From Tsuneonella rigui (GTDB lineage Bacteria > Pseudomonadota > Alphaproteobacteria > Sphingomonadales > Sphingomonadaceae): a stretch of DNA of 64,000 nucleotides. Under the pieces are notes generated by a model. That model worked only from the letters and a program-made list of their open reading frames with translations, had not been told where the DNA came from and ran no database searches. The stretch is taken from contig NZ_RSEL01000028.1 in assembly GCF_003958625.1 (NCBI RefSeq), positions 291,501-355,500 on the forward strand. The letters run 5' to 3'. Of the stretch, positions 1-64,000 are shown one piece after another (the first letter of the stretch is position 1; every line of letters begins with the position of its first letter). The position numbers and the translations under genes are program-made.

Positions 1-2566
1 AGGCGGTCAGGTAGCCGAACCCCTTGTAGGTCGAGGAATCGACCGACGCGGCATTGGGGGTGTAGGTCGCACCCAGCTTCTCGCGCACGACGTCGATCAG
101 CCGCAACTCCATCACCGCCGCAAGCAGGTCGCGGGTCAGCGAGTCCTTGAGGTCGTGATCGTCGGTCGTCGGCCAGTTGAGCGAGATCGCGCCCTGGTCG
201 GCCGATCCGCCGTGGTAGATCGTCCTGAGCTTGCGATCGGCGGTGAACGCCACCGGCCGCACGCCGGCCACCACGGCCTCGGCCGCGCCGCGCTGAGGCA
301 GGGCGCCGAGCGTCTTGGCAACCGCCGCGATCGCCGCGTCTTGGTCGAAGTCGCCGACCAGGCCGAGCTCGATCTTGCCGCCCGCCAACTGCGGCGCGAG
401 GACCGCTTTCACATCGTCGATCGTCCGCGCTGCGAGCACCGCCGGGTCGTTGAACCCGAATCGCGCGTCCTCTCCGGTCAGAATCCACGGCACCGCCACC
501 GCGGCGAGCTGCGAAGGATTCGAGATGACGTTCTTGGCGATGACCGGGCCCATGCCGGCCCACTGCGCCTGAGTCGCCGGGTCGTAGGCCGGATCGGTCA
601 GTTCGGCGGCGAGCAGCTTCAGCTGCAGCTCAAGGTCGGCAGCGGTGGTGCCGCCGGACGCGACGATGCCATCGTCATCCACGCCGAGCCCGATGCCGAC
701 CTGCCGCCCTGCAGTAATCCGCCGCAGCTCGTCGACATTGTGCTTGCCGAGCCCACTGAGCGAGGTGAGGATCTGTACTGCGACCGGCAGTCCGGGCTGG
801 TCGGCCGGGAACACCTGCCCTCCCGAGCCGATGTCGGCGTACCAGGCGATCTTGCCGGGCTCGAAATCGGTCTTCTTGAGGTTGAGCTCGACCCCGTTGG
901 CGAAGCGGACGGTACGGATGCCGAGGTCGGCGATCATGGTGTCCGACACCACTTTGCCCGGGGCGCCGAAATCGTCGTAGGCGAACGCCTTGGTCGCTTC
1001 CTCGACCGGCGCGGTGACCGCGACCTTGGCGCTGCCGGCGAGCGCGGAGTTGATGGCGGCAATCTCGACCGGCTGCTTGGTTGCGACGTGGACCAGCGTC
1101 GGCCCGCCGTTCCACGCGGCACGGAACGCCTCGCTCGCCGCCTCGGCGGTCAGCGTCGGATCGAGCGCGTTGTAAAGCGCGAGCGTGCCGGTCGGCGACA
1201 GGAACACGCTGTCCGACAGCGAGGAGCTAGCCAGTCGATCGGCGATGGCGGCGCTCGACCGGCCACCTTCCTGCTTGACCGCGTTCTCGAGCGCGGTGCG
1301 GATGTTGGCCTTGGCCTCGGCGATCTCCGCGCCGGTGAAGCCGAACTGCACGGCGCGGCGCAGCTCCTGCTCGCCGACCGTGATTGCGGGTTGCCACATG
1401 CCGTCCTTGGCGACGACGATCATGGTCGCAGCATGCGCGCTGCGGGCAACGTCCTGCGTCGCCGCCTGGCCCAGCAGGATCGGGCTGTCAGCCTTGTGCG
1501 CGATCGTGTTGAGCCGATTGCTGAGCGCGGCGCTGGCGATCGCTTCGAGCGTCTCTCGGCGCTGCTCGGCGACGCTATTGGTCGACTTTTCGTACGGCGT
1601 CACGCGATCGAACTCGATGATTTCCGGCGTCGCGGGATCGGAGAAGGTCGCCACCTTCGCGACCTTCGCCGGGCTGATCTTGGGCATGTAGTTGGGCAGC
1701 GCGGTGCCCGTGGGCTTCCAGTTCGAGAAGCGGCTGCGCACTTCCTTCTCCATCGCGTCGACATCGAAGTCGCCGACCATCACCAGCGTAGCGCGATCGG
1801 GGCGGTAGTAGCCCTCGTAGAACGCCTTCAGCTGCGCCGCGGTTATGTTGCCGATCGATTCCGGGGTACCGGTCACGCCGGGCCCAAAGCGCGGGTCGCC
1901 GATCTGCTTGCCCAGCGCATCGATCGTGCGCCGCAGCTGCGGCACGTCGCGCACGCGGTACTCGGACAGGATGATGCCGCGCTCGCGGTCGACCGCCGCC
2001 GGGTCGAGCGTCAGCTCGGAAGCAATCTCGCGCATGAAGGTGAGCGCGCCATCGACCGTCTCCGGCTTCAGGTTGGGCAGGTCGAGCTTGTAGGTGGTGT
2101 GCTCAAGATCGGTCTCGGCATTGGTGTCCGCGCCGAACGCCAGGCCAAGCCGCTCGAGCCGCTTGACCAGTTCGCCTTCGGGAATGTTGGTCGAGCCGTT
2201 GAAGGCCATGTGCTCGAGGAAGTGCGGCGCGCCGGCCTGCGCCGGAACCGCCTCGCGCATGCCGACGTCGATCGCGAAGCGAACCACCGCCGCGCCCTTG
2301 GGCGTCTCGTTGTGCTTCAGCGCATAGCGCATGCCGTTGGGCAGCACGCCGAAGCGGACGGTCGGGTCGGCCGGTAGGTCGGCGCTGGCGAGGTTCCACG
2401 CGGGGATGCCGGTGGTGGGCGTGGCGGCGGTCGCTGCTGGCGGCGCGGCGTCCTGCGCATGGGCAGGCGTGGCGAGCACGGCAGCGCCGGCCAGCGCGAG
2501 CGCGGAAGCCTGCATCACGAACGGCAGGCGGCGCGCGCGGCGCGCGATGAAAATGCTATCCGACAT
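1..2566 (-). CDS. M16 (insulinase/pitrilysin) zinc peptidase, C-terminus cut by window edge
   Basis: Secreted or periplasmic zinc metallopeptidase of family M16. The minus frame is open from an ATG at 2566 to the window edge, about 855 codons, so the C-terminal end is missing. An AAAGGA ribosome site lies about 10 bases before the start. The N-terminus has a signal peptide (basic start, hydrophobic stretch, Ala-His-Ala-Gln cleavage site near residue 38). The inverted zinc motif HFLEH (HxxEH) is at residues 115-119, followed by the typical N-terminal M16 fold; a second, inactive-type M16 domain begins near residue 550. Family members of about 950 residues cleave peptides in the periplasm. The gene is divergent from the carboxylesterase, with a 186-base promoter region between them. 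The family call is firm; the substrate is unknown. Confidence 0.93.
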   Translation of the reverse strand, partial: MSDSIFIARRARRLPFVMQASALALAGAAVLATPAHAQDAAPPAATAATPTTGIPAWNLASADLPADPTVRFGVLPNGMRYALKHNETPKGAAVVRFAIDVGMREAVPAQAGAPHFLEHMAFNGSTNIPEGELVKRLERLGLAFGADTNAETDLEHTTYKLDLPNLKPETVDGALTFMREIASELTLDPAAVDRERGIILSEYRVRDVPQLRRTIDALGKQIGDPRFGPGVTGTPESIGNITAAQLKAFYEGYYRPDRATLVMVGDFDVDAMEKEVRSRFSNWKPTGTALPNYMPKISPAKVAKVATFSDPATPEIIEFDRVTPYEKSTNSVAEQRRETLEAIASAALSNRLNTIAHKADSPILLGQAATQDVARSAHAATMIVVAKDGMWQPAITVGEQELRRAVQFGFTGAEIAEAKANIRTALENAVKQEGGRSSAAIADRLASSSLSDSVFLSPTGTLALYNALDPTLTAEAASEAFRAAWNGGPTLVHVATKQPVEIAAINSALAGSAKVAVTAPVEEATKAFAYDDFGAPGKVVSDTMIADLGIRTVRFANGVELNLKKTDFEPGKIAWYADIGSGGQVFPADQPGLPVAVQILTSLSGLGKHNVDELRRITAGRQVGIGLGVDDDGIVASGGTTAADLELQLKLLAAELTDPAYDPATQAQWAGMGPVIAKNVISNPSQLAAVAVPWILTGEDARFGFNDPAVLAARTIDDVKAVLAPQLAGGKIELGLVGDFDQDAAIAAVAKTLGALPQRGAAEAVVAGVRPVAFTADRKLRTIYHGGSADQGAISLNWPTTDDHDLKDSLTRDLLAAVMELRLIDVVREKLGATYTPNAASVDSSTYKGFGYLTA

Positions 2567-2752
2567 GGTGGTAGTCCTTTGCGTCCCCAAGAGGGGCGCG
2601 TCATGCCAGATTTGCCCGAGTGGGGACAGGGCCGTTGGTCGAGTGCAGTGTGCCGTTCGCCCGCGTCCGGACTCGGCCATTGCACAGCGAAAGCGACGAA
2701 CGGCACAGCCCGGGCGCGTGACCTCCGCTCCATCGTCGGGCAAACTCGCCGA
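2567..2752. promoter_or_regulatory. divergent promoter region between M16 peptidase and carboxylesterase
   Basis: This 186-base spacer must hold promoters for both divergent genes. A short inverted repeat (GCGTCCCC-AAGA-GGGGCGCG) lies close to the M16 start. I could not identify clear -35/-10 boxes. Confidence 0.4.
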
Positions 2753-4237
2753 ATGCCTACCGCCAGCATTGCGCCGATCATCGACACGGAAGCCGGCCAG
2801 GTCCGCGGCTCGCTGGCCGAGGGCGTGGTGACCTATCTTGGCGTGCCGTATGCTGCGCCGCCCGAACGCTTTGTTGAGCCCCAACCGCGCGCGCCGTGGG
2901 AGGGTATACTCGAAGCGGTCGAACCGGGTCCCGCCTACCCGCACCGCGTCCGCGAGGTGCCGCAGATCGATGCAATCCCGCTCATCGGCAGCGGCAGCGA
3001 TGGCGGGGACGGCGACTACCTGCGCGCCAATATCTGGGCGCCCGAGAACGCAGCGGACGCCCCGGTCATGGTGTGGATCCACGGTGGCGGGTTCGTGGTC
3101 GGCAGCAAGGATGCGCCGGTCAGCGACGGGACCGAGTTCGCCCGCTCGGGCGTGATCTGCGTCGCGATCAACTATCGCATGGGGATCGATGGATTCTTGC
3201 CCGTGCCGGGCGCGCCGACCAACTTGGGCCTGCGCGACATGCTGTTCGCGCTCCAGTGGGTGCAGGACAACATTGCAGCGTTCGGGGGCGATCCGGCAAA
3301 CGTCACGGTGTTCGGCGAGAGCGCGGGGGCGATGGCGATCGCCGACCTCGTCACGTCGCCGCTTGCCGCAGGGCTCTTCCGCCGCGCGATCATCCAGAGC
3401 GGGCACGGGTCGATGGTGCGCGAGATTCCGGTCGTGCAGCGGCTGGTGAAGAAGCTCGCCAAAGTGCTCGGCGTGACGCCCGATGTCGCGGGCTTCCGCT
3501 CGGTGAGCGACACCGCGGCGATGAACGCGCTCGAGAAGGTCGCGCGGCCCACCGCGGTCGATTTGCGCGACGCGGCAGGGTTCGAGCCGGTCTATGGCAT
3601 CAGTCGCTTCATCCCGGTGTGGGGCGACGATGTTCTGCCGCTGAAGCCGCTCGAGGCGCTGCGGCTGGGCGCGGGCAAGGATGTCGAAGTGCTCATCGGC
3701 ACCAACACCGATGAGATGAACCTGTACTTCGTACCCACCGGGGTGCGCGGCAAGGTGCCGGGCCTGCTCGCCTGGTGGCTGGTCTCGCGCTCGCAGCCCA
3801 GGGCGCGCGCCGCGCTCAAGGCCTACGGATGGGGCCGTAAGGGAGTGCGCCCTGGCGAGGCGATGACCAAGGCGCTCACCGACCTCGTGTTCCGCTGGCC
3901 CGCGCGCCAGTATGCCGAAGCGCACAAGGGCGCGACCTGGCTCTACGAGATGGACTGGCACAGCCCCGCGTGCGGCGGCGAACTCGGCGCATGCCACGGC
4001 ATCGAGCTGCCGTTCGTGTTCAAGACGCTCGCATGCGCGACCGGCCCCCAGGGCCTTGTCGGCGAGCAGCCGCCGGCCGATCTCGCCGATCGCACACACG
4101 CAATCTGGGTCCAGTTCGCGCGCGACGGATCGCTGCCGTGGCGGCGCTTCAACGGCGACCGGCTGGTCTACCAACTCGAGGCCGGCGACACCCGCTACGA
4201 ACCGCGCATGCCCGCGGCCGACTACCTCCCCGCCTGA
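2753..4237 (+). CDS. type B carboxylesterase (alpha/beta hydrolase)
   Basis: Carboxylic ester hydrolase of the COesterase (type B) family, 494 residues. The oxyanion-hole motif HGGGF is near residue 110. The nucleophile elbow is GESAGA with Ser190, an acidic residue lies in the NTDEMN stretch near residue 322, and the catalytic His is in HGIE (His415). The frame is open further upstream to 2459, but that part overlaps the divergent promoter and does not look like an esterase; the ATG at 2753 begins right before the conserved N-terminus. No signal peptide is visible, so it is probably cytoplasmic. It lies 11 bases before the SDR gene and heads a co-directional cluster with an SDR, a TBDR and a hydroxyacid dehydrogenase, which suggests hydrolysis of an imported ester. 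Confidence 0.93.
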   Translation: MPTASIAPIIDTEAGQVRGSLAEGVVTYLGVPYAAPPERFVEPQPRAPWEGILEAVEPGPAYPHRVREVPQIDAIPLIGSGSDGGDGDYLRANIWAPENAADAPVMVWIHGGGFVVGSKDAPVSDGTEFARSGVICVAINYRMGIDGFLPVPGAPTNLGLRDMLFALQWVQDNIAAFGGDPANVTVFGESAGAMAIADLVTSPLAAGLFRRAIIQSGHGSMVREIPVVQRLVKKLAKVLGVTPDVAGFRSVSDTAAMNALEKVARPTAVDLRDAAGFEPVYGISRFIPVWGDDVLPLKPLEALRLGAGKDVEVLIGTNTDEMNLYFVPTGVRGKVPGLLAWWLVSRSQPRARAALKAYGWGRKGVRPGEAMTKALTDLVFRWPARQYAEAHKGATWLYEMDWHSPACGGELGACHGIELPFVFKTLACATGPQGLVGEQPPADLADRTHAIWVQFARDGSLPWRRFNGDRLVYQLEAGDTRYEPRMPAADYLPA

Positions 4238-4248
4238 GAGACGCTGCC

Positions 4249-5022
4249 ATGTACCTTGAGAAACTGCGGCTCGACGGCCGGACCGCGTTCGTCACCGGCG
4301 GCGCGCAGGGGATTGGCCTGTCGTGCGCTCACGCACTCGCCGAAGCGGGCGCGAAAGTAACGATCGCCGATCGTGACGAAGCCGCCCTCGCCCGCGCACA
4401 GGATGAGTTGGCGCAGGCCGGCTACACCTGTCGCGTTGCCGTGCTCGACGTCACGGACTCGGCGGCAGTCGCGGCCGCCGCTGACAAGATGCAGCGGTTC
4501 GAGGGGCGGATCGACATTCTGGTCAACAACGCCGGGATCGCCCGCAGCGAGACCGCGGCGGAGGATGTCGCCGACGAGCACTGGCTCAACGTGCTCAACG
4601 TCAATCTCAACGGCAGCTTCTGGTGCGCGCGCGCGTTCGGGCGGCACATGCTCGCCGCAGGTCGCGGGAGCATCGTTAACGTCGGCTCGATGAGCGGGTT
4701 CATCGTCAACCGCCCGCAGCCGCAAAGCTATTACAACGCCTCCAAGGCGGCCGTGCACCAGTTGACCAAGAGCCTCGCTGCCGAATGGGCCAGCCGCGGC
4801 GTGCGGGTCAACGCGGTGGCGCCGACCTATATCGCCACCCCGCTCAACGCCTTCGCCGACCAGACCAGCGAGATGTATCGCCGGTGGATCGATGGGACGC
4901 CGCAGGGCCGGCTGGGCGAGCCCGAGGAAGTGGCTTCGGTGGTGCTGTTCCTGGCGTCGGACATGGCCTCGCTGATGACCGGCAGCATCGTGCTCGCCGA
5001 TGGCGGGTACACCTGCTGGTAG
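4249..5022 (+). CDS. short-chain dehydrogenase/reductase (SDR)
   Basis: NAD(P)-dependent oxidoreductase of the classical SDR family, 257 residues, the usual length. The cofactor motif TGGAQGIG is at residues 16-23, the NNAG motif near residue 95, and the catalytic YNASK is at Tyr162-Lys166 with a Ser in GSMSG just before it. It ends with the typical ADGG segment. It starts 11 bases after the esterase stop, so the two are almost certainly co-transcribed; the SDR may oxidise the alcohol released by the esterase (inference). Acidic residues after the first Rossmann repeat (IADRD) favour NAD over NADP. Confidence 0.93.
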   Translation: MYLEKLRLDGRTAFVTGGAQGIGLSCAHALAEAGAKVTIADRDEAALARAQDELAQAGYTCRVAVLDVTDSAAVAAAADKMQRFEGRIDILVNNAGIARSETAAEDVADEHWLNVLNVNLNGSFWCARAFGRHMLAAGRGSIVNVGSMSGFIVNRPQPQSYYNASKAAVHQLTKSLAAEWASRGVRVNAVAPTYIATPLNAFADQTSEMYRRWIDGTPQGRLGEPEEVASVVLFLASDMASLMTGSIVLADGGYTCW

Positions 5023-5064
5023 GCCGATCGGCACAGCCAGTCTGACGATCGGCACAATCGCGCG

Positions 5065-5079
5065 ACCTTTCATATAGGT
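5065..5079. promoter_or_regulatory. operator-like inverted repeat ACCT-N7-AGGT upstream of the TBDR gene
   Basis: The site reads ACCTTTCATATAGGT, 54 bases before the TBDR start. The same ACCT-N7-AGGT arrangement recurs at 10016-10030, before the AraC/GntR regulator pair of the same cluster. Two matching sites at the two ends of one cluster suggest binding by one of those regulators (inference). Confidence 0.5.
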
Positions 5080-5133
5080 TCAAGAGCTGTCAGACAGGTC
5101 TCCAGGGCAACGATCCCGTGAGAGGACCTGTTT

Positions 5134-7326
5134 ATGATTCGCATTCGTCACGCTTTCCTAGCCGGCGTCGCCGCCGTCACGATTGCTCCGGCCGCTCACG
5201 CGCAGACCGCGCTCGAGGACGGCTCGACCACCAACGAGCAGACGAACGACCCCAACGCGGGCGATGTGTCGGACCCGGGCACGATCGTGGTGACGGCGCG
5301 TAAGCGCGAGGAAACGCTGCAGGACGTGCCGGTCGCGGTGACGGCGATCACCGGCGACGTGCTGTCGTCGCGCGGCATCAACTCGGTGCGCGAGGCCGCG
5401 GTGCTGGCGCCGGGCCTCAACATCAACAGCGACGGCTCGGGCCGCGCGTTCGTTGCCATCCGCGGCGTCGGGGTGACGCTGGTGCAGTCGGTGCAGCCGG
5501 GCGTCGGACTGTTCGTCGACGGCATCTATCGCCCCAACACCGCCTATCTCAACAACCCGCTGCTCGATGTGGAGCGGATCGAAGTGCTGCGCGGGCCGCA
5601 GGGCACGCTCTACGGCAAGAACACGCTCGGCGGTGCGATCAACGTCATCACCCGCCAGCCGGGCAACGAATTCGAAGGCCGCGCCAGCGCCAGCTACGCC
5701 GGGCCCGACGATCAGTTCATAGTCGCCGGCTCGATCTCCGCGCCGATCGTGCAGGACACCCTCGCGGTGCGCATCGCCGCTTCGCACCAGGAGCAGGACG
5801 GCTTCTCGACCAACACCACGCTCGGCAAGCCGGCCCAGCCGTTCAACAGCGAGTCGCTCAACGGTACCGTGCGGTTCACGCCCGGGCCGGTCGAGCTGAC
5901 CGTCAACGGCTACTACGACTGGATCCACTCGGTGAATATTCCGTACGTCCGGGTGACCGGGCCGGACGACTATTCGCGCAATCTCACCGTCAACACGCTC
6001 AACCGGGTCAACTTCCGCTACCGCGGCGTTAACGCGCGGCTGGCGGTGCCGATGGACAGCATCGGCAGCACGCTGACCCTGATCGGCGCCTACGACGCCC
6101 GTGACGCGCACAACATCGACCAGGATGTCGATTTCGGTCCGGGCAACTTCGCCCGCGCGACCGGTAACGACCAGCTCCGCACCAAGACCGCCGAGCTGCG
6201 CTTCGACAGCAAGTGGTCGGATTCGTTCTCCAGCCTGTTCGGTCTGTTTTACAGCCGCGAAGATGCCGACGCGCTCGACGTGACGACGCTGCTGCCGGCG
6301 TTCTCTGGCCTGCCGTTCAATATCGTCCGCACCACCACGGTCGACAATCAGGCCGATACTTACGCCGCGTTCGGCACCGTGTTCTGGAACCCGACCCCCG
6401 ATTGGGAAGTCGCGCTCGGACTGCGCTACGACCACGAGAACCGCACCGCCAACGGCTCGGTCGTGACTGTGCTCGGCCCGCTCGGCGCCATCGGCGGTCC
6501 GCTGCCGCAGGCGCAGATCAAGTCGAACGAGTGGCAGCCCAAGCTGACCGTCAAGCGCAACTGGACGCCGGAGCTGATGACTTACGCGTCGGTCGCGCGC
6601 GGCTATCGCGGCGGCGGCTTCAACGCCCCCACCGCGCCGACCCGGACCTACACCGGCGACAGCGCTTGGACCTACGAACTAGGCGCCAAGTATGCCTCGG
6701 ACGACCGACGCTTCAGCCTGTCGGGCGACGTGTTCTACAACGATTACAAGAACTACATCGGCCTCAACTCGATTGCACCCGCCGCAGGCGGCGGGCTCGT
6801 CACGGTCGACCTTAATACCGGCGACGTGACCAGCTACGGCGTCGAGCTCGAAGGCTACTTTAAGCCGACCCCGGCGTGGACCATCAGCGGCGGCGTGGCG
6901 CTTATGCACGCCCGGCTCGACAACGACGATGCCTATTTCGCGACCACCGGCCGCCGCCTGTCGTCGGACCGCCTGACCTTCCAGCCCGACTGGACCGCCA
7001 ACCTCGCTACGGACTACACCGTGCCGCTCGGCAACGGCGAGCTGGTGTTCAGCGCCAACGTCTCAGGCAAGGGCAAGCGTCTCGCCGCTACGCTCAACCA
7101 GACCACCCCAACCTTCCTCGACAGCTATTGGCTGACGGGCGGCTCAATCACCTACCGCACCGGTCCGATCGAAGTCGCCGCGTTCGTCACCAACGCGTTC
7201 AAGGCCAAGTACTGGGAAAGCTACATCGAGAAGACCACGCTGCAGCTCGCGGGTCTTCCGGCGTCCGATCTCGGCATCATGGGCGAAGGCCGCCGCTACG
7301 GCGTGCGCGCCAGCCTGAAGTTCTGA
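5134..7326 (+). CDS. TonB-dependent outer-membrane receptor
   Basis: Outer-membrane active transporter of 730 residues. A signal peptide ends near Ala-His-Ala-Gln at residue 24. A plug domain follows, starting with the segment IVVTARKREE and containing the conserved VLRGPQGTLYGKN stretch near residue 155. The rest is a 22-strand barrel ending in a terminal Phe (ASLKF). It is the catabolic sphingomonad type rather than a clear siderophore receptor. An AGAGGA ribosome site precedes the ATG and partly lies in a 7-bp hairpin (5094-5100 with 5125-5131) that could modulate translation. It sits between the SDR and the 2-hydroxyacid dehydrogenase and probably imports the substrate of this cluster. 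Confidence 0.95.
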   Translation: MIRIRHAFLAGVAAVTIAPAAHAQTALEDGSTTNEQTNDPNAGDVSDPGTIVVTARKREETLQDVPVAVTAITGDVLSSRGINSVREAAVLAPGLNINSDGSGRAFVAIRGVGVTLVQSVQPGVGLFVDGIYRPNTAYLNNPLLDVERIEVLRGPQGTLYGKNTLGGAINVITRQPGNEFEGRASASYAGPDDQFIVAGSISAPIVQDTLAVRIAASHQEQDGFSTNTTLGKPAQPFNSESLNGTVRFTPGPVELTVNGYYDWIHSVNIPYVRVTGPDDYSRNLTVNTLNRVNFRYRGVNARLAVPMDSIGSTLTLIGAYDARDAHNIDQDVDFGPGNFARATGNDQLRTKTAELRFDSKWSDSFSSLFGLFYSREDADALDVTTLLPAFSGLPFNIVRTTTVDNQADTYAAFGTVFWNPTPDWEVALGLRYDHENRTANGSVVTVLGPLGAIGGPLPQAQIKSNEWQPKLTVKRNWTPELMTYASVARGYRGGGFNAPTAPTRTYTGDSAWTYELGAKYASDDRRFSLSGDVFYNDYKNYIGLNSIAPAAGGGLVTVDLNTGDVTSYGVELEGYFKPTPAWTISGGVALMHARLDNDDAYFATTGRRLSSDRLTFQPDWTANLATDYTVPLGNGELVFSANVSGKGKRLAATLNQTTPTFLDSYWLTGGSITYRTGPIEVAAFVTNAFKAKYWESYIEKTTLQLAGLPASDLGIMGEGRRYGVRASLKF

Positions 7327-7331
7327 CCGTC

Positions 7332-8735
7332 ATGTCGGCGTCCGCCCCCGCGGCGGCCCGCGTGCCGCTTCCACAAGGTTTCCTTAGCCAGCTGGAGGAG
7401 CGCTTCGGCGCGAACCTCCAGACCGGTGCGGCGATCCTGGAGCAACACGGATCGAGCGAATCGCACTTCGAGGCGATGCTCCCCGATGCTGTGGTGTTCG
7501 CCGAAAGCCGGGACGACGTCGTCGCGCTGGTGAACCTGTGCCGCGAGGCGAGCGTGCCGATCGTGCCGTTCGGCGCAGGCACCTCGATCGAGGGCAACGC
7601 GGCGGCGGTGCGCGGCGGCGTGTCGCTCGACCTGACGCGGATGGACAAGATCGTCGCGGTCAATGCCGAGGACTTCGACTGCGTGGTCCAGCCAGGCGTG
7701 CGGCGCGAGGAGCTGAACCTGCACCTGCGCGACCAGGGCCTGTTCTTTCCGATCGATCCCGGCGCCAATGCGACCCTCGGCGGGATGGCTTCGACCCGGG
7801 CGAGCGGCACGAACGCGGTGCGATATGGCACGATGAAGGACGCGGTCCTGAGCCTCGAGGTGGTAACCCCGCAGGGCGAGGTGATCCGCACCGCTCGCCG
7901 GGCGCGCAAGTCCGCCGCGGGCTACGATCTCACCCGGCTTTATGTGGGGTCGGAGGGCACGCTCGGGATCATCACCGAGGTGACGCTGCGGCTGCACCCC
8001 ATCCCGGAGGCGATTTCCGCCGCGGTGTGCAGCTTCGACACTCTCAAGGGTGCGGTCGATACCGTGGTCCAGTCGATCCAGTGCGGCATTCCGCTGGCAC
8101 GGGTCGAAATCCTCGACGCGCTGCAGATGCGCGCGGTCAACCGCTGGTCGAAGCTCGACTACCCCGAAGCGCCGACGCTGTTCTTCGAATTCCACGGCAG
8201 CGAGAACCACGTCGCCGAGCAGGTCGAGACGGTGAAGGCGCTCGCCGAAGCCAATGGCGGCGGCGAGTTCGCGTGGTCCAACCGGCCCGAGGAGCGCAGC
8301 AAGCTGTGGCGCGCCCGGCACGAGGCCTATTACGCCGCGGTCAACCTGCGCGAAGGCGCGGTCGGCTGGGCGACCGACGTGTGCGTGCCGATGAGCCGCC
8401 TCGCCGAGTGCATCACCGAGACGCAAGCCGATCTCGCCGGAGCGAGCATGCCGGCGACCATCCTCGGTCACGTGGGCGACGGCAACTTCCACGTGGTGTT
8501 CTCGCTCGATCCCAATTCGGCGGACGAGTTGGCCGAAGTGTCGGCGCTCAACGCCCGCCTAGTGGAACGTGCGCTGGCGATGGACGGCACCTGCACCGGC
8601 GAGCACGGCATCGGTCTCGGCAAGCAGGAATGGCTGGTTGCGGAACTGGGCGACGCGGTCGAGCAGATGCGCGTGATCAAGCGCGCGATGGATCCGCAGA
8701 ACATCCTCAACCCCGGCAAGATCTTTTCGCTGTGA
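7332..8735 (+). CDS. FAD-binding D-2-hydroxyacid dehydrogenase (D-lactate dehydrogenase/GlcD type)
   Basis: Flavin-linked oxidation of a D-2-hydroxyacid to the 2-oxoacid, passing electrons to the respiratory chain. It has 467 residues. The N-terminal PCMH FAD-binding domain contains VPFGAGTSIEGN near residue 77 and the DPGANATLGG and YVGSEGTLGIITE stretches. The C-terminal FAD-oxidase domain contains GHVGDGNFH (379-387) and GEHGIGLGK. It starts 5 bases after the TBDR stop. The family covers D-lactate, glycolate, D-2-hydroxyglutarate and branched D-2-hydroxyacids; the sequence alone does not decide between them. In this cluster it probably oxidises the acid part of the ester (inference). Confidence 0.92.
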   Translation: MSASAPAAARVPLPQGFLSQLEERFGANLQTGAAILEQHGSSESHFEAMLPDAVVFAESRDDVVALVNLCREASVPIVPFGAGTSIEGNAAAVRGGVSLDLTRMDKIVAVNAEDFDCVVQPGVRREELNLHLRDQGLFFPIDPGANATLGGMASTRASGTNAVRYGTMKDAVLSLEVVTPQGEVIRTARRARKSAAGYDLTRLYVGSEGTLGIITEVTLRLHPIPEAISAAVCSFDTLKGAVDTVVQSIQCGIPLARVEILDALQMRAVNRWSKLDYPEAPTLFFEFHGSENHVAEQVETVKALAEANGGGEFAWSNRPEERSKLWRARHEAYYAAVNLREGAVGWATDVCVPMSRLAECITETQADLAGASMPATILGHVGDGNFHVVFSLDPNSADELAEVSALNARLVERALAMDGTCTGEHGIGLGKQEWLVAELGDAVEQMRVIKRAMDPQNILNPGKIFSL

Positions 8736-10006
8736 GCATTGACGCTGCTCAGCGGCCGGCGCGCGCTTGGCCGGCCTTGATCCTGCTTGCGCTGACCATG
8801 GCGGTCGGCAACGTCATGCTCGGCGTGTTCAGCGCGGTGCAGGAGCAGGCCAAGGCGGAGCTGGTCTTGAGCGACTTCCAGATGAGCCTGCTCAACGGGC
8901 TGGCGGTGTCGATTCCGCTCGCGGTGCTGGCGATTCCGGTCGGGCTGATGGTCGACCGCGCCGTTCGCGTGCGGATGCTGCTGTGGACCGCGATCGTGTG
9001 GACCGCCGGCACCTTGCTCACCGCGTTCGCCGAGAACCTGCCCCTGCTGTTCCTTGCGCGGATGCTGGGCGGGGTCGGCGCGAACATTTCTACCACGATT
9101 GCGATCTCACTCGCCGCCGACCTGTCGCTGCCCGAGCGGCGCGGCCGCTCGCTACTGCTGCTGACAATCGGCAAGTACGCCGGGACGGGGCTCGCATTCG
9201 CACTAGGAGGCTGGCTGCTGGGGCTGTTCCTTGCACACGGCGGGGTCGAAGGGCTCGCTCCGTGGCGAAGCATCCACCTAGTGCTCGGCCTGTTCAGCCT
9301 CCTGATCGTCTTGGCGCTCGCCTTTCTACGCGAGCCCGCGCGCCTCGAAACACGCGTGGGACCGCAAGCATCGATTCGCGAGACCTTCCGCGAGCTGGCT
9401 GAGTACCGGAGCTTCCTGATCCCGCTGTTCATCGGCCAGATCGGCGTGTTGATGGCTGATGCCGCGGCCGCGATCTGGGCCGCTCCGGTCCTGTCGCGCT
9501 CGTACGGCGTGACGCCGCAGGAGTTCGCCGGCTGGCTCGGCGCGGTGGTATTCGGCGCCGGCATCCTTGGCGCACTCATCGGCGGCTTCGCGGCGGACGC
9601 GGGGCTGAAGAGCGAGCGCCGCGGCGGCATCCTGCTCGGCGCCATCATCGCCTCGGTCGTCGCCCTGCCCGCAGCGGTGTTCCCGCTGGCGCCCAGCGTA
9701 CCGAGCTTCGCGCTCGCGCTGTTCGTCCTGCTGTTTGGCGGGACTATCACTGGCCTGGTGACCGCGACCGCGCTGGCTGTGCTCCTGCCCAACGAATTGC
9801 GCGGGCTGTCGATTGGCGTGTTCCTCGCCGTTGGCGGATTGATCGCTTTCGGAGTGGCGCCAACGCTGGTCACCGGTGTGAGCGCGCTGCTTGGCGGAGA
9901 GACATTTCTGGCCCAAGCGCTGGCGGTAGTCGGCCTCGCAGTGAGTGTGCTCGGCTGCGGTGGCTTCATCGTCGCCCGGAAGCATGCACCGCAACCTGTA
10001 AGATAG
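8732..10006 (+). CDS. major facilitator superfamily transporter
   Basis: Inner-membrane secondary transporter of 424 residues with about 12 hydrophobic segments and an MFS-like loop between helices 2 and 3 (GLMVDRAVRVRM). I chose the GTG at 8732, which overlaps the preceding stop (GTGA) and implies translational coupling; the first ATG in frame lies 66 bases later, inside helix 1. It probably moves the TBDR substrate or a hydrolysis product across the inner membrane. Its last bases overlap a possible operator for the downstream regulator genes. Confidence 0.9.
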   Translation: MSIDAAQRPARAWPALILLALTMAVGNVMLGVFSAVQEQAKAELVLSDFQMSLLNGLAVSIPLAVLAIPVGLMVDRAVRVRMLLWTAIVWTAGTLLTAFAENLPLLFLARMLGGVGANISTTIAISLAADLSLPERRGRSLLLLTIGKYAGTGLAFALGGWLLGLFLAHGGVEGLAPWRSIHLVLGLFSLLIVLALAFLREPARLETRVGPQASIRETFRELAEYRSFLIPLFIGQIGVLMADAAAAIWAAPVLSRSYGVTPQEFAGWLGAVVFGAGILGALIGGFAADAGLKSERRGGILLGAIIASVVALPAAVFPLAPSVPSFALALFVLLFGGTITGLVTATALAVLLPNELRGLSIGVFLAVGGLIAFGVAPTLVTGVSALLGGETFLAQALAVVGLAVSVLGCGGFIVARKHAPQPVR

Positions 10007-10030
10007 CTATTGTCAACCTGTATTATAGGT
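9994..10030. promoter_or_regulatory. tandem operator-like sites before the AraC/GntR regulator genes
   Basis: Two related 15-base elements lie head to tail: ACCTGTAAGATAGCT at 9994-10008 and ACCTGTATTATAGGT at 10016-10030. Their starts are 22 bases apart, about two helical turns. The second matches the ACCT-N7-AGGT element at 5065-5079. This arrangement suits autoregulation by AraC (direct repeats) or GntR (palindrome). Confidence 0.5.
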
Positions 10031-10039
10031 TGTAGCTAA

Positions 10040-10059
10040 GCGGCAGAGGAGCCTGCCGC
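10040..10059 (+). promoter_or_regulatory. hairpin presenting the ribosome binding site of the AraC gene
   Basis: GCGGCA and TGCCGC form a perfect 6-bp stem whose 8-base loop is GAGGAGCC, the ribosome binding site. The stem ends directly at the ATG at 10060. Confidence 0.45.
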
Positions 10060-10815
10060 ATGAAGGACGTCATCCTGGTTTCGGAGGAAATGACCACGCT
10101 CGTCGGGCGCGGTCCGGTGCCGCATTCGGCGCCGCTGCCGGCTGATTCGGTCATGTTCGTTGCTGGGATCGATGCTGACCTGACGCCCACCCTCACCTTT
10201 TGTGACCGGGCCGATCTTTCGGATGCCAACGAGAGCCCCCTGGTCCTCATCGTCCAGCGCGCCGCTTGCGCGCGCCTGTTTGCCGCCCAGCCCGAACGGC
10301 CGCAGACCTGGCACTTTCCCAGCGCGCTGCTGACGCTCGCCCTGTCGATCATCGATTGCGAGGCGACGGGCGAGGCGCAAGCGACGCTACGGCTTGCCCG
10401 CAGCATTGAGCTGCTATGCCAGATCCACGCCGCCTTCGCGGACGGCCTGCTGGTCCCCGCGGGCCCGGACGGCGCGCTCAGCGAGCTCGACATCGCCCGC
10501 ATCGCCGCGGCGAGGCGGGTGGTCGATCAGCGCTGGCAGGAAAAGCTCACCATCGCCGAGCTGGCGCGAATCGCCGGCGTCAACCGCGACAAGCTGGTCC
10601 GGGGCTTCCGCGAACTCTACGGCGCCACCATCGCCGAGGTCTTGAGCGAGCGCCGCTTGCGCGAAGCCCGCCGCATGCTGCTCGCCAGCGATCTGCCGGT
10701 CGCGACGGTCGCTTACCGCTGCTCCTATCTCAACAACGCCGCGTTCACGCGCGCGTTCAACCGCCGCTACGGCCTCGCGCCGACCGAGCTGCGCCGGATG
10801 GGAGTGGCGGCATGA
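10060..10815 (+). CDS. AraC-family transcriptional regulator
   Basis: DNA-binding regulator of 251 residues. The C-terminal 100 residues form the double helix-turn-helix of the AraC/XylS family (LTIAELARIAGVNRDKLVRGF, then VAYRCSYLNNAAFTRAFNRRYG). The N-terminal part is short and unlike the common cupin domains; it probably senses a ligand but is not recognised. It overlaps the next regulator gene by 4 bases (ATGA). Because it follows the esterase-SDR-TBDR-MFS genes, it is the likely local activator. Confidence 0.9.
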   Translation: MKDVILVSEEMTTLVGRGPVPHSAPLPADSVMFVAGIDADLTPTLTFCDRADLSDANESPLVLIVQRAACARLFAAQPERPQTWHFPSALLTLALSIIDCEATGEAQATLRLARSIELLCQIHAAFADGLLVPAGPDGALSELDIARIAAARRVVDQRWQEKLTIAELARIAGVNRDKLVRGFRELYGATIAEVLSERRLREARRMLLASDLPVATVAYRCSYLNNAAFTRAFNRRYGLAPTELRRMGVAA

Positions 10816-11522
10816 GCGCGGACGCCATGGCGCTGCCAAAGGGCACGCTGGTCGAGAGCGCGACCGAAGCCGTGCGCGAGCATATCCGCCTCAACCAGCT
10901 CAAGGTCGGCGATGTCCTGCCGAGCGAGGGCAGCTTCGCCTCCGAACTCGGCGTCAGCCGCCCGGTCATGCGCGAAGCCTTCCACGCCCTCGCCGCGCTC
11001 AAGATGATCGATGTCGGCAACGGCCGCCGCGCGCGCGTCGGCGCGATCGACGGATCGGTGATGGCCGCCTCGATCGGGCATGCGGTCAACACCGCGCAAG
11101 TCTCGCTCGCCGACGTCTGGGACGTGCGCCGCACGCTCGAGCTGCGCACCGCCGAGTTGGCCGCGCGCAACCGGACCGACCAGCAGGCCGACGCGATTGT
11201 GACCGCCGCGCACACGCTGGCGATGAGCCGCGACGAGACCACCCGCACCGCCGCCGACACCGCCTTCCACCAGTCGATTGCCCTCGCCAGCGGCAACCAG
11301 ATGTTCTTCCAGATCGTCCGCTCGTTCGAGCAGATGATGCAGATCGCCATCCCCAAGGCCTGGGCCGGCCGCGCGACCGACGCCGAGCGCGAGGAGAGCC
11401 TGGCGCTGCACCGCGAAGTCGCCGATGCAATCGCCAACCGCGATCCGGTAAGTGCCCGCGAGGCGATGGAATCGCATTTCGCTCGCTCGATCGGCGAACT
11501 CTTCCACCGCTCGGAGTCCTGA
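10812..11522 (+). CDS. GntR-family regulator with FCD ligand domain
   Basis: Transcriptional regulator of 236 residues. The winged helix at residues 15-80 contains LPSEGSFASELGVSRPVMREAF, and the all-helical FCD domain spans about 95-228 with metal/acid-binding positions typical of FadR/LldR relatives. FCD proteins usually sense carboxylic acids such as lactate or sugar acids, which fits the nearby hydroxyacid dehydrogenase (inference). It is translationally coupled to the AraC gene by ATGA and ends 6 bases before the convergent PEP-carboxylase-like gene. Confidence 0.92.
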   Translation: MSADAMALPKGTLVESATEAVREHIRLNQLKVGDVLPSEGSFASELGVSRPVMREAFHALAALKMIDVGNGRRARVGAIDGSVMAASIGHAVNTAQVSLADVWDVRRTLELRTAELAARNRTDQQADAIVTAAHTLAMSRDETTRTAADTAFHQSIALASGNQMFFQIVRSFEQMMQIAIPKAWAGRATDAEREESLALHREVADAIANRDPVSAREAMESHFARSIGELFHRSES

Positions 11523-11528
11523 CGCGCG

Positions 11529-14291
11529 CTAGCCGTGCGCCCCGAAGTGGTTGGCGATCGCGCTGGCGATGCGCAAATTGAGCGCGTGCGCGGCCTCGAT
11601 ACGGTCGATGTAGTCGCGGTGGATCGCGGCGTAGCCTTCCTCCGCATCGTCGGGGTAGTCGCCGGGCTCGTCGACCTCGAAGTCGCTTACTTGCGCCCCT
11701 TGCGCCGGATAGGCGCGGCGTAGCTGCGCCAGCGCATCGTCGATCCTGAGGGTGAACACCATTTCCAGCACATCCGCCCTGCTGATGTCGTTGGCGCGCG
11801 CGAACGCCGGGATGCTGACCGCGCGCAGGAACATGTGCTGCAGCAGTGCGAGGCGCAGCGCCTGCAGCACGCCGATCTCGCGCCGCACCTGCTCGCGGCC
11901 GGCGAAGCTCTCTTCCTCGGGCACCAGCGCCAACAGCCGGTGCAGCTTGAGCGCATCGACCCGAAGCCGCGAGGCGAGCCGGCGGAACACGCCGTTGCGA
12001 TCGTCCTTCGTGAGGTACTCGGCCAACGCCGCGCAGGCGGGCGCGAGGTTTTCCTCGATCCCGCGATAGGTCCGGCTCGCCCAATAGGCAGAGTTGAACA
12101 GCTCGCCGTAGGCGGCGACGGTCTTGATGCTCGCAAGCGCGTTGGCGGCGCGGATCAGGCGGATCATCTGCCGGCCGCGCGGACTTTCGGTCAAGAGGCC
12201 GGCGATTTCCTCGAGGTTGCCGTCGGCCGCACTGCCGAATCCAGCGATGACGTTCACCGGGTAGCCGAGCTGCTGCAGGATCGCATTGTGCGGGATCGCG
12301 CGGATCTGCCGCAGCGTCATGTCGCGGTCCGCTGCGAGGTCCGACTGGCGACGCGACTTGCGGCTGCCGGTCTCGACCAGCATGCCGAGCCCGAACGCGG
12401 TGATCGCGCGGTTGTAAGTTCGGCTCTCCAGGTGCTGGTGCTGGTGCTCCTTGATCGCGCGGTAGAAATCGAGGCTGAGGTCGGTGCGGCGATAGAACGG
12501 GTCGGCCGGGGCATCGGCGTCGGTCTCGCCCGGCCGAAGCCCAGCGATGCGAGTGAGCGTCGCCAGCGCCAGTTCGGGGGTGGCGAAGAACAGGTAGCCG
12601 TCGCCGCCCTGGAAGCTGACCTCGGGCTCGAGGTCGATGCCAGCGCGCGCGAACCGCCGCCGCGCCCACGGCGAAAGCGGCCATTCGAGCCGGTCGGCAA
12701 AGCTCGACGGGTGCGCGCCGCGGCCCATGCTCTCGCCGTGGGTGTCGAAGACCAACGCCGCGAGATCGGCCAGACCGTTAGCTTCCATCGCGCTCGCCAG
12801 ACGGCCTTGCAGGCGCTCGATCGCGAGGCTTGCCGGGATCTGGCCGACGAACCGCCCGGCATCCGAGAACCCGGTCTGAATCGCCACCCGGCCGCGCTTC
12901 TGCGCGTAGTCTTGATAGGCCGGCTCGGCGAGCAACGCGTCGAGCAAGCGCCCGCCATGCTCCAGCGCGCTCTCGGTCTCGAACAGCGGTGAGACATCGA
13001 CCTTGTCCTCGATCCCGAACAGCCGCGCGAAATAGAGCGCGGCGAGCACGGTACTCGGCTGCTCGCACTCGGCGATAAGCATGCGGATCGGCGCGTCGGC
13101 GTCCACGTGGCGCAAGATTTGCGCCATCGCCAGGAACTGCCGGATCGCGGTCGAGCTCTCGATCGCCAGCGAGGCGAAATTCGACCGCAGCGACCGGACA
13201 TTCGCGAGCAGCTCGCGCAAGGTCGCAATCGCCCCGCGGCTGCCGAGGTCGATCTCGTGATCATCGGGCAAGCGGCGGCGGATCGCGTTGTGGAGCTGGC
13301 TCGCATTGACCCGGAAATGGATCCACCCCATCCCCAACCCGTCAGCGCGCATCGCCGCCGCGAGCGTTCGCATGGCGACCGCGTTATCGCCGCCGGCAGC
13401 ATCGGCCTCGATCTGCTCGATCACCGGCGTGAGCGAGAGCAACTTGTCGGGATGATCGGCGGTCAGGCGATTGGCCGCGGCGGACAGCTGTTCCGCATCG
13501 TCGAGATCGCTGGCAAAATCGGCGGCCCGCTCGGACGCGTACGTCGCAGCAGCGCGCAAGGTGGCGACCAGCGGATGCGCTGCATCAATCGCGGCCAGCG
13601 AGCCAGCGTATCGGTCGAGGCGCTCGGCCTTCTCGGCCAACCGGTACGAGACCGATGTGTGCCAGCCGATATCGGTCCGCCCGTCCATGTCGTAACCGAC
13701 CCAGGTCGCAAACCGGAACGGCAGCGGGCGCACCTCACTCCACCGCTCGGGCCACGCCGTGCGAGCGCGCTCCAGTACCTTACCCACGATCCGGTCGCGC
13801 GCGTCCTGCGCGTTCGCGAGCGCCCGCATCGCGCAATCGTGCTCATAGTCGAGCGTGACCGATGGACGTTCAGCGGGGACCGCGCAGACCGCTTCGTCGT
13901 CGCCCGCCCGGCTCGCAGCATCAGCAACGGCGTCCGACTGCGCCGGAGCGAGCAGGAAGGTCGGATGCGCGGTGAACACCGCGTGCAGTTGCGGCCGCGA
14001 CCAGCGCTCTGCGAACTGCTCGAAATCGCTGCCTTCGGCGACCAGCTCGCTGAGCGTCGCCGGCGCATCGTCAGGCCCGACCAGACACCGCAACCGCTCT
14101 GCCCGGCTTTTGAGCGCGGAGCACTCCAGCTCGGCGACCATCGAGCCGACCTGGTCGAGCGTCAGCGCCCCACTCTCGATCTCGCGCGAAACATCGAGCG
14201 AGAGCTGGAACACCGGATTGAACAGCGGGGTCTCGGCCGTGCGCTCATGCAGCACCTGCAGCCGCGCGACGAGTTCGCCGAGATCACGCAT
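11529..14291 (-). CDS. divergent phosphoenolpyruvate carboxylase-like protein
   Basis: A protein of about 920 residues over the whole bacterial PEP carboxylase fold, which normally makes oxaloacetate from PEP and bicarbonate. It keeps FTAHPT (106-111, with the catalytic His), a GYDMDGR segment (199-205) and a GRG with the conserved Arg in FDTHGESMGRGAHP. However, the usual FHGRGG motif is altered, the Lys of GYSDSAKDAG is Arg (GFSDAGR), and the C-terminal NTG is absent. I chose the ATG at 14291 because GGAGG lies 11 bases before it; a TTG at 14312 would add 7 residues. The family is clear, but the enzymatic activity is less certain. Confidence 0.82.
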   Translation of the reverse strand: MRDLGELVARLQVLHERTAETPLFNPVFQLSLDVSREIESGALTLDQVGSMVAELECSALKSRAERLRCLVGPDDAPATLSELVAEGSDFEQFAERWSRPQLHAVFTAHPTFLLAPAQSDAVADAASRAGDDEAVCAVPAERPSVTLDYEHDCAMRALANAQDARDRIVGKVLERARTAWPERWSEVRPLPFRFATWVGYDMDGRTDIGWHTSVSYRLAEKAERLDRYAGSLAAIDAAHPLVATLRAAATYASERAADFASDLDDAEQLSAAANRLTADHPDKLLSLTPVIEQIEADAAGGDNAVAMRTLAAAMRADGLGMGWIHFRVNASQLHNAIRRRLPDDHEIDLGSRGAIATLRELLANVRSLRSNFASLAIESSTAIRQFLAMAQILRHVDADAPIRMLIAECEQPSTVLAALYFARLFGIEDKVDVSPLFETESALEHGGRLLDALLAEPAYQDYAQKRGRVAIQTGFSDAGRFVGQIPASLAIERLQGRLASAMEANGLADLAALVFDTHGESMGRGAHPSSFADRLEWPLSPWARRRFARAGIDLEPEVSFQGGDGYLFFATPELALATLTRIAGLRPGETDADAPADPFYRRTDLSLDFYRAIKEHQHQHLESRTYNRAITAFGLGMLVETGSRKSRRQSDLAADRDMTLRQIRAIPHNAILQQLGYPVNVIAGFGSAADGNLEEIAGLLTESPRGRQMIRLIRAANALASIKTVAAYGELFNSAYWASRTYRGIEENLAPACAALAEYLTKDDRNGVFRRLASRLRVDALKLHRLLALVPEEESFAGREQVRREIGVLQALRLALLQHMFLRAVSIPAFARANDISRADVLEMVFTLRIDDALAQLRRAYPAQGAQVSDFEVDEPGDYPDDAEEGYAAIHRDYIDRIEAAHALNLRIASAIANHFGAHG

Positions 14292-14383
14292 CGGAACGCT
14301 CACCTCCGACAATCCTCGTTCGCACGAACGTTGCTGCGTGGTGAACGACGCAGTCCGTCGCTAACCGGTCTTGCCATGCCATA

Positions 14384-14400
14384 TTCCCATTTGATGGGAA
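14384..14400. promoter_or_regulatory. inverted repeat TTCCCAT-N3-ATGGGAA
   Basis: A perfect 7-bp palindrome with a 3-base spacer, in the 150-base region between the divergent PEP-carboxylase-like gene and the 14442 gene. It is operator-like. It resembles, with different spacing, the TCCC-N5-GGGA boxes near 20.8 kb. Confidence 0.4.
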
Positions 14401-14441
14401 AGTAGTGGGAAGCATAGCTGTTTCGGGCGATAAGCACGATC

Positions 14442-15326
14442 ATGAGCCGGCAAAAACTGCCCGATTCCAAAGGCAAAGTCAGCGGTTTCGCATATTCGGC
14501 GTTGTGGGAAGAATTCGGCACAATTCTGGAACCGCTGGGTGCGAAGCCCGACGTCGTGCGAAGGTACGAAGACCTGCTCAGTGCCTTGGAGAAACGCGGA
14601 GTTGCTCCGCGGACGATCCTCACGCGCGCGGCGATCAGCGAACTGGTTCACTCCATGGGACCTCAGATCCGCGCTCGAAATGCCGATGTGCTTGCGGTCC
14701 AGCTTTATACGATCGCAGCCGCGTATCGCTTGGTGGAGCTGAAGGAGCTGGCGGGCATCGGGGCTGCCGCGACCAAGAAGCGGGTCCGCCAGATTGCCAA
14801 GGCAGCAGGGGCGCTATCGGATCTGCTGCCCGAGTTGGACCTCCAATTCGAAGTGTTCCTCGGTTTGGTTCGCCAACGGGCTGTCGATCAAAACTCGATC
14901 CCGGTGTTCCACCTCGAGCAAATGGCGACCGAGCTCCGGGATCTCTCAGTCGCAGCCAGCATATGTGCGTCGGAGATACCGAGCCGATCCCGCGGCCGGA
15001 GTGTAGACAGCCTGCGTGCGCGGCTGATGGCAGCTGCCACCTCCATCATCGGCGACTATTGCCGACAAGTGGAGATCGAGATCAAGCAGTCCGATACTGG
15101 TGGCCGTAACCCACGTCCCGGATCAAGCACTGGCGAGCTGCTCTTCAGATACCTGGACCTAGTGGAGCCCCAGATGGGCGCAATCGAGAAAGAGCGACTG
15201 TTTGCGGAGCATGCGGACTCGTGGATTTCGGTGACGCGGAAGGAAATCGATGACGACGAGCCACCTCGAAAATGGAGGAGACGGACCGGCCGTCTCGAGC
15301 ACCTGCGCCACATGTATCCCAAATAG
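14442..15326 (+). CDS. conserved hypothetical protein of an accessory block
   Basis: A protein of 294 residues with no domain I recognise. It is mainly helical, charged and without a signal peptide or membrane segments. The middle has a helix-hairpin-like Lys/Arg-rich stretch (GIGAAATKKRVRQIAK near residue 107), and the end is strongly basic (PPRKWRRRTGRLEHLRHMYPK shortened). The ATG follows a purine-poor leader. It is followed 85 bases later by the ParB-methyltransferase gene in the same direction and is probably part of the same acquired block. Function not assigned. Confidence 0.72.
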   Translation: MSRQKLPDSKGKVSGFAYSALWEEFGTILEPLGAKPDVVRRYEDLLSALEKRGVAPRTILTRAAISELVHSMGPQIRARNADVLAVQLYTIAAAYRLVELKELAGIGAAATKKRVRQIAKAAGALSDLLPELDLQFEVFLGLVRQRAVDQNSIPVFHLEQMATELRDLSVAASICASEIPSRSRGRSVDSLRARLMAAATSIIGDYCRQVEIEIKQSDTGGRNPRPGSSTGELLFRYLDLVEPQMGAIEKERLFAEHADSWISVTRKEIDDDEPPRKWRRRTGRLEHLRHMYPK

Positions 15327-15411
15327 CCCGCGCGGGTGATTTGGCGATCATCCTCGCCGCTTCCCACAAATGAGATGTGCGCGCTTCCCAGCAAACCAAG
15401 GAAGCGCCGCG

Positions 15412-16707
15412 ATGGTCAAAGTTCCCAAACACCGGAAGCTCGAGGTGGTGAACCGCCATCCCGACGTTCTCATTCCCTATGCGCACAACGCGCGCGAGCA
15501 TTCCAAGGCGCAGCTCAAAAAGCTGGTCGCGAGCATCGAAGAATTCGGGTTCACCAATCCGATCCTCATCGACGACGGCATGAATGTACTGGCGGGGCAC
15601 GGTCGTCTCATGGCGGCGAAGTTGCTCGGTATGACCTCGGTGCCCACCATCATGCTCGCGAACATGAGCGAGGCGCAGGTGCGCGCTTACATTCTCGCTG
15701 ACAACGCCATCGCGACCAAGGCGGGATGGTCCAAGGATCTGCTCCGGCACGAGTTCAGCGGACTGGTCGCGCTGGGCTACGATGTCGAGCTGACCGGGTT
15801 CGACACCCTCGAGATCGACACGCTCATCTCGATGAGCGACGACGACCCGAAGGAAGACGTGATCGAGCTGCTCGACGAGCGCGAGCCGCCCATCTGTCAG
15901 CTCGGTGACCTCTGGAGCATCGGCTGGCACCGGCTGTTCGTCGGCGACGCCCGGGTTCTCGACTCCTACGCGCGGCTGCTGGGCAACGAGCGCGCGGAAC
16001 TCATCATCGCGGACCCGCCCTACGGCTGCGCCATCGCCGGCAACGTATCCCGCAACCGCAACGCGGAAGACTTCGTGATGGGTTGCGACGGCGTTGGACC
16101 CGAGCTGGCGCACGGACTGTTGCGCCCCGCCCTCAAGTGCATGCGCGTCTATGCCCGGCCGGGCGCGATCGCATTCGTTTTCATGGACTGGCGCGGTCTG
16201 CCCGCGTTGTGGGAGGCCGCACAGGGCATTTTCCACGAGATCAAGAACCTCATCGTATGGTCGAAGACCAACGCGAGCATGGGATTCTATAGGTCAGCCC
16301 ATGAACTGATCTACGTGTTCAAGGTCAGCCCCGGAAAGCACATCAACAACTTCGGTCTGCGTCGTCACCGGACCAACGTCTGGGTGTATTCGGGCGCGAA
16401 CACCTTCCGCCGTGGGCGCAAGGCGGACCTCGACGCACACCCGACGATCAAGAACAAAAACATGATCGCAGATGCGATCCTCGACGTTTCGAAACCGGGT
16501 GGGATCGTGCTCGACGGCTTCGCGGGATCGGGCACGACTCTGGTCAGTGCGCACATGACCAACCGCCGCGGGTTCGGGATCGAGCTCGATCCCAAGTACG
16601 CCGATCTCATCCTCAAGCGGCTCAGCGAGGCCGTCGGCGAGGAGCCGACGCTGGAGGATGGTCGGACGCTGTCCGAGGTCACCCACGCACGGACCGAGGA
16701 GCCCTGA
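15412..16707 (+). CDS. ParB-like nuclease domain fused to a DNA methyltransferase
   Basis: A phage-type DNA-modification protein of 431 residues. An N-terminal ParB/Srx-like domain (about residues 10-105) contains NAREHSKAQLKKLVASIEEFG and GHGRLMAAKLLG. A C-terminal amino-methyltransferase domain has motif IV DPPY at 201-204 before motif I FAGSGTT at 370-376, the beta-class order for N4-cytosine or N6-adenine methylation. The start at 15412 has AAGGAAG 9 bases upstream; an earlier in-frame start at 15370 lacks one. It leads a ParB-MTase/DUF5681/terminase series found in prophages and as isolated cassettes. The modified sequence is unknown. Confidence 0.92.
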   Translation: MVKVPKHRKLEVVNRHPDVLIPYAHNAREHSKAQLKKLVASIEEFGFTNPILIDDGMNVLAGHGRLMAAKLLGMTSVPTIMLANMSEAQVRAYILADNAIATKAGWSKDLLRHEFSGLVALGYDVELTGFDTLEIDTLISMSDDDPKEDVIELLDEREPPICQLGDLWSIGWHRLFVGDARVLDSYARLLGNERAELIIADPPYGCAIAGNVSRNRNAEDFVMGCDGVGPELAHGLLRPALKCMRVYARPGAIAFVFMDWRGLPALWEAAQGIFHEIKNLIVWSKTNASMGFYRSAHELIYVFKVSPGKHINNFGLRRHRTNVWVYSGANTFRRGRKADLDAHPTIKNKNMIADAILDVSKPGGIVLDGFAGSGTTLVSAHMTNRRGFGIELDPKYADLILKRLSEAVGEEPTLEDGRTLSEVTHARTEEP

Positions 16708-16733
16708 CCACAAACCGGAAGAGGAATTGGGTC

Positions 16734-17285
16734 ATGGATGATGACGACGACGCGCCGCGTCCCGAGGGGCGCCGCAAGGACGGCAAGCCCTTCAAGCCGG
16801 ACAACACCCGCGACGATGGCAGTTATGTGGTTGGCAAGGGCCGACCGCCAGAGGCCGGGAAGTTTGCAACAGGCGACGGCCGCAAGCGCGGAAGGCGGCG
16901 CAAAGGCGATCGCAACGCCGACACCGATTTTGAAGAGGAGTACAATCGGAAGATCACTCTGGCTGAAGGCGGCGCCAAGCGGCGGGTGAGCAAGGGCCGG
17001 GCAGCTACGATGCGCCTGTTTGATAATGCGGTCGCGAAAGGTCAAACCGCCGCGATCATCGAGGTCGACCGGCGCCATCAGCGGATGCTGGAGCGCAAGG
17101 CAGCGAGCCGGCAGCGCTCCGCCGAGGCCGATGCGGCAATTCTCGACGCCTACATCCGCGACCTGATGGGTCCTCAGACCTTCGGTCCGCACCTCTGCGG
17201 TGACCCGGAGGACGGCGCGGTGGTCGTTGCAACCACTTCCGGCGACCCGTCAGCTGAAGACCAGGAGCCAACCGATGACCGTTGA
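16734..17285 (+). CDS. DUF5681-like protein, possible small-terminase partner
   Basis: A protein of 183 residues with a highly charged N-terminus (acidic run, then GRRKDGKPFKPDN and FATGDGRKRGRRRKGDR). This resembles the DUF5681 proteins encoded directly before large terminase genes, where they may act as DNA-recognition partner (family association, not proven). The C-terminal third is helical and acidic. Its end overlaps the terminase start by 11 bases, which implies translational coupling. Confidence 0.75.
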   Translation: MDDDDDAPRPEGRRKDGKPFKPDNTRDDGSYVVGKGRPPEAGKFATGDGRKRGRRRKGDRNADTDFEEEYNRKITLAEGGAKRRVSKGRAATMRLFDNAVAKGQTAAIIEVDRRHQRMLERKAASRQRSAEADAAILDAYIRDLMGPQTFGPHLCGDPEDGAVVVATTSGDPSAEDQEPTDDR

Positions 17286-18753
17286 CCCGACCACCGCTCT
17301 GGCCGCCGCAATCCGTCTCAACTTCGACCTGTTCCTGCGTGTCATGTTCACCGAGATCAACGGGGGCACCTACCTCCACAACTGGCACATCGACGCGATT
17401 GCGCACCAGCTCGAGCTCATGAGGACGGGGCAGAACCGGCGCCTGATCGTGACGATGCCGCCCCGGCACCTCAAGTCGATCGCCATCTCCACCGCGTGGG
17501 TAGCCTGGATGCTGGGTCAGGACCCGTCGCTGAATTTTATGTGCGTCAGCTATGGCGACAAGCTCGCTGAGAAGCACGCGCGAGACTGCCTCAAAATCAT
17601 GCGCAGCAGGCTCTACAAGCTGGCCTTCCCGAACGTGCGACTGGCGAGGACCACGACAGGGGACTTTGAGACAACGGCTGGCGGTGGTCGTCTCTCGACG
17701 GGTGTCGAAGGTCCGATCACGGGGCGCGGTGCAAATTTCATCGTGATCGACGATCCGATGAAGGGCGCGGACGCGCTGTCGGAAGCCGCGCGCATTAAGG
17801 TCAAGGAGTGGCTCGACGGCTCGCTCATCTCACGCCTCGATGATGACGAGAGCGGCGTCGCCGCTATCGTTCTGGTCATGCAGCGGCTCCACGAGGATGA
17901 TCTTGCCGGCATGCTCATCGAGCGCGGAGGATGGAACGAGCTCCGTCTCTCCGCGATTGCGACCCATGATGAGGTTATCCCGCTCACCCGCGGGAGATTC
18001 TACCTGCGGCGCGAAGGATGCGCGCTGCACCCGGCCAGGCGGTCACTCGCGTACCTGCACGACCTCCGGGCCCAGAGCTGGTACTACTTCTCCTCCCAGT
18101 ACCAGCAGGAGCCCATTCCGCGCCAGGGCAATTTCGTCGAGCGCGAGTGGTTCCAGTTCTACGACAAGCCGCCAGAAACCGGCGTCGTGATCCAGAGTTG
18201 GGATACCGCTTCACAGCCCGGTCTCGGCAACGATTTCACGGTCGGCATCACTGCTCGCTACTACAAGGGAAGGTTCTACATCCTTGATGTCTACCGGGCG
18301 CGGGTCGCATTCGGGGCCATGGAGAGGGCGGTCATCGAGCTCTGTCGGCGATACAAAGTCGATCGCCTTGTCATCGAACAGGCCGGAAGCGGTATTCAGT
18401 TGATCCAAAGGCTCGAAGAGGAACTCCCCGATGGAGTGCCCTACCCGGTCAAGGTGAAGCCGTTCGAGTCAAAGACGATACGGTTTGAAGCACAGGCTAG
18501 TCGCGTTCAGGCTGGACAGCTCTTTCTCCCCCGCGAGGCGCCATGGCTTGCAGAGTTTATCGCCGAAGTCGTCGGCTTTCCTAACAAGCGCCACGACGAT
18601 CAGGCGGACGCCCTCGCGCAGCTCCTGGCGAACCCGCCTTGGAAAAAGCCGACGATCGTCAACGTAGGTCCCGAGTTGGCCGACGAGACATACTCAACCG
18701 GCCTGTCTGATGAAGAAGTCATGGATAACTACCTCAGAGCCTGGGACGTCTGA
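17275..18753 (+). CDS. terL: phage terminase large subunit
   Basis: Packaging ATPase/nuclease of 492 residues. The ATPase part has the Walker A-like PPRHLKS (62-68) and Walker B IDDP (158-161). The C-terminal RuvC-like nuclease has its acidic residues in SWDTASQ (Asp310), the LVIEQAGSG segment and HDDQADAL (440-447). All key residues are present, so it looks intact. No portal, capsid, protease or tail gene lies near it; the next genes are a convergent ubiquitin-like operon. It is therefore either a prophage remnant or a domesticated DNA-modification/packaging cassette. Confidence 0.93.
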   Translation: MTVDPTTALAAAIRLNFDLFLRVMFTEINGGTYLHNWHIDAIAHQLELMRTGQNRRLIVTMPPRHLKSIAISTAWVAWMLGQDPSLNFMCVSYGDKLAEKHARDCLKIMRSRLYKLAFPNVRLARTTTGDFETTAGGGRLSTGVEGPITGRGANFIVIDDPMKGADALSEAARIKVKEWLDGSLISRLDDDESGVAAIVLVMQRLHEDDLAGMLIERGGWNELRLSAIATHDEVIPLTRGRFYLRREGCALHPARRSLAYLHDLRAQSWYYFSSQYQQEPIPRQGNFVEREWFQFYDKPPETGVVIQSWDTASQPGLGNDFTVGITARYYKGRFYILDVYRARVAFGAMERAVIELCRRYKVDRLVIEQAGSGIQLIQRLEEELPDGVPYPVKVKPFESKTIRFEAQASRVQAGQLFLPREAPWLAEFIAEVVGFPNKRHDDQADALAQLLANPPWKKPTIVNVGPELADETYSTGLSDEEVMDNYLRAWDV

Positions 18754-18860
18754 TCCTCAGGTGCGAACCGTCATCTCGAACTGATTGTCGTCTCCTGACA
18801 TGGCTGGACGCGAGCAGGCGTTGAAGAGATCGTGACTGCGGCCTCCCGTAAGTCGCGCGA

Positions 18861-19268
18861 TCACTCGTCGCGAAGAAACGCTACGAGGCGTTTGACCCAA
18901 TCGCCGACCCTCTGGGTCCACGGCCTCCGCTGATATGGCTTGAGGTCCCTGCGGCGCACGACTTCGATCTCAGCTTCGGAGTAGCGCCGTCGCCATTGAA
19001 CCCTACCCTGACCGAGCACGTAGTGAGACTTACACTTGAGGTTCCAGTTCCCGACGGACGGATGAAGCGATGGCCGGGCGTCGGTGCCTTCCAGTGCCCA
19101 TTCAATGTTGTTGAGCGGAAGGATCACGCGCTCTCCGCATCCGCAAGCGCAAAGGTGATGGCACCTCGAACCCTGCGGATTGACGTAGAGGATGCCTGCC
19201 TCAAGCTGCTCGGGTATCGGACCTCGCGAGACCACGAAGGTATAACTCCGCCGGTCGAACTTATTCAC
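18861..19268 (-). CDS. DUF6527 family protein of the ubiquitin-like operon
   Basis: A protein of about 135 residues, the last gene of the Ubl operon. A metal-binding-like cluster HHLCACGCGE is followed by LPL, then the diagnostic stretch PSVGNWNLKCKSHYVL and a basic, Arg/Trp-rich tail. DUF6527 proteins occur with bacterial Ubl/E1 genes and have been proposed to process or remove the Ubl; this role is inferred here. I chose the GTG at 19268, which overlaps the E1 stop by 8 bases; a GTG at 19337 would overlap the E1 gene by 77 bases. It converges on terL with a 107-base gap. Confidence 0.82.
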   Translation of the reverse strand: MNKFDRRSYTFVVSRGPIPEQLEAGILYVNPQGSRCHHLCACGCGERVILPLNNIEWALEGTDARPSLHPSVGNWNLKCKSHYVLGQGRVQWRRRYSEAEIEVVRRRDLKPYQRRPWTQRVGDWVKRLVAFLRDE

Positions 19269-20442
19269 GGTCCAGCTGCATCGTTGATATAGTGAAGGTA
19301 GCTTGCGAAACAGCGCGACCGCTGGCGTAGTAGCCACGATACCTCTTGTACATGAAGACCGCCATAGCAGCGTTGAGGGCGTTCAGTTCCACCGTCTGAA
19401 TATTCTTCTGGTACTCATCAGGAATGTCGACCAGATCCTCGCCGATGACCTCGTTGATCAGGTCGTCGGAGCTGCTTGGATCGAGCAAGGTTGTGTCCAC
19501 CATGCCAGTGAGGCCTGGGTTGCCGTGATGCAGGCCCATCCCGACGATGATTACAGGGATCCCGTGCGCCAGCAGCATTTTGGCGATCTCCCGGCGCGCG
19601 CCCATCTTGTCGACAGCGAGGAAGGCGAAGGTGACCCCTTCAAGGAGCTGCATTGAGCCTTGGTCGAGTTTCGCCTCGATCACCTTGGCACGCTTGTGCC
19701 ACCCGGCGTAGCGCTGCTCGATCACTCGCACTTTCGGCTGACCGAGTTCCTCGCGGTGCGTCGCACCAGGGACGCGGAACGCATTGTGGAGATCGAACAC
19801 GTCGAAATCGAAGAGCCGGATTTCTTTCACGCGCGTCTTTGAGACGAGATCGAAGATGTAGGAACCGGTTCCACCAGCGCCGATGATCGCGATCGTGTCG
19901 CTCGCCAGCAGCTTGTCGAGTTCACTGAGGTTCGCCCGCGCCGAGTTCATGTCATCGAACGGGAACGGACAGTCCTCGTCAGCCTCACCGAGGTTGGCAA
20001 ACGGGGTGGCCTGAAATTCCGGATGCTTCGCTTCCGCAGGACCCGAGATGTAGCACGCGTACTCGGTGAACTTCTCGTGCAGGCTCACGTAATCACGCAT
20101 GACGCCGCCGTCGCCATGCTGCTTCCAGGACCAGTAAAACGACGACAATTTGCCATCGAAGAGCGGCGTGACGTTGGCGCCGTTACCACTAAAGAGGATC
20201 CTGCCCTCCTGATCGTAAGGCTGTCCTCCGATGAAATACATCTGGTGGTTCATGGGCAGGGTTCGTGCCTGGCCATTGTGATCGAAGTTGATCGTATCGA
20301 CCATATAGCCAGTGTGCGGATCCCCAGCCGCGTCGAGGTAGGGCACGGACATGACCAGATAGGGCCCGCGGCGATAAAGCGCATACCCTTCATCCAGAAG
20401 ACGCTGGATGCTGCCATCCTCAGAAGGCGGTAGAACTTCCAT
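19261..20442 (-). CDS. E1-like activating enzyme: DUF6791 plus ThiF domain, lacking a catalytic cysteine
   Basis: Adenylating enzyme of 393 residues. Residues 1-175 match the DUF6791 type of N-terminal domain. Residues 182-393 are a ThiF/E1 Rossmann domain with the nucleotide-binding GAGGTGS (188-194), the DFDVFDLHNAFR segment and VDKMG. It should adenylate the C-terminus of the adjacent Ubl. The only two cysteines are Cys130 and Cys158 in the N-terminal part; the ThiF domain has none, so no ordinary E1 thioester can form on it. No separate E2 gene is present, so the N-terminal domain might carry the transfer step (inference). It starts 18 bases after the Ubl stop. Confidence 0.88.
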   Translation of the reverse strand: MEVLPPSEDGSIQRLLDEGYALYRRGPYLVMSVPYLDAAGDPHTGYMVDTINFDHNGQARTLPMNHQMYFIGGQPYDQEGRILFSGNGANVTPLFDGKLSSFYWSWKQHGDGGVMRDYVSLHEKFTEYACYISGPAEAKHPEFQATPFANLGEADEDCPFPFDDMNSARANLSELDKLLASDTIAIIGAGGTGSYIFDLVSKTRVKEIRLFDFDVFDLHNAFRVPGATHREELGQPKVRVIEQRYAGWHKRAKVIEAKLDQGSMQLLEGVTFAFLAVDKMGARREIAKMLLAHGIPVIIVGMGLHHGNPGLTGMVDTTLLDPSSSDDLINEVIGEDLVDIPDEYQKNIQTVELNALNAAMAVFMYKRYRGYYASGRAVSQATFTISTMQLDRE

Positions 20443-20460
20443 CGTTTTGCACCCCCGCCC

Positions 20461-20730
20461 TTACGACTGACCGGTGCCGGTCACGGTGAAGTCCATCCCG
20501 TCGACAGCTTCGATCGAGCCACCGGGCTTGAGCTTGCCCGACGCATTGCCATGCCCGCGATCGTACGAGATGCGGTAGCCATCGGCAGGGTTCGCGTTCG
20601 GGCCGAAGGCCAACTTCACGAGATCGTCGAAAGTAATCTTTCCCTTCGGCACCGTGCGGGTGATGTCGTTGACGTCGATGCTCACCGTCTTCGGCGCTTT
20701 GTCGTCCTTGCTATTGTCGTGATCAGTCAT
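20461..20730 (-). CDS. ubiquitin-like (multiubiquitin-family) modifier protein
   Basis: A small beta-grasp protein of 89 residues, first gene of the operon. A disordered acidic N-terminus (about 14 residues) precedes a single Ubl domain (VSIDVNDITRTVPKGKITFDDL... onward, shortened) like the multiubiquitin domain family. It ends GTGQS rather than Gly-Gly, and no stop-proximal GG is present. A GGAAA ribosome site precedes the ATG at 20730. It is the likely modifier for the E1-like protein encoded 18 bases downstream. Confidence 0.85.
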   Translation of the reverse strand: MTDHDNSKDDKAPKTVSIDVNDITRTVPKGKITFDDLVKLAFGPNANPADGYRISYDRGHGNASGKLKPGGSIEAVDGMDFTVTGTGQS

Positions 20731-20793
20731 TGGTATTTCCTCATACTGACGTCTGTCCCGACGCCTGGCGGCGGTCAGACTGCTCTTTATCGG

Positions 20794-20865
20794 TCCCGAA
20801 TCGGGAACGCTGTCGATATCGCACGAGTCCGATGCCCGCACAAGGACTGCGCTCCCAATCTGGGA
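20794..20865. promoter_or_regulatory. paired inverted repeats in the divergent Ubl / HigB promoter
   Basis: Two 13-base boxes, TCCCGAATCGGGA (20794-20806) and TCCCAATCTGGGA (20853-20865), follow the pattern TCCC-N5-GGGA with starts 59 bases apart. They lie in the only spacer between the Ubl operon (start 20730, minus) and higB (start 20908, plus). The first is a perfect palindrome. The HigA-type helix-turn-helix protein encoded next to it is the likely binder, which would put both operons under one repressor (inference). Confidence 0.65.
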
Positions 20866-20907
20866 ACATTTTTCTTGCGCGCGCCATCACGCTATGCGAG
20901 GAACCGC

Positions 20908-21195
20908 ATGAGGCTAATCGGCAAATCTGAACTGCATGCTCTGGCAAGGACCAAGGACAAGGACCTTCGCGCCGCCGTGCTCGCGCTTTGCGCCGAGCTC
21001 GAGGCAGCCAACTGGCGTGCCTTCAGTGAAGTCGAAACGGCCTACCCCTTCGCAGCCAGCTCCGATCCGCGGGTCACGATTGACCTTGACGAACGCCACT
21101 GCGCGGTGGTGACATTCAACTTCGAAGTGGGGATGGCTCTGGTGGAATTCGCAGGACCGGCTGCAAGCCTGAAGCGCAAGCGCTCAGCATCATGA
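20908..21195 (+). CDS. higB: HigB-family type II toxin
   Basis: A protein of 95 residues resembling the HigB/RelE-like mRNA interferase family: it starts MRLIGKSEL, carries a Trp in EAANWRAFSEV, then the AYPFA...DPRVTIDL and VVTFNFEVGMALVEFAG strands typical of the family. Such toxins cleave mRNA on the ribosome when their antitoxin is lost. GAGGAA lies 6 bases before the ATG. The stop overlaps the next start as ATGA, the usual toxin-before-antitoxin arrangement of hig modules. Basic catalytic residues cannot be confirmed by eye. Confidence 0.8.
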   Translation: MRLIGKSELHALARTKDKDLRAAVLALCAELEAANWRAFSEVETAYPFAASSDPRVTIDLDERHCAVVTFNFEVGMALVEFAGPAASLKRKRSAS

Positions 21196-22352
21196 CCGCT
21201 ACCGTGACAATCGCTCCGGTTCGCACGGCGAGCCAGTACGAAAAGGCCAAGGCCCGTATCTCCGCTCTGATGGGCAAAAGCGATCAGAGGGCGGTCGACG
21301 AGCTCGATATCCTCGGCGCTCTCGTCGAAAAATACGAGCGTGAGAATTTTGCTCTCGAAGCTCCAACCCCGCTTGAGGCGATCCGGTTTCGGATGGCCCA
21401 GGCGCGATTAAAGCCCCGCGATCTCGAGCCGTTCATCGGGGGCCGATCCAGAGTGTCGGAGGTGTTTGCCGGCAAGCGGCCGCTGTCACTTGATATGATA
21501 CGCTCGCTTCACCGGCATCTCGGGATCCCCGCCGAAGTGCTCATTGGAACAGGCGCCTCCGAACCGATGACACAAGTCAAAGAGCCGTCTGCAGCTGCGT
21601 TACAGCGGCTCCGAGACGGCGCTTTCATGCGACCAGGAGAGTCATTCGCCGGGTTCGTCGACCGCGCGTTGGGGTCAAGCCAGGCAGATGCGTTTTGGCG
21701 CAAATCACGAACAGAGCGAACGAGCGCAAAGACCGACCATGCTGCGCTCGCTGGATGGCTAGCGGCGGTCCGGCTGTTGGCTGACGAGGTTTCGATTGGC
21801 TCAGATAGACGACCAAGCGCCGAAAAGCTGGGTAGGCGGATCGCGAAGCTCAGCGTTGAAGCAAATGGACCGCAACGCGCGAAGGCCGAACTGGCCAAAA
21901 TCGGAATAGTACTAGTTACGTTGGAGCATCTGCCGGGTACTTATCTCGACGGAGCAGCGCTTTGTCGCAACGATGGAGCGCCGGTCATTGCACTAACGCT
22001 ACGTCATGATCGTATCGACAATTTCTGGTTCACACTGCTCCACGAGCTTTGTCATGTGCTCAATCACATCGGCAAGGAAACGAATCTGATCCTTGATGAT
22101 CTTGAATTAAGGAGCAGCGATGAGATTGAGGCCGAAGCTGACCTGTTTGCTCAAAACGTTTTGATCCCGCCTACAATTTGGGATGAGAACAAATCTGCAG
22201 ACCTCGACAACGATGATGTGGACCGCATCGCTGAGTTAGCAGGGGTTCATCCGGCAATCGTAGCAGGACGATGGCAGCGAGAGCACGGCGACTATCGGCG
22301 TTTTGCAAGAAGCTTGGGTCGCGGAGAAATCAGATCTCAATTTTATCGTTAA
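21192..22352 (+). CDS. HigA-like antitoxin fused to an ImmA/IrrE metallopeptidase domain
   Basis: A protein of 386 residues with two parts. The first 120 residues are HigA/XRE-like: the ISALMGKS...DELDILGALVEKYE lead and a helix-turn-helix around residues 57-110 (MAQARLKPRDLEPFIGGRS...). The C-terminal part (about 210-370) is an ImmA/IrrE zinc peptidase with HELCH at 284-288 and a downstream EAEADLFAQNVLIP glutamate. ImmA/IrrE proteins cleave repressors in response to stress or phage signals; here regulator and protease are one chain. It is coupled to higB by ATGA and is the likely ligand of the paired repeats at 20794-20865. Confidence 0.87.
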   Translation: MTATVTIAPVRTASQYEKAKARISALMGKSDQRAVDELDILGALVEKYERENFALEAPTPLEAIRFRMAQARLKPRDLEPFIGGRSRVSEVFAGKRPLSLDMIRSLHRHLGIPAEVLIGTGASEPMTQVKEPSAAALQRLRDGAFMRPGESFAGFVDRALGSSQADAFWRKSRTERTSAKTDHAALAGWLAAVRLLADEVSIGSDRRPSAEKLGRRIAKLSVEANGPQRAKAELAKIGIVLVTLEHLPGTYLDGAALCRNDGAPVIALTLRHDRIDNFWFTLLHELCHVLNHIGKETNLILDDLELRSSDEIEAEADLFAQNVLIPPTIWDENKSADLDNDDVDRIAELAGVHPAIVAGRWQREHGDYRRFARSLGRGEIRSQFYR

Positions 22353-22846
22353 AGGCTGCGTAATCGGCGCCCATCGTATGGAGCCTCAACTTGATCAAAT
22401 GTGTTCCAGCCTGCTACCTTTTTATTGCTCAATTTCCACCTTCCGGACGGCGCTGTCTCTGAATTTGTCCATTGCGGCGCACATTGCGAGATCGTTCCGC
22501 CAACCGAATTGGGTATACACATTACATATCATTTTTGGGTTCGCTGGCGGCGCATTGGTCGTCAGACGCTCCCACATGGAAGAAATTGAATGGGTTGAAA
22601 CGACAAGCCATGTGCCCGGGTTCACACGCAATGATGCGGGAAACTCGGCATTATTACGTCGTATGCACGCACTAAGCTCAGCATCATGCTGTGGTTCAAT
22701 CATAACTACGAAAAGAGGGTTCAGCTGGCGGAGCGTGGTTCTCCCGGTCGCCCCTTTCTCACGCGATCTAAACCAGCCGAACACTTAGCTCACGCCAACG
22801 CAATGCGGCCCATGGAACATTGCGCATCCGAGACCGGCCAAGGTTC
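22353..22846. other. 494-base stretch without a confident gene, lower GC than surroundings
   Basis: Between the HigA-ImmA gene and the mmsB remnant. The base composition is visibly more AT-rich than the neighbours. Only one weak minus-strand open frame (22422-22784) is worth noting; no RNA gene or clear IS end was found. It probably marks the right edge of the acquired block. Confidence 0.4.
22422..22784 (-). CDS. possible small hypothetical protein
   Basis: An open frame of 120 codons from a GTG at 22784, with an ATG at 22703 as alternative. The product has a plausible alternation of hydrophobic strands (LFVVMIEP, GTWLVVST) and an amphipathic helix, but no domain I can name. The ribosome site is weak. 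It may be a real accessory gene or chance; the opposite strand is also open here. Confidence 0.33.
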   Translation of the reverse strand: MFGWFRSREKGATGRTTLRQLNPLFVVMIEPQHDAELSACIRRNNAEFPASLRVNPGTWLVVSTHSISSMWERLTTNAPPANPKMICNVYTQFGWRNDLAMCAAMDKFRDSAVRKVEIEQ

Positions 22847-23570
22847 TCATCGAAGCGTCCGAATGATCCCGCTGAAGTCCACGCTGCCGTTTCCCGCGCC
22901 GCCGAAGTCTTCGTACAGCGCGCGCGCCCGCCGGCCCATCGGCACGGGCGCGTCGGCGGTCTCGGCCGCCTCCATCGCCAGCCGCAAGTCCTTGAGCATC
23001 CGCCCCGCCGCGAAGCCGCCCTGATAATCGTTGTCGGCCGGCGAGGTCGGGCCGACGCCGGGGACGGGGCAGTAGCTCGTCATCGACCAGCACTGGCTGC
23101 TCGAGACGCTAGAGATGTCGTAGAAGGTCTGCGGATCGAGTCCCAGCTTCTGCGCCATCGCGAAGGCCTCGCAGGTGCCGAGCATGCTGATGCCGAGCAG
23201 CATGTTGTTGCAGATCTTGGCCGCCTGCCCGTTGCCCGCCGCGCCGGCGTGGATCACCGCCTTGCCCATCGCCTGCAGGATCGGCTCCGCGCGCGCGAAC
23301 GCGCTCTCGCTACCGCCGACCATGAAAGTAAGCATGCCGCCGTTGACCGCCGCGACCCCGCTGGAAACCGGCGCATCGACCATCTCGTAGCCCGCCTTGT
23401 GCGCCTGGTCCGCCAATTGGCGCGCGGTCGCGACGTCGATCGTCGAGCAGTCGAGCAGTCGAGCAGTCGAGCAGTCGAGCAGGATCGCCCGCTGACGCAT
23501 TGCCGAACACCTCTCCGGTGTACGCGCTGAGCACGATCTCGCCGTTCGGCAGCATCGACAAATTCTCGCG
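22847..23570 (-). pseudogene. mmsB: 3-hydroxyisobutyrate dehydrogenase remnant, 5'-truncated and frameshifted
   Basis: The minus strand encodes the C-terminal three quarters of a 3-hydroxyisobutyrate dehydrogenase (valine catabolism): SMLPNGEIVLSAYTG, LLDCSTIDVATAR, the catalytic-loop VDAPVSSGVAAVNGG, GNGQAAKICNNMLL and DNDYQGGFAAGRMLKDL. The N-terminal Rossmann part (the GLGNMG region) is missing; the similarity begins near 23570, just beside the stop of the GGT gene at 23579. The two parts lie in different frames, separated at an octanucleotide repeat tract (23443-23482) whose copy number breaks the frame. It is a non-functional fusion remnant at a recombination junction. Confidence 0.85.
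23443..23482. repeat. five tandem copies of the octanucleotide TCGAGCAG
   Basis: Five perfect head-to-tail units of 8 bases. On the coding strand they read as repeated Leu-Leu-Asp-Cys-Ser-Thr-Ala-Arg of the mmsB remnant. Since 8 is not a multiple of 3, each gain or loss shifts the frame. Confidence 0.92.
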
Positions 23571-23578
23571 GCGGATGA

Positions 23579-25297
23579 TTAGTCGAGAGCGGCTGCTTGC
23601 CCATTGGTATAGCTTGGCGAGATCGCCGTGAGCACGCCCGATGCGGTATCCCGCTGGATGGCGACCCAAAGACCTTGGGCGAACCGCGCGTCCTCTTGCG
23701 CAACAGAAATAACTTCCAGTCCCGTCTCGTCGAGCACGGATTCTGGATATTCTCCCTCGACGACGCGCAGAGTGTATTCTCGCGTCTTCATGTCAGGCTG
23801 AAGCGGCGTGAGTAGTCGCGGAGCGTCAACAGCCTCGACGATTGTCATTCCGTGATCGACGACGTTGAGGACTGACATGGTCGATTGGTAGTGTAGCCCC
23901 ATCCCCATAGAGGCCCATGCGATTTCGGGCCGGTCGTCCTTCAAGATGAGGCCGAGTTCGATGGGATTTGGAAGCGCTCCGCCGCGAGGCGTCGCGGCAA
24001 CTAGGGGCTGCTGTACGGCTGCGGAGTCACCTATCGAAATGCCATCCACATTGATGGCGGTGCGCCCCCATATCAGACAGTTTATTGAATGACACAGCGA
24101 CACCATGTTTCCCTGAGCGTCAATTGCAACAACGTCGTCTGAGTGTGTACCGATCGGCTGGAAGTGGATCATGCCCGGACCATCCAGTCTTTCCCACAAC
24201 CTGTCGGCGTGGCCTTGAGTCATGCGTACTTCATCGCTCATGTCGAAACCTGGAAATTCGGCTTCCAATTGCTCTTTCGTTGCGTACGAGAGGCCGGCGA
24301 CGGCACAGCACTTGGCGATTCTGACCAGACTGTCACCCGAAGATGACCAGTGCGGGCGCTCCGTCAATCCAGCGGCGGTGGCCAAGTTCAAAGCCTCGAC
24401 GAGGTTTATCGAGCCCTTGCACGGGCCGCTCGGGAGAGCGAGGGTACGACCATTCCGTTCGATCAGAATGGGCTCGGACCATATGGGTCGATAACGCGCC
24501 AGATCCTCATGCGTCATCTTTCCGCCGTCCGCTTGGATTGCCGCAACACAGCGCGCCGCCCAAGCGCCGGTGTACATGTAATCGGCCCCCTCAACCGCAA
24601 CCCGTCGCAATGTCTCGGCAAGCTGGGGCTGCCGGAAATGGTCCCCAGTTACGTATGGCGTGCCATCATCCTTGAAGAAGATCGATCGTGTCGCCGGCAA
24701 GCGGCTTAGGTCTTCTTTGCGCAGCTCGATGTAGCGGGCTAGCGTGCCGAAAACGGTGAACCCCTCCTCTGCAAGCTCGATCGCAGGCTCAAACAAGCGG
24801 CGGAACGGCAATCTACCGTGGCGACGATGTGCTTCTTCTAGGCCCCGCATGAAGCCGCCGACGAGCGCGGTGCGCCCGGACGGCTCTCCCAAGGCCATCA
24901 TGTCGGTGATCGAACTGCTGGCGCCCCTGCGCTCGCCCGGAATGGTCAACGGGTCATCTTCGCCCAGAACGGTATTCCAGCTGGCGCTCATCGAGGATGC
25001 TTCGCCCTTTTCAGCATCGAAATGCATAAGTTGAAGGATGCCGAAGAAGCTGGTGACAGCGCCACCTCCTAGTACAATCTGGGTGAGGGCAGTGGTGAGC
25101 GCGGCATCCATCGCGGAACCGCCTTGCTTTAGAGCCTCCAATCCTGCGCGGGTCGCGACTGCATTGATCGCGGTAGCTATGGCGCCACCATACCCTTGGG
25201 CCACCGGATTCCCGGGCAAAGGGGCATGTTGAATTGCCCACCAATGCTCGCGCTCCGCCTCCGGCCAACCGCTTGGAGCCAATGTTTTGTTCGTCAT
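23579..25297 (-). CDS. gamma-glutamyltransferase family protein
   Basis: Ntn-hydrolase of the gamma-glutamyltransferase family, 572 residues. It would self-cleave at Thr384 in PIGTHSDD, the position of the TTHFS nucleophile in canonical enzymes, to give large and small subunits. The N-terminal GGAIATAINAVATRAGLEALKQGG and SAMDAALTTALTQ stretches are typical. No signal peptide is visible, unlike periplasmic Ggt, so it is probably a cytoplasmic GGT-like acyltransferase or hydrolase. It lies 165 bases downstream of an amidohydrolase on the same strand. Its stop abuts the mmsB breakpoint. The substrate is unknown; gamma-glutamyl or other amide bonds are likely. Confidence 0.9.
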   Translation of the reverse strand: MTNKTLAPSGWPEAEREHWWAIQHAPLPGNPVAQGYGGAIATAINAVATRAGLEALKQGGSAMDAALTTALTQIVLGGGAVTSFFGILQLMHFDAEKGEASSMSASWNTVLGEDDPLTIPGERRGASSSITDMMALGEPSGRTALVGGFMRGLEEAHRRHGRLPFRRLFEPAIELAEEGFTVFGTLARYIELRKEDLSRLPATRSIFFKDDGTPYVTGDHFRQPQLAETLRRVAVEGADYMYTGAWAARCVAAIQADGGKMTHEDLARYRPIWSEPILIERNGRTLALPSGPCKGSINLVEALNLATAAGLTERPHWSSSGDSLVRIAKCCAVAGLSYATKEQLEAEFPGFDMSDEVRMTQGHADRLWERLDGPGMIHFQPIGTHSDDVVAIDAQGNMVSLCHSINCLIWGRTAINVDGISIGDSAAVQQPLVAATPRGGALPNPIELGLILKDDRPEIAWASMGMGLHYQSTMSVLNVVDHGMTIVEAVDAPRLLTPLQPDMKTREYTLRVVEGEYPESVLDETGLEVISVAQEDARFAQGLWVAIQRDTASGVLTAISPSYTNGQAAALD

Positions 25298-25462
25298 TTC
25301 CCAGTCCTCTCACCAAGCGGGGAAAACTTGCCAGCTTCCCGATGCAGCGTTTTTCGACGCACCAGCCACCCAAGATTGAGCATCTCAAGCCGAGTTAGGG
25401 CACCTGCTTTTCCAGGAATCATTCTTCTACAGGCGACGTTAGTCGATGCTCGCGGGTTACAT

Positions 25463-26722
25463 TCAACCCGCAATCTGATTGAGTTCGTTCTTGAAAATCT
25501 GCCCATCCTTCAGCACGACGGGTACCTTGCGGCCGTCCTGGGCTAGCAAGCCTATGTCCGCCAGTGGGTCGCCATCCACGACAATCATGTCGGCAATCAG
25601 GCCCGTGGCAATGCGACCGATTTTATTTTCGGCTCTGAGAATTTGGGCATTGATACTTGTGGCTGATCTTAAGATTTCCAGTGGTGTCAAGACCTGGCTA
25701 CGCAAGCTAAATTCGAGACATTGATGCTTGTCCAGCTGGCCGATCAGATCTGTGCCAAACCCCATTCGCACGCCTGCGCGCTTCATCCGCTCGAGAGATC
25801 CGATCGCTAGCGGCTGGATAGCGGCTAGTTTAGCTTGGGAAACGGGAGGAAAGCCGGCTTCGTGCCCGAACCTGCTCAATGCATCGATTACGGCCAACGT
25901 GGGCACGATCGAGACGTCTCGCTCAGCTGCCAGCGCGGCCGTATCATCGGTGATAAGTGTTCCATGCTCGATGCAACGAACCCCAAGCTCTATGCACCGG
26001 CGCAACGCCCCGTCCGGGTGAATGTGCGCGGTTACATAGGTGTCATGGCGCTCAACTTCGTCAACGACCGCGCTGATCTCGTCTGCCGAGTATTGAGCAA
26101 GTTTTATGGGATCCGCTGGCGAGGCTACGCCTCCAGAGCCCATGATCTTGATGAAACTCGCACCACGACGCAGCTCTTCGCGAACGGCGAGTCGCAAGTT
26201 TTCCGGCCCGTCCACCACCCGGGTACGATGACCCTCGAAACAACCTAGGGGGTCCTTGATCCCGCAGCCGCAGAATATCTCCTCATGGGGAAGACGTTTG
26301 TCCCCATGCCCCCCGGACTGACTTAATGCTTTGCCGCAGTAGAAAAGGCGCGGACCAGCAATCCAGCCCCGTTCAATGGCCAGGTAGAGGCCGTAGTCAC
26401 CACCGCCACAATCCCGAACGGACGTAAAGCCGCGTTGCAGCGAAGCCTCGAGCATTCGCCGCGCGTGATGCGCGACCAGCGTCATGGGCATCTTGTCCAC
26501 CTTACCTGCATCGACGTCCGGGAAGTAAGCATGGATGTGCGCATCAATGAGGCCGGGCATGAGCGTTCGCCCTTGCACATCAAGGGTCACCTCAAACTCG
26601 CCAGTCGGGAGTGTATCCGCGACCTCCTTGATCAAGCCCTGCTCGACCACGACGTGTCCCAAAGATCGCTCTTCGCTAACCCCATCGAATATGAGGGCGT
26701 TCTTCAACAGCAGGCTTTTCAT
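25463..26722 (-). CDS. metal-dependent amidohydrolase (imidazolonepropionase/prolidase-like)
   Basis: Amidohydrolase-superfamily enzyme of 419 residues with N-terminal beta-sandwich, then the first metal motif HIH at 62-64 (MPGLIDAHIHAYFPD), a carboxylated-Lys candidate in FIKIMGSGG, metal His in VTAHIHP and IEHGT, and the Asp in GFGTDLIG. This pattern matches the Xaa-Pro dipeptidase/imidazolonepropionase-like subgroup. I chose the ATG at 26722, preceded by GGGAAAAG; the frame is open 79 codons further but that part looks unlike the family. It reads toward the GGT gene and is probably in the same transcript, suggesting peptide or amide breakdown. Confidence 0.9.
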   Translation of the reverse strand: MKSLLLKNALIFDGVSEERSLGHVVVEQGLIKEVADTLPTGEFEVTLDVQGRTLMPGLIDAHIHAYFPDVDAGKVDKMPMTLVAHHARRMLEASLQRGFTSVRDCGGGDYGLYLAIERGWIAGPRLFYCGKALSQSGGHGDKRLPHEEIFCGCGIKDPLGCFEGHRTRVVDGPENLRLAVREELRRGASFIKIMGSGGVASPADPIKLAQYSADEISAVVDEVERHDTYVTAHIHPDGALRRCIELGVRCIEHGTLITDDTAALAAERDVSIVPTLAVIDALSRFGHEAGFPPVSQAKLAAIQPLAIGSLERMKRAGVRMGFGTDLIGQLDKHQCLEFSLRSQVLTPLEILRSATSINAQILRAENKIGRIATGLIADMIVVDGDPLADIGLLAQDGRKVPVVLKDGQIFKNELNQIAG

Positions 26723-27231
26723 CGCTTTTCCCAAAATGCGGTGGCTTTGCGCTCTAATGCAGTCGCCGCAGGGTGGCGGCATCCATTCGGATCCCCCAAA
26801 CGTCGGCAGACAGCCCTTGTACATTAGACATGTAATGTATCTTGTTGCAAAACCTTTCTGCCTCGCCACGAGTCCGCGCTGCCGCGCGTTATCGAGCCTA
26901 GCCCGGCGGAGTTCCACGTGCGCCGCAGCCTCAGCGCAGCCGCACCCCTGTTGCCACATTTAGGATTATACCTTACGTCCTTAATTTATGTCGCGTGGTC
27001 GGAACATTCCTGGAGTCGCCCCCAAATATGGCGCTCTGACATCGGTCGCCGTCCGAAAATCTGGCGGGCGTACGGAGGGGCACAGACTAGACGGGCGCCC
27101 CAGTCATGGGCTGCCCGAGCTGCAGCCGAGGTGCTTCGAACCGCTTGTTGGCCCACCCAGACGTCGACTGGTCTTCTTTCAGATTTTGCCCCGCCCCTGA
27201 TACTAAAGGCGCTGTTTATTGAGGATGTTCC
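26723..27231. promoter_or_regulatory. 509-base divergent intergenic region
   Basis: Between the amidohydrolase (minus) and an MFS gene (plus). It contains a clear inverted repeat, TACATTA-N6-TAATGTA at 26820-26839, with the centre CATG shared; this is operator-like. No convincing gene was seen in the remainder. Confidence 0.5.
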
Positions 27232-28518
27232 ATGAGTGATGAGAATGGTCAGAAGAGCAACGCCATCTATGTAGTCGGCATCATGTCGGCCATCACCGTC
27301 ATGAATTACTATGATAGAAACCTGACAAGCATTCTCGTAAATGACATTAAATCTGATCTGGATCTCAGCGACGGTCAGATAGGCGCCTTGATAGGAATGT
27401 CTTTCGCGCTCGTATATGCACTCGCGTCCGTGCCGATCGCGCGTATTGCGGATGGAGGCCGCAGGGTTAATGTTTTGGCGCTGTCGGTGGGATTTTGGTC
27501 GATTATGACTGGAATCTCCGGGGCCGCGTCAAATTTTTGGCACATGTTGCTTGCTCGTTTCGGAGTCGGCATTGGCGAAGCGGGCGGGTCTCCCACCACC
27601 CACGCGATAATCGCAGAGACAGTCAGGACCGATTGGCGCGGCCGCGCATTCGGAATTATCGGAATATCGGCGGCCGTAGGGCACATCTCTGCCCTTGCTG
27701 TCGGCGGGTATATAGGCGAGCACTACGGTTGGCGGGCCGCTTACTATGCCGCGGCCGCGCCGGGGCTGTTACTTGCTGCCGTACTGTTCCTGACCGTGCC
27801 CGAGCCACCACGAGCCGGCAGGGCGGAGGCGGGCTCGGTTCGATTCACCCAAGCATTCCGAGTTCTACTCCGGCGTCGTGCGTTTCTGTGGTCATGCTTG
27901 GCAGTGTCAATTGGACTTATCGGCGCATTTGGCACCAATGCCTTCGTTCCAGCTTACTTAATGCGGCAATTTCAATTAACCTCTAGCTCGGTCGGGACGA
28001 CATACGCGGCCGTCGTAGGTCCCGCGACAATGGCAGGCATTTTTTCGGGAGGATTATTAGCTGATTGGCTCTTTAGGCGCGACAACAAGGCACCTTTCAT
28101 TATGATCGGCTTGACGTTCATTCTGGCCTGCCCGCTAAGCCTGTCCTACCTTGCTGCAAATGACTATCGTACTGCGCTCGCTTTGGTTGCCCCTGCAACC
28201 TTCGTCAGTTGCCTTCACACAAGCGCCATGTACGCGCTGATCCAGTCCCTCTGTGGTCCGCATCTCCGGGCAACCGGGGCGGCAATATACCTCCTATTTC
28301 TCAATCTCATCGCCCAAGGTCTCGGCCCCTTGGCCGTGGGGTCTTTAAGTGACCTTTTCGCCTCGAGGTACGGGCCTCTTGGGCTCCGTTATGCCCTGAT
28401 GGCCGGCGCGCTGACTTTCCTGCCTGGGGCGATCTGCATGTTCATCGCCGCAAGGACAGCTTGTGACGATATCCGCACCGCTGAGACATCTGGAAGCCAA
28501 CCACCCGGCCCCCTGTAG
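27232..28518 (+). CDS. MFS transporter (spinster-like)
   Basis: Inner-membrane transporter of 428 residues with about 12 hydrophobic helices, the early MNYYDRN motif in helix 1 and the VGIGEAGGSP motif in helix 4 that mark the spinster-like/YnfM-like group common in sphingomonad catabolic clusters. GAGGAT precedes the ATG by 7 bases. Codons are more AT-rich at third positions than those in the first 12 kb. It shares its layout with the second MFS at 30050, and the two probably arose by duplication or joint transfer. The substrate is unknown. Confidence 0.92.
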   Translation: MSDENGQKSNAIYVVGIMSAITVMNYYDRNLTSILVNDIKSDLDLSDGQIGALIGMSFALVYALASVPIARIADGGRRVNVLALSVGFWSIMTGISGAASNFWHMLLARFGVGIGEAGGSPTTHAIIAETVRTDWRGRAFGIIGISAAVGHISALAVGGYIGEHYGWRAAYYAAAAPGLLLAAVLFLTVPEPPRAGRAEAGSVRFTQAFRVLLRRRAFLWSCLAVSIGLIGAFGTNAFVPAYLMRQFQLTSSSVGTTYAAVVGPATMAGIFSGGLLADWLFRRDNKAPFIMIGLTFILACPLSLSYLAANDYRTALALVAPATFVSCLHTSAMYALIQSLCGPHLRATGAAIYLLFLNLIAQGLGPLAVGSLSDLFASRYGPLGLRYALMAGALTFLPGAICMFIAARTACDDIRTAETSGSQPPGPL

Positions 28519-28900
28519 GAACCGAGCCAGAACCAGGATCGACTGGAACATTTCCCCAAAAATCCACCGTTGTAACAAAACGTAGATAGCTCTATGTCTG
28601 TGATCCGTTGCGTTGCTTAGCCCGGGCGAGCGTGCGCGAGCGTGTCCTGATGCACGAAAACGCGGTGTGGGAAGAGTGATCGCCTCGTGAAACCCGCCTT
28701 TCGATCCTTTCCCATTTCAGAGCCTGCAGCTTCTCGCCGAACCGTACAGGCGCAGGCCCGAGCCCGCCTAGGCCAAGGCGACGAACCAATCCTTCCTCTA
28801 GAAGTGCGGAACCGCCCCCATTCAGCCAGCCGTCTCGCGCCCTCAATGCGATACCTCATTTTTGTGCGCTGAGCACTCCGCGTCCGAAAGGGTTCGATGG
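28519..28900. promoter_or_regulatory. 382-base spacer holding a TetR-type operator
   Basis: At 28571-28597 lies TTGTAACAAAACGTAGA followed by TAGCTCTATGT, nearly identical to the operator-like sites at 40161-40186 and 40859-40896. It is about 300 bases before the esterase start. No gene was seen in the rest. Confidence 0.65.
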
Positions 28901-29866
28901 ATGACACACTCAAGCAAAAGCGCTGACGGGGATCAGCGGAGCGATAACACGCACGGACACCGAGCGGTGCTCGAGCGCGCAACTCCGGAATTCTCCGACC
29001 TGTTTCTGAACACCGAGTATTTCGAGATATATTCGCGCAAAGCCGCAGCTCGATACGCGATCTGGGTGACACTTCCGCCTGATGCAGAGAGAAGCGGCAG
29101 ACACTATCCCGCAGTGTTCATGCCTGATGGCAACCTCTCGCTGCCCCTCCTGACTCCGATGAACCTGCTGGCTTACAACGACCCCATCAACCCGGTTCAA
29201 GCAGTCATCCAAATCGCCATCGGGTACCCGGGGCCGGATGCGGCAGACGCCCTGCGCATTCGGAATCGCGACTTGATACCACCAGATGAGAAGGCAAACC
29301 CGATCCACCTGTCTGCGTTCGATCGGGGCGTCGAAAACGGCGTCTATGAAGCGGCCTGGGTAGATGGTTACAAACGTCTGATGAAGAATGGTCGCGCCGA
29401 CGCATTCCTCTCCTTCGTCACTGAAGAATTGTATCCGCAAATAATAGACCGATATCCGGTATCAATTGATGCATGTGGATTTTTCGGCTATTCTTACGGC
29501 GGTCTTTTCTCAGCGTATCTTGCTCTTCAGAGGCCGCCGATGTTCAGGCGCGTTGGCGCCGGCAGCCCGGGGTTCATGACGCCCGAGTCTGTTCCACTTA
29601 GATTGCTACAAGAGCAGTCTGCAGCTGGCACGGACCACAGCGGGCGCCACCTGCACATGAGCATATGCGAGCGCGAACTGACTGTACCTTCCTCATACCA
29701 GCTGATCGCCGATGGCTTTTCGCGCTTCGTTGCCCATCAAGGAATCGAGCCGCTGCCAGGCCTCAGTTTCACGAGCGAGATCATCCCACTGGAGTCGCAT
29801 GCCTCAGGCCTGTCTCCCTCATGGTTCAGCTTCTTGCGCTCCTGCTACGGCAAGGATTCAATTTGA
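28901..29866 (+). CDS. esterase of the alpha/beta hydrolase (Esterase D/enterochelin esterase-like) family
   Basis: A hydrolase of 321 residues. The nucleophile elbow is GYSYGG with Ser198; the family signature continues with GAGSPGFMTPESVP and a likely catalytic His in LESHASG near the end. Relatives cleave ester or lactone bonds, including those in siderophores and cyclic esters. I chose the ATG at 28901 with AAAGGG upstream. It is a close paralog of the protein encoded at 36810-37736, with long identical stretches such as DPINPVQ and FFGYSYGGLF. No signal peptide is visible. The upstream TetR-type operator suggests control together with the sarcosine oxidase genes. Confidence 0.88.
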   Translation: MTHSSKSADGDQRSDNTHGHRAVLERATPEFSDLFLNTEYFEIYSRKAAARYAIWVTLPPDAERSGRHYPAVFMPDGNLSLPLLTPMNLLAYNDPINPVQAVIQIAIGYPGPDAADALRIRNRDLIPPDEKANPIHLSAFDRGVENGVYEAAWVDGYKRLMKNGRADAFLSFVTEELYPQIIDRYPVSIDACGFFGYSYGGLFSAYLALQRPPMFRRVGAGSPGFMTPESVPLRLLQEQSAAGTDHSGRHLHMSICERELTVPSSYQLIADGFSRFVAHQGIEPLPGLSFTSEIIPLESHASGLSPSWFSFLRSCYGKDSI

Positions 29867-30049
29867 CCAGCGACGGGTTAGGAGGCGGTCTGCTCCCTCA
29901 ACACGGTCAGAGACAAACTCCGGCCTTCGTTAAACGGCGCCCACCGCCGTTAGATGAATCCAATCGGCTCTGCAATACGGCCGACAAGCCGTGATCGAGG
30001 GATCTTGCACCACTTCGAATAGCGACACGAGTATTTCTGGAGACGTAGC

Positions 30050-31348
30050 TTGAAGCAGGACTCGGTTACCGAAAGGCCATGGGAAACCTATTCTGAATCG
30101 CGACGAAGGGTATTATTGGCGATTCTCTTTCTAGTTTCCCTTTCAAACTACATCGATAGACATATCGTATCCATCCTGATCGAGCCCATCAAACATGAGT
30201 TCGGCGCCAGCGATGCTCAGATGGGGTTGCTTACCGGATTTGCGTTCGCCGGGGTTTACGCAGTGTTTGGCATACCAATCGCCCGCTGGTCCGATCGTGG
30301 AAATCGCCGTTTGATAATCGGGACTTCAGTAGCAGTCTGGAGTCTTGCTGCGACGCTGTGCGGAATGGCGCAATCATTCGCGCAATTGGCTCTGAGCCGG
30401 GCCGGTGTCGGGGTCGGTGAGGCGGGTGCGATTCCGCCCTCACAATCGCTTGTAGCAGACTATTTTCCTCCGGAACGACGTACGAGTGCGATTGGAATTC
30501 TGACTTCAGCAGCAACCGTCGCGTATATTGTGGTGTTTACGGCAGGCGTCGCGTTGGTCGACAGATACGATTGGCGCACGTCATTCATCATTTTGGCCCT
30601 GCCAGGCTTTTTCATCGCCGCCTTAAGTCTTCTGGGATTATCCGAGCCGCGTCAGAAATCGGGACGCTCCGTGAGACACGAGCCAATCAAGGAAGCTTTT
30701 CTATCACTTATTCGAACACCGTCTTACGTGTTCGTTGTCATCGCCATGACACTATACTTCGTCGTGGCTTACGGTGCTCTGACTTGGTTTCCGGCTTACA
30801 TGACGCGAGTGCTCTCATGGCAGCTGTCAGACGTAGGCCTGACATTTGCGCTTACCAAGGGCCTCGCAACTCTGGTTGGGACATTAGGGGGAGCTTACCT
30901 GACCGATAGATTGGGCAGGAATGACCAGCGATGGATCGCTCGCTTGCCCAGTCTTCTTCTCGTCGGGAGCTTCGTATTTTACATGGTCTCTTTGGCAAGC
31001 GCCGACCAGACAATGTTCTTCGGGGCGAGCTTTATCGCAGCCACGGGCATTGGAGCTGCTCTGCCCGCAATGTTTTCAGTTCTCCACCTGGTCTGCGGTG
31101 GTGAGCGGCGGTCAATGGCCGTCGCCATCATGTTTTTTTTCGCCAACTTCATCGGCTTGGGTATCGGGCCGCTCATGACAGGGCTCCTGAGCGATGAGTT
31201 CACCGCGCGCTATGGAGTTATTGGATTGAGATACGCCCTAGGGGTGTCGATGTTCGCCTTCATACCCTCCAGCATCGCCATGTGGATTTGTAGTAGAAGA
31301 CTCCGATGCGACCTGGAGAGGATGCGCATCGGCGCAATCAAACGCTGA
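30050..31348 (+). CDS. MFS transporter (spinster-like), second copy
   Basis: Inner-membrane transporter of 432 residues with about 12 helices, the NYIDRHIVS motif in helix 1 and GVGVGEAGAIPPS in helix 4, as in the MFS at 27232. The start is a TTG at 30050 with GGAGA 9 bases upstream; it agrees with the N-terminus of the family. It follows the esterase by 183 bases and precedes a TetR gene in the same direction. Confidence 0.9.
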   Translation: MKQDSVTERPWETYSESRRRVLLAILFLVSLSNYIDRHIVSILIEPIKHEFGASDAQMGLLTGFAFAGVYAVFGIPIARWSDRGNRRLIIGTSVAVWSLAATLCGMAQSFAQLALSRAGVGVGEAGAIPPSQSLVADYFPPERRTSAIGILTSAATVAYIVVFTAGVALVDRYDWRTSFIILALPGFFIAALSLLGLSEPRQKSGRSVRHEPIKEAFLSLIRTPSYVFVVIAMTLYFVVAYGALTWFPAYMTRVLSWQLSDVGLTFALTKGLATLVGTLGGAYLTDRLGRNDQRWIARLPSLLLVGSFVFYMVSLASADQTMFFGASFIAATGIGAALPAMFSVLHLVCGGERRSMAVAIMFFFANFIGLGIGPLMTGLLSDEFTARYGVIGLRYALGVSMFAFIPSSIAMWICSRRLRCDLERMRIGAIKR

Positions 31349-31442
31349 GACAGGCACCTATGCAGCCGGCATCAGTAACCGAACCACACTCTTTCTAGCA
31401 CGCCTTGCGGCATCTGACACCGTCGGTTACGCCGTATTTTAG

Positions 31443-32165
31443 ATGGAGAAAGCGAGCAAATCCCGCTCTCGGAGCGGCGCCGAGGCGCGAGTGTCCAAAG
31501 TCACCCGTATGACTTACAGGCAGAAAGCGGCGGGCAAAGATATCAGCCTCCGCCAGACTCAGGAGGAGCGCCGTGCGAAAACGCGAGCAAGCCTCCTCAA
31601 GGCAGCTTTGGCTGTATTGCGCGACGAAGGTTATGCGAATCTTACAATCACGAAAGTTGCCAATCGCGCGGGGTACACCAATGGCGCAATGCAGCATCAT
31701 TTTCCGGCCCGTGATGATCTAGTTCTGGCACTATTAGACGAAGTGTACCCCGTTCTCGAGATTTCGTTCGACTCTCTTTTGCAGGAAAAACTTGGCCTGG
31801 GTGCGCGAATGCAGCGAGCGGTTGATATTTACTGGCGGGTCTATAGCGAGCCGGAATACCTCGCCGTTTGGGATATCTCACTTGGCGCGCGCGGAGAAGA
31901 AAAACTCTGGAAAGAAGTGCGCCGATATCAGCAACATATCTCTCAGCACATTCGCTCCGAGTTTCTTCGCCTGTTCGCAAGGGAACGGTTGACCCCATCA
32001 GGCGCCGACCTCGTCGTATCAGTGGTTGTAAGCGCGCTGCGAGGATTGGCATTTCAACGCCTTTTCGGCGTTCAAACAGACCCTGAAGTGCTCCAATCCA
32101 TCACAAGATCTGCGGTTGCCGAAGTCAAACGGCATGTATCACGCCAAACTAATGGCACACGTTAA
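31443..32165 (+). CDS. TetR-family regulator
   Basis: A protein of 240 residues. A helix-turn-helix in the N-terminal third (LTITKVANRAGYTNGAMQHHFPARDDL, shortened family pattern) follows a basic leader of about 40 residues that may include an over-long start. The C-terminal part is the helical ligand domain. It follows the MFS gene on the same strand and converges with the TBDR gene at 32309, so it probably controls the MFS/TBDR genes around it (inference). Confidence 0.9.
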   Translation: MEKASKSRSRSGAEARVSKVTRMTYRQKAAGKDISLRQTQEERRAKTRASLLKAALAVLRDEGYANLTITKVANRAGYTNGAMQHHFPARDDLVLALLDEVYPVLEISFDSLLQEKLGLGARMQRAVDIYWRVYSEPEYLAVWDISLGARGEEKLWKEVRRYQQHISQHIRSEFLRLFARERLTPSGADLVVSVVVSALRGLAFQRLFGVQTDPEVLQSITRSAVAEVKRHVSRQTNGTR

Positions 32166-32257
32166 GCCGCAATCAAGAGGGGCAGCGGCCAGTTCAGGCC
32201 ATGCCTTGACAATATAACCTTGCGAGGCGGACGGAAGCCGCCGCGATAGAAAGTGCA

Positions 32258-32296
32258 GGTGCTACCGATCATGCGCATCCAATAAACGGTAGCACC
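32258..32296. terminator. inverted repeat between convergent TetR and TBDR genes
   Basis: GGTGCTACCG (32258-32267) and CGGTAGCACC (32287-32296) form a perfect 10-bp stem with a 19-base loop, in the spacer between two convergent genes. No long T-run follows, so this is a terminator-like hairpin only. Confidence 0.5.
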
Positions 32297-32308
32297 CCAT
32301 CCGACCTC

Positions 32309-34426
32309 CTAGAGTTTGAAGTCGGCTTGAACACCGATCGTGCGAGGGCGCGCGTGGATCGTCCTGTTGGGGGGCAGAGCGTCGATGGTGAATGCGCCGT
32401 CCTCGTTCGTCAGGTTGTCCGCGAAGACCATCACGGACCAACGGTCGTCGGCCCCATTGACTGCAAGGGAGGCACGCGCGAAGGTGAGGCTGTCACCCAC
32501 GGTTCGCAAGGGAACTCCGCCGGACAGGGTAGCAAGGCGCAGGGGCGTCGAGTGATTTATGGACGCGGCGATCTCTGCGCTCATACCATTATCACCCAAA
32601 CCGAACCGATAACTCCCAAACGCGTTGGAAGTCGCTTTAGCCGAAGCATTTAGCCGCGAGCCCTTCGGAAACAGCACGATGCCACCCGAGATCACGTCCG
32701 CGTCGAATGTAAGGTCGTTGACGCTCAAACCTCCACCGATGGACAAGCCAGGCACGGGCCTCAGTGTAGCGGAGATGTCGTAGCCAAACCCGCTCGCGGA
32801 TTGGCCGTTGACACCGGCGCTGATCCTCACGCCGTTTGGCAACGGCAATGTCAGCGATTGCTGGACGTCACGCCAGTCGATGTAATAGACCGCGGCGTCC
32901 AGGGAGAGGATGTCACCCAGTCCATCAGCTTTGAAGCCGATCTCGTAGTTGCTGAGCTTATCTGGCCGTACTGGCGGTAAGCCGAACGCAATGACCGTTG
33001 GATTCTGGTTAAACCCGCTCCGGAAGCCCTGACTGTAGGAACTGTAAAGGGTCATCCGCTTCGTCGGGTGGAAGCTGATCAAAACGCGGGGCGTCCACGC
33101 CTGGAATTCCGGGGTGGCAAATAGCCCTGCTGGTTTTGTGCCAGCGGTATTGGAATATTCTTTACTATGAACCGAGTCATGGAAATAGCGCAGGCCGGCG
33201 GTCAACTCCAGACGTTGGTCGAGGAGAAGCTTAGTTACGTCCGCGAAGAGGGCAATCGATCGTGATTTGTTGTCTGTTTCTAAAGGCGCCACGATCAACT
33301 TAGGGATGTTGGCATACAACCGATCGTAGGCATCCCTGTAAATTGCTCCGACGCCCCAGCGCCACGAGCCAGCCGAATTTGACTGGATATTGACCTCTTG
33401 AGAGAAAACTTCCGACTTGAGCCAAGTCTGTTGCACGCTTGATCCAACCTGGACATACCCATTGTTGTAGAAGTCCAGAAATCCGGTAGCGCTTGTGACG
33501 TCAAAGCGAGATCCGCTGTACGTCAATTTCAGGCCGTACAAGGTGAAATCTGTTTCTACAGGCTCATTAATCGCCACGTTTACGCTGCGATTATCGGGGG
33601 AATAAGGTGGGGCGCCAGCGCGGCTCCGCGACAACCAGACAGATGCCACGGCCTCGAGATTATCAGTCATTTGAGCACCAAGCTTGACCCTCAGTGCCTT
33701 GGTGATCTCGTCGTTGGCATCTTTCCCGATCGGTCTGTCGATCCAGCCACCAAAGTCTTGGTAGCTTCCCACTGCCCGTAGGGCGACACGGTCGTTCACA
33801 AGAGGAACATTTACCGCCACGTCCCCGCGGTAGTTCTCTCCGCCATGATCGGTCGAGGAGACGCCGACCCGGGCCTTGAGATCGAAACTTGCATAGTCGG
33901 GGTCCGCTGTAAGCACACGAACGACGCCATTAAGGGAGCCCGCCCCGTACAGTGTCCCTTGGGGACCCCGCAAAACTTCAACACGTTGGAGGTCGAATAC
34001 ATTCGTGTCCGGCACGATTGCGGTTTTTGATAAGCCGAACGGAACTGAATCCAGATAGTAGGCGACTGTACTGGATCCTGTGAATAGCGGTGCGCCAGCA
34101 GTTACTCCGCGGATGGACAGCTGTGTTCCGCTACCTTGAACTGCGACCGTCGCCGTTACCCCGGGAACCGACCTCAGCGCTTCAGTAAGTCCTGAAGCAA
34201 CGGACTCGTCAAGCTGCTCTCCGCCCAAGACGGCGATGGAGATTGGCACGTCAGAGAGATTCTCTTCGCGCTTTTGCGCCGTTACTACAATCTCGTCCTC
34301 CGCCTGCCCCTCCCCTGCAACGGCACCCGCCTCTTGAGCATGGGCCGCGCCTGATCCGAGTAGCACAAGGCTGCCATATGCACCGATCATGCTGGTCGAT
34401 ACTAATTTATGTTTCCACTTTCGCAC
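32309..34426 (-). CDS. TonB-dependent outer-membrane receptor
   Basis: Outer-membrane receptor of about 705 residues. From the GTG at 34426 (GGGAGGA 6 bases upstream) the product has a signal peptide ending Ala-His-Ala-Gln near residue 31. The frame is open upstream to 34471 but without a ribosome site. The plug begins with DEIVVTAQKREENLSDVP and contains VEVLRGPQGTLYGAGS; the barrel ends in a terminal Leu/Phe-type strand (VQADFKL). It converges with the TetR gene at 31443. It is likely to import a peptide- or ester-type nutrient rather than iron, given its neighbours (inference). Confidence 0.93.
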   Translation of the reverse strand: MRKWKHKLVSTSMIGAYGSLVLLGSGAAHAQEAGAVAGEGQAEDEIVVTAQKREENLSDVPISIAVLGGEQLDESVASGLTEALRSVPGVTATVAVQGSGTQLSIRGVTAGAPLFTGSSTVAYYLDSVPFGLSKTAIVPDTNVFDLQRVEVLRGPQGTLYGAGSLNGVVRVLTADPDYASFDLKARVGVSSTDHGGENYRGDVAVNVPLVNDRVALRAVGSYQDFGGWIDRPIGKDANDEITKALRVKLGAQMTDNLEAVASVWLSRSRAGAPPYSPDNRSVNVAINEPVETDFTLYGLKLTYSGSRFDVTSATGFLDFYNNGYVQVGSSVQQTWLKSEVFSQEVNIQSNSAGSWRWGVGAIYRDAYDRLYANIPKLIVAPLETDNKSRSIALFADVTKLLLDQRLELTAGLRYFHDSVHSKEYSNTAGTKPAGLFATPEFQAWTPRVLISFHPTKRMTLYSSYSQGFRSGFNQNPTVIAFGLPPVRPDKLSNYEIGFKADGLGDILSLDAAVYYIDWRDVQQSLTLPLPNGVRISAGVNGQSASGFGYDISATLRPVPGLSIGGGLSVNDLTFDADVISGGIVLFPKGSRLNASAKATSNAFGSYRFGLGDNGMSAEIAASINHSTPLRLATLSGGVPLRTVGDSLTFARASLAVNGADDRWSVMVFADNLTNEDGAFTIDALPPNRTIHARPRTIGVQADFKL

Positions 34427-35068
34427 GCCTGTCCTCCCGTCAGCACCGAAAATAGAAGTGAGAAACACCAATTTCGCTCTTCTTCTCGGTAGTTATGATC
34501 CCCGACAACGTCGCTTTCCGGCCCAACGCCCCCCTTGGGTGCGCCATCAATGTCCCATGGCTGGGCCAGCCGGACCCCCGTCGACTCCAGTAAGATTAAA
34601 TATATAATGCTGGTTCTGTCAAGTGCGACTTGCGTGCGCGCGCTACGATCGGCAGGTGACTTGTCACCCTTAGCGGGCGGTCCCCGCGCTGCCTGTTGAG
34701 CGCGGATCATAAGTCCTCTGGCCGTGATCAAATGTCGTTGAGTTCGACCTGGCGGCGGATTGTCGTTGGGTGCGTGGCAACACGATGCGTCCTGGTCGTA
34801 AGGGCGAGTGTGATGCGGGCGCGCGGAGCCGAATTTGTAATCGCTGATTGAATTCGTGTGGAGCGTGGAGCCCTACTGTGGGTGCCGACACGAATTTATC
34901 GCGAATGCTTGCCTAGCGCATCCAGCCCGCCCCCCCCTCCGGGGAGCTTGCCATGCGCACCCCAGCGGCGTGGTCGAATTCCGCGGCGATTCAATCCGCT
35001 GGAACTTACACAAACTTCGACCCCGATTCACCTTGGTGCGCGAGGGATCGAGAGCAGACCGATCGGGA
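34427..35068. promoter_or_regulatory. 642-base spacer upstream of the TBDR gene, no gene seen
   Basis: It holds the promoter of the TBDR gene, with an AT-rich TATATAATG-like stretch near 34605 and the palindrome GGTGAC-TT-GTCACC at 34655-34668. Open frames here are short and without family features. It also covers the 3' side of the convergent-facing DUF885 gene. Confidence 0.4.
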
Positions 35069-36766
35069 TTAGAGCATTTTCCTATCAATGTTCGCACCCA
35101 CGAGTGGCAACGGAAGTGCGCCGGGCCCAAGCACGGCATCGTGGAACTCGCGAATATCGAACCTCGGCCCTTTTGCCTCGCGCCAGGCTTCGCGCTTCTC
35201 TTGAAGGTAGAATTCGCCCAATTTGTAAGCGAGCGCCTGCCCCGGGATGTCGCACGAATACCTTATGATCTCGGATTCAATTTCATTGGGAGGCAGGAGT
35301 ACGTTCTCCTGCATGTAGTCCCGGGCCTGTGCCAAGCTCCATCCAAGCGCGTTCAGCCCGGTATCAACGACCAGTCGAGAGGTCAGGAACCCGTCCATGA
35401 CCAGGCGGCCGAAGCGTTCTTCGGGAGCGCTGTACATCCCCAGCTCACCGGCCAGTGTCGCCGCGTATTCCGCCCACCCCTCGTTGAATGCGTTGAAAAA
35501 CGCATTGGTACGAAGCGGGTGGAGTGCCTGGTTCTCCCGTTGGGTAGCAAGATGAAAATGATGCCCCGGTATGAGCTCATGGTAGTTGACCGCGGCGATA
35601 TTGGATAGAGAACTGGAAATGATATTATCGGCATTAAAGTAGTACCGCCCTGTTGGCTGCTTGGGGCCGGGCGGATCGTAGTATCCGAATGTCATGGAGG
35701 CTGTTAATGCGGCCGGCAGTTCGACAGCTTCGCACGGCGCCGATGGCTTGAGGTTGAAATTGGAATTGATGTGCGGAGCAATCCGGTCGAGGTAACGCTT
35801 GAAGGTGGTGGCGATCTCCGAGGCGTTGGCCGCACGCCAATCCGGTTTGTGCTTAATCGTTTCGGCGTATTCGCCCGGAGTGCCTGTGAAGTGTATTTCT
35901 TGGAACAGCGCGTCCATTCGCGCGCGCAGAGCGCCCATGCGCTCAAGCCCCTCCGTGTGCACCTCGTCCGGCGTACGTTTGAGCGTTGTGTGCAGCTCTA
36001 CAAGTTCGGGATAAAGTTCGGCGCCTCCCGGATATTGGGATAATCCAACGCTCTCAGGCGAGGCAGCGCGGTAGTCGTCCGTTGACAGGAAATCGACCAT
36101 AGCCTGCCACGCGGCGTCGACACTCGAGCGTATGCGCGCGGCGATGGCCTGCGCCGCCTGGTCGCCGCCAACGGCGGTCAGCCGCTCGACAGAAGGGATC
36201 AGGGAGGATGAACCCGCAGCCAGGGCGCGCACCAGTTGGATCGAACGATCGAGCTGGCATCGGGGGATGTGAATCCCTCGCCGGCTTTGACCGACCGTTC
36301 GTTCGCGCATCTGGCTGACCAAGCGAGCGAAGTCCTCGATCAGGCCCATATAACGATCGACGTCGGCGACAGTGTCGAATCCATGTTTGGCAAGTGTCGC
36401 GGCTGCATTTTTGATGAGCAGCCCGCCGCAGTATGCGGTCGGGGCGAAAAGCCCCATGAATCCGACACCATTTGGATCGATTACCAGCCAATATCGCTCC
36501 GCTTCCTTGGCCATCCGCTCGGCATTGGCGCGCGCCACCGCAAGCGTCAGAACCAGATCGTGTGGCAATTGAGTCTGCTCGAGCGCGTCGATGCTCGCGA
36601 GCAGGCGGGCGCCGCGCGCGCTTCGCGCCTCCGTGGCGTCAAAGCCGATATCAGGAAGACGATCGATCGGCCGGCCCAGATTGGCCTGCACGAAGGGGCG
36701 CTGCGCTGTCTCGGCCCAGACCTGGTCAAGGACGACAAGAGCATTGGCTATCGCTTGATCACTCAT
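35069..36766 (-). CDS. DUF885 family zinc peptidase
   Basis: A protein of 565 residues in the DUF885 family of predicted metallopeptidases. The zinc motif HELIPGH is at 396-402 and the downstream glutamate in NEGWAEYAA. No signal peptide is visible from the ATG at 36766, which has GGAAAGGG just upstream, so it is probably cytoplasmic. It follows the esterase gene by 43 bases on the same strand and is the third gene of a TBDR-esterase-peptidase operon. That order suggests uptake, ester cleavage and then peptide cleavage of one substrate. Confidence 0.92.
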   Translation of the reverse strand: MSDQAIANALVVLDQVWAETAQRPFVQANLGRPIDRLPDIGFDATEARSARGARLLASIDALEQTQLPHDLVLTLAVARANAERMAKEAERYWLVIDPNGVGFMGLFAPTAYCGGLLIKNAAATLAKHGFDTVADVDRYMGLIEDFARLVSQMRERTVGQSRRGIHIPRCQLDRSIQLVRALAAGSSSLIPSVERLTAVGGDQAAQAIAARIRSSVDAAWQAMVDFLSTDDYRAASPESVGLSQYPGGAELYPELVELHTTLKRTPDEVHTEGLERMGALRARMDALFQEIHFTGTPGEYAETIKHKPDWRAANASEIATTFKRYLDRIAPHINSNFNLKPSAPCEAVELPAALTASMTFGYYDPPGPKQPTGRYYFNADNIISSSLSNIAAVNYHELIPGHHFHLATQRENQALHPLRTNAFFNAFNEGWAEYAATLAGELGMYSAPEERFGRLVMDGFLTSRLVVDTGLNALGWSLAQARDYMQENVLLPPNEIESEIIRYSCDIPGQALAYKLGEFYLQEKREAWREAKGPRFDIREFHDAVLGPGALPLPLVGANIDRKML

Positions 36767-36809
36767 GTTGTTCCCTTTCCAGCCCGCGCTGCGCCGGCAC
36801 GCCTGCTAC

Positions 36810-37736
36810 CTAGGAAGCAGCGCTGCCGTAACATGTCCGCAGGAAGCTGAACCACGACGGCCACAGGCCTGACGCGTGCGACTCAAACGGCAAAACCGCA
36901 CTGGTGAACTGGAGGCCGGGTAACGGCTCGAGACCTTGCCGGGTGACGAAGCGCGAAAAGCCCTGTGCCAGCATCTGGTATGGTGTCGCTACCGTGAGCT
37001 CCCGCTCGCACACAGTCATATGAAGATGATGTCCAGCGAAGATTGTGCCGGCGGCAGAATGCTCGGCCCACAACTGCAGAGGCACCGACTCCGGCGTCAT
37101 GAAGCCTGGACTGCCGGCGCCGACACGGGTGAACGCGGGCAGCCGCTTCAACGCGAGGTATGTCGCGAATAGTCCACCATACGAGTATCCGAAGAACCCG
37201 CAGTCTTCTGCAGACACCGGGTAGCGGTCTACGATTTGCGGAAACAGCTCTTCAGCCAGGAACTCGAGGAAAGCATCGCCGCGACCATTGTTCATCAGGT
37301 GCTTGAAGCCGTCGGCCCAGTCTTTGTCGTACAGGCCCTGATCCACCCCATGATCGAAGGCAGCCAGATGGTGCGGATTGGGCCTTTCGCCCGGGGGCAG
37401 CAGATCCCTGTTGCGGATCCGCATGATATCTGCCGCATCCGCGCCCGCATAACCGATGGCAACCTGGATAACCGGTTGCACGGGATTGATCGGGTCGCTT
37501 GCGGCCATCGCGCTCATCGGAGTGAGAATGGGCGCCAACCAGTTGCCGTCCGGCATAAACACGGCGGGGAGTCGGGCGCCGCTGTTGGCGGCGCCCGGCG
37601 GAAGGGTAACCCAGACAGCGTAGCGGGCCTTGGCCCTGCGGGAGTCTATCTCAAAGTAGTGCGTGTCCGGAAAGATCGCGGCGAAGGCTGGTTCGGCGGG
37701 CTCAAGCCCACCTTGGTCACTAGATCTCTCGCTCAT
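36810..37736 (-). CDS. esterase, paralog of the 28901 enzyme
   Basis: Alpha/beta hydrolase of about 308 residues in the Esterase D/enterochelin-esterase-like family. The nucleophile is Ser185 in GYSYGG, with the same GAGSPGFMTPESVP and ESHASGL segments as its paralog at 28901. I chose the ATG at 37736; a GTG at 37775 lies 4 bases after the TBDR stop and would add 13 residues. The two paralogs are similar along their whole length but encoded on opposite strands 7.9 kb apart. It is in an operon with the TBDR upstream and the DUF885 peptidase downstream. Confidence 0.87.
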   Translation of the reverse strand: MSERSSDQGGLEPAEPAFAAIFPDTHYFEIDSRRAKARYAVWVTLPPGAANSGARLPAVFMPDGNWLAPILTPMSAMAASDPINPVQPVIQVAIGYAGADAADIMRIRNRDLLPPGERPNPHHLAAFDHGVDQGLYDKDWADGFKHLMNNGRGDAFLEFLAEELFPQIVDRYPVSAEDCGFFGYSYGGLFATYLALKRLPAFTRVGAGSPGFMTPESVPLQLWAEHSAAGTIFAGHHLHMTVCERELTVATPYQMLAQGFSRFVTRQGLEPLPGLQFTSAVLPFESHASGLWPSWFSFLRTCYGSAAS

Positions 37737-37779
37737 GCCCTGATCAGCGCTCCCTCGTTGACCGACCGTGCGCACCTAC

Positions 37780-40062
37780 TCAGAATCTTGCCGTTGCCGA
37801 CAAGGTGACCGCGCGCGGCCGGATGGTAGTGCCTATGGTGGGCACCGGCTGACCGGGATACAGCGCTCCCCCTCTGAGCGATGTATAGCCAAGCGTATCG
37901 AACAAGTTGTCCACGCGGAGCTGCAGAGAATATCCCTCCATCTCGAGACCGGCTCGCAAGTCGACCGTCGTGACCGAAGGAACTTTGATGCTGGGGTTTG
38001 ACGCACTGCCCGGATAACCACTCGGCATATCCGACTGAAAGCGAACCGTGCCACCGAATGTGCCCGCGAGCCTGTCAGAGAAGGGTACGTTGTGATCAGC
38101 AAACGCCGCAACGGTCCAGCCCGGGGTCAGTGGAAGCTTATCGCCGCTCGAAGCCCCGAGGGACCCGGCTGCGGCCGCATCAATGCTGGTGATGCGCGCG
38201 TTCGTGCGGCCCACGTTAGCGCCGGCAGTGAAATTCGCAGACGGACGAGCCAGCAATTCAAGCTCGAAGCCATCCACTTCCGCCTTGCCTGCATTGCCCT
38301 GGAGCGTGATGCCGCCGAAAATCGTGTTCAGTTGGATGTCCGTCCAGTCGATGTGATAAAGGGCCGCACTCCCGCTGAAGGTACCATCGGCGCTGGAGGC
38401 CTTAACGCCAGCTTCGTAGTTCCACACGCTATCCGATCTGATCTCAGATTGCGCATTTGGCGGCAGCAGGGCGGTAGCGGTCTGCGGCCCACCCGGCCGA
38501 TAGCCGCTGGCTGCCCTGGCGTAGAAGCTCAACTGATCCGACGGTCGGTAGCGGACAGTCGCAAGGTACGTAGTCGCGTTGTCGCTAAAGTCAGTCGAAT
38601 TGGCAGCGTATGGCCCATAGAAGACGGTCCCCTGGTCCTGGGACACCGTCTGATTGTTATGCGCAAAGCGGATGCCGCCCGTAACGTCGAGACGGTCGGT
38701 CAGGTAGAAGGTTAGATCGCCGAACGCGGCATACTCCTGGTATTTCGAATGAGTGCGGACGAAGAAAGCTTCATCAAGCGGGGCCGGGAGAGGCGTGCCG
38801 GTTGCATCGCGCGCGAGCAGACCAAATGGATATTGACTGTTTTCCCATGTGTAAAAGCCTCCGGCGACGAATTCCACCGGACCTAGTCGCTTCGATACGA
38901 ACCGCAGCTCAGAGGTGAACTTCTCGAGCTCGGGCCCGTACTGCCCGACGATCTGCGTTCCGACTGGAACGATGCCGAATAAGGAGAGGTAATTGCCATA
39001 TGACGGCGTATAGTCCTCGATAAATCGGGTGGCAGATTTGACGTAGGCCGCGGTCGCCACAACGGCGCCAGCATCCGTGTCGTACGTCGCCGTGCCCGAT
39101 GCCGAACGATACCTGATGTCGCTCCCACCAGTTCCTGCGATCTCTCCGATCTTGTATTTGCCATACAGCGGCCGGGTAGTGCCTTTGACATTCGCTTGCC
39201 CGGACCCGCCGTTGTTGTCGATGTCCTGGTAGAAGCCTGCCAAATCCAGCGCCAGGCGGTCGCTGACGTCGGCATGAAGGGCAATTCGCCCCCCCTTGAT
39301 GATCGACGAATTAATGTCTCTTTCGCCAGTGGTGACATTGTCGATCCAGCCCGGTGCGTGGCGGTAGAAGCCCGAGACGCGAACGGCCACCCGGTTGGCA
39401 ATCAACGGGATATTCACCGCGGCGCGCGCGGCCCAGCCCTCGTCACCGTGCGCCACTGTCATGGCTTCCAACTGCGCCATGCCGAAAAGGCGAGATGGAT
39501 CCGCTTTCTTGGTGATCACGCGCACCAGACCCCCGAGGCTGCTCGCTCCGTAGAGGGTTCCCTGCGGCCCCTTCAGGACTTCGATCCGCTCGATATCGGC
39601 GAGATCAGGTGAGGGGGTGGCCTCCGACCCCACTGAAAGGAAGCCGCTCGGTGAGAACGGCGCATCGTCGATGTAGAAGGAGGCAGTGTTCGTGGTCTGC
39701 TGAGGGCCGGTATTGAGACCGCGTAAAATGATCGTGCCTAGCCCCGGTGCGCCAAGATCCCGCTGGCTAAGTCCTGGCACCAGGGTGGCATAGTCGCGGA
39801 AATCCCGGACACCTAGGTTCTCAATCGTATCGCCTGTAAGTGCGGTTACGGTAGCCGGAACGTCCTGGAGGCGTTCTTCGCGCTTACTCGCGGTCACAAT
39901 GATTTCCGCTTGATCTTTCGCGTCGGCAGCTGCGCCCGCACTGGAGGGTTGTTGTTCATCGCCATCTGGGCGATCCTGCGCAAGCGATGGGAAGGATGCG
40001 CAAAGAGCTACCGCAGAAACCGCTGAGGATAACCAATGCGTCCTGTTGAACCGTACCTTCAT
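37780..40062 (-). CDS. TonB-dependent outer-membrane receptor
   Basis: Outer-membrane receptor of 760 residues. A signal peptide ends near Ser-Leu-Ala-Gln (residue 29). The plug begins AEIIVTASKREERLQDVPATVTA (shortened) and contains IEVLKGPQGTLYGASS; the barrel ends in TLSATARF with terminal Phe. GGGAGGA lies 6 bases before the ATG. It is first in an operon with an esterase and a DUF885 peptidase and is divergent from a TetR gene; the spacer holds a TetR-type operator (40161-40186). It is therefore probably induced by the substrate it imports. Confidence 0.95.
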   Translation of the reverse strand: MKVRFNRTHWLSSAVSAVALCASFPSLAQDRPDGDEQQPSSAGAAADAKDQAEIIVTASKREERLQDVPATVTALTGDTIENLGVRDFRDYATLVPGLSQRDLGAPGLGTIILRGLNTGPQQTTNTASFYIDDAPFSPSGFLSVGSEATPSPDLADIERIEVLKGPQGTLYGASSLGGLVRVITKKADPSRLFGMAQLEAMTVAHGDEGWAARAAVNIPLIANRVAVRVSGFYRHAPGWIDNVTTGERDINSSIIKGGRIALHADVSDRLALDLAGFYQDIDNNGGSGQANVKGTTRPLYGKYKIGEIAGTGGSDIRYRSASGTATYDTDAGAVVATAAYVKSATRFIEDYTPSYGNYLSLFGIVPVGTQIVGQYGPELEKFTSELRFVSKRLGPVEFVAGGFYTWENSQYPFGLLARDATGTPLPAPLDEAFFVRTHSKYQEYAAFGDLTFYLTDRLDVTGGIRFAHNNQTVSQDQGTVFYGPYAANSTDFSDNATTYLATVRYRPSDQLSFYARAASGYRPGGPQTATALLPPNAQSEIRSDSVWNYEAGVKASSADGTFSGSAALYHIDWTDIQLNTIFGGITLQGNAGKAEVDGFELELLARPSANFTAGANVGRTNARITSIDAAAAGSLGASSGDKLPLTPGWTVAAFADHNVPFSDRLAGTFGGTVRFQSDMPSGYPGSASNPSIKVPSVTTVDLRAGLEMEGYSLQLRVDNLFDTLGYTSLRGGALYPGQPVPTIGTTIRPRAVTLSATARF

Positions 40063-40160
40063 GTTGTTCCTCCCCGTCAGCGCAGCTGGCTACGCGCGAT
40101 CATCGGTCCACTCTCTGTCCCTCTTTTTTCCCGGGAGGTTGAGATTGAACGAATCAAATC

Positions 40161-40186
40161 ATAGGGACATCTACGTTTTGTTACAA
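40161..40186. promoter_or_regulatory. TetR-type operator between TBDR operon and its regulator
   Basis: On the minus strand the site reads TTGTAACAAAACGTAGAT followed by GTCCCTAT. The left part is identical to the site at 28571 and close to the long palindrome at 40859. It ends 14 bases before the TetR start and so may autoregulate it and control the divergent TBDR operon. Confidence 0.68.
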
Positions 40187-40199
40187 GAGGGAGAGTTTG

Positions 40200-40841
40200 G
40201 TGGGGTCAGCGGCACTAACTGAGGGACGGCGACGCGCACCGCTTCGACGCCCGAAACGCCCGGATAAGGCGCCTAAAAGGGATCGCGAGGACTGGCTCGA
40301 TTGTGCAAGGAGCGTGCTGATCGCGGAGGGTGTGGAACGGGTAAAGGTCAAGCCCCTCGCTGACGTGCTCGGGGTCACCACAGGAAGCTTCTACCATCAC
40401 TTCAACGGTCGGCAGGAACTTCTCGACGGGTTGCTCCATCATTGGGAAACCCGGACCAACGGACCGATGTTCTCCGCAGTGGAAAACGCGGGCCCGGACC
40501 CGCGTAACCAGCTGGATGCACTTTTCCATGTCTGGCTGAACGAAAGCGAATATGAGCCGGCCTACGATACGGCTGTGCGAGCGTGGGCTCACAGTTCAGA
40601 TGCTGCGAAGGAAGTGGTCCGACGCGTCGAAGACAAGCGAATCGGCCTGCTTAAAAGCATTTTCGTCCGCTTTGGTTATGACGAGCAACGCGCCTTCATC
40701 CGGGCGCGAATCACCTATTTTCACCAAGTTGGCTACCAGGCGATGGAAATCGTCGAAAGCCCGCAACAGCGCCGGGATCTCTACGCCCTTTACCTTGAGG
40801 CTCTCGTCGGAAACCCGCCCGACTACCCGACGGAAACATAG
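40200..40841 (+). CDS. TetR-family regulator, likely local repressor
   Basis: A protein of 213 residues. The helix-turn-helix is near residues 45-70 (KPLADVLGVTTGSFYHHFNGRQEL) after a basic leader. Start choice: GTG at 40200 with GGGAGAG upstream; a TTG at 40197 is possible. The C-terminal domain is helical. Sites of the same long palindrome family lie before this gene, after it (40859, before soxB) and at 28571. It is the obvious candidate to bind all three, linking the TBDR-esterase-peptidase operon, the sarcosine oxidase operon and the second esterase. Confidence 0.9.
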   Translation: MGSAALTEGRRRAPLRRPKRPDKAPKRDREDWLDCARSVLIAEGVERVKVKPLADVLGVTTGSFYHHFNGRQELLDGLLHHWETRTNGPMFSAVENAGPDPRNQLDALFHVWLNESEYEPAYDTAVRAWAHSSDAAKEVVRRVEDKRIGLLKSIFVRFGYDEQRAFIRARITYFHQVGYQAMEIVESPQQRRDLYALYLEALVGNPPDYPTET

Positions 40842-40857
40842 CCAGGCACGAAGAGCC

Positions 40858-40897
40858 CTTGTCACGAAACGTAGACTGCTCTATGTTTCGTGACAAG
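40858..40897. promoter_or_regulatory. long near-perfect palindrome before soxB (TetR-type operator)
   Basis: CTTGTCACGAAAC-N14-GTTTCGTGACAAG, with an inner TAGA/TCTA pair; 18 of 19 paired positions match. It lies 35 bases before the soxB ATG. Its left half matches the sites at 28571 and 40161 (consensus TTGTnACnAAACGTAGA). Confidence 0.75.
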
Positions 40898-40931
40898 GCG
40901 GTAGAAACCCGCCAAGTTCTGGTTGGGGGTT

Positions 40932-42173
40932 ATGTCCAAGCGATCACAGCGAGTCAGCCCCACCGCGGGTAACCTGGAGGGTGCAAGCGGATGGCGTTCG
41001 CCAACACCCCAGGCGAGGTACGATGTCGTCCTCGTTGGTGGAGGCGGTCATGGACTGGCCACCGCCTACTACCTGGCAAAAAATCATGGCGTTCGCAGGA
41101 TTGCGGTACTGGAGAAGGGTTGGATAGGGGGCGGAAATACCGGCCGGAACACGACGGTAGTGCGCTCCAATTATTTGTTCCCGGAGAGCGCCCGCTTTTA
41201 CGAGCATAGCCTGCGGCTTTACGAGCGCCTCGGCCGGGAACTCGACTTCAACATCATGTTCAGCCAGCGCGGGATGCTAACTCTGGCGCATAGCAGGCAC
41301 GATCTGGAGTCGCAGCGGCGCTGGGCGAACGCCATGCGGCTCAACGGGGTCGACAGCGAATTGCTCGATACCGACGAGGTCGCAGAGCTGGTCCCGGCCC
41401 TCGACTGCAGCCCTTCCGCCCGCCTGCCTGTTATGGGTGGTTTCATCCAGAAACGGGGCGGAACCGTTCGCCACGATGCCGTGGCCTGGGGCTACGCCCG
41501 TGCCGCTGACGCTCTCGGTGTCGATATTATCCAGAACTGCGAAGTGACCGGTTTTGAATTGAGCTCAGGCGGCGCGCACACTGTGAAGACCACGCGCGGA
41601 ACGATAGGCGCTGACAGGATCGGATTGGCGACAGCAGGTCACACGACGACCCTTGCCGACATGCTCGGCTTCCGCCTCCCGATGACCTCGTACGCTCTGC
41701 AGGCCTTTGTATCCGAGCCTCTCAAGCCGGTGCTCGACACGGTCGTACTGTCACCGGCGTGCGGTGTGTACGTCAGCCAATCAGACAAGGGAGAACTCGT
41801 GGTGGGAGGCGGTCTCGACCTTTATGCGAGCTATGCCCAGCGGGGCAATCTGCCGACTGTCGAGCAGACCCTGCGCGGCTTGCTGACCCTGTTTCCGTCG
41901 TTTTCGCGCCTGCGAATGCTCCGTCAATGGGCTGGCATCGTAGATGTCGTAGCAGATTCCACTCCGGTTCTTGGACGGTCGCCGATTCCCAATGTGTTTC
42001 TTAACTGCGGTTGGGGGACCGGGGGGTTCAAGGCCATTCCGGCGGGCGGGTGGTGCTTCGCCCATACCATAGCGAAGAACGAGGCTCATCCTTTGACCGC
42101 TGCGTTCGGGCTCGACCGCTTTGCTCGCGGCGCCCTGATCGATGAGGCAGCAGCCTCGGGCATCGCACACTAG
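40932..42173 (+). CDS. soxB: sarcosine oxidase, beta subunit
   Basis: FAD-dependent amine oxidase subunit of 413 residues. The FAD-binding motif VVLVGGGGHGLATAYYLA lies near residue 32, followed by EKGWIGGGNTGRN, and the C-terminal GWGTGGFKAIPAGG is typical of heterotetrameric SoxB. It oxidatively demethylates N-methylglycine, giving glycine, a folate-bound C1 unit and H2O2. It is followed by soxD, soxA and soxG in the standard order. The substrate may be a related N-methyl amino acid; no betaine or dimethylglycine demethylase genes lie nearby. A GGGGG stretch lies close before the ATG. Confidence 0.95.
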   Translation: MSKRSQRVSPTAGNLEGASGWRSPTPQARYDVVLVGGGGHGLATAYYLAKNHGVRRIAVLEKGWIGGGNTGRNTTVVRSNYLFPESARFYEHSLRLYERLGRELDFNIMFSQRGMLTLAHSRHDLESQRRWANAMRLNGVDSELLDTDEVAELVPALDCSPSARLPVMGGFIQKRGGTVRHDAVAWGYARAADALGVDIIQNCEVTGFELSSGGAHTVKTTRGTIGADRIGLATAGHTTTLADMLGFRLPMTSYALQAFVSEPLKPVLDTVVLSPACGVYVSQSDKGELVVGGGLDLYASYAQRGNLPTVEQTLRGLLTLFPSFSRLRMLRQWAGIVDVVADSTPVLGRSPIPNVFLNCGWGTGGFKAIPAGGWCFAHTIAKNEAHPLTAAFGLDRFARGALIDEAAASGIAH

Positions 42174-42184
42174 GCGATCGGAAT

Positions 42185-42505
42185 ATGCTCCTTCTCACCT
42201 GCCCCCACTGCGGTCCGCGCGATGAAACCGAATTCAGCTGCGGCGGGGAAAGTCACATCGCTCGCCCATCGCTCGAGGCCACCGATGACGCGTGGGCAGA
42301 CTATGTGTTCTTCAGAACCAATCCGATGGGCGTGACCTTCGAACGCTGGCGGCATGCCTACGGCTGCGGCTGCTGGTTCAATGTCGCCCGCGATGTCGTC
42401 AATCATCGTATCCTGGCCACCTACGCGATGACCGATCCGAAGCCAGCAACGTCAGAGACGGCAATATCGAATGGGCTTCAGCAGTCGGCGGAGCTGGCGC
42501 GATGA
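42185..42505 (+). CDS. soxD: sarcosine oxidase, delta subunit
   Basis: Zinc-binding subunit of 106 residues. Ligands CPHC (Cys6, Cys9) at the N-terminus and His57/Cys61 in RHAYGCGCWFNV match the SoxD pattern. It starts 11 bases after soxB and overlaps soxA by ATGA. It has a structural role in the heterotetramer. Confidence 0.95.
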   Translation: MLLLTCPHCGPRDETEFSCGGESHIARPSLEATDDAWADYVFFRTNPMGVTFERWRHAYGCGCWFNVARDVVNHRILATYAMTDPKPATSETAISNGLQQSAELAR

Positions 42506-45282
42506 GCGGAGGGTCGAGAAGAGAATTCGCCACCGGGATCGATATCAGCCGCGCATTGCGCTTTCGCTTCAACAATCGGTCTTACGTCGGACACCCGGGC
42601 GACACGCTTGCATCTGCGCTGCTTGCCAATGGTGTCCAACTGCTGGCGCGAAGCTTCAAGTACCATCGGCCCAGAGGCATCCTCGCGGCCGGGGCCGAAG
42701 AGCCGAATGCCATTGTGCAATTGGGCACTGGAGAAGCAGCCGAGCCCAATCTGAAGGCGACAGAGATCGAACTTTTTGACGGCCTGGTTGCACGAAGCGT
42801 CAACTGCTGGCCCAGCCCTTCCTTCGATTTGCGAAGCGCTTACCAATTGGCCGCCCCGTTGATGGGCGCCGGCTTCTACTACAAGACCTTCATGTGGCCC
42901 GATTGGCACCTGTTCGAAGGACCGATCCGGCGGGCAGCGGGATTGGGGATTGCCCCGCAGGACCCTGATCCGGATCGTTACATCCACAAATACGCAGCGT
43001 GCGATGTTCTGGTTGTCGGCGGGGGCCCGGCCGGGCTTGCGTCGGCTTGGGAAGCAGCTGAAGCCGGCTTGGACGTTATCCTCGCCGAGATAGATTTCAG
43101 GTTGGGTGGTTCCTCTCTTTGGAGAGGGGAAAGGAACGAGGCTGAGCGGCTGGAAGCAGCACTTCGAGCCCACGCGAATGTCAGGGTCCTGACACGAACC
43201 AACGTCTTCGGGTACTACGATCACAACGCTCTCGTTGCTGTCGAGAAGCTCGACGGTGAAGGCGCACGCCAGCGGCTCTGGAAGTTCCGAGCCAAACGAG
43301 TCGTGCTCGCGACCGGAGCCATCGAGCGGCCCCTCGTGTTCGCCAACAACGATCGGCCGGGTGTCATGCTGGCCTCGGCCGCCCAATCGTATCTGCGCCG
43401 CTGGGGCATCCTCCACGGTCGACAGATCGTTGTTTTTACGAACAACAACAGTGCCTACGAGGCGGCCACCTCATTCGTGGAAGCCGGAGCTGACGTCACA
43501 ATCATTGACGTCCGCCCTCGTGCGAAGATTCCAGATATCGCTGCCGTGCGCGTTCTCCCCGGCCACGTCGTGAAAGCCGTCGTAGGGCGGCGCGCCGCCA
43601 ACGGCGTCACCATAGGGGCGCTGGATGGAGGACAAACATTCACCCTGCAATGCGATCTCGTGTTGATGTCGGGCGGCTGGTCGCCAACCGTTCATCTGTT
43701 CTCCCAGTCCGGAGGGTCGTTGCGTTTCGACGAAGCCACGCAGTCGTTCATCCCCAATCGCGCTGTGCAGGCAGTCGAGTGCGTGGGCGCGGCGGCAGGT
43801 GAATTGTCCGGGCTTGATATCGAGCCCCTTTGGGAAGTGCCCGGACCGGGACCCAAGTTCGTGGACTTCGCAAACGATGTCACCGCGAAGGATATTGGGC
43901 TCGCACGAGAGCACAGCTTTATCTCGGTGGAGCACCTCAAACGCTACACCACTCTGGGCATGGGCATCGACCAGGGCAAGACGTCGAATGTCAACGGCCT
44001 GGCCATTATGGGAGAGTTGACCGCGCGAGCGCCTGGTGATGTCGGTACGACCAAATTCCGGCCGCCCTACACGCCAGTTACCTTTGGCGCGCTAGCCGGC
44101 CCCCTGGTCGGCGATCTGTACCGCCCCGTAAGATACCTGCCGGCTCACGATTGGCACGCTGCGCATGGGGCGGTGTTCGAGGAATACGGCGGCTGGGCGC
44201 GGCCGACGGCATATCCGTTCCCTGGTGAGACTTGGGAACAGGCAGCGCAGCGGGAAGCGGCAACCGCCAGGAAAGGGTGCGTCCTCCTCGACGCTTCGCC
44301 GCTCGGGAAGATCGAGGTCGTCGGGAAGGACGCCGGCACCTTCCTCGATCGTATCTATGTGGGGAACGCATCGTCATTAAAGGTGGGCAGCGCGCGCTAT
44401 GGGCTGATGCTCAACGAAAATGGCATCATCATTGACGACGGCGTTTTCGTGCGGCTCCGCGAAGATCGCTACCTCGTTCATACCACTAGCAGCGGGGCCG
44501 ATCGCATTGCGGCGATGTTCGATGAATGGCTCCAATGCGAATGGACGGGCCTCGACGTTGCTATCCTCCCCACGACCACGCAGTGGGCAACGCTCACCGT
44601 TAGCGGACCGGATGCAAGCGAAGTCATCCGCGAGACCGGCACCGATATCGATCTGGATGACTTCCCCCATATGACCTTCCGTGAAGGATCAGTGGCACAG
44701 CTGTCCGCACGCGTTCTGCGAGCGAGCTTTACCGGGGAGGCAAGCTACGAAATCAGCGTCGAAGCAAGTAACGCAACCCAACTCGTCGGCGCTCTCGAAC
44801 GCGCAGGGCGGCCGCTCCTATTGATGCCTATGGGCATCGAGGCGCTGATGATCTTGCGCACTGAGAAAGGCTTTCTCCATGTCGGTGTCGACACGGATGG
44901 CACGACCCTTCCAGGCGACGTTGGCATGGCCGGGCCGATCGCTCGAAAGGCATCGGATTTCATCGGCCGCAGGTCGCTTTTGCGTCAGGAAGCCTTGCGT
45001 GAGGATCGCTTGCAGCTCGTCGGCTTGCAAAGTCATAAGGGTGTGCTCCCCGTCGGGGCCCAAGTGCTACGGGACAGATCGGTGCCAGGCCCGAGCGATG
45101 GATTTGTAACGTCTAGCTACCATAGTCCGACGCTCGACGGCCCAGTTGCTTTGGGACTTGTTCGCGCGGGAAGATCACGCATTGGCGAGCGGGTCAAGCT
45201 GTATGACATGGGAGAACACCATTCGGCCGAGATCGTCGATACCGTTTTCTTCGATAAAGCCGGGGAGAGGCTCCGTGCATAG
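42502..45282 (+). CDS. soxA: sarcosine oxidase, alpha subunit
   Basis: Large subunit of 926 residues. The N-terminal ferredoxin-like domain (residues 15-100) contains ANGVQLLARSFKYHRPRG. A Rossmann domain with VVGGGPAGLASAWEAAEAG binds NAD, and the C-terminal part (from about 570) is the folate-binding aminomethyltransferase (GCV_T) domain. The start at 42502 overlaps the soxD stop (ATGA); an earlier in-frame start lies inside soxD. The subunit transfers the methyl-derived carbon to tetrahydrofolate as 5,10-methylene-THF, which the adjacent FolD and PurU can process. Confidence 0.95.
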   Translation: MSGGSRREFATGIDISRALRFRFNNRSYVGHPGDTLASALLANGVQLLARSFKYHRPRGILAAGAEEPNAIVQLGTGEAAEPNLKATEIELFDGLVARSVNCWPSPSFDLRSAYQLAAPLMGAGFYYKTFMWPDWHLFEGPIRRAAGLGIAPQDPDPDRYIHKYAACDVLVVGGGPAGLASAWEAAEAGLDVILAEIDFRLGGSSLWRGERNEAERLEAALRAHANVRVLTRTNVFGYYDHNALVAVEKLDGEGARQRLWKFRAKRVVLATGAIERPLVFANNDRPGVMLASAAQSYLRRWGILHGRQIVVFTNNNSAYEAATSFVEAGADVTIIDVRPRAKIPDIAAVRVLPGHVVKAVVGRRAANGVTIGALDGGQTFTLQCDLVLMSGGWSPTVHLFSQSGGSLRFDEATQSFIPNRAVQAVECVGAAAGELSGLDIEPLWEVPGPGPKFVDFANDVTAKDIGLAREHSFISVEHLKRYTTLGMGIDQGKTSNVNGLAIMGELTARAPGDVGTTKFRPPYTPVTFGALAGPLVGDLYRPVRYLPAHDWHAAHGAVFEEYGGWARPTAYPFPGETWEQAAQREAATARKGCVLLDASPLGKIEVVGKDAGTFLDRIYVGNASSLKVGSARYGLMLNENGIIIDDGVFVRLREDRYLVHTTSSGADRIAAMFDEWLQCEWTGLDVAILPTTTQWATLTVSGPDASEVIRETGTDIDLDDFPHMTFREGSVAQLSARVLRASFTGEASYEISVEASNATQLVGALERAGRPLLLMPMGIEALMILRTEKGFLHVGVDTDGTTLPGDVGMAGPIARKASDFIGRRSLLRQEALREDRLQLVGLQSHKGVLPVGAQVLRDRSVPGPSDGFVTSSYHSPTLDGPVALGLVRAGRSRIGERVKLYDMGEHHSAEIVDTVFFDKAGERLRA

Positions 45283-45796
45283 CCTTGCCCCACTGAAGCT
45301 CAGTTCGCCGAACTTCACGCGAACAAATGCCCGCCTTCCCGGACGGCTTCTCGACGGATTGGCAGCAATCCAGATCAAGATCCCGCCATGCCGGGAGGGA
45401 AATCTCGCGCGTTCGTTTGGGCTACCCGGACCGTTGGCGAGAGTGGAAATCGATCATCTCGAAGCGCTCTGGATGGGACCCGGGGAGTGGTTGGCGCTAA
45501 CGCCTCACGAGCATCTCGCCGCCCTCGGTGAATTCGAGGCGCGACTCTCAACATTCGGAATAGCCACAATTCGCTGCGACAGCAGACTGGCTATCCTCGA
45601 GCTTATGGCGACAGCGGAGCTCATGTCGGGCCTGACTGGCCTGCCGACGCACGCGATAGCCCCCGGGAGGGTCGCGCGCACGCGTCTAGCAGACCTTCCT
45701 GTGACAATTTCTTCGGTCGCGGACGGCGTCATTCGGATGATTTTCGATCGCACCTACGCTTCGCACATGTTCGCGTGGCTTGATCGCACGACCTGA
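45275..45796 (+). CDS. soxG: sarcosine oxidase, gamma subunit
   Basis: A small subunit of 173 residues. It carries WMGPGEWLALTP and the DLTGLP-like GLTGLPTHAIAPGRVARTRLADLPV pattern (shortened) of SoxG, ending in RTYASHMFAWL. The GTG at 45275 has GGAGAGG upstream and overlaps the soxA stop by 8 bases. It completes soxBDAG. Confidence 0.92.
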   Translation: MHSLAPLKLSSPNFTRTNARLPGRLLDGLAAIQIKIPPCREGNLARSFGLPGPLARVEIDHLEALWMGPGEWLALTPHEHLAALGEFEARLSTFGIATIRCDSRLAILELMATAELMSGLTGLPTHAIAPGRVARTRLADLPVTISSVADGVIRMIFDRTYASHMFAWLDRTT

Positions 45797-45813
45797 TCCC
45801 TGGAGCTTCCCCC

Positions 45814-46665
45814 GTGTCTCACATCCTGCTTGCAAATTGCCCCGATGCGCCCGGCATCAGCGCCGCTGTCACCGGTTTCATTGCCGAACAGGAAGGCTTC
45901 ATTCTCGACAGCCAGCAGCACGGCGACGAAGCGACGGGGCAATTCTTCTTACGCATCGCCTTCCGCGCGGTGGAGGGCGCCGAGCTCAACTCTGACCAGC
46001 TGTCTGGCGGGTTTGAGGGGGTGGCGAGCAAGTTCCAGATGCGCTGGGCCATCTACAAAACTGCGCAGAAGCCACGCACCTTGCTGGCGGTGTCGCGCTT
46101 TGGTCATTGCCTGAACGATCTTCTCCATCGGTGGCGCACTGGAAGCCTCCCGGTCGACATCGTGGGCGTTGTTTCCAACCACAGCGACATGCGGCCGCTC
46201 GTGGAGTGGCATGGCTTGGACTACCACCACCTCCCGATCACCGCGGCCACCAAGGTTGAGCAGGAGCAAGCCTTCCGCGACGTGATCGAGGCAAGCGGCG
46301 CCGAGCTCGTCGTACTCGCGCGCTACATGCAGATCCTGTCAGACGATTTCGCAAGGTATCTGTCGGGCCGCTGCATCAATATTCACCACAGCTTCTTGCC
46401 CTCTTTCAAGGGCGCAAAACCATATCATCAGGCCTTCGATCGCGGCGTGAAGATCATTGGCGCGACGGCCCACTATGTGACCGGTGACCTCGACGAAGGA
46501 CCGATCATCGAGCAGGACGTCGAGCGGGTCGACCACGGCTGGCCCGCCGCCCGCTTGGTGGAAGCCGGGCAAGACATCGAGGCCCGGGTGCTGGCCCGCG
46601 CGGTGCGTTGGCATGCAGAGCGACGCATCGTTCTCAATGGCAACAAGACGGTTGTATTCCAGTGA
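45814..46665 (+). CDS. purU: formyltetrahydrofolate deformylase
   Basis: Releases formate and THF from 10-formyl-THF; 283 residues with an N-terminal ACT domain (about 1-85) and a C-terminal formyltransferase-fold hydrolase. Catalytic positions are visible in VSNHSDM, NIHHSFLPSFKGAKPYHQA and the Asp in GDLDEGPII. The start is a GTG at 45814, 17 bases after soxG. It overlaps folD by GTGA. With soxBDAG and folD it forms a route from N-methyl groups to formate, keeping the folate pool free. Confidence 0.95.
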   Translation: MSHILLANCPDAPGISAAVTGFIAEQEGFILDSQQHGDEATGQFFLRIAFRAVEGAELNSDQLSGGFEGVASKFQMRWAIYKTAQKPRTLLAVSRFGHCLNDLLHRWRTGSLPVDIVGVVSNHSDMRPLVEWHGLDYHHLPITAATKVEQEQAFRDVIEASGAELVVLARYMQILSDDFARYLSGRCINIHHSFLPSFKGAKPYHQAFDRGVKIIGATAHYVTGDLDEGPIIEQDVERVDHGWPAARLVEAGQDIEARVLARAVRWHAERRIVLNGNKTVVFQ

Positions 46666-47546
46666 GCGCACCCGCGCGCGTCGCTACGCCACCAACGGCC
46701 GCAATCATCGACGGCCGCGCGCTTGCCAGGAACATGCGCTGCGATATCCGCGCCAGGGTCGTTGACTTCGTCAGTCGACACGGAGTGGTTCCCGGGCTCG
46801 CCGTTATACTCGTGGGTGACGATCCCGCATCAGCAATATACGTGGGCAACAAGATCAAGGCCTGCGAGCAAGTCGGGATACATTCGCGCACAATCCGCTG
46901 TGATCAGGGCGTGACCACCGCAGACTTGCTGGCGCTCGTCGAGACCCTCAACCGCGACCCGGCCATACACGGCATTCTCATTCAGCTGCCGCTGCCGGCC
47001 CATATCGATATGCCGGCCGTCCTCGATGCGATTGACGTCAACAAGGATGTGGACGGCTTCCATCTCTACAACATCGGCGGCCTCATCGTCGGCAGCACCG
47101 TGTTCTCACCGTGCACCCCGTATGGCGTTCTCAAGCTGCTCGAACATGCAAACATTCCCATCGAAGGCCAGAACGTCGTCGTCGTTGGCGCGAGCAATAT
47201 CGTGGGCAAGCCTACTGCGCTGATGTTGATGGCACGCGATGCGACTGTTTCGATCTGTCACGCCAAGACCCGCGACCTCGCCCAGTTTACAATCCTTGCC
47301 GACATTCTCGTCGTTGCGGCCGGTGTGCCGCGTCTCATAGTGCCGCAGATGGTAAAACAGGGTGCCGTCGTGATTGACGTGGGCATTAATCGTTTGCCTG
47401 ACGGGACGATCATCGGCGACGTGGATTTTGACGGGGTAGCGCGCAAAGCTTCTCATATCACTCCGGTTCCGGGCGGGGTCGGACCGATGACTGTGACGAT
47501 GCTGTTGTCGAACACGGTAGATGCCGCGGCCCGTTTCATCGTTTGA
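46662..47546 (+). CDS. folD: bifunctional methylenetetrahydrofolate dehydrogenase/cyclohydrolase
   Basis: NADP-dependent oxidation of 5,10-methylene-THF and hydrolysis to 10-formyl-THF; 294 residues, standard length. Visible are SAIYVGNKIKAC (catalytic Tyr and Lys), NKDVDGFH, PCTPYGVL, the cofactor motif GASNIVGKP and PGGVGPMTVTML. The GTG start overlaps the purU stop. It is the middle step of the C1 route in this operon and probably an operon-specific copy beside a housekeeping gene elsewhere (inference). Confidence 0.95.
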   Translation: MSAPARVATPPTAAIIDGRALARNMRCDIRARVVDFVSRHGVVPGLAVILVGDDPASAIYVGNKIKACEQVGIHSRTIRCDQGVTTADLLALVETLNRDPAIHGILIQLPLPAHIDMPAVLDAIDVNKDVDGFHLYNIGGLIVGSTVFSPCTPYGVLKLLEHANIPIEGQNVVVVGASNIVGKPTALMLMARDATVSICHAKTRDLAQFTILADILVVAAGVPRLIVPQMVKQGAVVIDVGINRLPDGTIIGDVDFDGVARKASHITPVPGGVGPMTVTMLLSNTVDAAARFIV

Positions 47547-47588
47547 TTTCCGGCGCGGTAAGTTCTCCCGATATTCCGGGGTAGACTG

Positions 47589-49547
47589 ATGAAAAGCGAT
47601 ATACGATCTGAACCACATTACAGCGAAATCAGTGCGTTCTACACCGCGCTTTACGCGCCGGGCTCAGGACATTTGCACTGGGGAGGCGATGTCTCGGCAG
47701 ACATCACTGGCGAGATCATCGCTTTCGTCGGGCAGCGGTTTGAGGGCAAATTGGAAGATGCGCCGCGAAATGCCCTGTACCGCGCGGGTGCAAACGGCAA
47801 GGTGACCCCTGTCGCTGGCGGTTCGGATGCGATGCTGCCCCGGGTATCACCAGATGGCAGGCACATTGCCTGGGTAGTGCCCGGAAATGAAGGCAGCGCG
47901 GTTCGTGTGGCAGACCCCGATACGAGAGGGTTCCGCGATCACCAGGTCCCGGGCCTGATCGAAACGCTGGCGTGGTCCAGCGATTCCGTGAGGCTCCTGA
48001 TGGTCGTTGCCGATTCAGGTGCTGACACCGCAGGGATTCATGGCGGGCAGACCATGCGTGCGTCATCTGATTTGCCAGACTGGCTGCCTGAACTCTCGAC
48101 ACCCGCGGGAAGCGGCACTTGGCGACGCGCTTGGGTGCTCGATATGAAAAATGGATCCTTCCGCCGCGCGGGGCCGGACAATATCAATATTTGGGATGCG
48201 TGCTGGGCGGGTGACCGCATCGCTGCTGTTGTCAGCGATCTGCCCGGTGAAGGCGAATGGTACCGCTCGTTCATTGTCGAGATCGACATGGAGGCCGGTT
48301 CAAAACGTATCCTCTACCGACCCATCGACCAGATCGGCCCTCTTAGTGCGTCACCAGACGGCCGGTGGCTTCTCTTCGTGGAAGCGTTCTGCAGCGACCG
48401 CGGACTTGCCTGCGGAACCCTGAAACGCCTCGACCTCAGCCAGGGCGCGGTTCATGAGGTAGACACTAACTCTGTCGAAGTGAGCCACGTTGAATGGGCG
48501 GGGAATCATGCGATTTTCGCTGGAATGCACGGTCTCTCGACCGTTGTTGGGCGCGTCAAGCAAGACGGCAGTTCGACCGTTCTCTGGCGTTCCGATCATG
48601 AGACTTGCGGAGAATGGCTCCCGTGGGCTCGATCCCACCCTGCTGGTGCCCTGATCGCAGTAGAAAGCTACGGTCTCGCTCCGCGCCTGGCGATTGCGTC
48701 GCCGGGCGCCCTCACCGTGCTGCTCGATTTTGGTGCCCCTCAGGCAGAGGTGGCAAACCGTGGCGCCGCGGTACGGCGCGTTTCCTGGCAAGCCAAGGAC
48801 GGGCGCGAGATCGATGGCCTGCTCGTCGAACCTGAAGGGCTCACAGGCCGGGCCCCCATGGTCGTCGATATCCATGGCGGGCCGGTATGGGCCAGTCGCC
48901 CGCGCTGGGCAGCTCGCACTCGGGCAACCCCGGCGATGGTGGCTCGGGGCTGGAGAGTCCTCTATCCCAATCCGCGCGGCAGTTCGGGATATGGTCAGGA
49001 TTTTGCGCGCGCCGTGCTTGGCGACATGGGCGGAGCCGACGCCGCCGATTTGTTGGCAGGCATCGAGGCGATGGTGACCATGGGTGTGGCCGATCCGGCG
49101 AAGATAGCCTGCACCGGATCGAGTTACGGCGGTTTCATGTCGGCGCTATTGCCAACGCTGGACCAGTGCTTCGCCGCGGCTGCGCCGATCTCGCCGGTCG
49201 TCAACTGGTTGAGTCAGCATGGGACCTCGCAGATCCCTTACTTTGACGAGATGTTCCTGGCTTCGTCCGCGTACGATGGCGCGTTGCACTTTGAACGTAG
49301 TCCGGTGATGCAGGCTCACAGAAATGTCAGTCCCACCCTCCTGTTGGCCGGCGGACTGGACCGCAACACGCCGGCTGAACAAGCCCGTGAATACTACACC
49401 GCCTTGCAGGCAAATGGGACTGATTGTGCTTTGCTTGTCTACCCTACCGAAGGCCACAGCGTGCGCGGCTGGCCAGCCTACCTCGACAGCGCCGCGCGCA
49501 TCCTGTCCTGGTTCGATTTGAAATTCGGCCGATCGGGCGGGCGGTAG
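47589..49547 (+). CDS. S9 family serine peptidase (acylaminoacyl-peptidase-like)
   Basis: Prolyl-oligopeptidase-family enzyme of 652 residues. The N-terminal beta-propeller spans about 30-390, and the C-terminal alpha/beta hydrolase carries the nucleophile Ser512 in GSSYGGFM, an Asp in GGLDRNTP and His in EGHSVRG. No signal peptide is present, so it is cytoplasmic. It starts 42 bases after folD and is likely co-transcribed with the sarcosine oxidase genes. Enzymes of this family cut short or N-blocked peptides, often next to Pro or modified residues, which would suit N-methylated peptides (inference). Confidence 0.93.
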   Translation: MKSDIRSEPHYSEISAFYTALYAPGSGHLHWGGDVSADITGEIIAFVGQRFEGKLEDAPRNALYRAGANGKVTPVAGGSDAMLPRVSPDGRHIAWVVPGNEGSAVRVADPDTRGFRDHQVPGLIETLAWSSDSVRLLMVVADSGADTAGIHGGQTMRASSDLPDWLPELSTPAGSGTWRRAWVLDMKNGSFRRAGPDNINIWDACWAGDRIAAVVSDLPGEGEWYRSFIVEIDMEAGSKRILYRPIDQIGPLSASPDGRWLLFVEAFCSDRGLACGTLKRLDLSQGAVHEVDTNSVEVSHVEWAGNHAIFAGMHGLSTVVGRVKQDGSSTVLWRSDHETCGEWLPWARSHPAGALIAVESYGLAPRLAIASPGALTVLLDFGAPQAEVANRGAAVRRVSWQAKDGREIDGLLVEPEGLTGRAPMVVDIHGGPVWASRPRWAARTRATPAMVARGWRVLYPNPRGSSGYGQDFARAVLGDMGGADAADLLAGIEAMVTMGVADPAKIACTGSSYGGFMSALLPTLDQCFAAAAPISPVVNWLSQHGTSQIPYFDEMFLASSAYDGALHFERSPVMQAHRNVSPTLLLAGGLDRNTPAEQAREYYTALQANGTDCALLVYPTEGHSVRGWPAYLDSAARILSWFDLKFGRSGGR

Positions 49548-49615
49548 AGCGTTTCAGCCGGCCGCGTCCCGCGAGCACGAGAAAGGGCGTCGAACCGCTT
49601 CCTTGCAGGTAAGCA

Positions 49616-50749
49616 CTAGACAGGCACCAGCCAGCCATGGCGGTCCGGAGAGACACCAAACTGAACGCTGGTAACGAGCTGGCGCAAGATGCTGGAAACC
49701 GGACCCGGCTTTCCGTCACCGATGGTGAAAGTGCGATTGGAACTGGCTACCTTTCCGACAGCAGTGATCGACGCCGCCGTCCCGCACGCAAACGTTTCCG
49801 TCAAAAGTCCCGTTGCCGCGTCATCGGCCCACTGTTCCATCGAATATCGCTGCTCTTGCACATGGAGCCCTTGGTCACGCAGAAGGGTAATGACGGTGTC
49901 ACGCGTTATGCCGGGAAGAATGGTGCCTGAAAGCGGCGGTGTAATTACGCTGCCATCCTTGAACGCGAAGAACAAATTCATTCCGCCGAGCTCTTCGATC
50001 CACCGGTTTTCTACCGCATCGAGGAAGACGACCTGATCGTACCCTCGTTCGATCGCATTGCGCTGTGGCAGCAAACTTGCGGCATAGTTGCCACAGCATT
50101 TTGCGGCACCAGTTCCACCGGGCGCCGCACGGGTATGATTCTCGCTAACCCACAGTGAAATCGCCGAGGAGCGGGAAGAAAAATAGCTCCCGACCGGGCT
50201 CGCAATGACCAGAAACGTGTAGGCTCTCGCCGGCCGCACCCCAAGAAATGGTTCGGATGCAAACATAAAGGGGCGGATGTAGAGCGCTCCTGCGGGCGCG
50301 TCTGGAAACCAGTCGCGATCTCTCTCGACGAGCTTTCGTACTGCTTCGACGAACAGCGTCTCGGGCAACCCCGGCATTGCCAGCCGATCCGCCGAAGAAT
50401 TGAACCGGCGAGCGTTGTCGAACGGACGGAATAACGCAGCCCCGCCATCCTTCTGGCGAAATGCCTTCATTCCTTCGAAGATCGATTGACCATAGTGAAG
50501 CGCAGCGGTGGCGGGGTCGAGCGACAGAGACGTGCGAGGGCCGAGGATAGCATCATGCCATCCCAAGCCCTCGGACCAGCTGATCGAAACCATATGATCA
50601 GTGAACACCGAGCCGAAGCCCGGATCGAGGAGCTGGGCTAGCCTCGCCTTGTATGGCGTCGGCGATGGGTGATTGATCACCTCAATACTTGGTTGATCGT
50701 CTGCAACTCGACGCTCCGGAAGGCTCGTATTCGCTCCTCCACTAGCCAT
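49616..50749 (-). CDS. ilvE: branched-chain amino acid aminotransferase
   Basis: PLP fold-type IV aminotransferase of 377 residues, the longer BCAT group. The PLP lysine is in AAKCCGNYAASLLPQ, followed by GYDQVVFLDAVENRWIEELGGMNLFF and the substrate-loop TETFACGTAA. I chose the ATG at 50749 with GGGAG 8 bases upstream; starts further upstream give no family-like sequence. It transfers the amino group of Leu, Ile or Val to 2-oxoglutarate. It is divergent from an Lrp-type regulator and convergent with the S9 peptidase, with 68 bases between. In this context it may handle valine/leucine released from a peptide. Confidence 0.93.
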   Translation of the reverse strand: MASGGANTSLPERRVADDQPSIEVINHPSPTPYKARLAQLLDPGFGSVFTDHMVSISWSEGLGWHDAILGPRTSLSLDPATAALHYGQSIFEGMKAFRQKDGGAALFRPFDNARRFNSSADRLAMPGLPETLFVEAVRKLVERDRDWFPDAPAGALYIRPFMFASEPFLGVRPARAYTFLVIASPVGSYFSSRSSAISLWVSENHTRAAPGGTGAAKCCGNYAASLLPQRNAIERGYDQVVFLDAVENRWIEELGGMNLFFAFKDGSVITPPLSGTILPGITRDTVITLLRDQGLHVQEQRYSMEQWADDAATGLLTETFACGTAASITAVGKVASSNRTFTIGDGKPGPVSSILRQLVTSVQFGVSPDRHGWLVPV

Positions 50750-50894
50750 CTTACCCGCTCCCATCACCTGTTCCACGAGGCGCGGGCGCCCTAGGCGAGC
50801 ACCAGCCCCAGGTTGCTTTCTCGCTATGGACTTTAGTTGAAACGGGCCCGAAGGTGTTCCGGATTTTTCGTAAGTTTTCGAGGTATAGGGGCCA

Positions 50895-51377
50895 ATGACA
50901 GCGGTAGCGGCCGAGGATAATTTACTGGATTTGCCAAATCGCCGAATATTGCGGCTATTGCAGCGCGATGGGCGGATTACGAACCAGCAGCTGTCGGAGC
51001 AGATCGGTCTATCGCCCGCCGCCACTCACGATCGGCTGCGTAAACTGCGCAATTCGGGGCTCATATTATCGATTGAGGCGCGGCTCGATCCAAAGCGGCT
51101 TGGGCTTGGCCTGCTTGTATTCCTGCAAGTCCAGATGGAGCGTAGCGCAGGCGATTTACTCGACGCGTTCGGTCACGGCGTGCAAGGCAAAGCCGAAATC
51201 CTCGAATGTCATATGGTAACCGGATCCTTTGATTTTCTCCTGAAGGTGCGTGTGCGTGATATGGACGACTTCAGGCAATTTCTTGGAAATCTGCTCGACG
51301 ACATACCGGGAATTCGGGAAACGCACACCTATGCCGTAATGCAAGAAGTTAAGAGTATAACGGCACTAGAACTCTGA
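50895..51377 (+). CDS. Lrp/AsnC-family regulator
   Basis: A regulator of 160 residues with an N-terminal helix-turn-helix (residues 15-60, ITNQQLSEQIGLSPAATHDRLRKL, shortened pattern) and a C-terminal RAM amino-acid-sensing domain (VTGSFDFLLKVRVRDMDDF). It is divergent from the ilvE-like gene, the usual place for an Lrp-type protein that responds to branched-chain or related amino acids. The 145-base spacer has AT-rich tracts near 50855-50875 suitable for Lrp binding. Confidence 0.94.
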   Translation: MTAVAAEDNLLDLPNRRILRLLQRDGRITNQQLSEQIGLSPAATHDRLRKLRNSGLILSIEARLDPKRLGLGLLVFLQVQMERSAGDLLDAFGHGVQGKAEILECHMVTGSFDFLLKVRVRDMDDFRQFLGNLLDDIPGIRETHTYAVMQEVKSITALEL

Positions 51378-51673
51378 ACCTGCAATTTGTGTTTATTATA
51401 CCTTTGATGTGATTTGTAGACTATTTTCGCATATACGAGGAGTTGTATGCTCTCCGTGCTATATAGGGGGTGGCGCCGGCGGAAGCTGCGCTTTTCGCTA
51501 CAAGCGCACCTTCGAACATCGCAACGCTTCGAAGCAGACAACCGCTTGACGGCCCAAGAGCCGCCGGTCAGCAAGGCGCCCAATGGCGGACATTGCGTGT
51601 CACGAATCAGCCTCCCAAAAGGCGACACCGCTGACCCAGCTGTTAGCGCTTTACTCACGCGTTCATTTCTAGC

Positions 51674-53131
51674 TCAACCGGTGGTCATGGCCTCGGCCGC
51701 GCGCAGCCGGGCGAGGTTTTCATGATGCCGCTCGCGGTCAATCCGGTAGAAGAACAACAGGCCTACCGCGATCGCCGTGAGGCCGGCCACCGCCGGGACA
51801 TAAAGCAGACCCAGTCGGTGGATCATATCGCCAGCGATAGCACCGGGCTGTGCGTCGCGTGGAAAGGCGATCACTGATAACAGCCATCCTGAGACCATAA
51901 CGCCGATTCCGGACACCGCCTTCGTGAAGAATTGGTCCGCCGAAAACAACAAGCCCTCAGACCGCTGGCCGGTTGTTACGGCTACGTCTTCGACGACATC
52001 GGCCAGCATGGAGTTCATCAGAACGGCGCTCATAACATAGAGCGCACCGAGCAAAAAAGCCTCAATGGCGAGTATTGCGAACAATGACTGCGTACCGTTC
52101 GCCGGCATCAAATCGAGCAGTCGGAGCGCGATGGGCAAGACGCCATTGATGAGACCCAGGCCGTAACAAAGGATCGTGCCGTCGCGCTTTCCAAACCTTT
52201 TTCCGACGAACCCGACGGCAAGGGCGCCCACCAGGGCCCCTAAGGCAGAGAGCGTCGCCAAGACTGAAAGTTGTGACTGCGAGAGCTCCCAGAAGTACAA
52301 GCCGAAATAGAGGTCCAGTCCTGCCTTGGTGCCGCCCGCGACCGATTGAAGCATCCCGACGCCAAGCATTACCAGCGCCGAGCGGTTGCTAAGGATGCCC
52401 CGGGTGTCTCGCCAAAAGCTACTGGGTCGAGTCTCGATTGCGGCAGGCCGTCGCAGAAACGGAATAAAGCGGTGAGTCGCAGCGGCCGAGACTACGATCA
52501 CGAGAAACATTGTAGTTGCCATAGTTAGCGAGAACCCGAGATAACCCTCGGGGCTTGTCGCCCCTCCCGAGCCGTCGGCATTGGGGCGGAGGAAGATCTG
52601 TAGGCCTACGATTGTGACGAACAGGCCGGCGATCGTGCGAAAGAAAATTCGCAGATTTACGATCAGCGTCCGACCGTCATAATCGTCTATCAGTTCAGGG
52701 GCGAGAGCAACTGAGGGCAATTCGAACAGCGTGTCCGTAAAGCGGACGACCAGCAGGCAGGCGAATAGCCACCACAGGACCGCTGTATCGCTCCAGCCCG
52801 TGGGCGGGTTCCATAACAAGAAAAACGCCACCGAGAGTGGTAGCGCGGAGGCATACATGAAGGGATGACGCCGCCCCCAGCGCGATCTGAACCGGTCGGA
52901 AACATGCCCAACCGCCGGGTCACATATGGCATCGAAAACGAGGATGGCCGAGATGACGAACGAGACGCTGGTAGGGGATAGCCCCAAAGCCTGATTGTAG
53001 AATAACAGAAGAAAGCTGCTCAAAGCCCGCATTTTGATGCCGCTCGATGCCGCACCGAGACCGTAAAGAACCTGCGTTCCGAACCCGACATTTGGCCGGC
53101 TCCGGGCCGGAGCGCCATCTTGCTCGCTCAC
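51674..53131 (-). CDS. MFS transporter of the GPH/MelB-like type
   Basis: Inner-membrane symporter of about 485 residues with 12 helices. The motif after helix 2 (DPAVGHVSDRFRSRWGRRHPF) is characteristic of the glycoside-pentoside-hexuronide:cation family; many members in terpene/sterol clusters carry other substrates. I chose the GTG at 53131, 4 bases after the DUF4387 stop; a TTG at 53164 would overlap. It is last in an operon with AtuA and DUF4387 proteins. Confidence 0.9.
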   Translation of the reverse strand: MSEQDGAPARSRPNVGFGTQVLYGLGAASSGIKMRALSSFLLLFYNQALGLSPTSVSFVISAILVFDAICDPAVGHVSDRFRSRWGRRHPFMYASALPLSVAFFLLWNPPTGWSDTAVLWWLFACLLVVRFTDTLFELPSVALAPELIDDYDGRTLIVNLRIFFRTIAGLFVTIVGLQIFLRPNADGSGGATSPEGYLGFSLTMATTMFLVIVVSAAATHRFIPFLRRPAAIETRPSSFWRDTRGILSNRSALVMLGVGMLQSVAGGTKAGLDLYFGLYFWELSQSQLSVLATLSALGALVGALAVGFVGKRFGKRDGTILCYGLGLINGVLPIALRLLDLMPANGTQSLFAILAIEAFLLGALYVMSAVLMNSMLADVVEDVAVTTGQRSEGLLFSADQFFTKAVSGIGVMVSGWLLSVIAFPRDAQPGAIAGDMIHRLGLLYVPAVAGLTAIAVGLLFFYRIDRERHHENLARLRAAEAMTTG

Positions 53132-53135
53132 GTCG

Positions 53136-53441
53136 TTATAGCTCGATATCAAGGAGGCGCACAAATTGCTGGCCGCCGTGCATGTCGCGCTCGACTATGC
53201 CGCCCTGCGGTAAGCGACGCGGGTAAGACACCTTCAGCATGTGGAGGCGCTCGACCGGGAAGTGCTTAACCATCGACGGATCCACATCGTAAATCCCGGC
53301 GAGAGCTTGCGTGCCTAGGGCTTTGTGACTGGCATACCGCTCGAACTCCTCCCGACCTTTGAAGAAGAGGTCGACTGTGATCCAGAACGGTCCGGCGTTC
53401 TTGGAACGGATCGCTTCGCACACATCAACAAGTTTGGGCAT
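53136..53441 (-). CDS. DUF4387 protein (AtuA partner)
   Basis: A protein of 101 residues matching DUF4387: KLVDVCEAIRSKNAGPFWITVDLFF, GGIVERDMHGGQQFVRLLDIEL (shortened patterns). DUF4387 is encoded next to, or fused with, DUF1446/AtuA proteins. Its ATG overlaps the AtuA stop by one base (TGATG), so the two are translationally coupled and probably form a complex. Function unknown. Confidence 0.9.
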   Translation of the reverse strand: MPKLVDVCEAIRSKNAGPFWITVDLFFKGREEFERYASHKALGTQALAGIYDVDPSMVKHFPVERLHMLKVSYPRRLPQGGIVERDMHGGQQFVRLLDIEL

Positions 53442-54832
53442 CAGGCGGACTCCAGCTCGGCGGTCAGATCGAGCCACTCCGTGCGCACCAAATCGAGCGG
53501 GTCATCCACTTCAAGGACGTGGTTTAGGACGAACTCGTAAACTGGCCCGCGCGGGACGTAGGATGGCGAAAAGGGAAATGCGTAACTGGGCATTTCTCGA
53601 TGCGCCGGCATCAGCATATGGAAGAAGTAGGGATTGCAGGCTTTGGCAATCTGCGTCGCCATGTCTTGCGTCTCCGCCGTGGCTACGAAGAGGACCCCAA
53701 CTTCCCGCGGCGGCGGGCTATTTTCGACCGGAATTCCACTGACGGCGTTCCAGCCGTAGATGCGGAGCGAGATGTGGAAATCGCCAGCCGCCGGTCCGAT
53801 CGTATCGTGGACCCGGCTCATTAGTGCCGCGTGCATGCGATTTTCGAAGGCATCGAGATCACGCAGCACGACCGGATCCTGGATGCCTACGAGCATGATC
53901 GTTTGGTAGCCGTGACGCGCTGCGCCTTCGAGCTTGTAGGTGTAGGGCATGGGCCTCCACACGGAGCCAGTTACCCTTACAGTCCGCGGATCGATCTGGG
54001 CATATTCCGCCTCTGACACGTCCAGGATCCCGCCGGGTTCGATAAGCCTGAACGGATCGCTGTTTTCGTAAAGCATATGGGCAGAGATGCTGTGGGTCGT
54101 TGCGCGGTTTACAGCGCTGAGCGGCTCGATCTCGAAGCTGTCCCTGCCAATCCTCAACAACACGCCTGACCCGGGCTCATCCCGCACGGTGCACACCGCT
54201 CCGCATTCGGCTGTCTTTCCAGCGTGCCAACATGCGCCGTCCCCCGCTCCTCGCATCAACGGAAACGCTGCGATAACTGCCGTGTCGGTTGTACGTCCCG
54301 CCAATACGATGTCGGCCCCCGCTTCAAGCGCCGCTATGAACGGCTCCGGGCCAAGCGCAGCAACGATGTGATCGCACTTATTGATTGTCGCGTTTTCTAA
54401 GGGACCGAGCGGCGGGAGCGGGCGCACCCTTCCTTGATCGTTCGCGCTCCGAACCTGGTCGTGCGTAAGCTCAGACCGAAGCAGGGCAACCTTGGGATCA
54501 ATCCCCTGCTCGCGGACGATTTCCAAAACAATGTCGCGTACTGAGTCGAGGTTTCCGTCGCCACCAGCCTGCCCGCACGTGCCGATCAGGATAGGGATGC
54601 GCCTGGGCCAGGCAGCCTCGATTATGATCGACAAATCACGCTTGATCGCGCCTGAGTTGTACTTCGGCTTCCCCATAGCGAGGTAGGCAGCGCCACTGTC
54701 CGTGGATCCGCCGTCAGCCGCGATCACCTGGGCGCCCAACGCAATCCCGCGAGCAACTTCTTCGGCCCTAACTCCAGCTCCTAATGAGCCGGTAGGTACC
54801 AGCACGGTGACGTGCTCTTCTTTGTTTAGCAT
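53441..54832 (-). CDS. acyclic terpene utilisation AtuA family protein (DUF1446)
   Basis: A protein of 463 residues in the AtuA/DUF1446 family, known from the acyclic terpene (citronellol/geraniol) pathway of pseudomonads but also found in unrelated clusters. Visible are the N-terminal GSLGAGVRAEEVARG, ADGGSTDSGAAYLAMGKP and PILIGTCGQAGGD stretches. The biochemical role is not established. Unlike the Pseudomonas atu cluster, no geranyl-CoA carboxylase subunits are present here, so terpene use is only one possibility. It is in an operon with DUF4387 and a GPH-type transporter and is preceded by a TBDR gene on the same strand. Confidence 0.9.
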   Translation of the reverse strand: MLNKEEHVTVLVPTGSLGAGVRAEEVARGIALGAQVIAADGGSTDSGAAYLAMGKPKYNSGAIKRDLSIIIEAAWPRRIPILIGTCGQAGGDGNLDSVRDIVLEIVREQGIDPKVALLRSELTHDQVRSANDQGRVRPLPPLGPLENATINKCDHIVAALGPEPFIAALEAGADIVLAGRTTDTAVIAAFPLMRGAGDGACWHAGKTAECGAVCTVRDEPGSGVLLRIGRDSFEIEPLSAVNRATTHSISAHMLYENSDPFRLIEPGGILDVSEAEYAQIDPRTVRVTGSVWRPMPYTYKLEGAARHGYQTIMLVGIQDPVVLRDLDAFENRMHAALMSRVHDTIGPAAGDFHISLRIYGWNAVSGIPVENSPPPREVGVLFVATAETQDMATQIAKACNPYFFHMLMPAHREMPSYAFPFSPSYVPRGPVYEFVLNHVLEVDDPLDLVRTEWLDLTAELESA

Positions 54833-54871
54833 GGCCCACTAGCCTTTTTGAAATTGCCGAATGCGGAAAGA

Positions 54872-57136
54872 TTAGAAGGCTGCTCTCACCGTAACGCCGT
54901 ACTGCCGCGGCGCGCCATAAAGGACGAAGAGACCGCCCGCGCTGGCGGTCTGGTGCACCCGATATTCGACGTCAGTCAGGTTGCGGATCCATGCTTGGAC
55001 CGACCAGCTGTCGTTCCGGTGATATGTGATCTGCGCATCCCACAGCGACCGCGGTCGCCGATATTCAAGGAAGTCGTTGTCGTTGTCGTCGAAGATCTCA
55101 CTCTGGTAGTCGAGCGAGACCGACCCCCGCAGCCAACCCCAATCGCGTTCCGGGCTGCTAAGACCGAATTCCGCGTTAAGCGCGTGCTTCGGCGTTCGGC
55201 TCATCCGGTTTCCGACAAGGTCGCGGCGTACCGCAGTGCCATCGGCCAAGAAGGCGGAAGTCTGAGTCAGCTGGTCGAATTTGGCGTCGAGGTAAGTGTA
55301 GCGAGCATTGAAATCGAGAAACCGGGCCGGCGCGAATACCAGCTCTGTCTCAACGCCCTTGATCGTGGCGTCACCAGTGTCGATGGTAACTCGCGACGCG
55401 CCCACGCCTCCTTGCGCGTCCGGAACCGTGTTAATCGTCTGAAAGTCCGTGTACTTGGCGACGAAGCCGGCGATGTTGAGCCGCAGGCGGCGATCAAGCC
55501 AGTCTGTCTTTAATCCCGCTTCGTAGTTGATCACTTTCTCAGGTGCTGTCGACAAGCGAGCCAGGGTCGCGTTGGACGGCTGCTCGGGAAAGGCCCCCGA
55601 CTTGAAACCCGTTGAAACGGAGCCGTAGGCGAACAGATTGTCGTTGAAGCGATAATCTGCCCCCGCTCTCCACGTGACTAGCCGCTGTCGCGCGACACCC
55701 GGATTCCCGACCGTCGTGTAGTTGGTGACCGGAGCGACAATCGGGCCCGTCTTGCGGGTGATCTCGTATTCCTTGCGCTCGTCCGTGTACCTTGCTCCGC
55801 CGAACAAGTTGAGGCCGAAGTCGAAATGGTACTGGAGCTCGCCGTAGGCAGCGTAGCTTCTGCTGCTCGAATCTCCGAAATATCGGTTGATGGTCGTTGG
55901 CGTCGCAGACTGTTGAGTCTCGCGCTCTCGATGAACCTTGTCATGGTTGAAGTAGAGCCCCGCGACCCACGTGATTGGCCCGGTTCCCGCCGAATTCAAC
56001 CGCGTTTCCGCGGAGTAGGTGTCCGCGCGTTCTTCCTGGAAGATCTGCAGGCCAGACACGATCACCTTGTTGGCTGCGTTGGCCGCCGCCGTTGTACCAT
56101 CGAGGTCTTCGCTGTTCGAAAAATCGAGTGTGCGCCACGAGGCGGTGGTCGTGAGCGTAGCGAACCCGAGCACGTCGGTGACCAATTCACCCCGCACGCC
56201 GCCGGTAACTGTGTCGGTACCGCCCAGGAAGTCGGGGTTCGCAATCCGTGGCTTTTGGAAATCGTCGTGGCCCTTCTTATCGCCTGACGGGCGATAAGGA
56301 AGGATGGCCGTGTTATAGCGCGCCGACTGAGCGATATCTTGTGATGCGATATCCGCCGAGATCAGGAAGCTCGTACCCGCGCCCACGCCGAACAACGTCT
56401 GCATGCGTGCACTTATTTTGTGTTCGTCGTCGAGCGGCTGACCCTTGGGCGTATGCCGGAAGCCGTCGTTGCTGATCGCCCCAAGTACGATGCGCGTCGC
56501 GATGGTGTCGGAAATCGGGACGTTGACCATCAGGTTGCCGTTGGTCTGGCCGTATTTGGCCAAGGTGAGTTGGGCAGTAGCCTCAAGATCGTCGACGGGC
56601 TTGTTCGTAATGAAGTTGATCGCCCCGCCGACGACATTCTTACCGAACAAAGTGCCTTGAGGGCCTTTCAAAACTTCAACGCGCTGCAGATCGTAGAAGT
56701 CGATGCCGAGCATACCGCCGCGTGCCAGGTACACCCCGTCTAGAAATGCAACCGACGAGGGGTCCGCGCCCGCTCCCTGATTTGAGCTCCCGATTCCTCG
56801 AAAGAAAGGACGGGGAGCCGCACGGGGAAAGATGTCGAAATTGACGCCGGGTGTAACCTGAAGCAGTCGGGTGACATCGTTCACTCCCTTTTGCTCGAGG
56901 TAATCGCCGGTGAAGGCGGTCACCGTGACCGGGGCATCCTGAAGGGATTCTTCGCGGCGCCGCGCTGTGACAACGATATCGTTTACACCGTTGGCATTTG
57001 CGTCTGAAGGCTCGTCAGCCGACTCGGCCGATAGATCAGCCGCAGAAGTTGCAGCGAGTGCATCCTGTGCGGCAGCATGGGCACCCCACGTCATCGCAAT
57101 TGCACTTGTCGTAACGAGCATGAGCAGCTGTCGCAT
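54872..57136 (-). CDS. TonB-dependent outer-membrane receptor
   Basis: Outer-membrane receptor of 754 residues. A signal peptide ends near Ala-Ala-Ala-Gln (residue 24); an acidic linker precedes the plug, which begins NDIVVTARRREESLQDAP and has VEVLKGPQGTLFGKNVVGG. The barrel ends YGVTVRAAF with terminal Phe. GGGAGAGG lies just before the ATG. Its stop is 39 bases before the AtuA start, so it heads a TBDR-AtuA-DUF4387-MFS operon. It is divergent from a Crp/Fnr-type gene, with two strong palindromes in the spacer. Confidence 0.95.
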   Translation of the reverse strand: MRQLLMLVTTSAIAMTWGAHAAAQDALAATSAADLSAESADEPSDANANGVNDIVVTARRREESLQDAPVTVTAFTGDYLEQKGVNDVTRLLQVTPGVNFDIFPRAAPRPFFRGIGSSNQGAGADPSSVAFLDGVYLARGGMLGIDFYDLQRVEVLKGPQGTLFGKNVVGGAINFITNKPVDDLEATAQLTLAKYGQTNGNLMVNVPISDTIATRIVLGAISNDGFRHTPKGQPLDDEHKISARMQTLFGVGAGTSFLISADIASQDIAQSARYNTAILPYRPSGDKKGHDDFQKPRIANPDFLGGTDTVTGGVRGELVTDVLGFATLTTTASWRTLDFSNSEDLDGTTAAANAANKVIVSGLQIFQEERADTYSAETRLNSAGTGPITWVAGLYFNHDKVHRERETQQSATPTTINRYFGDSSSRSYAAYGELQYHFDFGLNLFGGARYTDERKEYEITRKTGPIVAPVTNYTTVGNPGVARQRLVTWRAGADYRFNDNLFAYGSVSTGFKSGAFPEQPSNATLARLSTAPEKVINYEAGLKTDWLDRRLRLNIAGFVAKYTDFQTINTVPDAQGGVGASRVTIDTGDATIKGVETELVFAPARFLDFNARYTYLDAKFDQLTQTSAFLADGTAVRRDLVGNRMSRTPKHALNAEFGLSSPERDWGWLRGSVSLDYQSEIFDDNDNDFLEYRRPRSLWDAQITYHRNDSWSVQAWIRNLTDVEYRVHQTASAGGLFVLYGAPRQYGVTVRAAF

Positions 57137-57161
57137 TCGTACCTCTCCCTTCGTGCCGTCC

Positions 57162-57177
57162 GCGCAAACGTTTGCGC
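57162..57177. promoter_or_regulatory. perfect 16-bp palindrome GCGCAAACGTTTGCGC
   Basis: Lies 26 bases before the TBDR start on that gene's upstream side. The AAACGTTT core with central CG resembles LacI-family operators, although no LacI gene is in the window. It could also bind the adjacent Crp/Fnr protein. Confidence 0.6.
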
Positions 57178-57228
57178 AGCGGCGCTGTCATTCAGCGTCC
57201 GCCCTATGACCCGGGTGAGAGGGAGTGC

Positions 57229-57248
57229 GGTGCAACCAAGGTTGCACC
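57229..57248. promoter_or_regulatory. perfect inverted repeat GGTGCAACC-AA-GGTTGCACC
   Basis: 9-bp arms and a 2-base spacer, 47 bases before the Crp/Fnr-type gene and 93 bases before the divergent TBDR gene. It is operator-like; the Crp/Fnr-type protein is the nearest candidate binder. Confidence 0.65.
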
Positions 57249-57294
57249 CTTCGTCAGCGCAGGCTTATCAAGCGAAATGAGGTGAAAGCCGCCT

Positions 57295-57972
57295 ATGTCC
57301 GTGATCATCACACCGCAGAACTGGATCGCCGAATTGCCCGATCCCGTTCGGACGCGCGTCGCGGAACGAATGAAATTTATCGACCTCGCCTCCGGCGAGG
57401 TGCTGAAGCAGGCCGGCGATAAACCGGACGGCATGTTTCAGGTTCAGTCAGGCTATTTGCGCCTGCTAGGCTTGCATCCGGATGGCCGCCAACACCTGAT
57501 CCTCCTATACGGACCCGGTAACCCGTTCTGCGAGACTACAATGGTGTCGCGGCGCGCGTATCACGTTCATACGACATCGGCCTTGGTTGCCACCCGCGTG
57601 GGACGGGTCGACACCGAGGATTTCTGGGACTTATATTACTCGCACCCTGAAATTCCTGAAGCACTGTGCCGAAAGTTCGCTTCGAGCATCTCCTGGGCAT
57701 TTCAGACGCGCGAGCTGCAAGTCACGAGCAAGCTTCGGTCCCGGATCGTCGATATGCTTGTGACCATCGCGAAACACGCGGGCCAAGAAAGGGCCAGCGG
57801 CATCACGTTCGAATTGCCGATTTCGCATACTGATATCGCTGAACACCTCGACGTAACGCGCCAGGCGGTACAACGCGAATGTTCGTTCCTAAGCCAAGCA
57901 AAGCTGATTCAGCGGTCAGGCGACCAATGGTTCATTTCCAACACGTTGGCGAAAGGCCACTCATCGACTTAG
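57295..57972 (+). CDS. Crp/Fnr-family regulator
   Basis: A regulator of 225 residues. The N-terminal cyclic-nucleotide-like domain (residues 15-125) lacks an obvious cAMP phosphate-binding RSxxE loop and the Fnr cysteine cluster, so the effector is unknown. The C-terminal winged helix (about 150-215) contains ISHTDIAEHLDVTRQAVQRE. It is divergent from the TBDR-AtuA operon and the likely regulator of that operon. Confidence 0.92.
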   Translation: MSVIITPQNWIAELPDPVRTRVAERMKFIDLASGEVLKQAGDKPDGMFQVQSGYLRLLGLHPDGRQHLILLYGPGNPFCETTMVSRRAYHVHTTSALVATRVGRVDTEDFWDLYYSHPEIPEALCRKFASSISWAFQTRELQVTSKLRSRIVDMLVTIAKHAGQERASGITFELPISHTDIAEHLDVTRQAVQRECSFLSQAKLIQRSGDQWFISNTLAKGHSST

Positions 57973-58117
57973 TCTTGTTCGGGTTCATGGTTGGGAAAGG
58001 CCTGTGAGCGTCGTCTTCGCAGTTGCGCCCAGTTCGAAGCTGCCAGTCCGCGAACGGCCCAGCACCTGACGGGCTGCTTGGTTTTTCCGATGGCCATTCA
58101 GGCCGCGGAGAAACGCC

Positions 58118-58750
58118 ATGGGCTACTCACAATATGATCCGTCGATGCAGGGTCGTGCTCCTTGGAACGCCGGCAAGACCGTCGGGACCAAGCGGCCGCT
58201 GACGCAGAAGCAGATTTGGGCAATCCGGTTCTTCCTCGACCGAGAGGGTCGGCTGCGAGATCGAGCGCTGTTTGATCTGGTGATCGACAGCAAGCTGCGT
58301 GGGTGCGACCTGGTAAAGATCAAGATCGGGGACCTCGTCGCTGGCGATGAGGTCCGCACTCGAGCAATTGTGATCCAACAAAAGACGGGCCGTCCCGTCC
58401 AGTTTGAGCTCACCAGCGATGTCCGTGCCAGCTTACTCGCCTGGTTGGAGCGACGGCGTGGTTGCCTTGATGAGCATGCATTCCCCAGCCGCGTAGATCG
58501 CGCAAACTACATGAGCACCCGGCAATATGCTCGGTTGGTTGATGAGTGGGTCACAGCGATCGGACTGAGGCGCGCGGAATACGGCACGCATTCTCTGCGC
58601 CGAACCAAGGCATCCATGATCTACAAGGCCACAGGCAATCTGCGCGCCGTGCAGATCCTACTCGGACACACCAAGATCGAGAACACAGTGCGCTATCTCG
58701 GCGTCGACATCGAAGACGCACTTACCCTGGCCGAACACACCGACATCTGA
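58118..58750 (+). CDS. tyrosine-type site-specific recombinase/integrase
   Basis: A compact recombinase of 210 residues, essentially only the catalytic domain. Catalytic residues are visible: Arg61 (KLRGCDL), His158/Arg161 (HSLRR), His184 (LGHTKIENT) and Tyr193 (VRYLGVD). The usual N-terminal core-binding domain is absent or very short, as in solitary integrases of this type. No clear att sites or tRNA are adjacent. It may mark the right edge of the accessory region that begins near 22.8 kb, or be an independent insertion. Confidence 0.92.
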   Translation: MGYSQYDPSMQGRAPWNAGKTVGTKRPLTQKQIWAIRFFLDREGRLRDRALFDLVIDSKLRGCDLVKIKIGDLVAGDEVRTRAIVIQQKTGRPVQFELTSDVRASLLAWLERRRGCLDEHAFPSRVDRANYMSTRQYARLVDEWVTAIGLRRAEYGTHSLRRTKASMIYKATGNLRAVQILLGHTKIENTVRYLGVDIEDALTLAEHTDI

Positions 58751-58754
58751 CTTC

Positions 58755-58788
58755 AGAGCGGCCATTCTGCTCAAGGAATGGCCGCTCT
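58755..58788 (+). terminator. 12-bp perfect hairpin after the recombinase gene
   Basis: AGAGCGGCCATT (58755-58766) and AATGGCCGCTCT (58777-58788) with a 10-base loop, 5 bases after the stop codon. No T-run follows. Terminator-like; a recombination-associated role is conceivable. Confidence 0.55.
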
Positions 58789-58826
58789 ATGATCTGCTAG
58801 AGCACGGCTCGGATGACCGACCTTGG

Positions 58827-59324
58827 GTGGAACTCGGACATTGCCCATCTCCGCGCCCTGCGCCACAAAGCAGCGTGCATCCGGATGATCAGTTTACTCC
58901 CGGACGAGCGATCTTCGTTGGAGGAAGTTCCGGTGTCGCTCTCGCGACCACCGGCGTACTGTTTTTTCTGGTTCCAGCTTTTCAAAGTATGCCCTTCTTG
59001 AGCACACCATTTGAGGTTGTTCTGCTGTCGCTGGGAGCGCTCCCGGGTGTTGTGTTGGCGGGCTCTGTCTTTGCATTCCCGACTGCGGCGCTTTTGGTTG
59101 CGACGATGACATGGCTGGCCAGGCGCTGGCGACCGATGGATAACTTCGTGAGCTGGGTGATCGCGGGCGTTTTCGCATCATCGCCTGTCGCCTGGCTTTT
59201 TCACCAGATCGACTCAAGCTCGTTCGGAGTGTGGCTTGCTGTTTCGATACTCGTGATTGGTGCCGTTAGTGCTCTTGCGGCATGGTGGGCGCGCCGATCG
59301 CCGTTGGCAAACCCATATCGCTAA
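58827..59324 (+). CDS. hypothetical membrane protein
   Basis: An open frame of 165 codons with four hydrophobic segments (GVALATTGVLFFLVP, VVLLSLGALPGVVLAG, ATMTW region and VWLAVSILVIGAVSALAAWW). It ends in a short basic tail. The GTG start at 58827 is uncertain; a start near 58900 would remove a hydrophilic leader. No family recognised. Confidence 0.55.
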   Translation: MELGHCPSPRPAPQSSVHPDDQFTPGRAIFVGGSSGVALATTGVLFFLVPAFQSMPFLSTPFEVVLLSLGALPGVVLAGSVFAFPTAALLVATMTWLARRWRPMDNFVSWVIAGVFASSPVAWLFHQIDSSSFGVWLAVSILVIGAVSALAAWWARRSPLANPYR

Positions 59325-59407
59325 GATGGCGCTCGCGACTATTGGATGGATTTTGGCGGGAATATTTTGCGGGGCGCTGCCGAAGGCGACCATAGCCAGT
59401 TGCTATG

Positions 59408-59848
59408 TCAGAACCAGTCAACCCTTAGGGACGTAGGTCCGCCTAAAGCCGCGTGGCCCCGATACTCGACCAACCCAGGGTATTCGCCGCCATCCGAGTA
59501 GATCGCCAGTATCGCAGCCGCCACGATTTGGGCGATGTCATCTGGCGCTTCTCCTCGTTCTACCTGGAACGACCGGGGGCAGGAGCGAAGGGTAATTCGC
59601 GGCTGAGGGCCAAACACCTTACGAGGATTAGTTCGCGACCCAGGCGGATCAGAAACCCATTTCGTATCGTGTTCCGTGCCCTCTACGCACGCCACCACAC
59701 ACCACGTTGGGTGTTCAATTCGCCAGAAACCGCCCATTTCACCGTCGTCGCGCCAGGGGTGCGCGCCTTGCCAACGCACAGTGATATTCTGCTCGCGCGC
59801 GATCGCCGAGAAGTCGGCGGGCGGGGCTCGGAGAAATTCGAATTGCAT
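59408..59848 (-). CDS. hypothetical protein
   Basis: An open frame of 146 residues from the ATG at 59848 (22 more codons from a GTG at 59914). The product looks folded, with several Trp and Cys (ITVRWQGAHPWRD, PTWCVVACVEGTEHDTKW), and the codon use suits the minus strand, but I recognise no domain. It has no obvious partner gene. Confidence 0.5.
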   Translation of the reverse strand: MQFEFLRAPPADFSAIAREQNITVRWQGAHPWRDDGEMGGFWRIEHPTWCVVACVEGTEHDTKWVSDPPGSRTNPRKVFGPQPRITLRSCPRSFQVERGEAPDDIAQIVAAAILAIYSDGGEYPGLVEYRGHAALGGPTSLRVDWF

Positions 59849-60050
59849 TTGCAAGAACGAAATACGGACGGCCGTGAACGTCCGCAATGGGTCGCTTGCG
59901 GAATGGCAGCTCACGACGCTGCGGCCACAAATAGCGGCCAGTCCGCTACCGGCCCATCAGCTGACATCCATAGAGCTCCTAGGTCACCCCGCCGGAGATT
60001 TGACGACCGCCCGCGAGAACCCGACCAACAGTCAGGGCGTTCAGTGTGCC

Positions 60051-60671
60051 ATGTGCAATGACTACGAACGCCACATAGAGTGGGCCGCGTTTGAAGCTGC
60101 GCTTGCCGAAGCGCGACTGGGCCCAATCTCGACCGCGACCCCGGAACAGCTTCTTCCCGCCTACGATGTCCGCGTCAACGACACCTCGCCCGTCCTCATC
60201 GCTGCAGGAAACGCCACGGATCTCGTGCCGATGCGCTGGGGCTTCAGTCCTCAGCGTTCCGGCGGCCCGCCGGTATTCAACTTCCGATCGGAGGGGCGCG
60301 ATTTCACGAAGAGCAAACGATGCGTTATCCCGGCGTCCGCTTTCTTCGAATTCACCGGCAAAACATCGCCCAAGAGCAAATGGCGCTTCGAGCTCAAGGG
60401 TTCGCCAATTCTCGGCGTCGCCGGCCTGTGGCGAGAGGACGACGCAGGCATGGCCTTCACCATGCTTACCACATCGCCGGGCAAGGATGTCGCGCCCTAT
60501 CACGATCGGCAGGTTGCGGTGCTGCCGGCACGCAACTGGGGCGACTGGCTCTATCTCGATCGGCCGGACGATACGCTGCTTCAACCCCTGAGAGCTGGCA
60601 CCCTGAGCATCACCCTGGCGCGCCAAGGCAAGGACCCTATAGCGCCGGCGTTACTCCAGGCCGCGAATTAG
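60051..60671 (+). CDS. yedK: SOS response-associated peptidase-like abasic-site protein (SRAP/YedK)
   Basis: Protein of 206 residues that crosslinks to abasic sites in single-stranded DNA. Cys2 in MCNDY becomes the N-terminal nucleophile after Met removal; Asn77, Glu100 (FFEF) and His151 (PYHDRQ) match the active site. I took the ATG at 60051 because Cys2 must follow it; the frame is open further upstream. Such genes are often near mobile elements as well as in the core. Confidence 0.93.
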   Translation: MCNDYERHIEWAAFEAALAEARLGPISTATPEQLLPAYDVRVNDTSPVLIAAGNATDLVPMRWGFSPQRSGGPPVFNFRSEGRDFTKSKRCVIPASAFFEFTGKTSPKSKWRFELKGSPILGVAGLWREDDAGMAFTMLTTSPGKDVAPYHDRQVAVLPARNWGDWLYLDRPDDTLLQPLRAGTLSITLARQGKDPIAPALLQAAN

Positions 60672-60725
60672 CCTGCGATCGCAAGCAGCTTCTCGTCGGG
60701 CTCGCGGACAACTAAGGGCAACGCG

Positions 60726-60989
60726 ATGCAGCTTGACGATCTCCTCGTGCGCTATTTTGGGGTCACGGATCTAGCCCGTTCCACGCCGGCTGGCGTCGAG
60801 GCTGGCGTTGAGAAGGCTCTGGTCGACTTCGGGCTCGAGCAGGACGGCGGGAAGCGCTTTGCCTTGTGGGCGATGCTTCACCTGCTCGGCCGGGCACCTG
60901 ATCTCGATGTCGCCTTCAAGGACGAATCCGATCGGGAGGCGGCACGCAATTTCATGGATCTGCTCCCGGCTAGCGACCGCGCGCCCTGA
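60726..60989 (+). CDS. conserved hypothetical small protein
   Basis: A protein of 87 residues, acidic and helical, with no membrane segment. It follows the SRAP gene by 54 bases on the same strand. It resembles small cytoplasmic proteins seen in sphingomonad genomes; function unknown. Confidence 0.65.
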   Translation: MQLDDLLVRYFGVTDLARSTPAGVEAGVEKALVDFGLEQDGGKRFALWAMLHLLGRAPDLDVAFKDESDREAARNFMDLLPASDRAP

Positions 60990-61004
60990 CGGTCTTCCAT
61001 GCAG

Positions 61005-61097
61005 CTAGCGCCGCCGGCGGATCGCCCACACAAGGGTCGAGAGCGCGGTGCACAGCGTTGCGAATGCAAAAACGAGCTGGGGATCAATGAGCAGCAT
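61005..61097 (-). CDS. 30-residue single-pass membrane miniprotein
   Basis: A short frame (ATG 61097, stop TAG 61005) encoding a hydrophobic segment (LVFAFATLCTALSTLVWAI) followed by four Arg, a classic single-pass topology with a basic cytoplasmic end. GGAAGGCC lies 6 bases before the ATG. The length and codons suit a real small gene. Confidence 0.55.
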   Translation of the reverse strand: MLLIDPQLVFAFATLCTALSTLVWAIRRRR

Positions 61098-61161
61098 GGT
61101 TGGCCTTCCGAATCGTTGAAGGCGGCTATATGTTCACATAATGTTCCGTGTAGGAAAGCGA

Positions 61162-61350
61162 TTAGTTGATCGCGCCCTTCGCCATCAGCTGATCGTATCG
61201 GTTCGCAACTGCCCGCCACATAGCGATGCCCTGCTCATCGCCCTCCATCGCCAGCCGCGTGATCTGCTCGGCGATATGGTGCGAGCCTGCGGCGCCGTGC
61301 GTCTTCTCGACCCACAGGGCCACACCCCACAGTTCCTGATCACGGGTCAT
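61162..61350 (-). CDS. DUF6961-like small protein
   Basis: A protein of 62 residues (MTRDQELWGVALWVEKTHG..., with QITRLAMEGDEQGIAMWRAVANRYDQL) that resembles the DUF6961 family of sphingomonads. Its ATG overlaps the stop of the 33-residue membrane protein upstream (ATGA). Function unknown. Confidence 0.72.
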   Translation of the reverse strand: MTRDQELWGVALWVEKTHGAAGSHHIAEQITRLAMEGDEQGIAMWRAVANRYDQLMAKGAIN

Positions 61351-61448
61351 CCGACGAAACTCGCGGCGAGCGAGATCAGGCTGGTCAGCATGATCACTCC
61401 CAGCACCCAGGCTTCGAGGTACAGTCTCAGTTTCCTGAGCCGCCTCAT
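61347..61448 (-). CDS. 33-residue membrane miniprotein
   Basis: A short frame with a basic N-terminus (MRRLRKLRLYLEAW) and a hydrophobic segment (VLGVIMLTSLISLAASFVG). It overlaps the thermonuclease stop by one base (TAATG) and the DUF6961-like start (ATGA), so it fits exactly into a coupled operon. Confidence 0.6.
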   Translation of the reverse strand: MRRLRKLRLYLEAWVLGVIMLTSLISLAASFVG

Positions 61449-62188
61449 TACTTGACGATCGCGCGCCGGTAGCCCGCAGCTTGCGCCTCGGCTTCAGTGC
61501 AGAAGATCTCCTCCGCGCGCGTCGCCTCATAGTACGGCATGCCGGGCAGGTGGTAGATCCACTGCCCGCGGCGGTTGCGGTTTCCCTTGATGGCGCAGCG
61601 CCCCATCGGCCCGGGTACGGAGGCGCGCGGCGATACGATACGCTGAGGCGCCGGCCTTGCTGCTGCTTCGGCTCGCGCTTCGCTTGCGTGGCGATAGTCC
61701 TGCGGAAGCTGGAAGGATGATGACCAGATGCCCAGGCGCGCAGTCTTCGCGCGAACCTCATCAGCAACGTAGTCCTGACTGTACTCCCGCAAGGCTATCG
61801 CCCACCCATTCGCTACCATCGCGCGGTTGAGCTCGATGCCGTTAGCCTCGCACACGCCTAGCATACGGCCGTAGTTGTCGCTTCCCCGGGTGCGGCAGCG
61901 AACCGACCCGCCTTCGACAAGTGCGCGCAACTGGCGCGCAGACTCTTCGCCGCAGGCCCAGCTGGCACCATCGCGCTCACAGGTCTGCCTGTACTCGGGC
62001 GCATCAATGCCGTGCAGGCGCACCCTCAGCCCGGCGACCGACAGCGTATCGCCGTCCGCCACCTCGGCCGGGCCGGCCAGCTGCGCGAAAGCCGGTGCGC
62101 CCGGGAGCACTGCCAAGGCCGCTGCCAGAACGAGCCGAACGGTCAGCCCGCCAAGGCGTTTGCGGAAGCCACCCCTCTCACCTTCCAC
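61448..62188 (-). CDS. thermonuclease family protein (SNase domain)
   Basis: Secreted or periplasmic nuclease of 246 residues. A signal peptide ends near Ala-Phe-Ala-Gln (residue 36). The SNase domain contains DGDTLSVAG, VRLHGIDAPEYRQTC and DNYGRMLG with active-site Arg/Asp/Glu positions, and a C-terminal extension with paired Cys follows. The GTG start lies directly at the MucR stop (TGA-GTG), implying coupling. It is followed by two overlapping small genes. Confidence 0.85.
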   Translation of the reverse strand: MEGERGGFRKRLGGLTVRLVLAAALAVLPGAPAFAQLAGPAEVADGDTLSVAGLRVRLHGIDAPEYRQTCERDGASWACGEESARQLRALVEGGSVRCRTRGSDNYGRMLGVCEANGIELNRAMVANGWAIALREYSQDYVADEVRAKTARLGIWSSSFQLPQDYRHASEARAEAAARPAPQRIVSPRASVPGPMGRCAIKGNRNRRGQWIYHLPGMPYYEATRAEEIFCTEAEAQAAGYRRAIVK

Positions 62189-62626
62189 TCACGCTTTCTT
62201 GCGGCGGTCGCGCTTCTGACCGGGCTTGCGGCCCAGACCGATCTTCACCGCCAGATCGCGGCGTGTCTCGGCATAGTCGGCAGCAACCATCGGGTAGTCC
62301 CCGGCCAAGCCCCAGCGCTGGCGATACTCGTCGGGCGTCATGCCGTGCTCGGTCATCAGGTGGCGCTTGAGCATCTTCATCTTCTTGCCGTCTTCGAGGC
62401 AGACGAGGTGGTCGCGCTTGACCGATGAGCGCACCGAGACGGCCGGCTCGGGCCTGACTTCCTCAGCCTGCGATGGAGTACCCAGCTGGGCAAGGGCGCC
62501 ATAGACGGTGCTGATCAGCGAGGGCACGCTCTCCACTGCCACGTTATTGTTGCTCACATGCGCGGCAACGATGTCTGAGGTTAGCGCGAGGAGGTCTTCG
62601 GTACTCATGATTTGATTGTCGGCCAT
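62189..62626 (-). CDS. MucR/Ros-family zinc-finger regulator
   Basis: A regulator of 145 residues. The zinc-finger region LVCLEDGKKMKMLKRHLMTEHGMTPDEYR (shortened) is typical of MucR/Ros, followed by a basic tail (RKPGQKRDRRKKA). MucR proteins act as H-NS-like repressors of AT-rich horizontally acquired DNA in alphaproteobacteria. It lies directly upstream of the thermonuclease gene. Confidence 0.93.
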   Translation of the reverse strand: MADNQIMSTEDLLALTSDIVAAHVSNNNVAVESVPSLISTVYGALAQLGTPSQAEEVRPEPAVSVRSSVKRDHLVCLEDGKKMKMLKRHLMTEHGMTPDEYRQRWGLAGDYPMVAADYAETRRDLAVKIGLGRKPGQKRDRRKKA

Positions 62627-62708
62627 GGGTCTCTCTTGCGATCGAGTGGAGAGTGTCTTTGACAACAGCAGGTTGAACTTGTCATCAAACTTCGCTGGCC
62701 CGCCAAGC

Positions 62709-63248
62709 CTACTTTGCTGGCCTAGGCGGGATCTTGATCCCAGCAAGTTTCCATCCAAGGCCATCTCGCTCGAATTGAAGTGAAGGTGCGGCTTGTCCCG
62801 CGGCGACAACCGGCTTCGCTGTGAAGCGGTCCCACCCTTTGCGCTCAACAGTCCATTCAACCGGCTTCTTGTCAGCAGAGCCACTGCTCGCGGAGGTCGT
62901 TCTGGGCTTCTGCATTTTCCCCTCCGCAATCATCGCGGCCATTCCTTCAGGAGTAACCAGGCCATCTACAATTCCGTCGATCATACCCATGGCCATCATA
63001 GCTCCGAGCTTGCCGAACGGGTTGTCGTCATCTTTGACCAACTCAGCGGCCATGGCCGCTCGCATCTGTGATTTTACGGAGCCGCGCACCTTGGGGAAAT
63101 CGATGTTGTCTTCCAGCGCCTCGGCATCTCCCTCCATCGCCGCGGACTTCAGCTGGCTCATCGCATAGAGTGGTGATCCCCAGTACCAGCCGCCAACTGC
63201 GAGAAGAGCGACGACAGCCACCGCAACGAGCGCAAATTTCCTCCGCAT
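62709..63248 (-). CDS. DUF2939 membrane-anchored protein
   Basis: A protein of 179 residues with one N-terminal membrane segment (ALVAVAVVALLAVGGWYWG) and a periplasmic DUF2939-type domain (SPLYAMSQLKSAAMEGDAEALEDNIDFPKVR...). GGGGAT lies before the ATG at 63248. Function unknown. Confidence 0.85.
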   Translation of the reverse strand: MRRKFALVAVAVVALLAVGGWYWGSPLYAMSQLKSAAMEGDAEALEDNIDFPKVRGSVKSQMRAAMAAELVKDDDNPFGKLGAMMAMGMIDGIVDGLVTPEGMAAMIAEGKMQKPRTTSASSGSADKKPVEWTVERKGWDRFTAKPVVAAGQAAPSLQFERDGLGWKLAGIKIPPRPAK

Positions 63249-63416
63249 GCCAATCCCCCTGAAATAGAACCCGGTCGAAGAGAGCACATAAAGCGCCACG
63301 GTCAAATACTTTGAGCCGGTAATCCAGCAATCACTATCGTGAGTGGTCTGGAAAATTCCCGAATAATTTGCCATGCTTGGGGCGGATATATGCCAGTGGG
63401 GCATTTCAGGGGGCTT

Positions 63417-64000
63417 ATGAAGAAGTTGATCAGCATCGCAGCGCTTGCGCTGATGACCACGCCGGCGTCTGCCGAAGATTTCAACAATCTCGCGGTCATG
63501 AATCTCGCCAGGACGGGTTTGGGTGACGATGTCATCCTAGCGAAGATCGCGAGCCTTCCCTGTTCCTATGATGTGTCGACTGATCAGCTGATCGCGCTGA
63601 AGTCAGCAGGGGTCTCGAACGCAGTCATCGCTGCAATGGTCGATCGCTGCGTCGGCTCGGCCGCCGCCCAGGGCGCTGTGAGCAATGAGTCCAATCCCTT
63701 GGCGATGCGTCAGGCTGGCCTCTACATCGACATGGGTCAGGCCGGGGCGCACAGCCTCAAGCGGATCAGACCCACCACCGCTAGCGGTGGACGCCTTACC
63801 GGAAACGGCAGTCTCCTTTTCCCTTATAAGCTGCAGATGGGCATACCGCGTGACACCGCGCAGACGCACGCGGCCGGCAAAACTCCGACCTTCTACTTCT
63901 ACTTTGAAACCGACGACCGGAACGTAGGCGATTTCGGGACCTCGGCGACGGCCGCTGCCCAGTCTCCGACCGAGTTCAGTCTCGTCCGCTTCAAGAACAA
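63417..64000 (+). CDS. secreted hypothetical protein, truncated by window end
   Basis: An open frame of more than 194 codons that runs off the window. It starts at an ATG with a GGGGG stretch upstream. A signal peptide (MKKLISIAALALMTTPASA) is followed by a SHOCT-like or helix-rich segment (LARTGLGDDVILAKIASLPCSYDVSTDQLIALKSAGVSNAVIAAMV, shortened) and a beta-rich part. No family assigned with certainty. Confidence 0.75.
   Translation, partial: MKKLISIAALALMTTPASAEDFNNLAVMNLARTGLGDDVILAKIASLPCSYDVSTDQLIALKSAGVSNAVIAAMVDRCVGSAAAQGAVSNESNPLAMRQAGLYIDMGQAGAHSLKRIRPTTASGGRLTGNGSLLFPYKLQMGIPRDTAQTHAAGKTPTFYFYFETDDRNVGDFGTSATAAAQSPTEFSLVRFKN

Follow-up and report, generated by a model that had tools for sequence, protein, structure and literature searches.

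The three-gene operon at 18861–20730 of the window (the whole 64,000-nt stretch of Tsuneonella rigui DNA analyzed here) belongs to a widespread kind of operon that has been known from sequence since 2006, within which it is divergent; no experiments on this kind were found in the literature searched. On the minus strand it encodes, in order, a ubiquitin-like protein (Ubl) of the Multi_ubiq family, an E1-like protein combining a DUF6791 and a ThiF domain, and a DUF6527 protein; all three ORFs are open. It is a real operon, by its sequence one for ubiquitin-like activation, and probably functional. The preferred reading, given a probability of roughly one half, is that it represents the type 6e “domain X” ubiquitin-like activation/conjugation systems of Iyer et al. 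(2006), is sister to Bub, and works by the steps proposed below.

Gene arrangement and distribution

The Ubl gene (20461–20730, minus strand) encodes 89 aa forming a single beta-grasp domain (Multi_ubiq, PF14452, E = 1.2e-8). Its stop is separated by 18 nt from the start of the E1-like gene (19261–20442, minus strand; 393 aa), which matches DUF6791 (PF20590, E = 9e-22) and ThiF (PF00899, E = 3.5e-16). The DUF6527 gene follows (18861–19268, minus strand; 135 aa from a likely GTG start; PF20137, E = 4e-21). Its ORF opens at 19337, but six aligned homologues lack about 23 residues of this N-terminus, and the probable start is a GTG at 19268, in an 8-nt overlap with the E1 stop. The original prediction of three tightly packed minus-strand genes was correct as to place, strand, and open frames, and the domains it assigned (Ubl, DUF6791, ThiF, DUF6527) all have Pfam matches above the curated cut-offs. 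DUF6791, DUF6527, and Multi_ubiq are each matched once in the genome (2.86 Mb in 30 contigs).

DUF6791 is found in seven of 385 genomes of the class, including the window's own. A contig scan with seven E1s matched at least 596 stretches, at least 520 of them encoding a tblastn relative, and the best 80 were kept. According to their records these belong to the Pseudomonadota, Bacteroidota, Actinomycetota, Bacillota, Acidobacteriota, Planctomycetota, and other phyla; their best segments are 31–40% identical to the window E1 protein. The 89 loci compared (L001–L089, with L001 the window's own) are the best-scoring ones rather than a random sample.

A search for the same three-gene order elsewhere found it widely: Ubl, E1, and DUF6527 genes are on the same strand and in that order at 86 of the 89 DUF6791-ThiF loci. 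As these were fetched by their E1s, the presence of all three genes on one strand in so many shows that the grouping is not due to chance. The arrangement had been taken to be unusual, a view that has to be given up, since the layout recurs across many phyla and fits the “domain X” operons in the relevant passages of Iyer et al. (2006); among the 89 loci the “minimal three-gene” form is the normal one. There is no DUF6527 gene at L019, where the contig stops about 300 nt past the E1, or at L044, although its contig continues; L088, at a contig end, has no Ubl, and at L050 and L063 the DUF6527 gene is about 2 kb further on. That these are phage genes was considered and rejected, with no match among 50,697 phage records, two among viral contigs, and 114 among 72,556 plasmid records.

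Neighboring genes compared with Bub operons

The titles of a group of Citrobacter structures in the PDB (9ea4, 9ea5, 9ea8, 9eae, and 9eav) name BubCD, BubB, and BubA. Part of BubCD, used as a query, led to a Citrobacter braakii plasmid operon with Multi_ubiq plus Prok-E2_E, JAB plus ThiF, and DUF6527. Residues 104 and 370 of its BubCD are Asp and Tyr, agreeing with the D104A and Y370F of the titles; by its title, 9eav is the entry in which the depositors changed Tyr370 to Phe. BubB is Prok-E2_E (profile E = 7.5e-47). The Bub set used for comparison consists of this operon and 12 others, drawn from 40 listed entries out of 124 matching records. Twelve of these 13 operons, all but L109, have an annotated DUF6527. 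In seven, annotation gives the E2 a gene of its own; the remaining operons have it fused to the Ubl, as Pfam confirms in the four fused operons scanned. Two Bub-type operons, L110 and L111 (from Deinococcus and Bradyrhizobium), have an annotated phosphotransferase gene between the E1 and DUF6527.

Profiles built from 13 Bub E2s and 12 JAB regions were used to search the neighborhoods of 83 DUF6791 sources, namely L008–L089, 64 of which are flanked on either side by 3 kb or more, and the window. Prok-E2_E occurs near none of the 83 and near all 13 Bub E1s; JAB near two (both RadC genes) as against 13 of 13; and DUF6791 near 83 of 83 as against none of 13. As the profiles largely derive from the very Bub operons that match them, and the 83 sources were fetched by their own E1s, those rows serve to control the method; what is new is that E2 and JAB are absent near DUF6791. 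This agrees with the earlier statement that neither gene adjoins the window operon. Elsewhere in the genome, no match was found to Prok-E2_E (PF14462), Prok-E2_A, or Prok-E2_B. The genome does have a Prok-JAB gene, on a different contig, and one further match that stays under the cut-off. For Prok-E2_A and Prok-E2_B, only two and four of 150 genomes matched. Judged by their annotated domains, DUF6791 systems and Bub share Ubl, E1, and DUF6527, with DUF6791 in exchange for E2 and JAB. The relation to Bub that had been proposed is upheld, while by its defining parts the window operon is not itself a Bub operon.

The E1-like protein

Eighty-three E1s were aligned, with the window protein standing for L001; a length filter left out L021, L040, L044, L057, and L081, and L088 was omitted because of its contig end. 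The DUF6791 domain (residues 12–164, 19951–20409, minus strand) has invariant H66, G72, P75, S105, Y128, and A136. Ser105 (codon 20128–20130, minus strand), a candidate nucleophile, and His66 (20245–20247, minus strand), its possible partner, are each conserved in 83 of 83 sequences, and K107 and K124 in 82. The ThiF adenylation domain and C-terminal part (residues 172–393, 19261–19929, minus strand) carries G188/G191/G193, D212, N220, R223, and K237. Toward its end is Tyr344 (codon 19411–19413, minus strand), the equivalent of BubD Tyr370, which is Tyr in all 83 and in all 13 Bub-type E1s.

Cysteine, by contrast, has no conserved column: the best three hold it in 64, 44, and 25 of the 83 sequences, and the two cysteines of the window E1 (130 and 158) fall outside these columns. 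The E1 of L067, from Arthrobacter ruber, contains no cysteine at all, though its operon is otherwise complete. Bub is reported to conjugate by oxyester rather than thioester chemistry. The suggestion that the window operon does the same is plausible on the strength of an E1 with no conserved cysteine and with BubD Tyr370 kept as Tyr344.

When 26 DUF6791-type E1s (that of the window plus 25 chosen at random from the other 82) are aligned together with the 13 Bub E1s, the columns kept in at least 38 of 39 sequences are the ATP-site residues, F274, position 299, G301, G313, and Tyr344, the last being Tyr in 39 of 39. At every conserved residue compared, the window E1 can be likened to a Bub E1 on sequence, except at position 299, where it has Ile; Asp is found there in 82 of the 83 DUF6791-type E1s and in the other 38 of the joint alignment. 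It also has Asp at 316, where 80 of 83 have Arg. With these two replacements, the window copy could be weakened.

An AlphaFold2 (AF2) model of the E1 has a mean pLDDT of 90.7. Its best Foldseek match in the PDB is Citrobacter BubCD (E = 1.8e-13 over 247 columns), most plausibly over the ThiF part, as the sequence profile aligns only there. MccB structures are also found among both the Foldseek and the profile matches.

The ubiquitin-like protein

The window Ubl ends in ...FTVTGTGQS, without GG. A profile of 39 Ubl relatives (from 88 loci, picked by length and by hand) matches the solved structure 9cd2 at E = 7.3e-21. With L081 excluded, 87 copies remain, 86 with a terminal Ser and one with a terminal Ala; in 83 of the 87 there is a Thr at the fourth place from the end. 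The seven unfused Bub Ubls end in G, G, G, R, V, H, and N; in none is the last residue Ser.

The terminal Ser codon is TCN in all 86 copies. If the E1 ORF is taken to begin at its earliest possible start, it overlaps the Ubl gene at 80 of 88 loci, the overlap being 26 nt at 53 of them. This common overlap suggests translational coupling; the window copy has no overlap. Since the Ser codon is within the overlap at most loci, part of its conservation could stem from the E1 frame, which weakens the idea that the terminal Ser reflects selection purely at the protein level. Eight loci were called overlap-free, and two of these were set aside (L040 with its E1 ORF cut, L081 with its Ubl ORF cut). 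In the six usable ones (L001, the window's own, with L012, L014, L020, L041, and L042) every Ubl ends in Ser, with limited independence, since five of the six are Bacteroidota according to their records.

The DUF6527 protein

The CACGC cluster noted earlier in this protein is present. In an alignment from 66 of 87 loci, picked by length and by hand, C40, C42, C44, S71, C79, and H82 are invariant (66 of 66), four of them being spaced as C40-x3-C44-x34-C79-x2-H82. DUF6527 is presumably the Bub serine protease; the latter has a Ser-His dyad. The model (mean pLDDT 85.8) shows a small domain, rich in beta structure and ending in two helices, whose fold has no match in the PDB at E ≤ 0.001.

The last 26 residues include Trp in 62 of the 66 sequences and have a median net charge of +4. 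In 29 of 66 their hydrophobic moment ranks within the highest 10% of the shuffles of the same segment; the first 20 residues, taken as a control, do so in 11 of 66. This is suggestive of a Trp/Arg-rich, amphipathic C-terminal helix, possibly a membrane-binding tail. An N-terminal amphipathic helix in the Bub DUF6527 proteins was also considered and found unsupported (three of 12 at p ≤ 0.1).

Genomic context and possible regulation

The intergenic region upstream of the Ubl gene (20731–20862) is divergent. It contains two similar dyads, 59 nt apart (20791–20808 and 20850–20867), the second of which enters the ORF of a HigB-like protein (20863–21195, plus strand; Pfam match below the curated cut-off). 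The next gene (21192–22352, plus strand) is divergent from the Ubl gene and encodes a protein with HTH and ImmA/IrrE (Peptidase_M78) domains by Pfam, a probable regulator of the operon. The dyads, between the Ubl gene and the HTH-ImmA/IrrE pair, are possible operators.

Similar genes recur near the relatives. A cluster of the ImmA/IrrE type, to which the window protein belongs, is found near 50 of the 83 sources, and at 43 of these it has a motif resembling HExxH; WYL proteins form a cluster near four, and HTH clusters are near 13 and 12. A DUF2188-domain cluster (the domain having been scanned in L015) is near nine and is a possible fourth gene; at L015 its member (5945–6442) immediately precedes the Ubl gene in the same orientation. 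According to PMC4963859, TA-like loci with COG2856/DUF955 adjoin 70% of Multi_ubiq proteins. Of 544 Bub operons, according to PMC13373217, 219 have CapW or CapH+CapP, both responsive to DNA damage; the same paper states that phage protection by Bub has yet to be demonstrated. As the DNA-damage response is known for CapW or CapH+CapP with Bub, a DNA-damage-induced role in the window is an analogy.

Both flanks, on the left the PEP carboxylase side and on the right a hydroxyisobutyrate-dehydrogenase-like fragment, are widely matched in the own genome and in 78 family relatives. For the operon stretch, among the matches listed, the only ones outside its own genome are short (148 nt in G762, 51 nt in G812). 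The operon was probably gained by transfer. Adjoining it are ParB/DNA methylase, DUF5681, and terminase-like genes (15370–18753), and a relative in the same genus, G785, has similar stretches elsewhere in its genome. A functional link between operon and terminase cassette was considered and dropped, as no such cluster recurs among the shared neighbors. The 3-hydroxyisobutyrate-dehydrogenase-like gene on the right (22847–23500) is shortened at its N-terminus and 85% identical over about 0.7 kb to a sequence on another contig of the same genome (C20). A phage-integrase-family gene is found far from the operon (58118–58750).

Is DUF6791 E2-like?

That DUF6791 does the transfer, as had been suggested, is a possibility. 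In the AF2 model it has a helix at 11–17, strands at 22–25, 28–36, 42–50, and 67–71, a further strand at 102–105, and a helix at 121–139. E2 domains, in the relevant passage of Iyer et al. (2006; PMC1779556), have a four-strand meander with flanking helices, and the modeled order of elements fits this topology, as a coarse likeness. At the profile level, likeness to BubB-type E2s did not reach significance. An hhalign comparison with 13 of these was colinear, placing Ser105 on the Ser of WSRH, with P = 0.11, at noise level; column shuffling matched that result in seven of 60 controls, and reversal of the alignment gave a score of 10.9 as against 15.0. E2 homology was not supported by profile. 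A DUF6791-only alignment (41 members, picked by length and by hand) matched in Pfam, at E up to 10, DUF6791 itself and seven stray families, with no E2 family among them, and a PDB search with the same 41 found no E2.

Proposed mechanism and alternatives

Gene content, order, and conservation, the domains, the E1 model, and the absence of nearby Prok-E2_E or Prok-JAB genes are direct observations, and from them a series of chemical steps and a biological role can be proposed. To judge by its conserved ATP-site residues, ThiF would adenylate the C-terminal carboxylate of the Ser-ended Ubl with ATP. The Ubl would then move as an oxyester to Tyr344 in the E1 part and/or to Ser105 in DUF6791, and from there to a target, with DUF6791 replacing both JAB and E2. 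DUF6527 might act on the conjugate, or might bring the complex to the membrane by its amphipathic tail. The divergent HTH-ImmA/IrrE protein would probably control the operon under stress, the likeliest being DNA damage by analogy with CapH+CapP. A bolder version is offered tentatively: one Cys-independent polypeptide would be both E1 and E2, its ThiF part adenylating the Ser-ended Ubl and its DUF6791 part, with Ser105 and His66, acting as a serine-dependent E2 that finishes the transfer. This would make a two-protein oxyester conjugation machine spread across bacterial phyla.

DUF6791 occupies the place that JAB has in Bub E1s, and its invariant His and Ser could be hydrolytic. The alternative that survives best is of another kind: DUF6791 would be a deconjugating or processing domain standing in for JAB, and Tyr344 would pass the Ubl straight to its target. 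Iyer et al. (2006), in their passages on domain X, speculate on a role for it like that of JAB. The Ubl, however, stops at a conserved position and leaves no tail that could be processed, whereas Bub Ubls are E2-fused, Gly-ended, or have residues past the Gly; loss of JAB leaves the loss of E2 unexplained; and the order of elements in DUF6791 looks E2-like. A JAB stand-in is a possibility to be kept in mind, if an unlikely one.

The presence of MccB among the structural and profile matches, the absence of an E2 nearby, and a last residue that is Ser and not Gly might suggest that no protein is tagged at all, and that the Ubl itself is modified or released, by MccB-like peptide adenylation or by addition of a small group to its C-terminal Ser. 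This is improbable, given that the best structural match is BubCD, the Ubl is a full Multi_ubiq domain, and DUF6527 is common to Bub operons. It is quite improbable that the window copy has lost its function while decaying as cargo of a mobile island: its three frames are open, and H66, S105, K107, Y344, and the ATP-site residues are kept, despite the Ile299 and Asp316 replacements, the adjoining terminase-type cassette, and the want of a long match to the operon stretch in the 78 family relatives among the matches listed. Sulfur transfer like that of ThiS/ThiF or MoaD/MoeB, which the ThiF/MoeB-family adenylation domain might bring to mind, can be set aside as very improbable, with no C-terminal Gly-Gly on the Ubl, no conserved Cys in the E1, and, beyond the operon genes, ImmA/IrrE, HTH, and DUF2188, every neighbor cluster found at seven or fewer of the 83 sources.

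On the preferred reading, of a conjugation system sister to Bub, the DUF6791 family would be a large and simpler relative, with one protein where Bub has E1, E2, and JAB. It would offer a three-gene system in which to ask what is the minimum for ubiquitin-like tagging, whether a Gly-ended modifier is needed, and how E2 enzymes originated. The shared Tyr and the invariant Ser and His suggest direct mutants, and the Cys-free L067 enzyme is a natural control.

Comparison with known systems

The E1-E2 proteins of the CBASS and Bil type are thioester systems with catalytic cysteines. The window E1 has weak ThiF similarity to the PADLOC models for them (1.4e-7 for the best E1-E2 model, 0.014 for BilD), but its N-terminal domain is unmatched. 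The multi-ubiquitin domain protein of ZDHYS365 (PDB 9cd2) has a C-terminal domain that matches the Ubl family and ends in TDKS, but in a chain of 222 residues, as against 89 for the window Ubl.

Closest by description are the type 6e operons in the passages of Iyer et al. (2006; PMC1779556) that deal with domain X. These have an E1 in which an uncharacterised domain replaces JAB, one to three Ubl repeats (a solo Ubl domain being noted for Amac), and a Cys/His protein; no experiment on them is reported in those passages. The window operon is alike in having one Ubl repeat and an E1 with a non-JAB amino-terminal domain. Its metal-type motif, C-x3-C-x34-C-x2-H, is close in spacing to the C-x3-C-x35-38-H-x2-C given there, with the last two letters swapped. 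From its position, domain X would be DUF6791; the paper predates the Pfam name. Neither DUF6791 nor DUF6527 is named in the open-licence literature searched, a scope outside which the main Bub papers (Ye 2026, Gong 2025) fall.

Bub itself is alike in its Multi_ubiq Ubl, in a ThiF domain that shares the ATP site and the Tyr, in a DUF6527 gene next to it, and in having ImmA/IrrE or WYL-type regulators near. It differs in having Prok-E2_E (BubB) and JAB (BubC), where the window operon has neither, DUF6791 occupying the JAB position and the Ubl ending in Ser.
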